Origin: Comamonadaceae bacterium
GTDB taxonomy: Bacteria > Pseudomonadota > Gammaproteobacteria > Burkholderiales > Burkholderiaceae_C
Assembly (NCBI GenBank): GCA_947449895.1
Contig: CANFSO010000003.1
Location: 1-49,675 of the forward strand
Length of the DNA: 49,675 nucleotides
Reading direction: 5' to 3'
The notes beneath the pieces were generated by a model. That model saw only the letters and a program-made list of their open reading frames with translations, was not told where the DNA came from and did not search any database. Below are positions 1 through 49,675 of this stretch, piece after piece. A program made the translations under genes and the position numbers. Every line of letters starts with the position of its first letter. Position 1 is the stretch's first letter.

Positions 1-636
1 GAAAAGCACCAGATCAAGACCAGCATCATGGTCAACGGTGTGATTTGTGAGCGTGACCCTGACACTGTGCGCCGTCTGGCAGATCTGGGCCACGAGATCA
101 TCAACCATTCGTGGGGCATGGACGTGATTCCGGTGTATTTCGACGAGGCTGCAGAACGCGCCAATTTGCAGCGAAACCATGAACTGCTGGCGCGCACTGC
201 CGGTGTCACGCCGACGGGGTGGATCAGCCCGCGCGGTACGGGCAGCCAGATCACCTCACGCCTGCTGGCCGAAGCGGGCTATACGCACCACGGCGATGTC
301 AATGATGACGATCGTCCGTATGTCATGGAGTTCGACGGCCAGCGCATTGTCGGGATCCCCCTGACCATGGACGTCAATGATTTGCCGACCTGCATTCGCT
401 ACGGACACGGACCGCGCCACATGCTGGAGGCGTTCAAGGACACCTTTGCCGCCATGCGCGAACACGAAAGCGCACCGCTCATGCTCGATGTCACGGCGCA
501 CACGCATGTGCTGGGTCGACCAGCCGGCGCTTGGGTTTATGACGAGATCATGGGTCTGGTCAAAGAGGCACCGGATGTCTGGATCTGCACCCGCGCGGAA
601 ATGGCGCGCTATGTGTTGGACAACACACCTGCTTAA
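1..636 (+). CDS. Polysaccharide deacetylase family protein (5' end cut by window)
   Basis: The frame is open to base 1, with coding residues before the first internal ATG at 28, so the N-terminus lies outside the window. The visible 212 residues resemble the NodB-homology fold of the polysaccharide deacetylase/PuuE group. An INHSWG segment fits a metal-binding histidine strand, and a C-terminal TAHTHVLGRP segment fits the late catalytic histidine region. The PuuE-like subgroup hydrolyses C-N bonds of small molecules such as allantoin rather than chitin-like polymers, so the true substrate is unknown. It precedes an SDR oxidoreductase by 29 bases on the same strand and probably shares its transcript with the Bug receptor and enolase-superfamily enzyme that follow. 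Confidence 0.75.
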   Translation, partial: EKHQIKTSIMVNGVICERDPDTVRRLADLGHEIINHSWGMDVIPVYFDEAAERANLQRNHELLARTAGVTPTGWISPRGTGSQITSRLLAEAGYTHHGDVNDDDRPYVMEFDGQRIVGIPLTMDVNDLPTCIRYGHGPRHMLEAFKDTFAAMREHESAPLMLDVTAHTHVLGRPAGAWVYDEIMGLVKEAPDVWICTRAEMARYVLDNTPA

Positions 637-665
637 CAAAACAACAGAGAAAGCAAAAGGAAATC

Positions 666-1433
666 ATGAGTTTTCAACCTCAATCCCGACTTGACGGGAA
701 GGTCGTGGTCATCACCGGTGGCAAGGGTGCGATTGGTTTCGCCACGGCCCAGCGATTGGCCACGTTGGGTGCACGCATTGTGTCAATTGACCGTCAGGGG
801 CTGGAGGCCGTGCAGCTGCGGCTGGACACCTTGCCAAACGCTGATACAGCGAAGCATTTCGCGCTCACCGCATCTATCACTGACTCAGCCTCGTTGTTGC
901 TCGCCGCTGAACAGGTTAAGGCGCGCGCAGGCCGTTGCGACATCCTCATCAACAGCGCGGGGTTTACCCAGTCTATTGCGCCTAAGGACATGGAGACCCT
1001 GAGCGACGAATTGTTCGACAGCATCATGGTCACCACGCTGCGTGGCGTGTATTCGACCATCCGTAGTTTTGCGCCTTTGCTGAAAGCCAGCGGTGATGGC
1101 TTGATCGTCAATGTTTCCTCCATCGCGGGCTTCACTGCCGTCGGCAGCAATTTGGCTTATGTTGCGGCCAAAGCCGGTCTAGATGTGTTGACGAAGTCGC
1201 TGGCCAAGTCGCTGGCCCCTCAAGTTCGTGTTTTGGCTGTGTCTCCGGGCGTGGTTGATTCGAGCTTTGTGCCAGGTCGGGGTTCTGACTTCAATGCAAA
1301 AACTGCCGCCACGATTCCATTGGGTCGTGTCGGTCAAATTGAAGACATCGCGTCTGCGATTGAGGCTTGCGCTACCACTTTGCGCTTTGCCACTGGGGCC
1401 CGTTTCGTGATCGATGGTGGACGAAGTATTTGA
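666..1433 (+). CDS. SDR family NAD(P)-dependent oxidoreductase
   Basis: A 255-residue protein of classical short-chain dehydrogenase length. Visible motifs are the nucleotide-binding TGGKGAIG near residue 17, NSAG near residue 96, the catalytic serine in NVSSIAG near residue 151, YVAAK with the catalytic Tyr/Lys near residue 166, and a C-terminal FVIDGG. An AAAGG ribosome-binding site lies just before the ATG. The TGxxxGIG motif has Ala instead of the usual Gly or Ile near its end, which is tolerated in the family. It probably oxidises or reduces a hydroxyl/keto intermediate of the pathway encoded around it. The substrate cannot be told from sequence. Confidence 0.9.
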   Translation: MSFQPQSRLDGKVVVITGGKGAIGFATAQRLATLGARIVSIDRQGLEAVQLRLDTLPNADTAKHFALTASITDSASLLLAAEQVKARAGRCDILINSAGFTQSIAPKDMETLSDELFDSIMVTTLRGVYSTIRSFAPLLKASGDGLIVNVSSIAGFTAVGSNLAYVAAKAGLDVLTKSLAKSLAPQVRVLAVSPGVVDSSFVPGRGSDFNAKTAATIPLGRVGQIEDIASAIEACATTLRFATGARFVIDGGRSI

Positions 1434-1553
1434 CGTATCCGCCTAGGTGCTTGGCCTAAAAGGCGCCTTTAGATAAGCAGCGGGCAACAGAAAAAAGAGA
1501 GACTAGAGCAGGTCGGTGACGACTTGTTGTGTTCATAACCTAAAGGAGACGAC

Positions 1554-2531
1554 ATGCATATCAAGAAAAAAATTATTCCCTTGCTGCTGCTCGCCGCGGG
1601 CTTTGGCGCTATCACCGCCTACGCAGCCCCAGGTGATTACCCAGTCAAACCGATCAAGATGATCATCTCGTTCCCGCCGGGCGGACCGACCGACAGCAGC
1701 ATTCGGATCATTGCCGAAAAGCTGGGCGAGTTGATGAAGCAGACCGTCTTCATCGACAACAAAGCTGGGGCTGGAGGCAACGTGGGAACGCAACTGGCGG
1801 CACGTGCTGAACCGGACGGCTACACTTTTTTGGCATCGTCTTCAGCCTTCGCGGTTAACCCGAGCATGTATGCCGGCAAGGCTGGCTACGACCCGATCAA
1901 AGACTTTATCCCGGTCATCACCGTGACAACGCAGCCCAACGTCATCTCGGTCAATGAGAAAGTTCCGGTGAAGACGTTTGCAGAACTGAAGGAGTTGGCG
2001 AAGACCGGAAAATTGTCTTTTTCTTCCCCTGGCAGTGGCACCACGCCGCACTTGACGTGTGAAAATATTTTCCGTGTGAACTGGAAGTCAGACATTGTTC
2101 ACGTTCCCTATAAAGGCGCCGGACCTGCGTCGCTCGCCGTGGTCGCCGGTGACACGCCGGTGGCTTGCACCGCGGCCTTTGGTGTGCTTCAGTTTCACAA
2201 GCAGGGTCGTGTGAGAATTCTCGGCATCTCCAGTGACAAACGGTTGCCAAGCTTGCCGGATGTGCCGACCTTTGCGGAGCTGGGTTATCGCGATATCAAT
2301 GACTACACCTGGACCACTATCTTTGCACCAGCGGGCACGCCTGCAACGATCGTTGAAAAGATGAACCATGCGGTCAATCAAATTTTGACCATGCCAGAGT
2401 TCAAGGAAAAACTCGACAAGGGTGGCTTGATCCCGGTCGGTGGTACGCAGCAAGAGACGGCAGCCTACATTGCGTCCGAGGTCAAGCGTTGGAGCCAAGT
2501 TGTCAAGATGACTGGTGCCAAAGCAGAGTGA
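1554..2531 (+). CDS. Bug family tripartite tricarboxylate transporter substrate-binding protein
   Basis: A 325-residue periplasmic receptor. It has a basic then hydrophobic signal peptide (MHIKKK..., likely cleaved after AYA near residue 24). The Bug hallmarks follow: YPVKPIKMIISFPPGGPTD at the mature N-terminus, DNKAGAGGNVG near residue 65, and the VPYKGAGPA segment near residue 184. Bug proteins bind small carboxylates for TctAB-type transporters. No TctA or TctB gene is nearby, so it is an orphan receptor here, as is common in Burkholderiales. An AAAGGAG ribosome-binding site sits 7 bases before the ATG. The next gene is a D-tartrate dehydratase homologue, so a hydroxydicarboxylate such as tartrate is a reasonable but unproved ligand. 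Confidence 0.93.
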   Translation: MHIKKKIIPLLLLAAGFGAITAYAAPGDYPVKPIKMIISFPPGGPTDSSIRIIAEKLGELMKQTVFIDNKAGAGGNVGTQLAARAEPDGYTFLASSSAFAVNPSMYAGKAGYDPIKDFIPVITVTTQPNVISVNEKVPVKTFAELKELAKTGKLSFSSPGSGTTPHLTCENIFRVNWKSDIVHVPYKGAGPASLAVVAGDTPVACTAAFGVLQFHKQGRVRILGISSDKRLPSLPDVPTFAELGYRDINDYTWTTIFAPAGTPATIVEKMNHAVNQILTMPEFKEKLDKGGLIPVGGTQQETAAYIASEVKRWSQVVKMTGAKAE

Positions 2532-2544
2532 GCTGAGGAAAATT

Positions 2545-3708
2545 TTGAAAATAACAGCTATCAGGGAAGTTGCTTTACCTCTGCGCTCAAGCCTGCGTAA
2601 TTCGGCCTTCGACTTCAGCGAAATGACCACGTCCGTCGTCGCGGTGGTCACGGATGTGATGAGAGGCGGCAAGCCCGTGGTGGGCTATGCCTTCAACTCA
2701 ACGGGGCGTTACGCCTGCGGTGCGCAGATGCGTGACCGCCTCATACCGCGCATCATGAAGGCCGACCCGGAGTCTTTGTTGGATGCGAGTGGCTCTAACT
2801 TTGCACCTGAGAAGTTTCTCGCCTGCATGATGCAGCGCGAAAAGCCGGGCGGTCATACCGAGCGCTCCGTGGCTGTTGGTACGATCGAGATGGCGGTGTG
2901 GGATGCGGTTGCCAAGGTCGAGGACAAGCCCTTACACGCCGTGCTATTCGAGCGCTTCAGCCAAGGCAATTTGGCCCAGAAAGTGGCTTGTTATGTCGGC
3001 GGTGGATGGTACGCACCCGGTAAAGGCATCCCTCAGCTGGAGGATGAGATTCGTGCGCGCTTGGCCGAGGGCTACACGACCATGAAGATCAAGGTTGGCG
3101 GCGCCAGTCTGTCTGATGATTTGGCGCGGCTGGAAGCTGCCTTGCGACTGGTTGGCGGCGGCCAACATTTGGCGGTCGATGCCAATGCTACCTTCGACAA
3201 AAACCGCGCGATGATCTATGCGAACGCGCTGGCTCCCTATGCACTGCGCTGGCTGGAAGAGCCGACAGATCCGCTGGACTTTGCCTTGCTGGCTGAACTG
3301 ACAGAAACTTATGCGCCGCCAATGGCGACAGGGGAAAATCTTTTCTCGACCCAGGATATCGCTAATTTGGTGCGTTTTGGACGCTTGCGGCCAGATCGGG
3401 ACATTTTGCAAATGGACATTCCGCAGTCTTACGGCATTGTTCAGTTTTCTCGGACGCTCGACATGCTCAGTGAACAAGGTTGGCAACGGGGGTCTATTTT
3501 CCCGCACGGCGGTAACCTCATGACGCTGGCGGTGGTGGCCGGTTTTGGTTTGGGCGGATGCGAAGCTTACCCGGATGTGTTCGGGATTTTTGCGGGGTTC
3601 AATGATGACGCGCGTGTCGCTGACGGCATGATCCAACTGTCAGACCGGCCGGGTATTGGCTTCGAGGGGCAACGAGACCTCTATGAAGTGATGCGCTCGC
3701 TGGCTTGA
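2545..3708 (+). CDS. tarD: D-tartrate dehydratase-like enolase superfamily enzyme
   Basis: A member of the mandelate racemase group of the enolase superfamily. Visible landmarks are the KIKVGG lysine motif, VDANA with the first metal Asp, WLEEPTDPLD with the second metal ligand, ATGENLFS with the third, and FPHGG with the catalytic His. The pattern REKPGGHTERSVAVGTIEMA and the RPDRD segment match my memory of D(-)-tartrate dehydratase from Bradyrhizobium, which yields oxaloacetate. I prefer a TTG start at 2545, with GAGGA upstream and a product beginning MKITAIREVAL as typical for the family. An ATG at 2515 would overlap the receptor gene by 17 bases. Related sugar-acid dehydratases are the main alternative. 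Confidence 0.8.
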   Translation: MKITAIREVALPLRSSLRNSAFDFSEMTTSVVAVVTDVMRGGKPVVGYAFNSTGRYACGAQMRDRLIPRIMKADPESLLDASGSNFAPEKFLACMMQREKPGGHTERSVAVGTIEMAVWDAVAKVEDKPLHAVLFERFSQGNLAQKVACYVGGGWYAPGKGIPQLEDEIRARLAEGYTTMKIKVGGASLSDDLARLEAALRLVGGGQHLAVDANATFDKNRAMIYANALAPYALRWLEEPTDPLDFALLAELTETYAPPMATGENLFSTQDIANLVRFGRLRPDRDILQMDIPQSYGIVQFSRTLDMLSEQGWQRGSIFPHGGNLMTLAVVAGFGLGGCEAYPDVFGIFAGFNDDARVADGMIQLSDRPGIGFEGQRDLYEVMRSLA

Positions 3709-3728
3709 ATTGGTTGTTACAGGGGTTC

Positions 3729-4232
3729 TCAGGCGGTCGTCTCAGGGGTGTCGCTGTTGGTTGTGCAAAAGCCGTTTTGTCGCCAAGCTTCAAAAACAGT
3801 CACGGCTACCGCATTTGACAGGTTCAGGCTACGCTGACCAGCCAGCATCGGCAGGCGCAAACGTTGCGTTGGCGCGAAAGTGTCGCGTAATTCGGGTTGC
3901 AGGCCTTGGGTTTCAGAGCCAAACACCAACCAGTCGCCAGCTTCAAAGCGTGCGTCGTAGACGCTGCCGCTGCCGCGCGTGGTCATGGCGAACATGCGTT
4001 CAGGCCTTGGTTGTTCGCTGTCTAACAGCGCCTGCCAGTTGGCGTGTCGTATGACGCGGGTGTACTCGTGGTAATCCAGCCCAGCGCGGCGCATGAGCTT
4101 GTCCTGCATAGAAAAGCCTAGCGGTTCTACCAAGTGCAGCGTGCAGCCAGTGTTGGCTGCCAGGCGGATGACGTTACCCGTATTGGGTGGAATTTCGGGG
4201 GCGACCAGAACAATATGAAACATGCGCGCCAT
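3729..4232 (-). CDS. trmL: tRNA (cytidine(34)-2'-O)-methyltransferase TrmL
   Basis: A 167-residue SPOUT-class methyltransferase that 2'-O-methylates the wobble base of certain leucine tRNAs. Family features are FHIVLVAPEIPPNTGNVIRL at the N-terminus, VEPLGF, GSETQGL near residue 107 and LPMLAGQRSLNLSNAVAV near residue 128, which forms part of the knotted SAM site. The start at 4232 overlaps the comF stop (TAATG), suggesting translational coupling. An alternative ATG at 4223 would give the shorter MFHIV start seen in many homologues. Neither has a clear Shine-Dalgarno. The gene runs convergent to the D-tartrate dehydratase gene. Confidence 0.93.
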   Translation of the reverse strand: MARMFHIVLVAPEIPPNTGNVIRLAANTGCTLHLVEPLGFSMQDKLMRRAGLDYHEYTRVIRHANWQALLDSEQPRPERMFAMTTRGSGSVYDARFEAGDWLVFGSETQGLQPELRDTFAPTQRLRLPMLAGQRSLNLSNAVAVTVFEAWRQNGFCTTNSDTPETTA

Positions 4233-4966
4233 TATGTCGGGGCTGTGCGAGTCAGCACCAATGCACTGACATGTGTTGCTCCAGCCTGACGCAGTACGCT
4301 CGCTGCCGTCAGCAACGAGGCGCCACTGGTCATTACATCATCGACCAGCACCACGCGCCTGCCTTTGAGTTCGTTCGCGCGCAGTGGCTCCACCGCAAAG
4401 GCGCCTTTCAAGTTGTCCAGCCGCGCGCTGCGTTTGAGCTCGCTTTGCGGCCGCGTGTGACGAATGCGTAGCAGCAGTGATGCGTCGGCGGTGGCGCGGC
4501 AAGTGCTTTGGCGCTGCAGTGCATGAGTCAGCACCCAGGCTTGGTTGAAACCGCGCCAGGCCAAGCGTTCCGTTGACAGTGGCAGCGGCAGAAGCCAGTC
4601 GTCGGGCGTCAATTGACTTAAAAAATCTTGCACAGCCGACTGTCCCAAAAGCGTACTGGCCATGAAGGTGGCCCAGCCGGTCTGGCTGTCAAATTTGTAG
4701 CGCGATACCACCTCAGACCATGGAAATGCATAGGGCAAGGCGGCAAAGCACGCGTCGAGTCCGAAAGGTTCGTGCCAGCATCGACTGCATTGCGTGTGCG
4801 GCGAATCCGTCGGCAACTTGAGCGCGCATGTGCGGCAGCGTTTGTCCGGCTGGCCGAATCGGGTTAAACAAGCGTGGCACACCGGTGCACTCGGCCAGCT
4901 TCGACAGACCGCGCATTGGCTGGGGAAGCGGTTCATGACCAAGGCGGCAAGGGTGCTGAAATTCAT
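4232..4966 (-). CDS. comF: ComF family phosphoribosyltransferase-like protein
   Basis: A ComF/GntX family protein. The N-terminal third carries four-cysteine zinc-binding pairs (CAVC, CHAC, CRTC, CSRC). The C-terminal half ends in a type I phosphoribosyltransferase motif, VVLVDDVMTSGASL. In naturally transformable bacteria ComF acts in DNA uptake, but in many proteobacteria its role is unclear. The ATG at 4966 gives an N-terminus of usual length. A GTG at 5008 would add 14 residues with no obvious signal. It overlaps trmL by one base and the two are probably co-transcribed. It is divergent from the BioC-like gene. Confidence 0.88.
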   Translation of the reverse strand: MNFSTLAALVMNRFPSQCAVCRSWPSAPVCHACLTRFGQPDKRCRTCALKLPTDSPHTQCSRCWHEPFGLDACFAALPYAFPWSEVVSRYKFDSQTGWATFMASTLLGQSAVQDFLSQLTPDDWLLPLPLSTERLAWRGFNQAWVLTHALQRQSTCRATADASLLLRIRHTRPQSELKRSARLDNLKGAFAVEPLRANELKGRRVVLVDDVMTSGASLLTAASVLRQAGATHVSALVLTRTAPT

Positions 4967-5079
4967 CAAGTCAATATACTCGTCACTTGCAGAAAAAGTA
5001 TCGTGCACAGCGATAGCGGCTTATTAATGAAGCCAAAATTTCTCTATTTCTATTTTTTGTCCTCACTTTCAATGTCCCT

Positions 5080-6003
5080 ATGAGCTCGACCGAACGCCCG
5101 CCAACGCTAGACCCCATTGCCGTCGAGCGCTGGCAGCGCATAGCACCCGGGGTGACGCCGTGGTTGCATGAGGAGGTGGCGCAGCGAATGCTGGACAGGC
5201 TGCAATGGATCAAACTACAACCTGCCGTTTGGGCGAATTGGGGCGCAGTTCGGGGTGGCTTGCAAGCGCATGCAGCGCTCCTCAAGCAATATGCCCGCGC
5301 CCAAAGTCATGTTGTCGAAACCACTGAACGGCGCAAGGCATTGGCTATCAAAGCGCTGGTACCACCTTGGTGGAAAAGAATGCTCCAAATAATGTCCGGT
5401 GCTGGTTCGGTCACGCGCTTTGACTCACCCGTAGCAGGTACCGTTGAGATGCTCTGGGCCAACATGGCGCTGCATGAATCGGCTGACCCACAAACGCTGC
5501 TGGCGACGTGGCACCGATTATTGGCAGTCGATGGTTTCGTCATGTTTTCCAGTCTTGGGCCGGATTCCGCGCGTGAGGTGCGCGATTTGTACGAGGCCTT
5601 GGGTTGGCCGCCAGCCGGTCACCAGCTGACCGACATGCACGACTGGGGTGACATGCTGGTGCAGACCGGCTTTGCAGAACCCGTGATGGACATGGAGCGC
5701 ATCACGCTAACCTACGAGACGCCGGCACGCCTGCTACAAGAGCTGACTGAACTCGGCCGCAACTTTCACCCTCAGCGTTTCGGCGCCTTACGTGGACGTC
5801 AGTGGAAGTCCAAGCTTGAGCAACTGATCATCGATCAGTTACCACGTGGGGCTGATGGGCGGCTGACGCTGACGTTTGAGGTGATTTATGGGCATGCACT
5901 GAAAGCCAAACCGAAAGTGAAAATGTCGGCCCTAAGCGCTGTCTCGGTCGAGGATATGCGCAGCATGTTGCAGGGCCAGCGTGGGTCGTCTGATAGGTTT
6001 TAA
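5080..6003 (+). CDS. BioC-like methyltransferase domain protein with degenerate SAM motif I
   Basis: A 307-residue protein whose second half resembles malonyl-ACP O-methyltransferase BioC. It has an EMLWANMALH strand where BioC has a WSNLAVQW-type segment, then VMFSSLGPDSAREVRDL, HDWGDMLVQTGFAEPV and TPARLLQELTELG. BioC starts pimelate synthesis for biotin. The usual glycine-rich SAM-binding loop (DLGCGTG type) is absent. The corresponding region reads WANWGAVRGGLQAH followed by a long insertion, so catalysis is uncertain. No other biotin gene is in the window. It lies between comF (divergent) and the oxidase operon. Function should be treated as unknown within the BioC-like group. Confidence 0.7.
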   Translation: MSSTERPPTLDPIAVERWQRIAPGVTPWLHEEVAQRMLDRLQWIKLQPAVWANWGAVRGGLQAHAALLKQYARAQSHVVETTERRKALAIKALVPPWWKRMLQIMSGAGSVTRFDSPVAGTVEMLWANMALHESADPQTLLATWHRLLAVDGFVMFSSLGPDSAREVRDLYEALGWPPAGHQLTDMHDWGDMLVQTGFAEPVMDMERITLTYETPARLLQELTELGRNFHPQRFGALRGRQWKSKLEQLIIDQLPRGADGRLTLTFEVIYGHALKAKPKVKMSALSAVSVEDMRSMLQGQRGSSDRF

Positions 6004-6081
6004 TGGGTCTCTGAAATTCACGCCACCTTGGATGCGAGGCATAAAAACGTCAAATTCTTGCTTCTGGCCGATCTCTTGGAA

Positions 6082-6107
6082 TTGGCAGGCTGGCGTAACT
6101 TTATAAT
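6082..6107 (+). promoter_or_regulatory. Possible promoter of the cytochrome oxidase operon
   Basis: A perfect TATAAT hexamer lies at 6102-6107, 38 bases before the ctaC start. The best upstream hexamer, TTGGCA at 6082-6087, is only 14 bases away, which is short for sigma-70. TTGGAA at 6076-6081 is 20 bases away. The -10 is therefore more convincing than the -35, and an activator may be needed. Confidence 0.35.
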
Positions 6108-6144
6108 CACGCAGTTGAATTAGTCCGTAATTGAATCCATAAAA

Positions 6145-7407
6145 GTGATGACGATGAACGCAAGCAAAACCACAAGGTCTGGCATGACACACGCAAGGGC
6201 GATTTTGGAGTCGTTGAAAATGGCTCCGTTGGCTGTGTACTGCAAGACGGCAACCACAGTCGCCGTGCTGACTTCCTCGGCCACTTTGAGCAGTGCGGCA
6301 TTTGCTCGCGTGCAAGACTTACCAGGCGGTCCTGGTGTCAATCAGCTCAATTTGCCGATGCCAGCCACCCGTATCGCCGCCGAGCAAATCTGGCTGCATT
6401 GGTTCATGATGATCGTCTGCACGGTGATCTTCTTGGCGGTGTTTGGCGTCATGTTTTACTCCATCTGGAAGCATCGCAAGTCGGTCGGCCACAAAGCTGC
6501 CAACTTTCACGAGTCCACCGCTGTCGAGATTGCTTGGACTGTGATCCCGTTCTTGATCGTCATCGGCATGGCTCTGCCGGCCACGAAAGTGCTGGTTGCC
6601 TCGAAAGACACCACCAACGCCGACCTGACGATCAAAGCCACCGGTATTCAATGGAAATGGGGCTACGAATACATCAATGGCGAAGGCGCTGGCATTGGCT
6701 TCGTTTCCACCTTGGATTCAGCCCACCGCCAGATGTCCAATGATGGTGGCCCGAAAAAAGGCGAAGAAATTGACAACTACCTGCTGAAGGTGGACAACCC
6801 GATGGTTGTGCCCGTCAACCAAAAAGTCCGCATTATCACTACCGCCAACGACGTGATTCACGCCTTTGCTGTGCCTGCTTTTGGTATCAAACAGGATGCG
6901 ATTCCAGGTTTTGTGCGTGACACTTGGTTTCGTGCTGAAAAAACGGGTGACTTTTATGGCCAGTGCCAAGAGCTCTGCGGTAAAGAGCACGCCTACATGC
7001 CGATCCACGTCAAAGTGGTTTCCGCAGAAGATTACACGCTGTGGGTCAACGGCAAGTTGAAGGAAGCCTCGGCCAAGGCGGATGATCCGACAAAAGTCTG
7101 GACGCTGACGGATCTGGTCGCTCGTGGCGAAAAAGTCTATGCGGCAAATTGCGCGGCCTGCCATCAGGCCAATGGCAAGGGCGCAGGTCCGATCAAACCG
7201 CTCGATGGGTCTGCCATCGTGTTGGATACAGATCACCTCAAGCAAATCAATATTCTGCTCAATGGCGTGAACAACGGTGCGATGCCGTCGTGGAAAGCGC
7301 TCAGTGACACCGAGCTCGCAGCTGTTGCGACCTACACCAAGAACAACTGGTCAAACAAGACCGGTCAGATGGTCCAGCCCGCAGAGGTTGTGGCTGCTCG
7401 TAAATAA
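6145..7407 (+). CDS. ctaC: Cytochrome c oxidase subunit II with fused cytochrome c domain
   Basis: A 420-residue subunit II of the aa3-type oxidase, which accepts electrons from cytochrome c. After a signal/leader region come two transmembrane helices near residues 85-110 and 130-150, then the cupredoxin domain. CuA ligands are visible as His239 in DVIHAF and Cys274, Cys278, His282 and Met285 in CQELCGKEHAYM. The C-terminus carries an extra cytochrome c domain with CAACH at 336-340, as in the caa3-like subunits common in betaproteobacteria. The first codons offer several ATGs without a strong ribosome-binding site. ctaD follows 74 bases downstream. Confidence 0.97.
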   Translation: MMTMNASKTTRSGMTHARAILESLKMAPLAVYCKTATTVAVLTSSATLSSAAFARVQDLPGGPGVNQLNLPMPATRIAAEQIWLHWFMMIVCTVIFLAVFGVMFYSIWKHRKSVGHKAANFHESTAVEIAWTVIPFLIVIGMALPATKVLVASKDTTNADLTIKATGIQWKWGYEYINGEGAGIGFVSTLDSAHRQMSNDGGPKKGEEIDNYLLKVDNPMVVPVNQKVRIITTANDVIHAFAVPAFGIKQDAIPGFVRDTWFRAEKTGDFYGQCQELCGKEHAYMPIHVKVVSAEDYTLWVNGKLKEASAKADDPTKVWTLTDLVARGEKVYAANCAACHQANGKGAGPIKPLDGSAIVLDTDHLKQINILLNGVNNGAMPSWKALSDTELAAVATYTKNNWSNKTGQMVQPAEVVAARK

Positions 7408-7481
7408 TCAGTTATCCGCTCTCAATCATCAGTGGCCGGGTCATCCGGCGCATGCCCAGTTAAGCTATCAAAGGAAGTCAG

Positions 7482-9098
7482 ATGAGTGCAGTTCTAGACC
7501 ATCACGATCATGCTCATGACCATGAGCATCACGCCCCCACGGGCTGGCGCCGCTGGGTCTATGCGACCAACCACAAGGACATTGGTACGCTGTATCTGTT
7601 GTTCGCGTTCACGATGTTGATGGTCGGCGGCGTGCTGGCCATGCTTATTCGGGCCGAGTTGTACCAGCCGGGTTTGCAATTGGTCAATCCTGAGTTGTTC
7701 AATCAGCTCACCACCATGCACGGTCTGATCATGGTTTTTGGCGCCATCATGCCGGCTTTCGTCGGTTTTGCAAACTGGATGATTCCACTGCAAATCGGCG
7801 CTTCTGACATGGCTTTTGCCCGGATGAATAACTTCAGCTTCTGGCTCATGATTCCAGCTGGCCTGACGTTGATGCTGTCATTCTTCATGCCCGGCGGTGC
7901 TCCCGCAGCGGGCTGGACGCTATACGCACCACTGACCTTGCAGATGGGGCCCTCGATGGATGCTGGCATTTTTGCCATGCACCTGCTAGGTGCTTCGTCC
8001 ATCATGGGCTCAATCAACATCATCGTCACCATTCTGAACATGCGCGCACCCGGCATGACACTGATGAAGATGCCAATGTTCTGCTGGACATGGTTGATCA
8101 CCGCTTACTTGCTGATTGCTGTCATGCCTGTGTTGGCTGGCGCTATCACCATGACGCTGACGGATCGCCATTTCGGTACCAGCTTCTTCAACCCTGCTGG
8201 CGGCGGCGACCCAGTGATGTACCAGCACATTTTCTGGTTCTTCGGTCACCCCGAGGTTTACATCATGATCTTGCCGGCTTTCGGCATCGTCAGTCACATC
8301 ATTCCAGCTTTTTCACGCAAGCGCCTGTTTGGCTACGCGTCGATGGTTTACGCCACGGGTTCGATCGCTATTTTGAGCTTTGTCGTCTGGGCTCACCACA
8401 TGTTCACCACCGGCATGCCGGTGACCGGTCAGCTGTTCTTCATGTACTCGACCATGTTGATCGCTATTCCGACGGGTGTGAAGGTCTTCAACTGGATTGC
8501 CACCATGTGGAAGGGCTCCATGACCTTTGAGACGCCGATGCTGTTCGCGGTTGGCTTCTTGTTCGTTTTCACCATGGGCGGTTTCACTGGCCTGATCCTC
8601 TCGGTTGCCCCGATCGATATCCAGCTACAGGACACTTACTACGTGGTGGCTCACTTCCATTACGTGCTGGTAGCGGGTTCTCTGTACGCCATGTTTGCCG
8701 GTTTCTATTACTGGTGCCCTAAGTGGACAGGCGTGATGTACAACGAATCCCGCGGCAAAATCCACTTCTGGTGGTCGCTGATTTCTTTCAACGTCACGTT
8801 TTTCCCAATGCACTTTTTGGGTCTGGCCGGTATGCCGCGTCGATACGCTGACTACCCAATGCAGTTTGCTGACTTCAATGCCTTGGCCAGCGTGGGCGCT
8901 TTGTTCTTCGGTTTGGCGCAGGTTTACTTCTTCTTGTTCGTCGCAATTCCTGCCATGCGCGGCATCGGCCCTAAAGCCGAAGCCAGCCCATGGGAAGGTG
9001 CCGAGGGCTTGGAGTGGGAAGTGCCTTCACCTGCACCATTTCACACCTTTGAGAACCCACCAAAGTTGAATGCCGCTGCTAACAAGGTGATCGGTTAA
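7482..9098 (+). CDS. ctaD: Cytochrome c oxidase subunit I
   Basis: The 538-residue catalytic subunit, with about twelve transmembrane helices carrying heme a and the heme a3-CuB centre. Visible hallmarks include the N-terminal WVYATNHKDIGTLY, TMHGLIMVFG with a heme a ligand, WFFGHPEVYIMILP with the CuB His and the His-Tyr crosslink region, the K-channel, and YVVAHFHYVL with the heme ligand histidines. The N-terminus is rich in histidine (DHHDHAHDHEHH), which is unusual in pattern and might bind metal. An AAGGAAG ribosome-binding site precedes the ATG. It is flanked by ctaC and the assembly genes. Confidence 0.98.
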   Translation: MSAVLDHHDHAHDHEHHAPTGWRRWVYATNHKDIGTLYLLFAFTMLMVGGVLAMLIRAELYQPGLQLVNPELFNQLTTMHGLIMVFGAIMPAFVGFANWMIPLQIGASDMAFARMNNFSFWLMIPAGLTLMLSFFMPGGAPAAGWTLYAPLTLQMGPSMDAGIFAMHLLGASSIMGSINIIVTILNMRAPGMTLMKMPMFCWTWLITAYLLIAVMPVLAGAITMTLTDRHFGTSFFNPAGGGDPVMYQHIFWFFGHPEVYIMILPAFGIVSHIIPAFSRKRLFGYASMVYATGSIAILSFVVWAHHMFTTGMPVTGQLFFMYSTMLIAIPTGVKVFNWIATMWKGSMTFETPMLFAVGFLFVFTMGGFTGLILSVAPIDIQLQDTYYVVAHFHYVLVAGSLYAMFAGFYYWCPKWTGVMYNESRGKIHFWWSLISFNVTFFPMHFLGLAGMPRRYADYPMQFADFNALASVGALFFGLAQVYFFLFVAIPAMRGIGPKAEASPWEGAEGLEWEVPSPAPFHTFENPPKLNAAANKVIG

Positions 9099-9127
9099 AC
9101 ACTGATTCACGCAACCAAAAAGACCTT

Positions 9128-9241
9128 ATGACACCGGAACAAAAAAAGAACAATCGACGCTTGGGCTTGATCCTCGCGTCGGTAGCTCTCGTGTTTTTCG
9201 TCGGCTTCATGGCGCGCTCAGTCATGCTCGGTCACGTCTGA
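9128..9241 (+). CDS. Cytochrome oxidase small assembly protein (37 aa)
   Basis: A 37-codon gene: ATG at 9128, TGA at 9239-9241. The product starts MTPEQKKNNRRLGLILA, followed by one hydrophobic helix (SVALVFFVGFMA) and a short tail ending LGHV. Position between ctaD and ctaG with only 29 and 11 bases of spacing, the positively charged cytoplasmic N-terminus and the single membrane span match the small proteins annotated at this place in Burkholderiales oxidase operons. The exact role is not established. It probably helps CuB or heme insertion together with Cox11. Confidence 0.8.
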   Translation: MTPEQKKNNRRLGLILASVALVFFVGFMARSVMLGHV

Positions 9242-9252
9242 AGTCGAGCCCC

Positions 9253-9885
9253 ATGGCCAACACACGCGAAAATTCGAAAATGCTGGGCAAGTTGGGCGTG
9301 ATCGTGCTTGGCATGTTCGCTTTCGGTTATGCCCTGGTGCCGCTTTACAACGCCATCTGCGAGATGACCGGGATCAACATTCTGGCCTTGAGCGATAAGC
9401 AGATTCCGGGTGCAACTTCATCGCAGGCTGCCAACACGCAGATTGACAAGACGCGCAGTATCACTGTCGAGTTTGATGCCAACTCACGTGGACCTTGGCA
9501 CTTCAAGCCGGCCATGCGCAGTGTGCAGGTTCACCCGGGAGAACTCACCACAGTCATGTATGAGTTTCAAAACGTGCAAAATCGCACCATGTCAGCGCAG
9601 GCCATTCCGAGCTACGCGCCACGTCAGTCAGCTGCGCATTTTAATAAGTTGGAGTGCTTCTGCTTTAACCAATACACCTTGGCGCCTGGTGAGAAAAAAG
9701 AATGGCCTGTGGCCTTTGTGATCGACACCAAGCTGCCCAAGGATGTGAGCACGATCACGCTGTCGTACACATTCTTTGAGGTCGGTGGAAAAATTCCTGC
9801 GGCACCACCAGGCTTCCAAGAAAAGTCAGTGCTGAAGCCGGTGGCGTCTGCGACAGGCATCAGTCCTGAGGTTGTCGGTTTATGA
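9253..9885 (+). CDS. ctaG: Cytochrome c oxidase assembly protein CtaG/Cox11
   Basis: A 210-residue Cox11 homologue that delivers copper to the CuB site of subunit I. It has one N-terminal transmembrane helix (LGVIVLGMFAFGYALVPLYN), then a periplasmic immunoglobulin-like domain. The Cu(I)-binding CFCF motif lies in LECFCFNQYTLAPGE near residue 136, followed by a conserved PVAFVID strand and TLSYTFFEV. It overlaps the DUF2970 gene by 4 bases (ATGA), so the two are probably translationally coupled. It sits in its usual place between subunits I and III. Confidence 0.96.
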   Translation: MANTRENSKMLGKLGVIVLGMFAFGYALVPLYNAICEMTGINILALSDKQIPGATSSQAANTQIDKTRSITVEFDANSRGPWHFKPAMRSVQVHPGELTTVMYEFQNVQNRTMSAQAIPSYAPRQSAAHFNKLECFCFNQYTLAPGEKKEWPVAFVIDTKLPKDVSTITLSYTFFEVGGKIPAAPPGFQEKSVLKPVASATGISPEVVGL

Positions 9886-10085
9886 GTGTGCGTTCTGCGG
9901 CCCTGACTATCTTGCGCACGGTTAAAGCTGTGGCTTGGTCTTTCATCGGTTTGCGCGGTGGAAATGAGGCCCAGCAGGACGTTAAAAAACTCAATCCCTT
10001 GCACGTGATTGCTGTGGGTCTGGTTTTCGTTTTTTTGTTTGTAGGTGCGCTGGTCTTGCTTGTCAAATGGGTGGTTCCAACGTGA
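9882..10085 (+). CDS. DUF2970 domain-containing small membrane protein
   Basis: A 67-residue protein with the DUF2970 pattern. The N-terminal half has an amphipathic segment (ILRTVKAVAWSFIGLRGGNEAQQD), then LNPLHVIAVGL leads into a single C-terminal transmembrane helix. Its start overlaps the ctaG stop in ATGA. The family is regularly found between ctaG and ctaE in betaproteobacteria, which implies a part in oxidase assembly or stability. No molecular function is known. Confidence 0.88.
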   Translation: MSVRSAALTILRTVKAVAWSFIGLRGGNEAQQDVKKLNPLHVIAVGLVFVFLFVGALVLLVKWVVPT

Positions 10086-10141
10086 ACCAGCGGCAGTGGT
10101 TTCAAAAATTTTGAGCATTTAGAGAGAACAGAGGAATAGAG

Positions 10142-11023
10142 ATGTCTTCAGCTACACACGGGTCCGCCCCTTATTACTTCGTGCCGGGTCCATCCCGCCA
10201 CCCTGCCATGGCGGCCTTGGGCCTGTTTTTCGTGATTCTGGGTGCCGGCCAGTGGATCAACGGCGTGGGCTGGGGTGCTTACGCGCTAACCTTGGGCATG
10301 ATCCTATTTTTAGGCGTGTTGTTCCAATGGTTCAGCCAAGCGGTGGGTGAAAGCGAAGGCGGTAACTACGGTCGCAAGATTGACATGTCCTTCCGTTGGA
10401 GCATGAGCTGGTTTATCTTTTCTGAAGTGATGTTTTTCGGCGCCTTTTTCACCGCACTCTGGTGGGCTCGGTCGCACTCTATTCCGACATTGGGCAGTTT
10501 GGAGAATGCGTTGCTTTGGCCAGACTTTAAAGCTGTATGGCCCAGCATGGCTGCAGGCATAACGGCATCTCCCGCAGGCATTATCGAGCCCTTCAGCACG
10601 GTTGGCCCCTTCTGGCTGCCGACCATCAACACGGCCTTGTTGCTTAGCTCAGGTGTGACATTAACGATTGCCCACCACGCGCTCCGTGACGGCAACCGAG
10701 CTCGCACGATTGGTTTCATGTGGGCAACTGTGCTGTTGGGTCTGGTCTTCTTGTTTGTACAGGGCTATGAATATGCTCATCTCTACAACGACCTCAACCT
10801 GAAGATGACCTCTGGCATCTACGGTTCGACCTTCTACATGCTCACAGGTTTTCATGGTTTCCATGTGTTTGTGGGTATGTTGATGTTGTTATTCATCACG
10901 CTTCGACTTGGCAAAGGCCACTTCACGGCTGAGAGTCACTTCGGTTTTGAAGGTGCGGCTTGGTACTGGCACTTTGTTGACGTGGTTTGGCTCGGCCTTT
11001 ACATCTTGGTTTACTGGCTCTGA
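10142..11023 (+). CDS. ctaE: Cytochrome c oxidase subunit III
   Basis: A 293-residue subunit III with seven predicted transmembrane helices. Family signatures are YFVPGPSRHPAMAALGLF at the N-terminus, MSFRWSMSWFIFSEVMFFGAFF near residue 85, FYMLTGFHGFHVFVGMLML near residue 230, and EGAAWYWHFVDVVWLGLYI at the C-terminus. It stabilises the core of subunits I and II. A GAGGAATAGAG stretch lies before the ATG. A strong intrinsic terminator follows 68 bases after the stop, so this is probably the end of the first oxidase transcript. Confidence 0.98.
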   Translation: MSSATHGSAPYYFVPGPSRHPAMAALGLFFVILGAGQWINGVGWGAYALTLGMILFLGVLFQWFSQAVGESEGGNYGRKIDMSFRWSMSWFIFSEVMFFGAFFTALWWARSHSIPTLGSLENALLWPDFKAVWPSMAAGITASPAGIIEPFSTVGPFWLPTINTALLLSSGVTLTIAHHALRDGNRARTIGFMWATVLLGLVFLFVQGYEYAHLYNDLNLKMTSGIYGSTFYMLTGFHGFHVFVGMLMLLFITLRLGKGHFTAESHFGFEGAAWYWHFVDVVWLGLYILVYWL

Positions 11024-11090
11024 CTTGTTGCCTGCACGGCGTTGCGTAGCGGCGCCAATACAGGCAAGATTGGCTTGCTCGTAACCCATG

Positions 11091-11119
11091 AAAAAGGCCG
11101 CAGGAAGCGGCCTTTTTTT
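11091..11119 (+). terminator. Rho-independent terminator after ctaE
   Basis: An 11-base stem (AAAAAGGCCGC with GCGGCCTTTTT) closes a 5-base loop, AGGAA, and ends in a run of seven T. The run of A on the left side also allows some function on the other strand, where the DUF2909 gene ends at 11155, so it may be bidirectional. Confidence 0.92.
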
Positions 11120-11154
11120 ATGCAACTAGGGCTGTCATCTGTATGGTTTTCAAT

Positions 11155-11376
11155 TCACCTGCCAGACGGGAGCCCGGTCGGTTGAATGAAACCAAGTTTC
11201 CATGCCAGCAGGATGCAGACGAACAGTAAAACTGACAAGCCGACTCGAATAGCCAGCGCGCGGGCCATGTGGCTGGTCTTGGCTTTACCGCCAGTCCCAT
11301 CCTTCATCATGAAGTAAAGGGCGCTGGCCAAGCTGCCCAAAATAGCGACAAAAGCGAATGCAATGAGATACGACAT
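11155..11376 (-). CDS. DUF2909 twin transmembrane protein
   Basis: A 73-residue protein with two hydrophobic helices (LIAFAFVAILGSLASALYFMM near residues 4-24 and VGLSVLLFVCILLAWKLGF near residues 45-63) joined by a short polar loop containing KDGTGGKAK. This is the DUF2909 arrangement, known from cytochrome oxidase loci of betaproteobacteria. The ATG at 11376 directly abuts a candidate ATG of the SURF1 gene at 11377 on the other strand, so each gene's promoter must overlap the other's coding region. It could share the bidirectional terminator at 11091. No biochemical role is known. Confidence 0.85.
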   Translation of the reverse strand: MSYLIAFAFVAILGSLASALYFMMKDGTGGKAKTSHMARALAIRVGLSVLLFVCILLAWKLGFIQPTGLPSGR

Positions 11377-12150
11377 ATGCTTGATTATCCGCCCATGAGA
11401 GCACCCGTATATTCGGGCCGGTTCTGGGTCGTCACAGTGGCAGCATTGTTATTGGCGGCGCTGACTTTTTCGCTGGGCCAGTGGCAGCTTGGACGCGCTG
11501 CGCAGAAGCTTACGCTGCAAGCCTCGCTCGACCAAAAAAAGAACTTGCCTCCCTTGCTGAATGCGGACATTGTTGCGGCGTCCAAGGACGACGCAGAGTT
11601 GGTCGATCGGCAAATTTTGCTAACGGGTCGCTGGCTGTCAGAAAAGACTGTTTACCTTGACAACCGTCCGATGAACGGCAAGCCAGGATTTTGGGTGATA
11701 ACGCCCTTGTTGATCATCGGTTCGGATAAGGTTGTGCTGGTTCAGCGTGGCTGGGTTCCGCGTAATTTCGAAGACCGTACAGCGCTGGCCAAGATTGAAA
11801 CGCCTGAACAAGCGGTCATGGTGCTGGGGCGAATGGCCCCCGCTACTGCCAAGTTATATGCCTTCAAAGGCGCTGATATCGGGCGCATCCGGCAAAATCT
11901 TGAGATTGCAGCTTTCGCTGTGGAAACCGGCTTGCCGTTGATCGATGCGCTGGTGATTCAAATTGATCCTGCCAGCGAAGGACTGCAGCGCGATTGGGCC
12001 GCACCGAATACGGGGGTCGACAAGCACTATGGCTACGCTTTTCAATGGTTTGGACTCTGCGCTTTGGTGCTTGGTTTGTACGCATGGTTCCAGCTGATAT
12101 CACCCTACCGGCAACGCCGGTTGACGCCTCCATTCAACACTAAAGTCTGA
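11377..12150 (+). CDS. SURF1 family cytochrome oxidase biogenesis protein
   Basis: A 257-residue SURF1/Shy1 homologue, which helps insert heme a into subunit I. It has two transmembrane helices: one near the N-terminus ending in the family motif LGQWQLGRAAQK, and one near the C-terminus (HYGYAFQWFGLCALVLGLYAW) with the YAFQWF signature. Between them lies a periplasmic domain with YLDNRPMNGKPGFWVITPL and VVLVQRGWVPR. I use the ATG at 11377. An ATG at 11395 is an equally good start. The longer open frame back to 11269 has no homologous residues and overlaps DUF2909. Confidence 0.92.
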   Translation: MLDYPPMRAPVYSGRFWVVTVAALLLAALTFSLGQWQLGRAAQKLTLQASLDQKKNLPPLLNADIVAASKDDAELVDRQILLTGRWLSEKTVYLDNRPMNGKPGFWVITPLLIIGSDKVVLVQRGWVPRNFEDRTALAKIETPEQAVMVLGRMAPATAKLYAFKGADIGRIRQNLEIAAFAVETGLPLIDALVIQIDPASEGLQRDWAAPNTGVDKHYGYAFQWFGLCALVLGLYAWFQLISPYRQRRLTPPFNTKV

Positions 12151-12159
12151 TGATTCGCC

Positions 12160-12870
12160 ATGTCCATTGAGCCGCCTTCACCACAAACCACAGCGCAGAG
12201 CCGTATAGATCAGGATCAGCCGCTTGGACTCACTGTGCATGAACTGCCAAGAGTCGACCAAGCCCCCCCTGTCAATACCAACGGGCGCTTGAAGATGCTG
12301 ATCATCTTGCTGGTGTGCGCAGCGCCCGTCATCGCGTCCTACTTCATGTATTACGTGGTGCGGCCTGAGGGCAGGCGAAATTATGGTGAGCTCATCACGC
12401 CGCAGCGGTCTTTGCCGGCTTTCAATGTCACGGCACCAGACGGATCGCGCTTGCCTTTGACTACGCTCAAAGACCAATGGTTGTTGATCAGCGTCGCCAG
12501 TGGTGCCTGCGATGCGGAGTGTGAGCAGAACTTGTACTTTCAACGGCAACTGCGTGAGTCTTTGGGGCGCGAAAAAGACCGGCTTGATTGGGTCTGGCTG
12601 GTCAGCGACGACGCGCCGACTCCTGTGGCACTAGACCCGGCGCTTAAAGGCGCTACTGTGCTGCGCGTGAGCCCCGCAGATCTGGCGCAATGGTTAGAAG
12701 CAGCCCCTGGCCAACGGTTGGCCGACCATTTGTACTTGGTCGATCCGATGGGGAATTGGATGATGCGTTTTCCGGCGGTCATGGATGCGCCCGGCGCAGC
12801 CAAGGCCAAGAGCGACCTTGAACGCCTGCTACGCGCCTCGAGTAGTTGGGACAATGAAGGCCGTCCGTGA
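12160..12870 (+). CDS. Thioredoxin-fold SCO-like cytochrome oxidase assembly protein
   Basis: A 236-residue inner-membrane protein. A polar N-terminus of about 44 residues is followed by one transmembrane helix (MLIILLVCAAPVIASYFMYYVV). The periplasmic domain has LPAFNVTAPDGSRLPLTTLKDQWLL and a CDAEC segment, which resembles the CxxxC copper motif of SCO proteins within a thioredoxin-like fold. DHLYLVDPMGNWMMRFP fits the strand near the C-terminus. Its position between SURF1 and heme A synthase is typical of betaproteobacteria. It probably acts in copper delivery or thiol control for CuA, alongside the true SCO1 further downstream. The ctaA start overlaps its stop (GTGA). Confidence 0.75.
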   Translation: MSIEPPSPQTTAQSRIDQDQPLGLTVHELPRVDQAPPVNTNGRLKMLIILLVCAAPVIASYFMYYVVRPEGRRNYGELITPQRSLPAFNVTAPDGSRLPLTTLKDQWLLISVASGACDAECEQNLYFQRQLRESLGREKDRLDWVWLVSDDAPTPVALDPALKGATVLRVSPADLAQWLEAAPGQRLADHLYLVDPMGNWMMRFPAVMDAPGAAKAKSDLERLLRASSSWDNEGRP

Positions 12871-14045
12871 CGGAACAAGCGCTTTACGACCTCAGCCCGG
12901 CGATTCGCCTGATGCTCATGGGCTTGACAGTGGCGCTTGGGCCGTTGGCTTGGGTTTGGCTGCGCAGCCGGAACGCGCCGTTGCCGCATCGGCTGCGCAT
13001 GCTGACGCTGGTGACGCTGTTCTTGACCTTTGATCTAGTGCTGTTTGGCGCCTTCACGCGCCTGACGGATTCTGGCCTGGGTTGTCCAGACTGGCCGGGT
13101 TGTTACGGCAATGCCAGCCCGCTGGGCGCACACGCCGACATCACGCAAGCCCAAGCCGCCATGCCGACAGGGCCGGTGACGCATCCGAAAGCCTGGATCG
13201 AGATGATTCACCGCTATTTAGCGACGGGCGTCGGCGTGCTGATCTTGACGCTAACCGCCGTCACTTGGCTGGCGCGCAGGCAAGCTCGGCTACAGCCCAA
13301 ACCCGCAGCCATGTCTGCCGGGACCAGCGCATCCGATGTGTTGCAGCCGTGGTGGCCGACGCTGACCTTGGTTTGGGTGTGCTTGCAAGGCGCTTTTGGC
13401 GCGCTGACGGTGACCATGAAACTCTTTCCAGCCATCGTTACCTTGCATTTGCTCGGCGGCATGGTCTTGCTGGCTTTGTTGCGTGCTCAGTCGGCACGTT
13501 TTGCGGTGGCTGCTGGCGATGTGCGGGTGGTGACAGTGCCTCGCAGCACGTGGTGGGTGCTGTTGGTGGGCTTTGCCCTGCTGTGGCTGCAGATCGCTTT
13601 AGGCGGCTGGGTCAGTACCAATTACGCCGTGCTGGCCTGCACTGAATTTCCGTCTTGCCAAGGCTCCTTTTGGCCAGCCATGGATTTTCGTCTCGGTTTC
13701 ACGCTTTGGCGTGAGCTCGGCGCAGGCCATGGCGACGCTAACATAACCTTCGAGGCGCTCACAGCCATACATTACGTCCACAGATTGTCTGCTTACCTGG
13801 TGTTTGCGGCGCTGTTGCTGCTGGCGCGCCAGTTGTACCGCGCGCCTGGCATGCGGATGCATGCCCACTGGATCACGGCCTTGGTGCTGTGGCAACTCGT
13901 GACTGGCGTCAGCAATGTGGTGTTTGGCTGGCCCTTGTTTGCTGCTGTTTCGCACACTGGCGGCGCTGCAGCCTTGGTGGTGGTGATGACCGGCGCTTTG
14001 TTTTCTTGCCGCCGTGCTGCGCGGCCAGTTCTGCGCGAAAATTGA
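12867..14045 (+). CDS. ctaA: Heme A synthase CtaA/Cox15
   Basis: A 392-residue polytopic membrane protein that oxidises the C8 methyl of heme O to a formyl group, giving heme A for the aa3 oxidase. Eight transmembrane helices are visible. The four conserved heme-ligand histidines fall in [32 protein letters not shown] and [27 protein letters not shown] near residue 55 is the family signature. The start is GTG in GTGA, overlapping the previous gene. It is immediately upstream of ctaB, which makes its substrate heme O. Confidence 0.95.
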
Positions 14046-14064
14046 ATGCTTCACGAATGTCCGC

Positions 14065-14985
14065 ATGAATCCTACTGAACCTTCTAGCGCTCCGAGTGCG
14101 TCACTGCCATTTTTAGTCTCTCGTTGGGCGCAGTTTTACGCCCTGACCAAACCACGTGTGGTGCAGTTAATTGTATTTTGCGCGCTCATCGGCATGGTCT
14201 TGGCCGTGCCTGGCGTGCCGAGCTGGGCCGATGCCCAGCTGGCGTTGATCGCCTGTGGCGGTATCTGGCTGGTGGCCGGCGCAGCGGCAGCTTTCAACTG
14301 TCTGGTGGAGCAACAAATCGACGCTAAGATGCGGCGCACTGCGTGGCGTCCGACTGCGCAGGGTCAACTGAACAACGCTTTGACGTTGGGGTTTTCAGCG
14401 TTGCTGTGCGCTGCCGGCTCTTTCATCTTGTACGTCTGGGTGAACCCATTGACGATGTGGCTGACGTTTGCAACCTTTGTCGGTTATGCCGTGGTTTACA
14501 CCGTCATATTGAAGCCGCTGACGCCGCAAAACATCGTCATTGGCGGAGCCTCTGGCGCCATGCCGCCAGTGCTGGGTTGGTCGGCCATGACTGGCAATGT
14601 CGGGCCTGAAGCGCTGATTCTGTTTCTCATCATCTTCTTGTGGACGCCGCCGCACTTTTGGGCGCTGGCACTTTACCGTGTCGAGGAGTACCGTAAGTCA
14701 GGCTTGCCCATGTTGCCTGTGACGCATGGCAATGAATTCACGCGATTGCAAATTTTTCTCTACACGCTGGTGCTGTTTGCGGCCTGCTTGATGCCCTTTG
14801 TGTTTCACATGAGCGGCTGGTTTTATCTGGCTGCAGCGGTGATCCTGAGCATCGGCTTCAGCTGGTATGCATGGCGGCTCTTGCGCGACTATTCAGATGC
14901 GTTAGCGCGCAAAACCTTCCGGTTTTCATTGATTCATCTGTCTTTGCTGTTTGCCGCCTTGCTGGTCGACCACTACCTCATATGA
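14065..14985 (+). CDS. ctaB: Protoheme IX farnesyltransferase (heme O synthase)
   Basis: A UbiA-superfamily prenyltransferase of 306 residues with about nine transmembrane helices. It adds farnesyl to protoheme to make heme O. The N-terminal [10 protein letters not shown] motif is present. The first polyprenyl-diphosphate site reads [15 protein letters not shown], with Glu where other CyoE proteins have the first Asp, and the second site is [19 protein letters not shown]. The ATG at 14065 is the likely start. The frame open from 14014 overlaps the end of ctaA. The stop overlaps the next start in ATGA. Confidence 0.95.
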
Positions 14986-15599
14986 CATCCATCAATTTAT
15001 CTTCTTTGAGTCGACGCCGGACACTTCTGATGTCTGTGACTGCCGTGTTGGCCGTTGCTGCGCTTAGCGCTTGTGGTCCCGACAAACCGCAATTCAAAAG
15101 CATCGACATCACTGGTGCCGACTACGCCAACGGCTTCAGCTTGAGTGACCACAATGGCGTGCAGCGCAGCTTGCAAGACTTCAAGGGCAAGGTGGTGGTG
15201 GTGTTCTTCGGTTTCACCCAATGTCCCGATGTGTGCCCGACCGCTTTAACCGAGTTGGCTGAAGTGAAGCACAAACTCGGCAGTCGGGGCGATCGCTTGC
15301 AAGGCATCTTCATCACGGTCGACCCTGAGCGCGACACCGAAGAAGTGCTGAAGGCTTACATGGCTAATTTCGACCCGAGTTTCGTGGCCCTGCGCCCGAC
15401 CATGGCGCAATTGCCCGAGGTTGCCAAATCATTCAAGATTTACTACAAGAAGAGCGAAGGCAAGACCGCTGGCAGTTACACCATGGACCACTCGGCGGGT
15501 AGCTACGTCTTTGATCCTGAAGGTCGAGTGCGGCTTTACACGCGTTACGGCTCAGGTGCTGATGCACTGGCGTCCGATGTTGCGATGCTGTTGAAGTAA
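14982..15599 (+). CDS. SCO1/SenC family copper chaperone lipoprotein
   Basis: A 205-residue SCO protein that matures the CuA site of subunit II. The signal ends in a lipobox (LAVAALSAC), so the protein is probably an inner-membrane-anchored lipoprotein. The thioredoxin fold carries the copper-binding CPDVC in [15 protein letters not shown] and the third ligand His in [16 protein letters not shown]. The start was placed at the ATG overlapping the ctaB stop. The longer open frame from 14871 is not supported. It ends 10 bases from the convergent rpoH gene, with no clear terminator between them. Confidence 0.95.
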
Positions 15600-15609
15600 G
15601 GTCAGGGTT

Positions 15610-16563
15610 CTAAGCGTAGACCGCCAAAACCTTCTTCATCTTTTTCATCGCCGCCACTTCAATCTGGCGAATACGCTCGGCGCTGACTTGGTATTCAGAC
15701 GCCAAGTCATGCAGTGTCATGCCGCCTGAACCGTCGTCATTCACATTCAACCAGCGCTCTTCGACAATCCGGCGTGAACGCGGGTCGAGTTCTTGCAGCG
15801 CTGCCGTGATGCCGTCGGTGGCGAGCACGTCACGCTGATGCGACTCGATCAAGGCGGTCGGTTCGTGGCTGGCGTCAGACAGGTAAGCGATTGGGCCGAA
15901 AGCGTCTTCACCGTCATCGCTCGGGCTCGGGTCTAGCAACGTGTCGCCGCCCGACATGCGCTGCTCCATTTCAATGACTTCTTCACGCTTGACGTTCAGC
16001 GTTTTGGCCATCGAATCGATCTGAGCTGAAGTCAAGGTATCGCGGTGCGTGGCTGTGCCGGCATCGTCTTTGAAACCCTGCTTCATTGAGCGCAAATTGA
16101 AAAACAGTTTGCGCTGGGCCTTGGTCGTGGCCATCTTGACCATGCGCCAATTTTTCAGAATGTATTCATGGATCTCGGCTCTGATCCAGTGCAGGGCATA
16201 GCTCACCAGCCGGACATTTTGGTCTGGGTCAAAGCGTTTCACGGCCTTCATCAGGCCGATGTTGCCCTCTTGAATCAGGTCACCGTGGGGCAGACCGTAA
16301 CCCAAATATTTGCGCGATACCGACACCACAAGTCTTAAGTGAGAGAGCACTAACTTACTGGCGGACTCAAGGTCGTTCTCTTCCTTGAGCTTGCGGCCAA
16401 ATTCCTGCTCTTCAGCCAGAGTGAGCATAGGCAGGCGGTTTACCGCCGAAATATAAGCATCTAAATTCCCAAGGGGCGGCAACAGGCTTGAAGCACTGGC
16501 CCAAGGCGTGGTCAGCGCAACAGCGCCCGTGCGGGTGTCAGTTTGACCGGTTGTGAGTGTCAT
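15610..16563 (-). CDS. rpoH: RNA polymerase heat-shock sigma factor RpoH (sigma-32)
   Basis: A 317-residue sigma-70 family group 3 factor. Region 1.2/2.1 starts at LPMLTLAEEQEFGRKL, and region 2 has LVLSHLRLVVSVSRKYLGYGLPHGDLIQEGNIGLM. The RpoH box appears as QRKLFFNLR near residue 150. The region 4 helix-turn-helix is near the C-terminus (MTLHDLASEYQVSAERIRQIEVAAMKKMKK). AAAGGAG lies 6 bases before the ATG. A perfect CIRCE operator sits about 30 bases upstream of the start, so HrcA should repress this gene; hrcA itself is at 41053. Confidence 0.97.
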   Translation of the reverse strand: MTLTTGQTDTRTGAVALTTPWASASSLLPPLGNLDAYISAVNRLPMLTLAEEQEFGRKLKEENDLESASKLVLSHLRLVVSVSRKYLGYGLPHGDLIQEGNIGLMKAVKRFDPDQNVRLVSYALHWIRAEIHEYILKNWRMVKMATTKAQRKLFFNLRSMKQGFKDDAGTATHRDTLTSAQIDSMAKTLNVKREEVIEMEQRMSGGDTLLDPSPSDDGEDAFGPIAYLSDASHEPTALIESHQRDVLATDGITAALQELDPRSRRIVEERWLNVNDDGSGGMTLHDLASEYQVSAERIRQIEVAAMKKMKKVLAVYA

Positions 16564-16591
16564 CAGAAACTCCTTTCGTCAATGATAAATG

Positions 16592-16618
16592 TTAGCACTC
16601 CCTAGGATAGAGTGCTAA
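16592..16618 (-). promoter_or_regulatory. CIRCE operator (HrcA binding site) of rpoH
   Basis: A perfect inverted repeat TTAGCACTC-N9-GAGTGCTAA, the CIRCE consensus bound by HrcA. It lies 29-55 bases before the rpoH start. Read on the minus strand, a TTAGCA hexamer in one arm and a TAACAT hexamer in the other are 18 bases apart and could be the -35 and -10, so HrcA binding would block the promoter. HrcA/CIRCE control of rpoH has been described for betaproteobacteria. Confidence 0.93.
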
Positions 16619-16725
16619 AGATATTCGGGTATGACCTTAGTGTGTTTGCGCCATCATCGTGATTTGTCCTGCGTGGTGTTTGTCGGTGCTTGCGCGCAGT
16701 TTGGGGTAAAAAAGTCTCGAAATCA

Positions 16726-16739
16726 TTGATGTGCATCAG
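16726..16739. promoter_or_regulatory. FNR/Dnr-like box 1
   Basis: TTGAT-GTGC-ATCAG matches the FNR-family consensus TTGAT-N4-ATCAA with one mismatch. It lies about 158 bases before the DksA-like gene and about 163 bases upstream of rpoH on the other strand. It could serve as an upstream site for the DksA-like promoter. Confidence 0.5.
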
Positions 16740-16821
16740 CAACTGAATGAATAAGGAACGATTAAATATCGTGATGAGTTTTGGCGGTCTGTTGAGGACT
16801 TGAATTGCATTTCGCCATTTA

Positions 16822-16835
16822 TTGATCTAGATCTA
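16822..16835 (+). promoter_or_regulatory. FNR/Dnr-like box 2 with class II spacing to a -10
   Basis: TTGAT-CTAG-ATCTA matches TTGAT-N4-ATCAA with one mismatch. A TAGGAT hexamer at 16857-16862 could be the -10. A transcript starting near 16869 would put the centre of this box at about -41, the spacing of FNR-dependent class II promoters. The transcript would then carry the AGAGGAG ribosome-binding site of the DksA-like gene. Confidence 0.5.
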
Positions 16836-16889
16836 ATCGGCCTTCGCTCATCGCCCTAGGATCGGGCTATTCAATAAGAGGAGTTGATT

Positions 16890-17252
16890 TTGATCCCCCA
16901 ACAACAAGTTCAGGCTTATCGCGAACAGCTCATGACATTGCGTTCCGCATTGCTGGCACAAATCTCTGAGCAGAGGGGCGGCAGTCGAAGCCGTACCGAT
17001 GTCGCGGCTGATCATTTTATGTTGGCGCAAGACTCGCACGCGCAAGTCATCACGCAACGTGACCTCGAATTCTCTCTCAATGAGCGTGAAATAGCTGAGT
17101 TGGCTGAACTCGAACTGGCGTTGTTGCGATTGGAAGCTGGCACCTATGGCGTCTGCATTGACTGCACTGCTGCGATCCCTGAGGCCCGACTCATCGCGAT
17201 GCCAGAAGCACAGCGTTGCATGACATGCCAAGAAAAAATTGAAACTACCTGA
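16890..17252 (+). CDS. TraR/DksA family zinc-finger protein
   Basis: A protein of about 120 residues with a coiled-coil-forming N-terminal half (QVQAYREQLMTLRSALLAQ, then ELAELELALLRLEAGTYG) and a four-cysteine zinc finger at the C-terminus (CIDC and CMTC). This is the DksA/TraR layout, whose members enter the RNA polymerase secondary channel to modify initiation. It is shorter than DksA itself. The TTG at 16890, six bases after AGGAG, is a better start than the TTG at 16884, which touches the ribosome-binding site. It is probably co-transcribed with the next gene, 13 bases downstream, from a promoter with FNR-like boxes. Confidence 0.85.
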   Translation: MIPQQQVQAYREQLMTLRSALLAQISEQRGGSRSRTDVAADHFMLAQDSHAQVITQRDLEFSLNEREIAELAELELALLRLEAGTYGVCIDCTAAIPEARLIAMPEAQRCMTCQEKIETT

Positions 17253-17265
17253 GAAAGAAAATTGA

Positions 17266-17646
17266 ATGACTACTTTTCACGCCCTTGTTTGGATGGATCA
17301 GCAAGAAGCCCACGTGCTGATGTTTGACCGAGAGCACGTTGAATCTCAACGAATCAAGTCACGCAGCCACCATAAGCATAAGCATCTGGGCAAATCCAAA
17401 GTTGCCGCAGAACTGTTCTCCGACATCGCTACGGCCCTGCAGAATGTGCACGAGGTGTTGTTGACTGGCCCAGGGCAGGCGCGAGATCATTTCCGCGATT
17501 GGTGTTTGCAACATCAGCCCGCCGTGGGCAAGGTTATCGTCGGCAGTGTCGTCAGTGACCACCCGACGGACTCTCAGTTGTTGGCCTTGGCGCGGCAGTA
17601 TTTCAAAAAGTTTGACCGGATGGGCGTCAACCCATCCGCTCTCTAG
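17266..17646 (+). CDS. Short eRF1-domain-like 'translational machinery' protein
   Basis: A 126-residue soluble protein starting MTTFHALVWMDQQEAHVLMF, the ALVW-D-xEA pattern found at the start of the bacterial/archaeal release-factor-like (baeRF, eRF1 domain 2-like) families. A basic histidine-rich stretch, SHHKHKHLGKSK, follows near residue 35, then HEVLLTGPGQARDHF, which fits the eRF1-fold strand-loop-helix. Similar short proteins are annotated as translational machinery proteins in Burkholderiales. Binding to ribosomes or tRNA is inferred, not shown. It follows the DksA-like gene in a likely two-gene operon and ends 15 bases from a convergent dehydrogenase gene. Confidence 0.55.
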   Translation: MTTFHALVWMDQQEAHVLMFDREHVESQRIKSRSHHKHKHLGKSKVAAELFSDIATALQNVHEVLLTGPGQARDHFRDWCLQHQPAVGKVIVGSVVSDHPTDSQLLALARQYFKKFDRMGVNPSAL

Positions 17647-17661
17647 GCGCCTTTTAGTCCA

Positions 17662-18660
17662 TCAGGCGGTTAGCACGCGCACCAGCGGTTTGTCGGCCAG
17701 CCAGGCTTCAAGGCACTCGGTCACACCGCTGGCAAAACGCTGAAACACTGGCTCAGTGACAAAGCCAAGGTGCGGCGTCAGCAGCACATTGGGCAACTGG
17801 CGCAGCGGGTCGTTCAGCGGCAGAGGCTCGACGTCAAAAACGTCCAGCGCTGCAAACCCCGGACGACCTTTTTCCAGCGCCTTGACCAAGGCCTCGCTGT
17901 CAATCAGTGCCGAGCGTGAGGTGTTGACGAGCAGGCTGTCCGGCCGCATCAGCGCCAGCCGTTCGGCGTTGAGCAAATGGCGCGTGGCAGGGATGACCAC
18001 CAGATGCAAACTGACCACCTGCGAGCGCGTCAGCAGGTCTTCCAGCGAAACGGCCGTGACACCTTGCGCGGCAGCCCGTTCGGCGGTCATGCGTGGACTC
18101 CAGGTGATGACGTCCATGCCCAGCGCTTGGCCGACCTTGGCGACACGACCACCAATTTCACCCAGACCGATCAGACCGAGGGTCTGGCCATGCAGCACGC
18201 GTGCCAAAGGTTCGGCAGCGCCCGCACGCCATTGACCTTGACGTAACAGCGCGGTTTGCTGTTCGAGCTGACGGGCGGCACCCAAAATAAGCGCCCAAGT
18301 CATCTCACAGGTGCTGTCTTTGGACGGGCCCCATTCGGTGAAACTCACCGGAATGTCGCGGGCGGCCAATGCGGGCAGGTCAATCGTGCTGTTGCGCGAG
18401 CCGGTGAAGATGACGTAACGCAGATGGGGCAACTGTGCCAGCAGCGCCGCGTCAAACGGCGTGCGGTCGCGCAGCAGCACCACGGCGTCGGCGTCTTTCA
18501 AAGCCTCGATCAGCGGCTGGCCGTTCAGGGGCCCCGCGTGCATGCTGACCTGCGCTTGGCCTTCAATGGTTTCCCAATGGCCGAGCCGGCGCAGCGCCTG
18601 CTCGGTGTCACCGACCACCACAATGTGCGGCAGGCCGCCGTGTGATGTGCTCACGCTCAT
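17662..18660 (-). CDS. D-2-hydroxyacid dehydrogenase family protein
   Basis: A 332-residue NAD-dependent D-isomer-specific 2-hydroxyacid dehydrogenase. The Rossmann motif is GLGEIGGRVAKVGQALGMDV near residue 167. The substrate-binding/catalytic arginine is in LLVNTSRSALID, the acidic partner is in DVFDVEPLP, and the catalytic His is in LLTPHLGFVTEP. Such enzymes interconvert 2-keto and D-2-hydroxy acids. It overlaps the MmgE/PrpD gene by 4 bases and is the last gene of the GntR-led operon. Its natural substrate is probably the hydroxy or keto acid brought in by the Bug receptor. Confidence 0.92.
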   Translation of the reverse strand: MSVSTSHGGLPHIVVVGDTEQALRRLGHWETIEGQAQVSMHAGPLNGQPLIEALKDADAVVLLRDRTPFDAALLAQLPHLRYVIFTGSRNSTIDLPALAARDIPVSFTEWGPSKDSTCEMTWALILGAARQLEQQTALLRQGQWRAGAAEPLARVLHGQTLGLIGLGEIGGRVAKVGQALGMDVITWSPRMTAERAAAQGVTAVSLEDLLTRSQVVSLHLVVIPATRHLLNAERLALMRPDSLLVNTSRSALIDSEALVKALEKGRPGFAALDVFDVEPLPLNDPLRQLPNVLLTPHLGFVTEPVFQRFASGVTECLEAWLADKPLVRVLTA

Positions 18661-20033
18661 GCTTGAGTTGTGGCGAGCTTGATCAAGGCCGACACATTGG
18701 CCGCTTGGCCGACGGACCAGCTGGTTTTCAGCAAGGCCGCTGTTTGGTCAGCGCCTAACACCGGGTCTGACAGACCGTGGAATTTGGCTTCTAAAAGGCT
18801 GTCGGTCATCGGGTTTTGCAGTGAGCCAATGGCGTGCTCGACAAACACATGGACGCGGCGGCCGTCATTCAACACGGCGGTGACGTCGGCGCTGGCTTCG
18901 TCAATCGAATCATCGACTGTGGCGATGACCTTGCGGCGCAGTGCCACCATGTCGGCGCGGTTGACGATCTCGTCGGAGAACTCGTCTTCCGCGGCGTAGC
19001 CAAATGTCAGGCCAGCGGCGCAGCCGTGGTACACGCTGAACTTGGCTTGCAGGCCGTCAGCAGGTTCTTTTTTGCCGGTCAGCTCCAGCACCAGCGAATG
19101 CACTTTGAGCTCGATGCTTTGAACTTGGTCGGGCGTGACGCCTTGGGCGCGCAGCTGTGAGCAGGCGTCGATGCTGGGGTGAATCACGATGCCGCAAGCG
19201 AAGGGCTTGAAGGAATTGAAGGAGATCTCGAAGCGCTCGCCGAGCTCGCCGGTGATTTCGTTCCAGTCGTTCTTGGTTGACACGGTTTGCATCATGCCGC
19301 GTGGTGCTTCTATGGCTTTCGGGCTGGCGGTGAAACCTTTGCTGGCCAGCAGCGCTGACATCATGCCGGCGCGGGCTGCGCCACCTGGATGGAAAGGCTT
19401 GGTCATGGTGCCGAACTGCTCGCGCATGCCGACCGGTTGCGAGGCCGCAATGCCCAGTGCCATGGCAGTTTGTTGGACGTCCAGCTTGAGCAAACGAGCG
19501 CAAGCCGCAGCCGCACCGAGCGTGCCGGTCGAGCCGGTGATGTGCCAGCCGCGGTCGTAATGGTCCGGGTACATGGCGTTGCCAACACGGCAGGAAACGT
19601 CAATGCCGATGACCAGTGCGTCTATGCATTCGCGGCCCGTGGAACCGATGTGTTCCGCCAGCGCCAGAATGGCAGAGGCCACCGGGCCGGCCGGGTGGAT
19701 GATGGTTTTCAGGTGGGTGTCGTCAAAGTCAAAGGTGTGTGAGGTGATGCCGTTGATCAGCGCTGCGCTGCCCATGTCGACTTTTTCGCTGCGGCCCAGC
19801 ACGCTGGCTTGCGCTGCGGGTTGGAACATTTGTGCTGCGGCCAATGCTGCGTCTGCGGCTTCATGGTGGGCGGCGCCGACAGCGCAGCCAAGCCAGTTGG
19901 TGAAGGTCCGGTGCGCGTCATGGTCGACGGCGTCGCTCCAGCCGCGTGACGGATGGGTGGCGACAAATGTCGCCAGAATTTGCGTGATGGGAGGAGCGTT
20001 GTGGTCGGCGGCGACCTGGGTATTACGAGCCAT
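18657..20033 (-). CDS. MmgE/PrpD family protein
   Basis: A 458-residue member of the 2-methylcitrate dehydratase/cis-aconitate decarboxylase fold. Typical segments are FTNWLGCAVGAAHHEA near residue 48, GITSHTFDFDDTH near residue 95, HPAGPVASAILALAE, and GWHITGSTGTLGAAAACARLL near residue 160. The family includes PrpD dehydratases, cis-aconitate decarboxylases and several isomerases, so the reaction is not fixed. Linkage with a Bug receptor, a 2-hydroxyacid dehydrogenase and a GntR regulator suggests catabolism of a tricarboxylate or related acid. Confidence 0.93.
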   Translation of the reverse strand: MARNTQVAADHNAPPITQILATFVATHPSRGWSDAVDHDAHRTFTNWLGCAVGAAHHEAADAALAAAQMFQPAAQASVLGRSEKVDMGSAALINGITSHTFDFDDTHLKTIIHPAGPVASAILALAEHIGSTGRECIDALVIGIDVSCRVGNAMYPDHYDRGWHITGSTGTLGAAAACARLLKLDVQQTAMALGIAASQPVGMREQFGTMTKPFHPGGAARAGMMSALLASKGFTASPKAIEAPRGMMQTVSTKNDWNEITGELGERFEISFNSFKPFACGIVIHPSIDACSQLRAQGVTPDQVQSIELKVHSLVLELTGKKEPADGLQAKFSVYHGCAAGLTFGYAAEDEFSDEIVNRADMVALRRKVIATVDDSIDEASADVTAVLNDGRRVHVFVEHAIGSLQNPMTDSLLEAKFHGLSDPVLGADQTAALLKTSWSVGQAANVSALIKLATTQA

Positions 20034-20078
20034 GGTGTCTTTCGGCAGAAACTGCCAGAGGTTGTAGAAAAAGATTGC

Positions 20079-20152
20079 CCGTCATTGCGGAGGTGTCGGC
20101 CGCGGCGATCCATGGGTTATGGACTGCCGCGCTGCGCTCGCAGAGACGACGG
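20079..20152. repeat. Imperfect palindromic GTCATTGCG-type repeat
   Basis: The only sizeable gap in this operon (20034-20163) holds an imperfect inverted repeat. The left arm starts CCGTCATTGCGG and reaches GCGGCGATCCATG. The right arm runs from ATGGACTGCCGCGC to CAGAGACGACGG, close to its reverse complement. It resembles the dispersed GTCATTGCGAG...GCAATCC palindromic repeats found in many bacterial genomes. Read on the minus strand, the hairpin is followed by CTTTTT about 10 bases later, so it might attenuate transcription between the receptor and mmgE. Confidence 0.55.
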
Positions 20153-20163
20153 TATTTTGTTTT

Positions 20164-21135
20164 TTAGCTGTCGAGCTGGATGCCCCGTTCCTTGGCCAGT
20201 TTGGTCCAGCGCGCGATGTCCTTGCGGATGTACTCACCGAATTGTTCGGGCGACATGACGGTCGGCTCAATCGCTTCGACCGATAACTTTTCACGCATGT
20301 CGGGTGTGCGCAAAACGGTTGCCAATGTTTCATTGAGCAACTTCACAATGGGCGCGGGCATGCCAGCTGGGCCGACCACGCCGTACCACTGCTGCGCATC
20401 AAAGCCTTTGAAGCCGGACTCGTCTAGCGTTGGTACATCCTTAAACAGCGGGTGGCGCTGCATACCGGTGATCGCTATCGGGCGCACGCGACCGGAGCGA
20501 ATATGCGGAATGGCGGCAGCCAAGCCCGGGAACATGGCTTGTGTTTGGCCGCCGATCAAGTCGTTGAAGGCCGGGGCAATGCCGCGGTAGGGAATGTGCA
20601 CCATGAAGGAGTCAACCTGCTGCTTGAACAGCTCCATGGTCATGTGTGTCAGCGAGCCGGCGCCAGCCGAGCCGTAGCTGACCTTGCCAGGATTTTTCTT
20701 CAGGTACGCAATGAACTCTTTGATATTTTTCACTGGCAGTGCGGCGTTGACCACCAACACGTTGGGGGTGCCGCCGATCATGCCGATGGGTGTGAAATCC
20801 TTGATCGCGTCATAGGGCAGCTTGCGCGTCGCCGGGCTGGTGCCATGGGTGGCGACATAGCCTTGCATCAGTGTGTAGCCGTCTGGTGCGGCGCGAGCGG
20901 TGGTTTGGCAGGCGATTATGCCGCCGCCGCCGGCTTGGTTGTCAACGATAAAGGGTTGCTTGAGCAGGTTGCCCCAGCGTTCGCACACGGTGCGGCCGAC
21001 CATGTCGCTACCGCCGCCTGCCGACACCGGCACGATGTAACGAATCGGCTTGGCCGGAAAGGCTGGCTGCGCCCAGCTCAGGGCGGAAGCGCCCAGAAGG
21101 GCAGGGGTGGCGAGTATGAGGCTGCGACGTTTCAT
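20164..21135 (-). CDS. Bug family tripartite tricarboxylate transporter substrate-binding protein
   Basis: A 323-residue periplasmic receptor. The signal peptide is MKRRSLILATPALLGASALSWA, whose KRRSLIL start also fits a Tat-like pattern. Bug hallmarks are FPAKPIRYIVPVSAGGGSDMVGR at the mature N-terminus, DNQAGGGGIIA near residue 63 and VHIPYRGIAPAFNDLIGG near residue 172. The gene lies downstream of its GntR regulator and upstream of mmgE/prpD on the same strand, so its ligand is probably the acid degraded by those enzymes. No TctAB membrane components are nearby. Confidence 0.94.
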   Translation of the reverse strand: MKRRSLILATPALLGASALSWAQPAFPAKPIRYIVPVSAGGGSDMVGRTVCERWGNLLKQPFIVDNQAGGGGIIACQTTARAAPDGYTLMQGYVATHGTSPATRKLPYDAIKDFTPIGMIGGTPNVLVVNAALPVKNIKEFIAYLKKNPGKVSYGSAGAGSLTHMTMELFKQQVDSFMVHIPYRGIAPAFNDLIGGQTQAMFPGLAAAIPHIRSGRVRPIAITGMQRHPLFKDVPTLDESGFKGFDAQQWYGVVGPAGMPAPIVKLLNETLATVLRTPDMREKLSVEAIEPTVMSPEQFGEYIRKDIARWTKLAKERGIQLDS

Positions 21136-21201
21136 AAATTTTTCGATTCTGTCTATTAATAGAAATTAAAAATTGGAAATGACTCCAATGAGATAAGTTA
21201 T

Positions 21202-21903
21202 TTAGCTTACTTCAGGTGTTTTTTTTGTCAATCTAGTGTGAGCATCATCAACGTGTTCTGACAGCAATTGATTGCAACGTTCTGGGTCCCCTTGGCGCAA
21301 AGCACTCACGATGTCCATGTGTTCTGTGATCGAAGCTTGCATGCCAGTGTCGTGGGCCAGATTTTTCAGGCGCGATAGATGCAGCTTTTGAACTATGCCG
21401 CGGTAAGTTTCTGTCAAGGGTTGATTTCCTGCTGCCTCGACGATGGCCCAGTGAAAGCGCAAGTTCTCGCTGTAATAGCGTTGCACGTCAAGCTGGCTAG
21501 CTGCGTCTTGCATGGCTGTAATCGAGTCATCTAGCACGCGCAGCAGCGTGGTGTTCTCTGCGCCCGGACGATGGGCTGCTTGCTTACCGGCGAAGCCATC
21601 CAGTAGGGCGCGCATTTGGTACAGGTCACGAATTTCGGGAGCAGCGAGCTGCCTGACGAAGACGCCTGAGTGTTTACGCGCTACCACCAACCCGGAACTT
21701 TCAAGCTCGCGCAGGGCTTCGCGCACCGGCACCCGTGACACACCGAGACGAGCCGCCACATCGGGTTCGTTGATGCGCTGTCCTGGGACTAGCACGCCTT
21801 TCAGGATCAACCCTAGCATGTCGTCACGCACGAGTTTCGCCAAAGATGTGTCGCGCACATCGTTGAAGCGGTCAGCTGAGGATTCGGTGAGCCAGGGCAG
21901 CAT
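21202..21903 (-). CDS. GntR family (FadR/FCD subfamily) transcriptional regulator
   Basis: A regulator with an N-terminal winged helix (LILKGVLVPGQRINEPDVAARLGVSRVPVREALRELESSGLV) and an FCD ligand-binding domain with conserved Arg/His positions (DLYQMRALLDGFAGKQAA, RFHWAIVEAAGNQPL). FCD regulators usually respond to carboxylic acids. The start at 21903 (product MLPWLTESS...) is preferred over the ATG at 21969. It fits family N-termini and leaves a consensus operator 22 bases upstream rather than inside the gene. It leads a same-strand operon with a Bug receptor, PrpD-like protein and hydroxyacid dehydrogenase. Confidence 0.93.
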   Translation of the reverse strand: MLPWLTESSADRFNDVRDTSLAKLVRDDMLGLILKGVLVPGQRINEPDVAARLGVSRVPVREALRELESSGLVVARKHSGVFVRQLAAPEIRDLYQMRALLDGFAGKQAAHRPGAENTTLLRVLDDSITAMQDAASQLDVQRYYSENLRFHWAIVEAAGNQPLTETYRGIVQKLHLSRLKNLAHDTGMQASITEHMDIVSALRQGDPERCNQLLSEHVDDAHTRLTKKTPEVS

Positions 21904-21924
21904 GGTTATTTCGTAGAAGATATA

Positions 21925-21934
21925 TCGTATACGA
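21925..21934. promoter_or_regulatory. FCD-type GntR operator
   Basis: TCGTATACGA is a perfect 10-base palindrome that fits the TnGTnnACnA pattern bound by FadR-subfamily GntR regulators. It lies 22-31 bases before the regulator's likely start codon, so autoregulation of the regulator-led operon is expected. Confidence 0.65.
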
Positions 21935-22025
21935 AAATTGACCAGATCAAGATAAGGAAAAATGCGCATTAACCTAGCCGTTCAACGGCTCGAGCTTGCC
22001 CTTCAAGTAGCGCTGTGAACCGCGC

Positions 22026-22379
22026 TCAGGGCTGCGGTTTGTCTGGCGTGATGTCGCGGACTTCAACGTCGACCACGTCGCCGCTGGCGACTCGGGGACG
22101 CTCGTCAGGGTGGCGGCCGCGTTCGGCCAGTGGGCTGGCCGGTGGTCCGCTAGGCGCCGGCGGTGGTTTGGCGCCCGGCCACATACCCTGCATGCCTTTG
22201 CTAGAGAACTGCTGAAACCGCCCAAAAACCATCGGCCCGGTCAGCCGTTTACCGGTGAGCAAGGCCCGGAGCAGGCTCAGCACCACCAACACAACGGCCA
22301 CCGCCAGCAAGCTGGCCAGCGCAATGGCAGCAAATAACCAGAACACGATGCGCATCACTAGCTGGATCAAACGGGTCAT
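22026..22379 (-). CDS. Small membrane protein of unknown function
   Basis: A protein of about 117 residues from the ATG at 22379 (MTRLIQLVMRIVF). One long hydrophobic region (FWLFAAIALASLLAVAVVLVVLSLLRALL) probably forms one or two membrane helices. A basic segment and a proline-rich, charged C-terminus (PPPAPSGPPASPLAERG) follow, predicted to be disordered. A start at 22391 would add four residues. I do not recognise the family. Similar small membrane proteins are seen next to ftsY in related genomes as I recall, which suggests conservation but not a role. Confidence 0.65.
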   Translation of the reverse strand: MTRLIQLVMRIVFWLFAAIALASLLAVAVVLVVLSLLRALLTGKRLTGPMVFGRFQQFSSKGMQGMWPGAKPPPAPSGPPASPLAERGRHPDERPRVASGDVVDVEVRDITPDKPQP

Positions 22380-22434
22380 GAAAGCTGACAAATAAATTCC
22401 TTGAATAACGGGGGGAGGGTCACTGACAAGCCTC

Positions 22435-23601
22435 TTAGCTTAGCAAAGCTTGAGCAAACTCGCGCGCATTGAAGGTTTCAAGGTCTTCGACCTGTTCACC
22501 CACACCGATGAAATACACCGGCACCGTTCGCCAAGTGGGGTGGGCTTTGGCGCGCTCACGCGACCACAGGGCAATGGCGGCCAGCACGCCGCCCTTGGCG
22601 GTGCCGTCGAGTTTGGTGACGATGAGACCGGTGAGTTGCAAGGCCTCGTCAAAAGACTTGACTTGCGACAGGGCGTTTTGACCGGTGTTGCCATCAATCA
22701 CCAGTAAGATTTCATGTGGTGGCATGCCGATGCCCGGTGTGGCTGAGGCCGCGTTTGGTTCCGCGCCTGTGCCAGTTCCTGCGCCCGCTTTCGCGATGGT
22801 GCGTTTGATTTTTTTCAGCTCTTCCATCAGATGCAACTGAGTCGGCAAACGTCCGGCGGTATCGACGAGCACCACGTCCCGGCCACGCGCCTTACCGGCG
22901 GTGACGGCGTCAAAGCTCACCGAGGCCGGGTCGCCGCCTTCTTGGCTGATGATCTCGACCGTGTTGCGGTCGGCCCAGACGGTGAGTTGCTCACGTGCTG
23001 CGGCTCTGAAGGTGTCGGCGGCGGCCAGTAGCACGGAGGCGCCGTTGTCGGCTAAGTGCCGAGTCAGTTTCCCGATGGAGGTGGTCTTCCCTGCGCCATT
23101 GACGCCGGCGACCATGATTACCGTGGGCAAAAACTCGCCGATGACCAGCGGCTTTTCAAGCGGCTTGAGCAGCAGTGTGATGGATTCGATCAGCACGTTC
23201 TTGACCGCGATCGGGTGCGTCACGCCACCTTCTTTGACGCGGCGCTTGACGTCGTCCAGCAGGTATTGCGTCGCGCCCACGCCGGCGTCAGCCATCAACA
23301 AGGCCGACTCCAAGTCTTCGTAAAGCGCCTCGTTGATTTGTGTGCCGGTGAAAACACTCGAAATGCTGCTGCCGGTCTTACGCAGCCCGTCTGAGAGTTT
23401 GCTCAGCCAGCGCTGGCGCTCTGGTGGCACAGCGCCAGGAAGCGGAATGTCAATCGGGGTGACCAGCGCGCTGCCAATGAGGCTGCCCGAGTTGCCGGTG
23501 CTGGCTGGCAATTTGACGGGCAAGGCCGGTGTCGGCGTTGCCGGGGTGGGATCGGCTGCGGGTGCGGAAGGTTTGAGGATTTTCTTAAAAAAACTGAACA
23601 T
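22435..23601 (-). CDS. ftsY: Signal recognition particle receptor FtsY
   Basis: A protein of about 388 residues starting MFSFFKKILKPS. It has a short proline/alanine-rich acidic-poor linker, then the N domain and the SRP GTPase G domain. Motifs visible are the P-loop GVNGAGKTTSIGKL, the DTAGR switch motif and the TKLDG guanine-specificity motif, ending with GVGEQVEDLETFNAREFAQALL, all diagnostic of FtsY. It docks SRP-ribosome complexes at the inner membrane. The ATG at 23601 is chosen because residues encoded further upstream show no similarity. It is divergent from the M16 peptidase genes, an arrangement frequent in proteobacteria. Confidence 0.97.
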   Translation of the reverse strand: MFSFFKKILKPSAPAADPTPATPTPALPVKLPASTGNSGSLIGSALVTPIDIPLPGAVPPERQRWLSKLSDGLRKTGSSISSVFTGTQINEALYEDLESALLMADAGVGATQYLLDDVKRRVKEGGVTHPIAVKNVLIESITLLLKPLEKPLVIGEFLPTVIMVAGVNGAGKTTSIGKLTRHLADNGASVLLAAADTFRAAAREQLTVWADRNTVEIISQEGGDPASVSFDAVTAGKARGRDVVLVDTAGRLPTQLHLMEELKKIKRTIAKAGAGTGTGAEPNAASATPGIGMPPHEILLVIDGNTGQNALSQVKSFDEALQLTGLIVTKLDGTAKGGVLAAIALWSRERAKAHPTWRTVPVYFIGVGEQVEDLETFNAREFAQALLS

Positions 23602-23638
23602 AACTGAACATGAGTGGTCTTTGGAGTCAGGGTATTCT

Positions 23639-25222
23639 ATGAAACAAGCCCTGTTAGGTAATTTTCCTCCAATCATGATGATGCACCGTCTGCTTATGCC
23701 CCTCCTTTTTGTTCAGCCAGTCCAGTCAGGATTCACGTGGCGGGTGACACAGGCTGTCACCACGGTGACCTTTTGCGCCTTCTTTGCCGGTGCTGCGTTC
23801 AGCAGTGCTTCAGCGCAAACACTGCGAGCGGAAATAACTTCAAAGCCAGCCGAAGAATCCAGCCCTGCAGCAGCTGCCGTGCAAGCGCAAAAGTTCACCT
23901 TGGCCAACGGCATGACACTCATCGTCAAGCCCGACCACCGCGCGCCCACCGTGGCGCACATGCTGTGGGTCCGGGTCGGTTCGATGGACGAGGTCGACGG
24001 AACCTCGGGTGTGGCGCACGCGCTGGAGCACATGATGTTCAAAGGCACGCCAAGTCTCAAGCCTGGTGAGTTCTCGCGTCGTGTCGCGGCCTTGGGCGGT
24101 CGCGACAACGCCTTCACCGGCCGCGATGCCACGGCCTATCACCAACAGATCCCCGCCAACCGACTCGAAGATGTGATGCAGCTCGAAGCCGACCGTTTTG
24201 CCAACACCCAGTGGGAAGACGACGAGTTCAAACGCGAAATTGAAGTGGTGAAAGAGGAGCGCCGGATGCGCACAGAAGACTCGCCGCGCGCCCAGCTCTA
24301 TGAAGCCGCCAACGCTGTGACCTTCATTGCCGCACCTTATCGGCGACCGATCATCGGCTGGATGAGCGACCTCGACGCTATGTCGCCGGATGATGTGCGC
24401 AATTTTTACCGCAAGTGGTATGTGCCCAGTAATGCGGCCGTGGTGGTTGCCGGTGATGTGGATGTGACAGAAGTTAAAGCACTTGCAGAGAAATATTACG
24501 GTCGCATTCCCGCAGGGGTGACGCCGCTGCGCAAACCGCGTGTTGAGCCGCTTCAGGTTGGCGTTCGTCGCCTCGATCACAAGGCAAGTGCCAGCCAGGC
24601 TTATGTCAGCCTGATGTACAAAGTGCCTCAGTTGGACGCCAGCGGATTAGCCGATGCGCCCACCGTCACCTCAGGGCCCAGCGCCAGCCGAGACGCGCTG
24701 GCCCTCACCGTGTTGTCGGCCGTGCTCGACGGCTACAGCGGCGCTCGCTTAAATCGCGCCCTGACGCAGGGCAAGGACCGCGTCGCCGACAGTGCCGGCG
24801 CTGACAATGGATTGCTGGGTCGTGGGCCACAGGTTTTTACGCTCGACGGCGTGCCGGCCAAAGACAAGACAGTGCAGCAGGTGATCGACGCGCTGCGCCA
24901 GCAGGTCATGAAGGTCGCCAGTGAAGGCGTCAATGAGGTCGAACTCAACCGCGTGAAGACGCAGTGGGTGGCGTCCGAGATTTACAAGCTGGACGCCATC
25001 TTCAGCCAAGCGCGCGAACTGGGCAGCCACTGGGTCAATGGTTTTCCGCTGGACGCTAGCGCACGCTTGGTGGCGCAGTTGCGCAACATCACATCCGCTG
25101 AAGTGCAGTCCGTGGCTGCGCGTTACTTTGGCGATGACCAGATGACGCAAGCGGTCCTGGTGCCGCAGCCGCTGGATCCGGACAGTAAGCCTCGCGTACC
25201 CGTCGCGGGCGATCTTCACTGA
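23639..25222 (+). CDS. M16 family zinc metallopeptidase, catalytic member
   Basis: A protein of about 527 residues with a signal sequence (VTTVTFCAFFAGAAFSSASA) and an M16 (pitrilysin/PqqL-like) fold. The inverted zinc motif HxxEH is present in VAHALEHMMFKG, with the distal Glu in the following helix region, so this is the active subunit. It is probably periplasmic. The ATG at 23639 has AGGG upstream and is 38 bases from the divergent ftsY start. ATGs at 23675-23681 are alternatives. It is followed 22 bases later by a second M16 protein lacking the zinc motif, so the two likely form a heterodimer. Confidence 0.93.
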   Translation: MKQALLGNFPPIMMMHRLLMPLLFVQPVQSGFTWRVTQAVTTVTFCAFFAGAAFSSASAQTLRAEITSKPAEESSPAAAAVQAQKFTLANGMTLIVKPDHRAPTVAHMLWVRVGSMDEVDGTSGVAHALEHMMFKGTPSLKPGEFSRRVAALGGRDNAFTGRDATAYHQQIPANRLEDVMQLEADRFANTQWEDDEFKREIEVVKEERRMRTEDSPRAQLYEAANAVTFIAAPYRRPIIGWMSDLDAMSPDDVRNFYRKWYVPSNAAVVVAGDVDVTEVKALAEKYYGRIPAGVTPLRKPRVEPLQVGVRRLDHKASASQAYVSLMYKVPQLDASGLADAPTVTSGPSASRDALALTVLSAVLDGYSGARLNRALTQGKDRVADSAGADNGLLGRGPQVFTLDGVPAKDKTVQQVIDALRQQVMKVASEGVNEVELNRVKTQWVASEIYKLDAIFSQARELGSHWVNGFPLDASARLVAQLRNITSAEVQSVAARYFGDDQMTQAVLVPQPLDPDSKPRVPVAGDLH

Positions 25223-25244
25223 ACACTGAAATCGAAAGAAAAAT

Positions 25245-26603
25245 ATGTTGATTTCTAAATTTAGCACCCCGGCGACGCGTGTCGTCTTGGTTGCGCTGGC
25301 CACGCTGCTACACAGCCATGTGGCCCTGGCTGCCTTGCCGATTCAACACTGGACGCAGGCCAGTGGCGCCAAAGTCTATTTGGTCGAAAGCCACGGCATT
25401 CCGATGCTCGATGTGCAGATCGACTTTGACGCAGGCGACCGCCGCGACCCTGCAAACAAAGCCGGCTTAGCGACCATGGTCTCCAGCATGAGCGCCAAGG
25501 GCATTGCGGCCAAGGCCGGCTCGCCGGCACTGGATGAAAACCAGCTCAGTGAAGCCTGGGCAGATCTGGGTGCCGCCTTCTCCGCTGGCTCAGGCAGAGA
25601 CCGCATGAGCTTTTCATTGCGTACCTTGAGCTATCCTGACTTGTTGCCGAAATCCGTTGCATTGGCCGCACGCCAGATCGGCGAACCGGTCTTTCCAGAG
25701 CCGATTTGGCTGCGTGACCGTGAACGCATCGGCGCGTCGATTCGCGAGGCCAACACGCGCCCCGCCACGCTGACCGCCAAGGCTTTTTCTGCGGCGGTGT
25801 ATGGCAATCACCCCTACGGTTTTGACATCACGGAGGAAACGCTGGGGCGTATATCTGTCGCCGATATGAGCCAGTTTTATACCCGCTTCATTAAGCCTTG
25901 CCGGGCCAAGGTCAGCATGGTTGGAGATGTTACGCGGGCTCAGGCTGATGCCTTGGTGAAAGCCTTGCTGGCGCGCTTGCCACAGGACGACGCTGCGCGT
26001 TGCGAAACCTTACCCCGGGTGACTGAAGTTGAGCCACTGGCTGCGGCTGTTACGCAAGCCATTGCGTTTCAATCAGCGCAGGCGCAGGTCTTGATTGGTC
26101 AGCCCGGTTATAAACGTTCAGACCCTGATTTTTTTGCACTCACGGTGGGCAATTACACATTGGGCGGCGGTGGTTTTGTCTCGAGGCTAACAAGCGAGGT
26201 ACGGGAAAAACGTGGTCTGGCTTACAGCGTCTACAGCTACTTCTCGCCGGGTCTTCACGCGGGCGCTTTCACCATCGGTTTGCAGACCCGACCTGACCAA
26301 GCCGAGCAAGCAGTGAGGGTGGCGCGCGAAGTGCTGGCAAAATTCGTCGCTGAAGGTCCCAGCGAAGCCGAACTCAAGGCCGCCAAGGACAACCTGATGG
26401 GTGGCTTCCCGCTGCTCATCGACAGCAATGCGAAACTACTCGGTAACGTCGCTAACATCGCCTGGAATAACTTGCCACTCAATTACCTAGACACCTGGAC
26501 CGCCCAGGTTGAAAAAATCACTGCGGCTGACATCAAGGCCGCCTTTGCCCGCAAGCTGCAGCCGGACCGCATGGTCACCGTGGTGCTGGGAGCCGGCGCA
26601 TGA
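25245..26603 (+). CDS. M16 family peptidase-like protein, non-catalytic partner
   Basis: A 452-residue exported protein (signal region VVLVALATLLHSHVALA). The position of HxxEH is occupied by KAGLATMVSSM, so zinc cannot be bound in the usual way. The family's C-terminal arginine/tyrosine motif is kept in VREKRGLAYSVYSYF near residue 320. This active/inactive pairing parallels the two-subunit M16B peptidases. An AAGAAAAAT stretch gives only a weak ribosome-binding site. Its stop overlaps the rsmD start in ATGA, suggesting coupled translation. Confidence 0.93.
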   Translation: MLISKFSTPATRVVLVALATLLHSHVALAALPIQHWTQASGAKVYLVESHGIPMLDVQIDFDAGDRRDPANKAGLATMVSSMSAKGIAAKAGSPALDENQLSEAWADLGAAFSAGSGRDRMSFSLRTLSYPDLLPKSVALAARQIGEPVFPEPIWLRDRERIGASIREANTRPATLTAKAFSAAVYGNHPYGFDITEETLGRISVADMSQFYTRFIKPCRAKVSMVGDVTRAQADALVKALLARLPQDDAARCETLPRVTEVEPLAAAVTQAIAFQSAQAQVLIGQPGYKRSDPDFFALTVGNYTLGGGGFVSRLTSEVREKRGLAYSVYSYFSPGLHAGAFTIGLQTRPDQAEQAVRVAREVLAKFVAEGPSEAELKAAKDNLMGGFPLLIDSNAKLLGNVANIAWNNLPLNYLDTWTAQVEKITAADIKAAFARKLQPDRMVTVVLGAGA

Positions 26604-27259
26604 GGCCGCGTTCCGAACAAGCTAAAGCGACGCCAGCGGCCAAGCCACAAAGCAAAGCCAAGGGCAAGCCCGGCCCGCGCCACAACAAGCCGTTGCCAGG
26701 CGAGGTCCGGATCATCGGCGGCCTTTACAAGCGGACCAAGCTGACGGTGTCCGATAAACCCGGCCTGCGCCCGACGCCAGACCGCGTGCGCGAAACTTTG
26801 TTCAACTGGCTGGGCCAAGACCTGACCGGCTGGCGCTGCATGGATATTTTTGCCGGCACTGGTGTGCTGGGCTTTGAAGCAGCTTCGCGCGGTGCGGCAG
26901 AGGTGGTCTTGTGCGAGCAGGATGCGCAGCTGGTCCTCAAGCTGAAGGCCTTGCAAGAGCGCCTGAAGGCTGCTGTGGTGCGTGTCGAGCGTGGCGACGG
27001 CGTCGGCTTGCTGAGGCGGCAGAGCCCTGGCTCGATCCAGCTGGTATTCATCGATCCACCGTTTGACTCGGTGTTGTTCGAGCCGGCGTTGAAGGCGGCA
27101 GCTGAGGTGATTTCAGACAAGGGTCTGGTTTACTTGGAAGCACCGCGCACTTGGACTGCTGACGAGCTGACCCCGTTAGGGCTGGAGATTTACCGCAGCA
27201 GCAAGGCTGGGGCGGTTCATTTCCATTTGCTGGCGCGCTTAGGGGCCTTCACGGCTTGA
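26600..27259 (+). CDS. rsmD: 16S rRNA (guanine(966)-N(2))-methyltransferase RsmD
   Basis: A 219-residue methyltransferase modifying G966 of 16S rRNA. The N-terminus is lysine-rich and longer than in E. coli. Then come EVRIIGGLYKRTKL, RPTPDRVRETLFNWL, the SAM-binding DIFAGTGVLGFEAASRGA, and the catalytic DPPF motif in VFIDPPFDS. The rsmD-coaD-ferredoxin order that follows is common in proteobacteria. The ATG overlaps the stop of the M16 gene. Confidence 0.95.
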   Translation: MRPRSEQAKATPAAKPQSKAKGKPGPRHNKPLPGEVRIIGGLYKRTKLTVSDKPGLRPTPDRVRETLFNWLGQDLTGWRCMDIFAGTGVLGFEAASRGAAEVVLCEQDAQLVLKLKALQERLKAAVVRVERGDGVGLLRRQSPGSIQLVFIDPPFDSVLFEPALKAAAEVISDKGLVYLEAPRTWTADELTPLGLEIYRSSKAGAVHFHLLARLGAFTA

Positions 27260-27308
27260 AGGCACTCTCGTCGTCAAGGCCTTGGGCCTCGGGGGCATAA
27301 TTCTATTT

Positions 27309-28115
<807 letters not shown>

Positions 28116-28125
<10 letters not shown>

Positions 28126-28757
28126 GAGGATTCTGCCGCTTTTGGTTTGTCACTATCCGGCTTGCGTGGTGGTTTTGGCCTGACCGGCGCATGCGTGTGA
28201 ATCAGCATGGTGGCTTTTTCCATCTCACCCTCGATCAGCATCGGCAACGCCTTCAAGCTGCGCGTCAGTGCTTCTTCGATGGCAAAGCGATGCTCTTGTG
28301 ACGGCTTTTGCAGCACCCAGTTGATGACTTCTGATTTCACGCCCGGATGGCCGACGCCGATGCGCAGTCGCCAGTAGTCAGCGCTGCCAAGTTGCGCGTG
28401 GATGTCGCGCAGGCCGTTGTGCCCAGCATGGCTGCCGCCAAATTTCAGTTTGAGTTGGCCAGGCACGATGTCGAGCTCGTCATGGGCGACCAATATTTCC
28501 TCGGGCTTGATTTTGAAAAAGCGGGCGAGGGCGCCGACTGATTTGCCAGAGAGATTCATGAAAGTGCGTGGCTCCAACAGCCAAAGCGTCTGGCCATTTA
28601 CGGTCGTTCTTGCCACCACGCCGTAGTAGCTTTTGTCGAGTACAAGACTGACTTTCAGTTCGTGCGCCAAGGCGTCGACCCACCAGACGCCCGCGTTATG
28701 GCGCGTGGCTTCGTATTCAGGGCCAGGGTTGCCTAGGCCAACAAAGAGTTTGATCAT
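28116..28757 (-). CDS. pth: Peptidyl-tRNA hydrolase
   Basis: A 213-residue enzyme that frees tRNA from prematurely released peptidyl-tRNA. Signatures are [19 protein letters not shown] with the catalytic His near residue 20, the FMNLSGKSV strand, and [28 protein letters not shown] with conserved Asp and His residues. The C-terminus has an extra lysine/proline-rich tail ([16 protein letters not shown]) beyond the E. coli length. It lies downstream of rplY on the same strand but is separated by a terminator, so it may have its own promoter. Confidence 0.96.
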
Positions 28758-28820
28758 GAGGTAATAGATGCTGTTAGTCGGTTGACGCTTGGCACGACTG
28801 TAACGCGCCTAGACCCCATG

Positions 28821-28854
28821 AAAAAAGCCCATACCCTCTTGCGAGGATATGGGC
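28821..28854 (-). terminator. Rho-independent terminator after rplY
   Basis: Read on the minus strand, a 12-base stem (GAGGATATGGGC region pairing with GCCCATACCCTC, one mismatch) closes a TTGC/GCAA loop and is followed by a run of six T. It begins 32 bases past the rplY stop and should end the prs-rplY transcript before pth. Confidence 0.85.
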
Positions 28855-28885
28855 CGCCGCCGTGAGGCAGTGCTCTATGAAGCGA

Positions 28886-29539
28886 TTACTTCTTAGCGGC
28901 TGGCTTGGCTGCAGGCTTGCCTTTACCGCCCTTGGCGTCTTTTGCATCAGCTGCTGGCGCTTCTTCAGCCGGGGCTTCTTCAACGATAGCCGTGACCGAA
29001 GCCAACACTGGGTTGACTTGGCCCTTGGCCACAAACTTCACGCCTTTTGGCAGCGTGATGTCTTTGACGTGCAGTGGCGCGCCTTTTTTCATCGCGCTCA
29101 AATCGACAGCGATGAATTCAGGAATGTCAGCCGGGAAGCAGGAAACAGTCAACTCAGTCACCACATGGTTGACCAAGCAGTTTTCAGCTTTGACAGCTGG
29201 AGAATTCTCTTCACCGCTGAAATGCACCGGCACTTTGATCGTCATGCGAGTCGTAGCTTCGACGCGCTGAAAGTCAATGTGCAGAATTTGCTGTTTGAAA
29301 GGGTGCATTTGCAAGTTGCGCAGCAGGACCTTGTGGACATTACCAGCCAATTCCATCTCGAGGATGGAGGCGTGGAAGGCTTCTTTTTTGATGGCGTGAA
29401 ACAGTGCGTTGTGATCGAGCTCGATCATCAATGCAGCGTCAACGCCGCCATAAACAATACCGGGCGTGCGGCCGGTGATGCGGAGACGGCGGCTCGCACC
29501 CGTGCCCTGCAATGCGCGCTCAAAAGCGGTGAATTTCAT
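28886..29539 (-). CDS. rplY: 50S ribosomal protein L25/general stress protein Ctc
   Basis: A 217-residue long-form L25 (Ctc) protein binding 5S rRNA. The N-terminal L25 domain starts [20 protein letters not shown] and includes [10 protein letters not shown]. The C-terminal TL5-type beta domain follows from about residue 100. An alanine/lysine-rich low-complexity tail ([22 protein letters not shown]) ends the protein. The gene lies 90 bases downstream of prs on the same strand, the conserved prs-rplY-pth order. Confidence 0.96.
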
Positions 29540-29629
29540 ACAATTTCTCCTGAAGAGGCAGGCCGCGACCAGCTCGCCTCGTGACGTAAAAGGTGGCGTC
29601 TAAAAGAGCCACCCACTTTTTGCCTGGAA

Positions 29630-30628
29630 TCAGAACAGGTTGTCTTGATCCGAGAACAAACTCATGACCGACTCACCCTTGGCAATGCGCTGAATTGTTT
29701 CGGCAATCAGCGGTGCAACAGAGAGTTGGCGAATTTTTTTGCAAGCCAAGGCGCTGTCAGTCAGCGCGATGGTGTTGGTGACCACGACTTCGTCGAGGGC
29801 ATCACTTTTTGCAATGCGGTCGATGGCTGGGCCTGAAAAAATCGGGTGTGTGCAGTAGGCGTAAACCTTCTTGGCGCCGCGTTCTTTAAGTACTTCAGCC
29901 GCTTTGAGCAGCGTGCCGGCGGTGTCGATCATATCGTCCATGATGACGCAGTTGCGGCCATCAATATCGCCGATCACGTGCATGACTTCAGAAACATTGG
30001 CTTTTGGGCGACGCTTGTCGATGATGGCCATGTCGCACCCCAATTGCTTGGCCAGCGCACGGGCGCGAACCACGCCGCCGACGTCTGGCGAGACAACCAT
30101 CAGGTCGTTGTAATTTTGCTGGCGAAGGTCGCCCAGCAGGACAGGCGAGGCGTAGATATTGTCGACAGGGATATCGAAAAAGCCTTGGATCTGGTCAGCG
30201 TGCAAGTCCATTGTCAGAACCCGCGAAACGCCTACGGCTTGTAGCATGTTGGCGACCACTTTGGCCGTGATCGGCACACGTGCTGAGCGTGGACGGCGGT
30301 CTTGACGGGCGTAACCAAAGTAGGGGATGACAGCTGAAATGCGCTCGGCAGACGCACGTTTCAAAGCGTCCACCATGATCAGCAATTCCATCAGGTTGTC
30401 GTTGGTTGGTGCGCAGGTTGACTGCACCACAAAGACCTCGCGAGCCCGCACGTTTTGCTGAATTTCGACGGTAACTTCACCATCAGAGAAACGGCCGACA
30501 TGGGCTGCACCCAATGCAATGCCGAGGTTCTGGGCAATTTCCTGGGCTAAGCCCGGGTTGGCATTCCCAGTGAAAACCATGAATTCAGGGTTGTGCGGCA
30601 GCATGTGGAGTCCAGCGGTGTTTGGCAT
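29630..30628 (-). CDS. prs: Ribose-phosphate pyrophosphokinase
   Basis: A 332-residue PRPP synthase, which supplies PRPP for nucleotide, histidine and tryptophan synthesis. Motifs are [15 protein letters not shown] near residue 47, [10 protein letters not shown] with ATP-contact residues, [17 protein letters not shown] near residue 140, and the PRPP-binding [13 protein letters not shown] near residue 230. The ATG at 30628 adds eight residues before a second Met ([14 protein letters not shown]), so either could be the start. tRNA-Gln lies upstream on the same strand. Confidence 0.97.
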
Positions 30629-30737
30629 TGAAACGATGAGGAGGCAAAAGGCACACTAAAACACTGGGTGCTCAATGCCTGTGCGGTTTTTTTTCACCGT
30701 CGATCGAAGACACTAAACACAAAAGCAAAAGGCCGAT

Positions 30738-30765
30738 GCCCGAACTTTGTATCAAAGTCCGCGGC
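30738..30765 (-). terminator. Hairpin downstream of tRNA-Gln, possible terminator
   Basis: On the minus strand GGACTTTG pairs with CAAAGTTC across an ATA loop (one G-U pair), with a flanking GCC/GGC clamp. T-rich sequence (CCTTTTGCTTTTG) starts about 7 bases after the stem. It begins 16 bases past the tRNA 3' end. The distance to the T-run makes it a moderate terminator candidate. Confidence 0.4.
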
Positions 30766-30780
30766 AAAGGCCCATAAATT

Positions 30781-30857
30781 TGGCAGGGGTGGAAGGAGTC
30801 GAACCTGCGAATGCTGGAATCAAAATCCAGTGCCTTAACCAACTTGGCGACACCCCT
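30781..30857 (-). tRNA. tRNA-Gln (anticodon TTG)
   Basis: A 77-base cloverleaf with the CCA end encoded. The acceptor stem AGGGGTG pairs fully with CACCCCT. The D arm has GCC/GGC, the anticodon stem CTGGA pairs with TCCAG around the loop TTTTGAT, giving anticodon TTG (30821-30823 on the complement), and the T loop is TTCGACT. The T stem has one C-T mismatch at 30807/30793. Location between ispE and prs is the conserved betaproteobacterial order. Confidence 0.95.
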
Positions 30858-30879
30858 ACACAGGTCAACTGCTGTCACG

Positions 30880-30899
30880 GGATTGCCTTGCGGCAATCC
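30880..30899. repeat. Perfect 8-base inverted repeat upstream of tRNA-Gln
   Basis: GGATTGCC and GGCAATCC flank a TTGC loop, a perfect stem in the 110-base gap between ispE and tRNA-Gln. There is no T-run on either strand, so it is unlikely to be a simple terminator. It could be an RNA processing signal or a protein-binding palindrome. Confidence 0.6.
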
Positions 30900-30967
30900 T
30901 TAACTTCAGCAATCAACCCATAAACTAAACTAATCGTATCTGGAAAACTTGTCCTAAAACCGGCATT

Positions 30968-31870
30968 CTACCAACCGGTCAGAGGATGTTCCTCCAAATT
31001 TTTGCATTTTTTGACGACCCAGCCACTTGGGGCTAGCGGAATCATCGAATTATGCAAAATTTGCGCAAAAACAGCACTGCCTGAGCCGGTCATCCTGCCT
31101 TGTAGCCCTTGGGCTGCAAGCCAATCAAGAGACTGAACCAGCGGCGTACAAAGCTTCTCGGCAACCGGCTGCAAGTCGTTTCGGCCAAATCCGTAAATAC
31201 GGCCTTTGTCGTTTGCAGCGAAGCCTCGCATTGTAGCAGTTGCCGCGTCACGTTTTAGCTCCGGAGCGCCAAAAATTGCCGGAGTTGACAATCCGACAGG
31301 CGGTTTGACCACTAAAAAATGTGCAGGCGGCAATTTAATTGGCGTCAGCTGCTCGCCGATACCTTCGACCCAAGAATGGCCCGAACCGAGGAAAAACGGA
31401 ACATCCGCACCTAAGGCCAATGCGATGGTTTGTAATTGTTCTGGTGGCAGGTGAACCCCCCAGAGCCGCTGCAGCGCGCGCAGGCAACTTGCTGCGTCTG
31501 ACGATCCGCCCCCCATGCCAGCCTGTGAAGGAATGCGCTTTTCAAGGCTGATGTTCACGCCCAGCGTGGTGCCACTGGCGGCTTGCAAGGCGCGGGCTGC
31601 ACGCACCGTCAGGTCATCTGCCGGTAGCAAGTCGGATGTTGTTGGTCCTAAGTCGGTGCGCGAAATAATTCCGTCGTGACGCAATTCGAAGTGCAGGGTG
31701 TCGCACCAGTCGATAAGCATAAAAACCGACTGTAGCAAGTGCAAGCCGTCAGCGCGGCGTCCGGTGATGTGCAGAAATAAATTAAGTTTGGCCGGTGCCA
31801 ATACGTCATAGATCGCTTTCAACGGAGCGGCTCTATGGGCGGCGAAAGTCGAAGATTTAGAAAATGTCAT
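30968..31870 (-). CDS. ispE: 4-diphosphocytidyl-2-C-methyl-D-erythritol kinase
   Basis: A 300-residue GHMP kinase of the MEP isoprenoid pathway, phosphorylating CDP-ME. It has the N-terminal LAPAKLNLFLHITGRRADGLH motif with the catalytic lysine, the ATP-binding IPSQAGMGGGSSDAA near residue 105, and the C-terminal MTGSGSAVFA motif. The ATG at 31870 is chosen. The open frame continues upstream into the lolB gene without homologous residues. It lies 20 bases after the lolB stop in the conserved lolB-ispE-tRNA-Gln-prs order. Confidence 0.96.
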   Translation of the reverse strand: MTFSKSSTFAAHRAAPLKAIYDVLAPAKLNLFLHITGRRADGLHLLQSVFMLIDWCDTLHFELRHDGIISRTDLGPTTSDLLPADDLTVRAARALQAASGTTLGVNISLEKRIPSQAGMGGGSSDAASCLRALQRLWGVHLPPEQLQTIALALGADVPFFLGSGHSWVEGIGEQLTPIKLPPAHFLVVKPPVGLSTPAIFGAPELKRDAATATMRGFAANDKGRIYGFGRNDLQPVAEKLCTPLVQSLDWLAAQGLQGRMTGSGSAVFAQILHNSMIPLAPSGWVVKKCKNLEEHPLTGW

Positions 31871-31890
31871 GAGGCACTTCGTAAGACGCT

Positions 31891-32460
31891 TCAACGCAGT
31901 GGTGTGTCCAGCACGATGCGCAGTTCCGTTTGGGGTAGCGGATTGATGCGGTGAGCTTGGATGCGACCTTCTGGTTGGCGCGTGAGGTCTGCCGTCCAGC
32001 CGTTCGACTGCGTCGATTTGCCGACAAGCCAATCAAAGAGGGCTGCCACTGGCAGCGCCGCCCCTGTGGACTGCTCAATCAGCGCTTCAATAGAGACGTA
32101 ATGGCGTGTTTCGCTGCCTGAGTAAAGCGTTGCCTGTTTCGGTGACCATCGCGCAGCCAGTACTGTGTTTCCCAGTGGGCTGTTCAGCATCAGTTCACCT
32201 TGACTCGGGCCGCCTTTTATTTCAAAACCGCCAGAAAACGACTGGGGCGGCTCTGACTGCACTTGCAGACTCAGACGCCCAGACCAGATATTTGTGGGTT
32301 CAATGTCCGACGCTGTTCTGGGCAACTGAACGCAGCCGCAAAGCAATACGAGGCTTGCGCAAGCGAGCCAGAAAAAGCCGAAGCGCAATGCACTCCGGTC
32401 TGGAAACGAATTCAACGGGAGCTTGACGGAACTACCGGACACGAGGCGCACTGATTGCAT
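31891..32460 (-). CDS. lolB: Outer-membrane lipoprotein assembly factor LolB
   Basis: A 189-residue lipoprotein that receives lipoproteins from LolA at the outer membrane. The signal ends with a lipobox in LACASLVLLCGC, the Cys being near residue 43; about 25 extra residues precede the signal core, so a later start is possible. The domain has IWSGRLSLQVQ, FSGGFEIKGGPSQGELMLNSPLGNTVLAARW and a C-terminal PQTELRIVLD strand, matching LolB. It lies between the TPR gene (4 bases upstream) and ispE, with which it is probably co-transcribed. Confidence 0.9.
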   Translation of the reverse strand: MQSVRLVSGSSVKLPLNSFPDRSALRFGFFWLACASLVLLCGCVQLPRTASDIEPTNIWSGRLSLQVQSEPPQSFSGGFEIKGGPSQGELMLNSPLGNTVLAARWSPKQATLYSGSETRHYVSIEALIEQSTGAALPVAALFDWLVGKSTQSNGWTADLTRQPEGRIQAHRINPLPQTELRIVLDTPLR

Positions 32461-32464
32461 GGGG

Positions 32465-34261
32465 TCAGATTTTGACGCGCAGACGCTTAAGCGTTTCCAG
32501 CAGCGTTTCGTTCTCTGGATTCAGCGTTTTACCTTCTTTCCAAATCGCATGTGCGCGTTCGCGTTGTCCCATGCTCCACAACACTTCACCTAGGTGAGCG
32601 GCAATTTCCGGGTCGGGTCGGGCCTTGAAGGCTGCTTCGAGAATCCGCAAGGCCTCAGGCTGATTACCCAATCGAAACTCGACCCATCCCAAGCTGTCCT
32701 TGATGAATGGGTCGGTAGGTGCAAAGGTGAGCGCTTTTTGTATGAGTACCTTGGCCTCGGGCAAGCGCACGTTGCGATCGGCCAGAGAATAGCCAAGGGC
32801 GTTGTATGCCGCGTGGTAGTCGGGTTTGAGGTTGATCACGCGGCGCAAAAGTTGCTCCATCTCATCAAGCCTGTCCAGCTTTTCTGCGTTCATGGCCTGC
32901 TCATAAACGAGATCGATGTCCGCTGGGGATTGGATGATGGCTTGGCCGATGAGCTCGTAGGCGGGGAGGTATTGCTTAAATTCTTTGAGCAGCGTGACCT
33001 CAGCCATTAACTTGCTGCGCTCATCGCCTTCTTTGAGTTCCGGCAACTCGCGAATGAGTTTCAGGCCGTCTTGTAATCTTCCTTGCTGGCCCAGCAAGCT
33101 GGCCCTGCGAATTTGCGCTTGCATGAGCATGTCTGGACGTTCAATCTGTTTAAGCCAAGCTTCCGCGCCGACCAAGTCTTTGCGCTTTTCGGCGATTTGC
33201 GCGAGTGCAAAAAAAGCCTGCGCCAAGCCGCGTGCGCTCTCGTCGTTTGGGGTTTGTTGCTCAGCCAGATCAACGTAGCGCTTCAGCGACGTTTCTGCCT
33301 TTGTGGGTTGATTCTCTTGCAGCTGCAGTGAGCCCAAGACCAGCCAACCCTGGGCGAAATCAGGTTTTTCCTTCAGCAGCACTTCGATTTGAGACAATGC
33401 GTTTGTATAGCGCTCGGCACTGAGCAAGTTACGCACATAAGCCATGCGTAGTTCGGGCGAACCAGCCGTCGAGCCAGCAAAGTATTGACGGATCAGAGAT
33501 TCGGCTTGCGGACGTTTCGGGTCCATCATGTCGAGCGCGACGATGATCGGGCCTTCAGCCTGAGCGTCAGCCGCATGACCGCGACGTGCCGCTTCCATGG
33601 CGCCAGTCGCGTCACCGGCGGCGAGCCGAAGCCGCCCAGCCATCGCCCAAGCGGGTGCGGCAGTGCCAGGCTGTGTGAAGTAAGGTGCGAGAGCTTGTTC
33701 CACTAACGTCGCAGCGAGTTTTTTATCGCCAGCGCGGGCATAAAGCCGGGGCACAGCTGCAAAGGTTTGCGGGCGCTCCATGGTGGGTGTCAACTCGACC
33801 AACGCCTTGAGTGGTTCTGCTGTCTCTGTCACGCGGTTCAATGCCAGCAAAATTTGCAGCATGTAGCGACTGGCTTCTATCGATGTGGGGTGCGCTTTTT
33901 TCCAGGCTCGCGCAGCTTGCAAGGCGGCCTCACCAGAGCGCGACTGAAGTGCTAACTCTGTCGCCCGCTGATAAAGCTGTGGATCATTGGTCTTTTCGGC
34001 GGCGTCGAGAATCAGCGAAACAGCCGGTGCTGGTTCACCCGCAATCGCGCTGAGCTCGCCAATCAGCAGCTGATAAAAAAGTTGTGCATCCAGCGCCGAA
34101 GTTGGGTTCTCGGCTTCTTTGGCTTGATGCTGTTGCAGAGTCGCTACAGGGCTGGTAGCCGTACTTTTCGTCGTGATCGGCAGGGCAGGGGCTGTTTGTC
34201 CAGCCACCGGTGCAAGCGTCAACCACAAACCAGCCAAGGTGCAAAGAAGTTGTTTTGTCAT
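32465..34261 (-). CDS. Exported tetratricopeptide repeat protein
   Basis: A protein of about 598 residues from the ATG at 34261, with a signal peptide (MTKQLLCTLAGLWLTLAPVAGQTAPA). The rest is helical, with many TPR-like units, for example LDEMEQLLRRVINLKPDYHAAYNALGYSLADR and KALTFAPTDPFIKDSLGWVEFRLGN near the C-terminus. It precedes lolB by four bases, so it may take part in envelope or lipoprotein assembly as a scaffold. Similar proteins sit upstream of lolB in other Burkholderiales. No enzyme domain is seen. Its start is only 22 bases from the divergent mutM start. Confidence 0.88.
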   Translation of the reverse strand: MTKQLLCTLAGLWLTLAPVAGQTAPALPITTKSTATSPVATLQQHQAKEAENPTSALDAQLFYQLLIGELSAIAGEPAPAVSLILDAAEKTNDPQLYQRATELALQSRSGEAALQAARAWKKAHPTSIEASRYMLQILLALNRVTETAEPLKALVELTPTMERPQTFAAVPRLYARAGDKKLAATLVEQALAPYFTQPGTAAPAWAMAGRLRLAAGDATGAMEAARRGHAADAQAEGPIIVALDMMDPKRPQAESLIRQYFAGSTAGSPELRMAYVRNLLSAERYTNALSQIEVLLKEKPDFAQGWLVLGSLQLQENQPTKAETSLKRYVDLAEQQTPNDESARGLAQAFFALAQIAEKRKDLVGAEAWLKQIERPDMLMQAQIRRASLLGQQGRLQDGLKLIRELPELKEGDERSKLMAEVTLLKEFKQYLPAYELIGQAIIQSPADIDLVYEQAMNAEKLDRLDEMEQLLRRVINLKPDYHAAYNALGYSLADRNVRLPEAKVLIQKALTFAPTDPFIKDSLGWVEFRLGNQPEALRILEAAFKARPDPEIAAHLGEVLWSMGQRERAHAIWKEGKTLNPENETLLETLKRLRVKI

Positions 34262-34283
34262 CAAGCCATGATAATTGATGACC

Positions 34284-35099
34284 ATGCCAGAACTCCCCGA
34301 AGTTGAAGTCACCCGCCTGAGCTTTGCCTATCGCATTGCCGGGGCAACGATCATCTCTGTGACGATGGGCAAACCCTTGCGCTGGGCGCTCGGTTGCGCG
34401 CCCGAGAGTTTGCTTGGGCGCCAAGTGTTGCAAGTTCGGCGGCGCGGTAAATATCTGTTACTAGACCTCAGCAATGGCTTGCTGCTGGTACATCTTGGGA
34501 TGTCGGGCAGCGTGGTCTTTGCTGACCATTTGCCGGCGCTCGGCAAGCACGACCATTTTGAAATGCAGACCACGCTAGGCACCCTTCGGCTAAATGACCC
34601 GCGTCGCTTTGGCGCGGTGGTGTATGCGCCCAGCGAGTCAGACCCGATAGCGCAACAGCTGTTGGGGCACTTGGGCGTTGAGCCGCTCGGTGACGCCTTT
34701 GATTTCACTGCGTTTCAGCTTGCGCTCAAGGCCCGCCAAACGGCCATCAAACAAGTGCTGTTGGGTGGCGAAATCGTCGTGGGCGTGGGTAATATTTATG
34801 CGTCTGAAGCCTTGTTTTTGGCAGGCATCCGGCCAACTGTCCGAGCTGCCAACATAAGCAAACCGCGCGCCTTGCGGTTGCACACCGCCATTAAGCAAGT
34901 GCTGGCAGATGCCGTCGCCAAAGGTGGCAGCACGCTGCGCGACTTTTCAAATGCGAACGGTGAGCAAGGCCACTTCCAGCTCGAAGCCATGGTTTACGAC
35001 CGCGCTGGTCTGCCTTGTCGGCGCTGCGAAGCGCCCATCCGCCGCATCGTGCAGGGGCAGCGCTCGACCTTTTATTGCGCCAACTGCCAAAAGCCCTGA
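34284..35099 (+). CDS. mutM: Formamidopyrimidine-DNA glycosylase
   Basis: A 271-residue base-excision repair enzyme removing 8-oxoguanine. It begins MPELPEVEV, where the Pro and Glu after the initiator are catalytic. The [10 protein letters not shown] lysine, HLGMSG, NDPRRFG and [11 protein letters not shown] motifs follow, and the C-terminal zinc finger is CRRC...YCANC. The ATG at 34284 must be the start because the proline has to be N-terminal. mutY follows 19 bases later, so both arms of the GO repair system are together. Confidence 0.98.
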
Positions 35100-35118
35100 G
35101 CCTTCTAAATCTTTGCGT

Positions 35119-36219
35119 ATGACCAAAAAACTTTCCGCCGAACCATCGGCTGTAACACCACTTCATGTTTTGCCGCTGCGCTTCGCCACCGATTTGGTGG
35201 CCTGGCAAAAGCAGCACGGCCGCAGCAGCCTGCCATGGCAAAACTCGCGCGATCCGTATCGTGTTTGGTTGTCTGAAATCATGCTGCAGCAAACGCAGGT
35301 GAGCACGGTACTGGCGTATTACGAGCGTTTTTTGCAGCGCTTTCCAGACGTGATCGCCTTGGCGGCGGCCGAGCTTGACGACGTGCTAGGGTTCTGGAGC
35401 GGCTTGGGTTATTACAGCCGCGCCCGCAATTTGCACCGCTGCGCCCAGCTGGTGGTCAGCGAGCACGGTGGCGTTTTTCCCGCGTCAGCGTTGACGCTGC
35501 AAACCTTGCCCGGCATCGGCCGCTCGACTGCGGCGGCTATTGCCTCGTTTTGTTTCAGCGAGCGCGTGGCGATTCTGGACGGCAATGTCAAACGCGTGCT
35601 GACGCGCTTGCTGGCGTATTCGGCTGATCTGGCCCAAGCGTCTGCCGAACGCGCCTTGTGGGACTTGGCGGGTGAGCTGCTGCCGCCAGCCGAGCACATG
35701 CCGGCCTACACGCAAGGCGTGATGGACTTGGGCGCTTCGATCTGTTCCACGCGTCAGCCGCAATGTTTGATTTGCCCGGTGCAAAATTTGTGCGCGGCGC
35801 ACCGCGAAGGTCGGCCCGAAAGTTATCCGGTCAAGACACGAAAACTCAAACGCAGCTCGCACGCGCTGTGGCTGCTGTGGGCGCAGCGGACTGATGGTGC
35901 GGTGTGGTTAGAGAGGCGTCCGACGCGCGGCATCTGGGGCGGTTTGTACTGCTTGCCGGTGTTTGACAGTGAAGAGGCTTTGAGCGATGCAGTGCCCGCT
36001 GCGGCACGGCCCAAGCTGCTGCCGAAAACGCCTTTTGTGCACGTGCTGACGCACAAGGATCTTCACCTGAAACCGTTCGTCAGCCATTTGACGGCCCGCC
36101 AGACTCTGGCGGATGAGCTGACGGCCCAAGAGCGCGCTGGGGCTTGGTTTGGACCGACTGATTGGCAGGCGCTTGGGCTGCCAGCGCCGGTACGCAAACT
36201 GCTGGAATCCGGCGCATGA
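35119..36219 (+). CDS. mutY: A/G-specific adenine DNA glycosylase
   Basis: A 366-residue glycosylase removing adenine mispaired with 8-oxoguanine. It has LPWQNSRDPYRVWLSEIMLQQTQV with the catalytic Glu, the helix-hairpin-helix LPGIGRSTAAAIASF with the following catalytic Asp in VAILDGNVKRV, and a 4Fe-4S loop C-x6-C-x2-C-x5-C at CSTRQPQCLICPVQNLC. The C-terminal NUDIX-like 8-oxoG recognition domain starts near residue 240. The ATG at 35119 is the likely start; earlier codons overlap mutM. Confidence 0.97.
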   Translation: MTKKLSAEPSAVTPLHVLPLRFATDLVAWQKQHGRSSLPWQNSRDPYRVWLSEIMLQQTQVSTVLAYYERFLQRFPDVIALAAAELDDVLGFWSGLGYYSRARNLHRCAQLVVSEHGGVFPASALTLQTLPGIGRSTAAAIASFCFSERVAILDGNVKRVLTRLLAYSADLAQASAERALWDLAGELLPPAEHMPAYTQGVMDLGASICSTRQPQCLICPVQNLCAAHREGRPESYPVKTRKLKRSSHALWLLWAQRTDGAVWLERRPTRGIWGGLYCLPVFDSEEALSDAVPAAARPKLLPKTPFVHVLTHKDLHLKPFVSHLTARQTLADELTAQERAGAWFGPTDWQALGLPAPVRKLLESGA

Positions 36220-36281
36220 AGCAGACCTTCACTTGGAGATCAGCATAGCCATCGTGTTTGCCTGTGGCTTGGTCTTGTTTT

Positions 36282-36300
36282 GCCTGCCCCTCAGGCTTTT
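36282..36300 (+). terminator. Weak hairpin with T-run after mutY
   Basis: GCCTG and CAGGC flank a CCCCT loop and are followed by TTTT. It lies 62 bases past mutY and overlaps the end of the convergent MFS gene. The short stem makes this a tentative terminator. Confidence 0.35.
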
Positions 36301-37538
36301 GATTTGAGTGCGCTGAGGTTAGGCAAAAACCAGGCGATCAGGCCAAGGGCCGGCAGGTAAGAGCAGAGCTGGTAGATGAACGCGATGCCCTGTGAGTCGG
36401 CGATGTGACCCAGGATAGCCGCACCCAAGCCGCCGAGGCCGAATGAAAATCCAAAAAACATCCCTGAGACCAGGCCGACACGACCCGGAATCAGCTCATG
36501 GGCAAATACCAGAATGGCAGGAAAGGCCGAGGCCATCAGCATGCCGATCACAATCGTGAGCACGCCAGTCCAGAACAGGTCGGCATACGGGAGCGCCAGT
36601 GTGAAGGGCAGGGCGCCCAGAATGGAAATCCAGATCATGGGCCGGCGGCCGATCCGGTCTGTCAGTGCACCACCGACCAACGTCCCCACGGCGATTGAAG
36701 CCATATAAATAAACAGCTGAATCTGAGCGGCTTGTACTGGCAGATGAAAGCGTTCGATCAGATAAAAGGTAAAGAAGGATGTCAGGCTCGCGCTGTAGAC
36801 GTTTTTGGAAAACAGCAAAAACATCAGCACACTGACCAAAAACAAGATCCTTGCACGCGACAAATGATGCGTTTTGGTCGTTGCGTGTGCCGCAGTGTGG
36901 CCAGGACGTGAACGTGCGCTGTACCACATACCAATGCGTGTTAAAAAGCCCATTGCAACGAGCGCAGCGAGTGAGATCCAGGCGATGGCACCCTGTCCAC
37001 GTGGCAGGACGATAAAGGCGGCAAGCAGCGGGCCGACTGCTTGCCCGACGTTGCCACCGACTTGAAAAAGGGCTTGGGCGGTGCCGTAGCGGCCACCAGA
37101 AGCCATGCGTGCGACGCGGGATGCCTCTGGGTGAAAAATAGCCGAGCCTGTGCCGACCAGAGCGGCCGCAAACAGAATTGCCTGATAGTTATGCGCAACC
37201 GACAGTAGCAGCAGCCCGATCAGCGTGGAGCACATGCCAATCGCGAGTGAGTAAGGCTGTGGGCGCTTGTCGGTGTAATAACCGATGGACGGTTGCAACA
37301 GCGAAGCAGTCATCTGAAAGGCCAGCGTGATGATGCCGATCTGAGCAAAGTTCAGATTGAATTCCTGCTTGAACAGCGGATACAACGCGGGTATCAGGGA
37401 TTGAATAAGATCATTGAGCAGGTGGCAAAAGCTCAGTGATATCAGAACTGGTATAGCCGCGGCCTGCGCCGTCAGGCCTTTTTCAGGCGCAGCACTTAAG
37501 CCACTGCCGTGCACCGCTGAGATCGCTGGATTGTTCAT
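36291..37538 (-). CDS. MFS transporter, fosmidomycin resistance (Fsr) type
   Basis: A 415-residue major facilitator protein with twelve hydrophobic helices. The N-terminal LISLSFCHLLNDLIQSLIPALYPLFKQEFNLNFAQIG segment, GYYTDKRPQPYSLAIGM in the helix 2-3 loop, and ALVGTGSAIFHPEASRVARMASGGRYGTAQALFQVGGNVGQ near residue 130 are the hallmarks of the Fsr group. E. coli Fsr exports fosmidomycin. The physiological substrate is unknown. It stands alone on the minus strand between mutY and rapZ. Confidence 0.88.
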   Translation of the reverse strand: MNNPAISAVHGSGLSAAPEKGLTAQAAAIPVLISLSFCHLLNDLIQSLIPALYPLFKQEFNLNFAQIGIITLAFQMTASLLQPSIGYYTDKRPQPYSLAIGMCSTLIGLLLLSVAHNYQAILFAAALVGTGSAIFHPEASRVARMASGGRYGTAQALFQVGGNVGQAVGPLLAAFIVLPRGQGAIAWISLAALVAMGFLTRIGMWYSARSRPGHTAAHATTKTHHLSRARILFLVSVLMFLLFSKNVYSASLTSFFTFYLIERFHLPVQAAQIQLFIYMASIAVGTLVGGALTDRIGRRPMIWISILGALPFTLALPYADLFWTGVLTIVIGMLMASAFPAILVFAHELIPGRVGLVSGMFFGFSFGLGGLGAAILGHIADSQGIAFIYQLCSYLPALGLIAWFLPNLSALKSKA

Positions 37539-37593
37539 GGTCTATGCTGCTCAAATAATGTGCGGGTTAGTCAGTGCATCTTTAAACTAATGG

Positions 37594-38484
37594 CTAGCGC
37601 AAAGCGTCGAGTTCGCGGTGCCGCTTCAGTGTTTGCCATTGCTGGCTGAAAGCCAGTGTCAGCGCTTCCACCAAGTACACCGACCGGTGTTGGCCACCGG
37701 TGCATCCAATGGCCACTGTGACATAGCTTCGGTGGTCGCGCACCAGCGACTGCAGCCAGCGGTTGATGAACTGCTCAATGCTGGTGAACATCTCAGCGAC
37801 TTCAGGGTGCAACATCAAGTAGTCAGCCACCGGTTTATCCCGACCGGTGAGGTCGCGCAATTCGCTTTCGTAATGCGGATTCGGCAGCATCCGAACGTCA
37901 AACACAAAGTCCGCGTCCAGCGGCACGCCGCGTTTGAAGGCGAAGGATTCAAACACCAGCGTGAGGCGGTCTCCAGGCGCAGAAATCAGCGTCTTGACAT
38001 AAGCCTGCAGCTGCGACGACCGGATGATGCTGGTGTCCATCACCAGCGCCTGTTCACGCATGTCACCCAGCAATTCGCGTTCGAGCTCGATCGCCTCGAC
38101 CAGCGCCCGATGCTGATCGGAAGCGCCCACGCGCGACAGCGGATGCATGCGCCGAGTTTCTGAAAAACGGCGAACCAACGTGTCGGTGCTGGCATCCAGA
38201 AAAATAGATTTCACGGCAATGCCTTGCTCGCGCAGCACACGCAGTTGTTGCGGCACTTGCGGCAACGAAGCAGCGCTGCGAACGTCCATGGCAATTGCCA
38301 CGCGGCTCGCGCCGTGCTTCAGCTCAAGGGCGACAAAACTGTTCAGCAACTCAGGCGGCAGGTTGTCGACGCAGTAGTAGCCGGCGTCTTCAAGCGCGTT
38401 CAGTGCAACTGATTTGCCCGAGCCGGACATGCCTGTGATCAGCACCATTTCCATGGCTTGCGGAGCAGTCGTGTCGGTACTCAT
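37594..38484 (-). CDS. rapZ: RNase adapter protein RapZ
   Basis: A 296-residue P-loop protein. The Walker A motif is GMSGSGKS near residue 18, with VDNLPPELL after it. The C-terminal half has [32 protein letters not shown] and [15 protein letters not shown], typical of RapZ/YvcJ. In enterobacteria RapZ targets the GlmZ small RNA to RNase E to control glucosamine synthesis; in betaproteobacteria its RNA targets are not known. It overlaps the recN stop by 4 bases. Confidence 0.96.
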
Positions 38485-40124
38485 TGGCCGAGCATTTCTT
38501 TGGCGTGCGCCAATGTGGTGCCGGAGAGCTTTTCGCCGCCCAGCATGCGGGCGATTTCAGCGACGCGTTGTTCGCTGTCGACGGCACTCACGGTGCTGGC
38601 GGTGCCCGTTTTGTCGCTGCGTTTGGCCACGACCAAGTGCTGGTCGGCGCTGGAGGCGACTTGTGGCAGGTGTGTGACGGCCATCACCTGACGGTCTTTG
38701 CCGAGTTGCTTCATGAGCCGGCCCACAGTTTCTGCCACTGCACCGCCGACGCCAGAATCCACCTCGTCAAAAATCAGCGTTTCTGCCTGACCGAGTTGGC
38801 TGGTGGTCACCGCAATGGCCAGCGCGATGCGTGACAACTCGCCACCCGAGGCGACTTTGCCTACTGGCCTTGGCGTGCTGCCGCTGTGGCCCGCGACTAA
38901 AAATTCGGCTTGTTCCAGACCGTATGCGGCGGCTTGTTCTAGCTTGCCGAGCGCGACTTGAAATTGCCCACCCTGCATGCCCAAACCTTGCATGGCTGCG
39001 GTGATCGCCTTGCCCAAGGCCGGTGCCGCTTTGGTGCGGGCAGCGGTGATGATTTTGGCCTCCGCCAGATAGGCGGTTTGTGCGCTGCTGACTGCGCGCT
39101 CTAACGCAGCCAAATCGGTGGCGGCATCTAGCTTTTTCAGTTCTTGCCGCCAGCTGGCCAGCAACTCGGGCAACTCAGCCGGCGGGCGTTTGTAGCGGCG
39201 CGCCAAGCTGACCCAGCTGGCGAGTCGTTGATCTAATTCGTTCAGGCGCTGCGGTTCCAACTCGGAATGCCGGGCGTAGCCGTTCAGGGAATGTACGGCG
39301 TCTTCAGCTTGTGCCAAGGCGCTGAGCAGAACTTCCAGCGGGCTGGCGAATTGCGGCTCAATGTGCGCTTGCGCTTGCAGCGCCGAAATGGCCCGACCCA
39401 GCTGGCTGGTCGCGTTGTCGTCGACATCTTGCAAGGCATTCAGCGCAGTTTCTACCGCGTCTCGCAACGCCTGCGCATTCGACAAGCGGCTGTGCTGCGT
39501 GTTGAGCTCATCCCATTCGTCGGTGCCCGGTGCCAGCTTATCGACCTCGCCAATTTGCCAAGCTAGCCGCTCTTGTTCGCGTTGCAGGCTGTCTTGTGCG
39601 CTTCGGGCTTCGTCGAGTGTTTTTTGAGCGGCGCGCCAAGTTTGCCAGCAAGGATTCAGTTTGTTCAGCGTCACGCCTGCGTAGGCGTCTAGCAAGCCGC
39701 GCACCGAGTCAGGTCGGGTCAGGCTTTGCCAGGCGTGCTGGCCGTGGATGTCGACCAGCTGGTCGGCGATGTCTTTGAGTTGTGTGGCGGTGGCCGGGCT
39801 GCCATTGATCCACGCCCGACTCTTGCCCTGCACATCAATCGTGCGTCGCAGCAACAGCTCGTCTTCAATCGGCAGGCCTTTGTTTTCAAGCCACGCCAGC
39901 AGCGGCGCGGTGCAGTTGAAAGCGACGCTGATCTCGCAGCGCTCAGCACCTTCCCGCACCACGGCGGCGTCTGCGCGGGCACCCAGTGCGAGTTGCAAAG
40001 CGTCAATCAAGATCGACTTGCCGGCGCCGGTTTCGCCGGTGAGCACGGTGAAGCCGCTGGTGAGTTCAAGCTCCAGCTCGCGAACGATGACAAAGTCCCG
40101 AAGATAAATGCGTTTTAGGCTCAT
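38481..40124 (-). CDS. recN: DNA repair protein RecN
   Basis: A 547-residue SMC-like ATPase acting in double-strand break repair. The N-terminal Walker A is in [18 protein letters not shown] near residue 30, with the central part forming coiled coil (about residues 160-360). The C-terminal half has the ABC signature [14 protein letters not shown] and Walker B in [18 protein letters not shown]. It starts three bases after the nadK stop on the same strand, the common nadK-recN order. Confidence 0.97.
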
Positions 40125-40127
40125 GGC

Positions 40128-41003
40128 TCAGGCGACACCTTCGTTCCAGTGCAGTTTTTTGCGCAAGGTGTCAAAGTAGCTCCAACCGACCGGGTGCAGA
40201 AAGCGCACCTGGTGTTCAGAGCGTCGAACGATGATGCGGTCGCCGTGCAGCAGGCTGGTCAGGGTTTGCATGTCGAAGTTGGCGCTGGCGTCGCGGCCAG
40301 CCACAATTTCAACCGCGATCTCGCCCTTGTCTGATAGCACGATGGGTCGATTCGACAAATTGTGCGGTGCGATGGGCACCAATATCCAGCCGCCAATCGA
40401 AGGGTGCAGCAAGGGCCCACCCGCCGACAGCGAGTAAGCGGTGGAGCCGGTGGGTGACGCAATGATCAAACCGTCGGCGCGCTGGTTGGCCACAAAGCGA
40501 CCGTCGACTTCAACCCGCAGTTCGACCATGCCGGCTGAGGCACCGCGGTTCACCACGACGTCATTCATGGCGGTTGCATTGAAAACGCAATGGCCGTCGC
40601 GGACGACTTTGGCCTGCATCATCCAGCGCGGGTCTTCGTCGTAATGCCCCTGCAGAATGGGCGCTAGCGTGGTTTGGTATTCCTCAAAAGCGATGTCGGT
40701 GATGAAGCCGAGCCGGCCTTGGTTGATACCGACCAGCGGCACGCCGAATTGCGCCAATAGCCGGCCAATCCCGAGCATGGTGCCGTCTCCGCCGACCACC
40801 AGTCCGAGGTCACATTGCGCGCCAATTTGCGCCACATTGAGGATCGGGTAAGTCGTGATTCCGGCGTTACTGGCGGTGTCTTCTTCAATCGCCACCTCGC
40901 AACCCTGTGCGCCCAAAAATTGTGCAATGCCTTCAAGCGCCGACCGCGAGCCTTGGGCGTGGTACTTGCCAATCAGGGCGACGTGTCGGAATTTTGACTT
41001 CAT
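40128..41003 (-). CDS. nadK: NAD kinase
   Basis: A 291-residue NAD kinase making NADP. It has the GGDGTMLG phosphate-binding motif with catalytic Asp near residue 75, [24 protein letters not shown] with the NAD-contact Asn-Glu type segment, and [19 protein letters not shown] near residue 180. The start is ATG at 41003. It is divergent from hrcA, with 49 bases between the two starts, an arrangement common in proteobacteria. Confidence 0.97.
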
Positions 41004-41052
41004 TTTTAAATTACATCACAACCGAGACGCTTGAATCCGTAGAATCGCCAGC

Positions 41053-42069
41053 ATGCTTGACGATCGTGCGAAGTTATTGCTCAAAGCGCTGGTAGAGCGC
41101 TACATTGCCGATGGCCAGCCGGTAGGCTCACGCACGCTGTCCAAGGCCTCGGGGGTGGAGTTGTCGCCCGCCACCATCCGCAACGTCATGAGTGATCTGG
41201 AGGAGCAGGGGCTGATCATCAGTCCGCACACCTCTGCTGGACGGGTGCCCACGGCCCGGGGTTACCGGCTGTTTGTCGACACCATGCTGACGCTGCAACC
41301 TAGCCATCTTGGTTCCGGCTTGATGGGGGGTCATCAGTTGGCACCCGACCAGCCGCAAAAAGTTCTGACCAACGCGGCACACATGCTTTCTAACTTGTCG
41401 CAGTTCGTCGGCGTGGTGATGGCACCCAAGCGAACCTCGGTGTTTCGCCACATTGAATTTCTTCGTCTCTCAGACAGGCGCGTACTGGTGATCATCGTGT
41501 CACCTGACGGCGATGTTCAAAACCGCGTGATCTTCACGGAAACTGACTTCACGCAGAGCCAGTTGATTGAAGCCGCCAATTTCTTGAATTCGCACTACGC
41601 CGGCATGGCTATGGAAGAAGTACGAGAGCGGCTTAAAAACGAGGTTGAAGCTCTGCGTGGCGAAATTGCCAGCCTGATGCAGGCCGCCGTCAAAGTCAGC
41701 GCAGAAGCCATCGAGGCTAGCGAAGAGGTGGTGGTGTCGGGTGAGCGCAATCTGCTGGCCGTCAGCGACTTTTCAGGGGACATGAGCAGCCTGCGCAAAC
41801 TGTTTGACTTGTTTGAGCAAAAAGCCCAGCTCATGCGCTTGCTGGACGTCTCCAGTCGGGCCGAAGGTGTTCGAATTTACATTGGTGGCGAAAGCCATGT
41901 CATCCCGTACCAGGAACTGTCTGTGGTGACCGCGCCTTATGAAGTCGATGGCCAAGTCGTCGGCACCCTCGGTGTGATTGGTCCTATGCGCATGCCATAC
42001 GAAAAAATGATTCAAATCGTCGACATCACCTCAAAATTGGTGAGCACGGCTTTGAGCCACAGCAAATAG
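41053..42069 (+). CDS. hrcA: Heat-inducible transcriptional repressor HrcA
   Basis: A 338-residue repressor that binds CIRCE operators and is folded by GroEL. The winged-helix region ([42 protein letters not shown]) is N-terminal, followed by [20 protein letters not shown]. The dimerisation/inserted domain ends with [15 protein letters not shown] and [10 protein letters not shown]. No CIRCE element was found in front of this gene, but one lies before rpoH at 16592. A TAGAAT hexamer at 41040-41045 is so close to the ATG that the mRNA could be leaderless. Confidence 0.97.
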
Positions 42070-42153
42070 AATTCGATTTTCGAGGGATCTTGCATCGGCT
42101 TTAAATGCCTCCACCTTGCAATGGTTCGGCTTTCACACTTTAAAGGTAATTCC

Positions 42154-43095
42154 ATGATCGGTGCTTTTACTCAACGCTTAGGCAAGTGGCTTGCCATTGC
42201 CGCCATGCTGGGCTTTGGTCTGGCTATGGCCCAGTCCGAACCCACCTTGAATCAGGTCTACGAGGCCGCTCAATCCGGAAAAATGGACCAAGCTCAAACC
42301 ATGATCCAGCAAGTCCTGGTGGCCCATCCAAACAGTGCCAAGGCTCACTTTGTGCAGGCTGAACTGTTTGCCAGGCAAGGATTGAACGGCCGTGCTGGCG
42401 ACATGCTCGCTACCGCTGAAAAACTGGCTCCCGGCCTGCCATTCGCCAAGCCTGAAGCGGTTCACAGCTTGCGCGACAAAATTTCTGCCCGGCCTGTTCA
42501 GCAAGCTTCGGGAAATAGCGGCGGTAATGGAAATGGCAATTCAGCGTCCAGCCACTTTAGCAACTCAGTCATTCCGGCTGCGTCCGCATCCTCTTTTTCC
42601 TGGGGAATGCCTTTGTTGTTGGCCGGCGGCGTGATGGTTCTCGGCTATTTCATGTTTCGTCGCAAAGACGCGCCCGTCGAGTTCCATGCGCAATCCCCTT
42701 ATGCCAACCAGGCTCCCATGGGCAACCCGGCAATGGCGGCCAACGGTTTGAGCGGTCCACAAACCTTCGGCATGGGTGGTGCGCCTGCTGCCGCACCAGT
42801 TTATGGTCAGCCGCAGGCCAGCGGACTGGGGAGCACGCTTGCCGGTGGTTTGGCTACTGGTTTGGCCGTGGGTGCGGGCATGATGGCAGCCCAAGCCATT
42901 GGTAAAAGTCTGATGGGCAACAACGAAGGCAGTCATGACACCTCGTCACGGCTGGCCAATAACAATAGCAACAACTACGAGCCGATTGCGGACAACAGCA
43001 GCAGCATGGGCGGCCAAAATTTTGGCGTCACGGACAACGGTTCTTGGGATGACGGCGGCAGTGCAGACGTGGGCGGTGGCGACTGGGATAGCTAA
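42154..43095 (+). CDS. Tetratricopeptide-like membrane protein with Gly/Asn/Asp-rich tail
   Basis: A 313-residue protein from the ATG at 42154 (AAAGG upstream). A signal peptide (KWLAIAAMLGFGLAMAQ) is followed by a TPR-like helical region (TLNQVYEAAQSGKMDQAQTM...AHPNSAKAHFVQAELFARQG). A Ser/Gly/Asn-rich linker, one transmembrane helix (GMPLLLAGGVMVLGYFMF) and a glycine-rich C-terminus follow. It ends in a W/D/G-rich stretch (GSWDDGGSADVGGGDWDS), reminiscent of the tails of YgcG/DUF2076-type membrane proteins. I do not know its function. It follows hrcA but has its own ribosome-binding site. Confidence 0.75.
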   Translation: MIGAFTQRLGKWLAIAAMLGFGLAMAQSEPTLNQVYEAAQSGKMDQAQTMIQQVLVAHPNSAKAHFVQAELFARQGLNGRAGDMLATAEKLAPGLPFAKPEAVHSLRDKISARPVQQASGNSGGNGNGNSASSHFSNSVIPAASASSFSWGMPLLLAGGVMVLGYFMFRRKDAPVEFHAQSPYANQAPMGNPAMAANGLSGPQTFGMGGAPAAAPVYGQPQASGLGSTLAGGLATGLAVGAGMMAAQAIGKSLMGNNEGSHDTSSRLANNNSNNYEPIADNSSSMGGQNFGVTDNGSWDDGGSADVGGGDWDS

Positions 43096-43130
43096 AGCGT
43101 TTATTCTGGCAGTTTGAATGTGAGCTAAAG

Positions 43131-43835
43131 ATGGACATTTTCAAACGTCGATCACTGTTGGCACTATTGGCGCTACCCACCGGCTGCGCGATTCAATACC
43201 TTCCGCCACTGGCCGCCTCCAACATCGTCAGTGGTGGGCTAGCAGGGGCTGTCCGAGCGCCGGCTGTAGGTCAAAGCTGGACTTACAGCCAATTTAACTT
43301 TTACAACAGCCAACTGATTGACACGGTCAAAGAAGAAGTGGTCGACGTAGACGGCGGCATACGTATCAGCCGTCGTTCCAAAAACAACACGGATTTGGGT
43401 GACGAATTTCAGCCCGTGTGGGGCCAAGTCAAACAAGATTCCTATTGGGATTTCCTCCAAACCTACGAAACAGCCATGCCTTTATGGCTGGACAATTTCA
43501 CTGTGGGGACAAGTCAATCCACCGACACACACTATCAATCAGGAACGTCGTCCTTTCGCTATTGGATCAGTGCAAAAACGACAGTGACAGGCTGGGAAAA
43601 GGTGGCGATTCCCAGCGGAACCTTTGAAACGGTGCGCATTGAAAGGTTCATCCGACAAAACCATCGCGACATCAGCAGACTCGATACAGTGAGGCGCGAA
43701 ACTCTTTGGTTCGCCCCCGAAATCGGGCGCTGGGTAGCGAGGGAAACAAACGGTGAGTTCAGAATTACCGGCAGACGAGGTGGCTGGATTGGACGTGAAG
43801 ACCACTTCCGTTGGCAGCTGGAGAGTTGGACTTAA
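43131..43835 (+). CDS. Putative lipoprotein of unknown function (gene X)
   Basis: A 234-residue exported protein. The N-terminus MDIFKRRSLLALLALPTGC has a lipobox with Cys at residue 19 and an RRSLL motif that could be Tat-like. The mature part is predicted to be beta-rich, with VGQSWTYSQFNFYNSQLIDTVKEEV and PSGTFETVRIERFIR, resembling DUF3108-like secreted domains, and ends HFRWQLESWT. A decayed copy of its 3' end lies at 49511-49592, just before tRNA-Met. Base composition is somewhat richer in A/T than in its neighbours. Confidence 0.75.
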   Translation: MDIFKRRSLLALLALPTGCAIQYLPPLAASNIVSGGLAGAVRAPAVGQSWTYSQFNFYNSQLIDTVKEEVVDVDGGIRISRRSKNNTDLGDEFQPVWGQVKQDSYWDFLQTYETAMPLWLDNFTVGTSQSTDTHYQSGTSSFRYWISAKTTVTGWEKVAIPSGTFETVRIERFIRQNHRDISRLDTVRRETLWFAPEIGRWVARETNGEFRITGRRGGWIGREDHFRWQLESWT

Positions 43836-43864
43836 GGTGGTGCGCCACATCAAGAGGATTTTGA

Positions 43865-44845
43865 ATGAAACATAGAATTTCAGTCATGGTGGCGTTCACA
43901 CTGGTAGCACTGGTGTGCGCGACGGGTAGCGCACTGTCCCAAGATTTTCCGCCCGCCAAAGGGGTCACACTTTACGTGGGCTTTCCGCCCGGTGGCGCCA
44001 ACGACATTGCCGCACGCATCATCGGCAGAAAGCTGGCCGAAAACATAGGTCAAAGTGTGGTCGTCGACAACAAGCCCGGCGCGGGTGGCAATATTGTTGC
44101 CAATACGGTGGCAACAGGGCGGGCCGATGGTTCGGTTTTGTTGTTGAGCTCCATCGGCCCGCTGTCGATCGCCTCTCATCTCATGAAAATACCCTATGAC
44201 CCGGTCAAGGACCTTGCACCGATCGTGATGGGTGCAAGTTTTCCAAACGTGTTGTTGGTCTCCCCTGAGTCGGGCCTGAAAACGCTCAAGGACTTCGTCG
44301 ATCTGGCTAAAAAAAATCCAGGGAAGCTAACGTTTGCGTCGACCGGTTCTGGATCCGCCTCGCATTTGCAGGGTGAGCTCTTCAATCAGCGTGCAGGCAT
44401 AGACGTCGTGCACGTTCCGTACAAGGGCGGTGGTCTTGCGACAGTGGATGTCATGGGAAACCGCGTGACGGTTTACTACGCGGCCTTGCCTTCTGCCGCC
44501 TCGCACATTCGCTCAGGCAAGTTGATCCCGTTGGCGCTGACGGGTGCCAAGCGCGTTGAACTCTTCCCCGACATCCCGACCATTGCGGAATCGGGTTATC
44601 TGGGTTTTGATTCGGATAACTGGTATGCGTTTGTTGCCTCGGCAAAAACTTCTCCTGCCATGTTGGCCCGATGGAATAAAGAGCTCGTGAAGGTGATCAA
44701 TGATCCCGAAACCTCCAAGCTGCTGAAGTTGCAAGGGCTGACGCTTGCGCCTGGCACGCGAGAGGATTTGGCCAACTACATCGCGAAAGAGTCTAAGACT
44801 TGGGCCAAAATCATCAAAGAGCGCAGCATCACGATTGAGCAGTGA
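43865..44845 (+). CDS. Bug family tripartite tricarboxylate transporter substrate-binding protein
   Basis: A 326-residue receptor with a signal peptide (VMVAFTLVALVCATGSALS). Bug motifs are GVTLYVGFPPGGANDIAAR near the mature start, VDNKPGAGGNIVANTVA near residue 75, STGSGSASHLQGELFNQ and VHVPYKGGGLATVDVMG near residue 180. An AAGAGGA ribosome-binding site lies before the ATG. It is an orphan receptor with no TctAB genes nearby. It sits between gene X and a decayed tRNA fragment, and so may have been inserted into an older gene X-tRNA junction. Confidence 0.94.
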   Translation: MKHRISVMVAFTLVALVCATGSALSQDFPPAKGVTLYVGFPPGGANDIAARIIGRKLAENIGQSVVVDNKPGAGGNIVANTVATGRADGSVLLLSSIGPLSIASHLMKIPYDPVKDLAPIVMGASFPNVLLVSPESGLKTLKDFVDLAKKNPGKLTFASTGSGSASHLQGELFNQRAGIDVVHVPYKGGGLATVDVMGNRVTVYYAALPSAASHIRSGKLIPLALTGAKRVELFPDIPTIAESGYLGFDSDNWYAFVASAKTSPAMLARWNKELVKVINDPETSKLLKLQGLTLAPGTREDLANYIAKESKTWAKIIKERSITIEQ

Positions 44846-44859
44846 CCCGCCATGTCGGT

Positions 44860-44910
44860 GGCCCTTACAAACGCCGCTGGTTTGGGCGTTAGCTCAGTTG
44901 CTTGGAGCAG
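44860..44910 (+). pseudogene. Decayed 5' half of a tRNA-Met gene with upstream sequence
   Basis: The 27 bases at 44884-44910 match the 5' part of the tRNA-Met gene at 49635 (GGGCGTTAGCTCAGTTG, then GAGCAG), with one base missing from the acceptor stem and two changes. The match extends upstream through GGTTT and CTTACAA to about 44862, the same order and spacing as upstream of the intact gene. The anticodon half is absent, so no tRNA can be made. Confidence 0.8.
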
Positions 44911-45038
44911 GTTACCAAAAAGGCGTACGTTTTTCACCTCGCTACGGATGTTGGTGTTTTGGTTAAAACGCTATTACTTGATCATGCCCTTGCCAGTTTT
45001 ACCTGCACAATCAGCGCATAAAAATTATGGAGCACAAG

Positions 45039-46055
45039 GTGAAATCATTCAAATTCGTACCTTTACTGGCCCTGTTGGCGCTTAGCGCTCAAGCGCAAAA
45101 CAAAGAGGTCAACATCATTTGCTCTGCTCAGGCGGCGTGGTGCAGCATGATCGCGGTGACGTTTGAAAAAAGCCAAGGCATCAAGGTCAATATGACGGCC
45201 AAAGGTTCGGGTGAAGCGATCGCCCAATTGGCAGCCGAGAAGGCCAACCCCAAGACCGACATTTGGTTTGGCGGTACTGGCGACCCGCACCTGCAAGCAG
45301 CCGAGCAAAACCTCAGCCTCGAATACAAATCGCCCAGCTTGCCCAAGTTGCAAGAATGGGCACAAAAACAGGCCGAACAGTCGGGCTACAAGACGGTGGG
45401 TATCTATTCAGGCCCGCTGGGTTTTGGCTACAACACTGAGCTGCTGGCCAAGAAGAAGTTGCCTATTCCTAGGACTTGGAGCGATCTTCTCAAGCCTGAA
45501 TACAAAGGTGAAATCCAGTCAGCCAACCCTGCGTCCAGTGGCACGGCCTACACCATGATCGCCACGCTGGTGCAACTCATGGGCGAAGACAAAGCCTTTG
45601 ATTACCTCAAGGGCTTGCACAAAAACATCGGCACCTACACCCGCTCTGGCACAGGTCCGATCAAGGCAGTGGCCCGCGGTGAGACCGCTGTGTCCATCAG
45701 CTTCGTACACGACGCGCCGGGCGAAAAAGCGCAGGGCTTTCCGATCGAGACCATCACACCGTCTGACGGCACGGGCGCAGAGATTGGCTCCATGTCCATC
45801 GTGCGCGGAAGCCGCAACTTTGACGCAGCAAAAAAGTTTTACGAGTGGGCTTTGAGTCCGTCGGCGCAAGCACTGGGCGCGGCAACTTTGCAGTTCCAGT
45901 TGCCCTCGAACAAAGAAACCAAGATCGATCCGCGCGTGCCAGATTTTCGCAAGATCAAGCTCATCAATTACGACTACGCCAAATACGGCCAGACGGCGGA
46001 GCGCAAGCGCCTGATCCAGCGCTGGGAAAAGGAAGTCAACAGCCTTCCGCATTGA
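45039..46055 (+). CDS. AfuA/FbpA-like ABC transporter substrate-binding protein
   Basis: A 338-residue periplasmic binding protein from a GTG at 45039, with GGAG 7 bases upstream and a product starting MKSFKFVPLLALLALSAQAQ. An ATG at 45027 would contain the ribosome-binding site. The mature part has VNIICSAQAAWCSMIAVTFEKSQGIKV, ADIWFGGTGDPH-like TDIWFGGTGDP, GPLGFGYNTELLAKK and FVHDAPGEKAQGFP, typical of the iron/AfuA/2-aminoethylphosphonate group. AfuA of Actinobacillus binds hexose phosphates. The ligand here, iron or an organophosphate, cannot be decided by eye. It is the first gene of a three-gene importer operon. Confidence 0.88.
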   Translation: MKSFKFVPLLALLALSAQAQNKEVNIICSAQAAWCSMIAVTFEKSQGIKVNMTAKGSGEAIAQLAAEKANPKTDIWFGGTGDPHLQAAEQNLSLEYKSPSLPKLQEWAQKQAEQSGYKTVGIYSGPLGFGYNTELLAKKKLPIPRTWSDLLKPEYKGEIQSANPASSGTAYTMIATLVQLMGEDKAFDYLKGLHKNIGTYTRSGTGPIKAVARGETAVSISFVHDAPGEKAQGFPIETITPSDGTGAEIGSMSIVRGSRNFDAAKKFYEWALSPSAQALGAATLQFQLPSNKETKIDPRVPDFRKIKLINYDYAKYGQTAERKRLIQRWEKEVNSLPH

Positions 46056-46058
46056 GCC

Positions 46059-48299
46059 ATGTCTGAAATGAATCCGGCCTTGCGTTTACAGCGCGCGCTG
46101 CAGGGTTGGAGCCTTTTTGGCTTGCTCGGCTTTGCCTTGCTACCTTGGTATTTTCTGCAAGACCAGTCGCTGCTACAGGCGCTGCCCGGTATCTTTGGTG
46201 GGCCAGAAACGGCCAGCGGCTGGGTTCAGGCGTTGCAGCATGGCCGCCCGTGGTTGTGGACCGGTTTCGCCGGTTTGCTACTGTGCGCTTTGGCGCTGAC
46301 GGCCAGCTGGGAGCCGCGTGTACAAGGATGGGGTTTGTTGCTAGGCAGTGGGCTGGGCATTCTGGGGCTGCTTGCCAGCGGCCTTGCCATTGGTGCCACC
46401 GGTTGGGCTTTTGCTTCGCTCGAATCAGCTTGGGGCGCTTTGCCCACCGGGCAATACGGTATGGGCTGGGGCGCCGCGTTGGCTTTGCTCAGCCTGTTTG
46501 TGCTGCTGGGCGCCGCGCTGGCGCGGCTGGGCGCATTTCGCGGCGACGTGTTTGTGGCTGGTGCAGTGGTGGTGTGCACCGCTCTGTTGGCCATGTTTGT
46601 GGTCTACCCGGTGCTGCGTTCCTTGATCGCGGCTTGGGTGGACGATGTGGGCGTTTACGCTTGGCCCAACTTGTTGGAACGAGTGGCCACGGAACGGGTC
46701 TGGGGTCTTGGCTGCGTGCACAATGCGGGGCGCTGCGGTGTGGCTTGGAACACGCTGTGGCTGGCCTTGATCACCGCCACCGGCACCACTGTTCTGGGCA
46801 CGATGTTGGCCCTGTGGGCGGTTCGCGGCGGCACTCGCTTGGCCAAACCGCTGAATATTTTGGCCCTGCTGCCCGTGATCACGCCGCCCTTTGTGGTCGG
46901 CTTGGGTTTGATTCTGTTGTTCGGCCGGGCTGGCTTGTTCAACCAAGCCTTGGAATGGGCCTGGGGGGTGCAGCCCACGCGCTGGTTTTATGGCGTGTTG
47001 GGGATTTGGCTGGCGCAGATGTTTGCCTTCACGCCCATTGCCTTCATGATCATGCGCGGCGTGGTGCAGGGCGGGAGCCCGTCGATGGAGGAGGCTGCGC
47101 AAACCCTGCGCGCCAGTCGCATGCAAACCTTCTGGACGGTGACGCTGCCGTTGTTAAAGCCCGGACTGGCCAATGCTTTCTTGGTCGGCTTCATTGAAAG
47201 CATGGCCGACTTTGGCAATCCCATCATTGTGGGCGGTCAGTTTGCAGTGCTGTCGACCGAAATCTTTTTTGCCATTGTGGGCGCCGCGCTGGACCCGGGC
47301 ATGGCCGCCGCCTTGGCGCTGGTGCTGACGAGTTTTGCTCTGGCCGTGTTTTTTGTGCAACGGTGGGTGCTGGCGGGCAGCAGCTTCACTACGGTGTCAG
47401 GCAAGGGCGATGCTGGCATGGCCATGCCGCTGCCGCCCTTGGTGCTGCGGGTGTGCCGTGGCGTTGCTGGGCCTTGGTTACTGTTCACCGTGGTGGTCTA
47501 TGTGTTTGCGTTTGCGGGCGGCTTTGTGCAGACCTGGGGGCGCGACTTCACCTTTACCTTGCAGCACTTCAAAACCGCCTTCGATGTGCAGGTAGGTGAT
47601 TTTGGTTGGGTGTTTGCGGGCACGGCCTGGAAGTCACTGTTCACCACTTTGACTTTGTCGGCCATGGCCGCGCCGGTGTGTGCGGGCTTGGGGCTGCTGA
47701 TGGCTTGGCTGCTGGCGCGCACCGAGTTCAGGGGCAAGGCGGTGTTTGAGTTTTCGGCCTTACTCACGTTTGCCATACCCGGCACGGTGCTGGGGGTGAG
47801 TTACATCCTAGCTTTCAATGTGCCGCCAGTGGAACTGACCGGCACCGGGTTGGTGATTGTCTTGTGCTTTGTGTTTCGCAACTTGCCGGTGGGCGTGCGT
47901 GCGGGCACAGCGGCGTTCAAGCAGTTAGACCGCTCTTTGGACGAAGCCTCGCAAATGCTGCGCGCCAGCACTTTGACCACGCTGCGTCGGGTGGTGTTGC
48001 CGCTGCTCAAACCCGCGCTGTTCACCGCACTGGTCTACAGTTTTGTGCGCTCCATGACCACAGTGTCGGCGGTGATTTTTTTGGTCACGGCGCAGTACGA
48101 ACTGGCCACCACCTACATCATTGGCCGTGTCGGCAACGGCGACTATGGCGTGGCGCTGGCGTATTGCACGGTGCTGATGGTGCTGATGTCGGCCATCACT
48201 TGGGGCATTCAAAAGCTGGTAGGTGAGCGGCAGTTGGGGCGCCGCGCCTCCGTGGCTGTGCCTAAGACACCCGCTACCACTGCAATTTCACCTGTTTGA
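46059..48299 (+). CDS. AfuB-like fused ABC transporter permease
   Basis: A 746-residue inner-membrane permease with about 14 helices and two fused binding-protein-dependent transport modules. EAA loops are visible as [27 protein letters not shown] in the first half and [27 protein letters not shown] in the second, the sites that contact the ATPase. The first 200 residues hold extra hydrophobic helices before module one. The fused two-module layout is that of FbpB/AfuB permeases. It begins three bases after the receptor stop. Confidence 0.93.
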
Positions 48300-48316
48300 A
48301 ACTAGGACAACAAGCG

Positions 48317-49375
48317 ATGGGTATTCAATTTAAACAGGTGAGCAAACGCTACAGCGGCGCAGACTCGCCGTTGGTGGTCAAGGGCATTGATTTTGTGGTG
48401 GCCAAGGGCAGTTTGACCGCCATCCTCGGGCCTTCGGGTTGTGGCAAGACCACCACCTTGCGCATGATCGCGGGACTGGAATCGCCGAGTGGCGGGCAGA
48501 TCGTGATCGACGGCAAAGACGTGACGCACCTAGGGCCTTCAGAGCGCAATGTGAGCATGGTGTTTCAAAGCTATGCCTTGTTCCCGCACATGAATGTGAT
48601 CGAGAACGTGCGCTATGGTTTGGACGTGAGTGGCGTGGCCAAAGCCGAAGCGCAAGAGCGCGCCTTGCACAGCTTGGCCCAGGTGGGTCTCAAGGGGTAC
48701 GAAACACGTTTGCCCAGCGAGTTGTCAGGCGGTCAACAGCAGCGGGTGGCGTTGGCGCGGGCCTTGGTGCTGGAGCCATCGGTGTTGTTGTTTGACGAGC
48801 CATTGTCGAACCTTGATGCGCGCTTGCGCCGTTCCATGCGTGATGAAATTCGCCAACTGCAGAAGCGCTTGGGCTTGACTGTGGCCTATGTGACGCACGA
48901 CCAAAGCGAAGCCCTAGCGGTGAGCGACCAGATCATCGTGATGGAGGCCGGCGACATTGCGCAGGCCGGCACGCCGCAAGATTTGTACGAGCGCCCCCGC
49001 TCGGCCTTTGTGGCCGGCTTCATGGGCGAGGCCGTGCTGTTTGATGGCCAGTCGCTGGCCGACGGCGTGGTGCAACTGGGTCCCTTGCGTTTGTTGCCGC
49101 GCTACGCTACGGCACTTGGTGCGGTACGCGCTGCAGTGCGGCCTGAGGCGTGGTTGGTCGGGCGTGAGTTGTCAGTGGGTGAGCATCCCCCTGCCACCTT
49201 GGTGGGGCAGCTCAAGCAGTGGGCGTATTTGGGCAGTTTCATTGAGCTGACTTTTGACACCGAATTGGGGCCTGTGTTTGTCGTCTCGCCCGAGGTGGAG
49301 CGCCATTGGCAGGTGGGCCAGTGCTTGGCACTGAGTTTGCCGGGGCGGGGTGTATCGGTGGTGGCGGTTGGATGA
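48317..49375 (+). CDS. ABC transporter ATP-binding protein, AfuC/FbpC-like
   Basis: A 352-residue ATPase. The Walker A motif is [16 protein letters not shown] near residue 38, the Q-loop is [13 protein letters not shown], the signature is [15 protein letters not shown], Walker B is [12 protein letters not shown], and the H-loop is [10 protein letters not shown]. The C-terminal 120 residues form a TOBE-type domain, as in FbpC/PotA. The start is ATG at 48317, with AGGA upstream; the frame is open from a TTG at 48296. The stop (TGA at 49373-49375) overlaps an ATG of a possible HAD relic. Confidence 0.95.
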
Positions 49376-49518
49376 TTGTGATGACAGAAATGAAGGAGGG
49401 GAACCTGAGTAGGGCGAGGCCGCAAGTTGTGATTTTTGATTTGAACGGTGCGGTGTGTCGGCACAGCTTCAATATTGTCGGCAGGTTTAAACAAGGTACA
49501 AGGCACGCTAGACGGTGA
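49372..49518 (+). pseudogene. Possible relic of a HAD-phosphatase gene start
   Basis: A 48-codon frame opens at ATG 49372, overlapping the ATPase stop, with AAGGAGGGG further in. Its middle reads RPQVVIFDLNGAVCRHS, close to HAD motif I (FDxDGxx with Asp nucleophile), but Asn replaces the second Asp and the frame stops at 49518 with nothing after it. It may be the 5' end of a phosphatase gene once co-transcribed with the importer, cut by the junction with the gene X remnant. The match is short. Confidence 0.4.
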
Positions 49519-49592
49519 TTTCTGCGGACAGAGAAGATGGCTGAGTCGTTCGTGAAGAGCACTTTCGTTGGCCGTTAGAAAGTTGGACTTAA
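49511..49592 (+). pseudogene. Decayed copy of the 3' end of gene X
   Basis: This stretch aligns with the last ~85 bases of gene X (43750-43835): GACGGTGATTTC with AACGGTGAGTTC, CGTGAAGAGCACTTTCGTTGG with the CGTGAAGACCACTTCCGTTGG region, and AGTTGGACTTAA with the same 12 bases ending the gene. It has a 6-base gap and an in-frame TAG before the last codons, so it is not coding. It is followed 42 bases later by tRNA-Met. Confidence 0.82.
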
Positions 49593-49634
49593 AGCATCTC
49601 GCATGCAACTGCCGCTTACAATCCTCTTTGGTTT

Positions 49635-49675
49635 GGGGCGTTAGCTCAGTTGGTTAGAGCAGAGGACTCATAATC
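49635..49675 (+). tRNA. tRNA-Met (anticodon CAT), 3' part beyond window end
   Basis: The first 41 bases of a tRNA: acceptor strand GGGGCGT, TA at positions 8-9, D arm GCTCAGTTGGTTAGAGC, anticodon stem GAGGA and loop CTCATAA with anticodon CAT, then the start of the pairing strand. The AATCC continuation, which is typical for elongator tRNA-Met, is cut. tRNA-Ile2 (CAT modified) remains possible. TACAAT at 49617-49622 could be the promoter -10. Confidence 0.88.

Follow-up and report, generated by a model that had tools for sequence, protein, structure and literature searches.

Genomic islands that displace the 5' fragment of their target tRNA gene are a known minority, put at 159 of 3919 islands in the consulted part of the Islander report (PMC4383910). 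A second precedent is the tRNA-dependent lysogeny of actinobacteriophages (Guerrero-Bustamante and Hatfull 2024, PMC10865867), where the searched main text describes cores of 9 and 10 bp at tRNA-Ile2-CAT for the Gordonia phages Mollymur and OneUp. The same text notes a possible Lactobacillus case, Lj965, and calls the prevalence of tRNA-replacing integration beyond actinophages a matter in need of study. Group I introns at position 37/38 are described for Azoarcus pre-tRNA-Ile and other bacterial tRNAs, and are known from beta-proteobacteria, in the portion consulted of a third source (PMC4033280).

The locus analysed here lies in a stretch of 49675 bases (the window) and, like the Islander 5'-fragment islands as described in that part of the report (PMC4383910), has foreign genes enclosed between a tRNA 5' fragment and a like-oriented tRNA downstream of it. 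The displaced piece is a 5' half with its promoter, not the 3' fragment of a classical tRNA island, and the preliminary description was right that the usual island pattern is absent. Unlike the Islander cases, the window also carries a decayed 3' piece of a neighboring gene (X'), its downstream tRNA is visible to nt 41, and the interval between the two copies showed no integrase. Nor did an intron turn up there (44911–49634); its three long genes are the importer genes A, B and C.

Gene order and relics between hrcA and tRNA(CAU)

The window is the whole of contig C3 of its genome (G000, assembly completeness 78.5%), so the window boundary is also a contig boundary. The following features were distinguished.

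41053–42069, + strand: hrcA, open reading frame; left anchor
42121–43095, + strand: gene 'tpr', open reading frame between hrcA and X in the window's clade
43131–43835, + strand: gene X, intact open reading frame of 234 aa
43865–44845, + strand: Bug (TctC-type) solute receptor gene, PF03401 match
44859–44910, + strand: tRNA relic (tRNA'), promoter region and tRNA(CAU) 5' half; similarity ends at nt 28
44911–45026, no strand: left edge of inserted DNA; no match among the loci fetched
45027–46055, + strand: importer solute-binding protein (A), PhnS2-like, under cut-off
46059–48299, + strand: importer fused permease (B), 746 aa, PhnU2-like, under cut-off
48320–49375, + strand: importer ATPase (C), from open reading frame and family searches
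49384–49500, + strand: putative start of a HAD-type gene, cut off; PQVVIFDLNGAV motif in frame
49512–49592, + strand: X' relic, decayed 3' end of X, from a gapped alignment
49593–49634, + strand: Bug-less X-to-tRNA spacer with a TACAAT -10-like box, same as in relatives
49635–49675, + strand: tRNA(CAU) nt 1–41, cut by the contig end
49667–49675, + strand: CTCATAATC, tRNA nt 33–41, the core at which relatives' elements cut tRNA(CAU)

This order (X, Bug gene, tRNA fragment, operon, X fragment, tRNA) is the one given in the preliminary description, which was also correct in calling X intact. Gene X had zero matches in Pfam and NCBIfam at E 0.001, and the TPR/DUF2076 matches of 'tpr' were weak and all under cut-off. 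Across the genus, hrcA and tRNA(CAU) are spaced by 23-45 nt in 27 of 45 scanned loci (three genomes counted twice). Seven clade relatives have X and the tRNA on one contig; the spacer measures 35-42 nt in six, which supports X-tRNA as the ancestral junction, and the Bug gene stands there in the seventh (G469). The search for relatives with X directly before tRNA(CAU) thus found such genomes, and the gene orders seen are hrcA-tpr-X-tRNA and, in G469, X-Bug-tRNA. A search for mosaic identity to relatives along nadK-hrcA-tpr-X gave no single breakpoint; identity is patchy against G471, at 83-99% per 150 bases.

The Bug gene, correctly named at the outset, is 85% identical to its counterpart at the same junction in G469, where a search for operon gene A gave no close match. 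Because G469 has X-Bug-tRNA without the operon, the Bug gene is a separate event, as had been proposed.

Family searches place the operon less precisely. The best NCBIfam matches are PhnS2 for A and PhnU2 for B (2-aminoethylphosphonate types), and a ferric-importer ATPase and PhnT2 for C; all matches listed for the three proteins (for C, the best 25 of 189) fall under the curated cut-off. The earlier label 'AfuABC-like' therefore stands as to an importer operon and is loose as to AfuABC, since none of the matches listed passes a curated cut-off for that type of ferric importer. The nearest relative found differs by 19% in operon DNA; against G189, A is 89.5% and B 88% identical in amino acids, and third codon positions hold 137 of the 182 nucleotide differences in A. 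Judged by sequence, the operon resembles one from another genus of the family. A HAD-like open reading frame, so named from reading the sequence alone, follows C in G189 and G264; 49384–49500 may be the truncated start of its counterpart. The left edge (44906–45030) had zero matches among the loci fetched.

Both relics beat all 500 shuffles in alignments against their presumed sources and lie where the preliminary description had put them. The left relic with its upstream region, which carries a -10-like TACAAA, scores 55 against a shuffle maximum of 26; its tRNA portion (44884–44910, nt 2-28) scores 44 against a maximum of 26 in 200 shuffled tRNA strings. Local alignment of tRNA' found no trace of a tRNA 3' half. 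Elsewhere in the genus, 17 hrcA-tRNA intervals were of scorable length and gave 10-20 (window 44, shuffled-query maximum 26), so the left relic is private to the window among those 17. X' reaches a gapped local score of 60, where the best shuffle reached 29; its ungapped part (49529–49592) is 78% identical to X, with E 1.4e-7 within its own genome. Placing X' by identity to eight X tails was abandoned, as it is too decayed (61-78%).

The right-hand tRNA is not the intact tRNA-Met that had been described from 49635. Only nt 1-41 are present, ARAGORN finds no CAU tRNA in the window, and the sequence stops exactly at the end of the 9-bp CTCATAATC core. ARAGORN labels the relatives' copies Met(CAU); an isotype test against annotated E. 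coli tRNAs was uninformative, the best matches listed being tRNA-Lys at 78%.

Elements that cut tRNA(CAU) in related genomes

A pattern search for tRNA 5' halves (at most two mismatches) found two or three such halves in 10 of 399 genomes of the family and 1 of 87 of the genus (G458). The elements in these genomes cut tRNA(CAU) at CTCATAATC, nt 33-41, and the promoter with nt 1-41 stays behind on the left side. In 9 of the 11, the similarity of the left copy ends precisely with nt 41; the exceptions are G382, which matches 4 nt beyond nt 41, and G323, with a mismatch at nt 40. The right junction in G260 and G323 consists of the core and host nt 42-77, and CTCATAATC thus stands at both ends, with one mismatch on the left in G323. 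G189 holds a tandem array with an element-core-element junction; in the DNA fetched from the other eight genomes the right element end was not found. Since none of these three right junctions carries a tRNA 5' half or a host flank, X' is not accounted for by the element family on its own.

In G458, an empty (C88) and a filled (C116) contig share 79 nt and diverge exactly after nt 41. Within the window's clade, one contig of G468 ends at nt 41 and another starts at nt 33, and contig C119 of G471 begins with seven non-tRNA bases, followed by CTCATAATC and the 3' half. Contig ends inside tRNA(CAU) are not all at nt 41, as one in G421 lies at nt 47. The relatives bear the names Comamonadaceae or Polaromonas.

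The G260 element encodes a tyrosine integrase (PF00589). With G260 itself, 5 of the 11 element genomes hold this integrase or a whole or partial relative of it (G184 and G189 by alignment, G382 and G458 by partial open reading frame); none was identified in the remaining six, and the integrase-like stretch of G189 had no Pfam match. The G123 element carries a filamentous-phage G2P-type replication gene. The G260 integrase had no match among phage records, while the tRNA region of its element matched three plasmid records covering 24-35% of the query. The start of the G123 element partly matches 97 phage records, always over less than 80% of the query (7-21% in the 10 listed). Three viral contigs with the tRNA 5' half (L192-L194), read by eye, have hrcA-like DNA and an uninterrupted tRNA with other DNA at its 3' side.

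The elements bring a complete replacement tRNA(CAU), and its core is interrupted by an intron in every element-borne copy. All 12 copies match the group I intron family RF00028 (E 4e-17 to 2.1e-7; above the gathering score in 8 of 12), with an intron of 199-264 nt at position 37/38, and no uninterrupted core. In-silico splicing yields an ARAGORN tRNA(CAU) in 12 of 12. With its core split by the intron, the DNA of the replacement tRNA would be no target for the integrase. The single-copy tRNAs of G470 and G264 carry a group I intron too.

Proposed history of the locus and alternative explanations

In the window's genome, the host DNA that follows the tRNA lies on contig C74, whose link to the tRNA is synteny alone, across an unassembled gap. 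C74 ends in a 117-aa fragment homologous to the G260 integrase (40% identity over about 110 aa), without an integrase match in Pfam; the rest of the contig shares 81-88% identity with the downstream flanks of G469, G470 and G471. Searched at E<=1e-8 over the genus, that integrase matches 2 of 87 genomes, G458 and the window's own. The earlier statement that no integrase remains thus holds between the relics and fails at the end of this flank. Since the contig stops at nt 41 and C74 carries the integrase-related fragment, an element junction is the probable nature of the right-hand tRNA.

We propose, with about even confidence, that the hrcA-tRNA(CAU) interval is an insertion hotspot with the anticodon loop as the attachment site of tRNA-replacing elements, the right-hand tRNA being an attL, the left relic an older scar, and X' a contribution of a second haplotype; the latter parts are inferred. 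In the related genomes, elements enter at the anticodon-loop core CTCATAATC, leave nt 1-41 and bring an intron-split replacement tRNA. The right-hand tRNA would be the left junction of such an element or of its remnant. Plausibly, 44859–44910 is a scar that an earlier insertion of this kind left in an X-Bug-tRNA haplotype, and the importer operon would have been left beside it. Two observations speak against the scar: the relic ends at nt 28, not nt 41, and the DNA after it (44906–45030) is no more like nine element left ends than shuffles are. Weighing against the proposal as a whole are the lack of any integrase or intron seen at 44911–49634, the low identity of the C74 fragment and its synteny-based placement, the six element genomes in which no integrase relative was identified, the decay of X', the incomplete assembly and the G421 contig end. 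X' is best read as a leftover X end from a Bug-less haplotype. As the spacer before the right tRNA is Bug-less and tRNA' follows the Bug gene, the two junctions seem to stem from two haplotypes, not from a plain tandem duplication; X' and tRNA nt 1-41 would have been recombined onto the right side, with a joint at about 49500, where the truncated putative HAD-type gene gives way to X'.

An unlikely alternative is the one first proposed, that entry of the operon, for instance by single-crossover integration of a circle carrying the operon and X-tRNA, produced a tandem duplication of the X-tRNA junction, and that the inner copies then decayed while the Bug gene entered the left copy alone. It yields the exact order X, tRNA', operon, X', tRNA and needs no integrase, and both relics are real. 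The decay of inner copies is not supported, given the Bug-less spacer at X' and the Bug gene before tRNA', and because G469 has the Bug gene at the same junction, two entries or a transfer would be required. The end of tRNA' at nt 28, with no 3'-half trace by local alignment, also counts against duplication, which leaves the contig stop at the core and the C74 fragment unexplained.

A rather improbable mirror-image tRNA island would account for both relics in a single step: an element integrating at the core, its attachment arm bearing the X 3' end, promoter and tRNA 5' half, would push the host's own 5' half leftward and restore a tRNA on the right, accompanied by X'. Displaced 5' fragments have their precedent in the Islander islands, and elements cut the same tRNA in relatives. 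The three right junctions, however, bring the 9-bp core alone, no integrase was seen between the relics, and the left relic ends at nt 28.

An assembly chimera of strains in the metagenome is very improbable: 4 of 10 clade genomes (G000, G468, G471 and G463) do have contigs that break off within X or the tRNA, but the longest exact runs are short (12 nt between X and X', 17 nt between the tRNA copies), the usual assembly words are longer than 12-17 nt, and the operon DNA differs by 19% from its nearest relative found.

Relation to tRNA-dependent integration

In the relatives where these parts were observed, the elements resemble the actinophage system, as set out in the searched main text (PMC10865867), in a tyrosine integrase (G260, with relatives of it in four more genomes), an attB within a tRNA gene, a short core of about 10 bp (at both ends in G260 and, with one mismatch, G323), a junction tRNA that is not rebuilt (G260 and G323), and an element-borne tRNA of the disrupted kind. 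In the window's genome the likeness extends to the left side of the core and the C74 fragment. They differ in their hosts, which belong to the window's bacterial family, in comprising at least two element kinds, and in the intron within all 12 cores; in that main text (PMC10865867) 'intron' occurs once, in a reference title. The dependence on the tRNA was tested in actinophages (PMC10865867), whereas the elements here are known from sequence. The introns share position 37/38 with those described in the consulted part of PMC4033280, and differ in sitting on integrated elements that adjoin a cut host tRNA. Among the matches listed in a search of open-licence literature (titles and abstract beginnings), none described an integrative element whose replacement tRNA contains an intron. 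The intron-split replacement looks like a new variation on the known principle of tRNA-dependent lysogeny.

Taken together, a tentative reading, with slightly less than even confidence, is that the family hosts a class of integrative elements comprising two or more kinds (tyrosine-integrase islands and the G123 element) that break the host tRNA(CAU) and supply a replacement split by a self-splicing intron, which would guard the attachment site while the spliced RNA is normal. The window would then show this hotspot scarred and still occupied, next to an imported operon. The genomes add further cases of tRNA replacement, with both junctions in two, a site present both empty and filled in one assembly (G458), and a tandem array. 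An intron in every replacement core examined suggests a role, hiding the gene from integrases while leaving its product unchanged, and the odd pair of relics in the window may become legible as the trace of several insertions into a single site.

Duplicated junction pieces and the importer operon

Gene X, which has no Pfam or NCBIfam match at E 0.001, is an intact open reading frame of 234 aa (43131-43835). The decayed copy of its 3' end (X') proposed in the preliminary description is borne out: it matches at 78% over 49529-49592 and, with gaps, reaches back to 49512, and none of 500 dinucleotide shuffles scored as high. Likewise confirmed, at 44859-44910, is a second 5' half of the tRNA together with the sequence upstream of it (0/500 shuffles as high). 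The tRNA part of this left relic (tRNA') comprises nt 2-28, at 44884-44910, and its similarity ends at nt 28. The intact tRNA described at the right end did not hold up: nt 1-41 alone are present, and the window is the entire 49675-base contig. Its final nine bases, CTCATAATC, are tRNA nt 33-41 (the core), and ARAGORN found no CAU tRNA in the window.

Genes A, B and C (solute-binding protein, fused permease and ATPase) are uninterrupted open reading frames. A and B share 89.5% and 87.9% of amino acids with G189, a genome of another genus (g88), the majority of the nucleotide differences being at third positions, and DNA similarity to the operon extends over 45039-49372 (81%). In NCBIfam both proteins are nearest the 2-aminoethylphosphonate type, below the cut-off. 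An open reading frame resembling a HAD hydrolase in sequence appearance follows C in G189 and G264; in the window, a putative start of it is all that remains before X'. When gene A was searched in the other nine genomes of the window's clade (assemblies 70-99% complete), no close match was found (best E 4.4e-24, G470). A TACAAA -10-like box is retained in the tRNA relic upstream of the operon, which might therefore still be transcribed from the former tRNA promoter.

Integrative elements at tRNA(CAU)

Pattern scans for the tRNA 5' half (at most two mismatches) covered 399 genomes of the family and 87 of the genus. More than one 5' half was found in 10 of the 399 (290 with any match) and, within the genus, in G458 (75 of 87 with any match).

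Fetched loci (L) and relatives' genomes (G) with elements or introns at tRNA(CAU)
L181, L215-L220, L233-L236: loci with elements (G458, G382, G268, G123, G260, G184, G323, G189, G120, G169, G269)
L004, 9747 onwards; L205, 1498 onwards: single-copy intron-bearing tRNA(CAU) (G470, G264)

The elements split tRNA(CAU) at CTCATAATC and bring a replacement tRNA: a second, full copy starts 146-444 bp after the first. In 9 of the 11 element genomes the match of the first copy ends exactly after nt 41; in G382 it continues for another four bases, and in G323 nt 40 is mismatched. A right junction, made up of the core and the 3' half of the host tRNA, is present in G260 and G323, giving elements of about 10.1 and 10.3 kb. 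G189 carries two elements in tandem, in the order element-core-element, and no right junction was found in the fetched stretches of the other eight genomes.

The G260 integrase belongs to PF00589. Relatives were identified in G184 and G189 and as partial open reading frames in G382 and G458, with none identified in the other six of the 11 genomes. The G123 element instead encodes, beside its intron-bearing tRNA, a G2P-type (filamentous-phage-type) replication gene (PF05144; L217 5544-6641, minus strand). Set against the integrase islands, this gene indicates at least two kinds of element with a common arrangement.

All 12 second tRNA copies (two from G189) contain a group I intron at 37/38 (Rfam RF00028, with four matches under the gathering threshold). 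The core is interrupted in every one of them, and in-silico spliced copies were read by ARAGORN as tRNA(CAU) in 12/12 cases. In G470 and G264, tRNA(CAU) likewise carries a group I intron at 37/38 (203 and 207 nt), and the scans detected no further 5' half there.

On contig C431 of G458 (L243 450-1640, minus strand) there is another integrase-like gene, with stop codons and a 37% match to the G260 integrase. IMG/VR contigs L192-L194 carry hrcA-like DNA, an uninterrupted tRNA(CAU) and then differing DNA, which by eye resembles prophages inserted at the 3' end of this tRNA.

The junction in the window's clade

Among 45 fetched loci of genus relatives (records titled Polaromonas or Comamonadaceae MAGs; three genomes counted twice), tRNA(CAU) follows hrcA after 23-45 nt in 27. 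The interval is 1.76-2.77 kb at seven clade loci and 0.18-1.16 kb at seven non-clade loci, and no tRNA was found after hrcA at four. In the window's clade (ten genomes, window included; hrcA of the other nine 88-92%), the interval is occupied by tpr and X. X directly precedes the tRNA, at a spacing of 35-42 nt, in G450, G464, G466, G470, G418 and G468; these lack the TctC-type receptor gene Bug there, and G469 has it between X and the tRNA. The X-tRNA junction is thus the ancestral state, and Bug a separate insertion, as the preliminary description had proposed.

A readable intronless tRNA is present in five of the ten clade genomes (G450, G464, G466, G418, G469), and G470 has the intron. In G468 one contig stops at nt 41 and another begins at nt 33; G471 contig C119 reads seven non-tRNA bases, CTCATAATC and the tRNA 3' half; the G463 contig ends within X. 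Contigs can end at nt 41 because of a fork between empty and filled sites, one cause shown in G458, where C88 (empty) and C116 (filled) have 79 nt in common and diverge right after nt 41. In G421, taken for comparison, the contig stops at nt 47, so contig ends in tRNA(CAU) do not always fall at nt 41.

Among the 87 genus genomes, the G260 integrase has matches at E<=1e-8 in G458 and the window's genome only. In the window's genome the match covers about 110 aa at 40%, lies at the extreme end of contig C74 and has the orientation seen in the elements; Pfam gave no integrase match for this fragment. From 11981 downwards, C74 is downstream host flank, with a tRNA-Arg and 81-88% identity to G469, G470 and G471 over 1.8-4.1 kb. 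Between fragment and flank, some 490 bp of unassigned DNA (L242 11982-12469) show no similarity to the relatives' flanks compared.

Origin of the arrangement

The right-hand tRNA half of the window is likely to be an element junction. For the left half, the chances of an older scar are about even; it ends as early as nt 28 and no element DNA was found adjoining it, both of which speak against that reading. The element family alone is insufficient to produce X'. X' carries the Bug-less spacer, whereas tRNA' comes after Bug, so two junction types are adjacent in one genome. X' would derive from a second, Bug-less haplotype, joined by recombination near 49500. Tandem duplication of the X-tRNA junction, as first suggested, is a possible alternative.

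The elements appear to follow the same principle as tRNA-dependent lysogeny (PMC10865867), where two Gordonia phages have cores of 9 and 10 bp in tRNA-Ile2-CAT. A review (PMC4033280) shows that bacterial tRNAs were already known to carry group I introns at 37/38 and relays the suggestion that split tRNA genes impede integration. Since literature searches returned, among the matches listed, no report linking tRNA-dependent lysogeny with 37/38 group I introns, it is the combination of a known principle with known introns that appears to be new.
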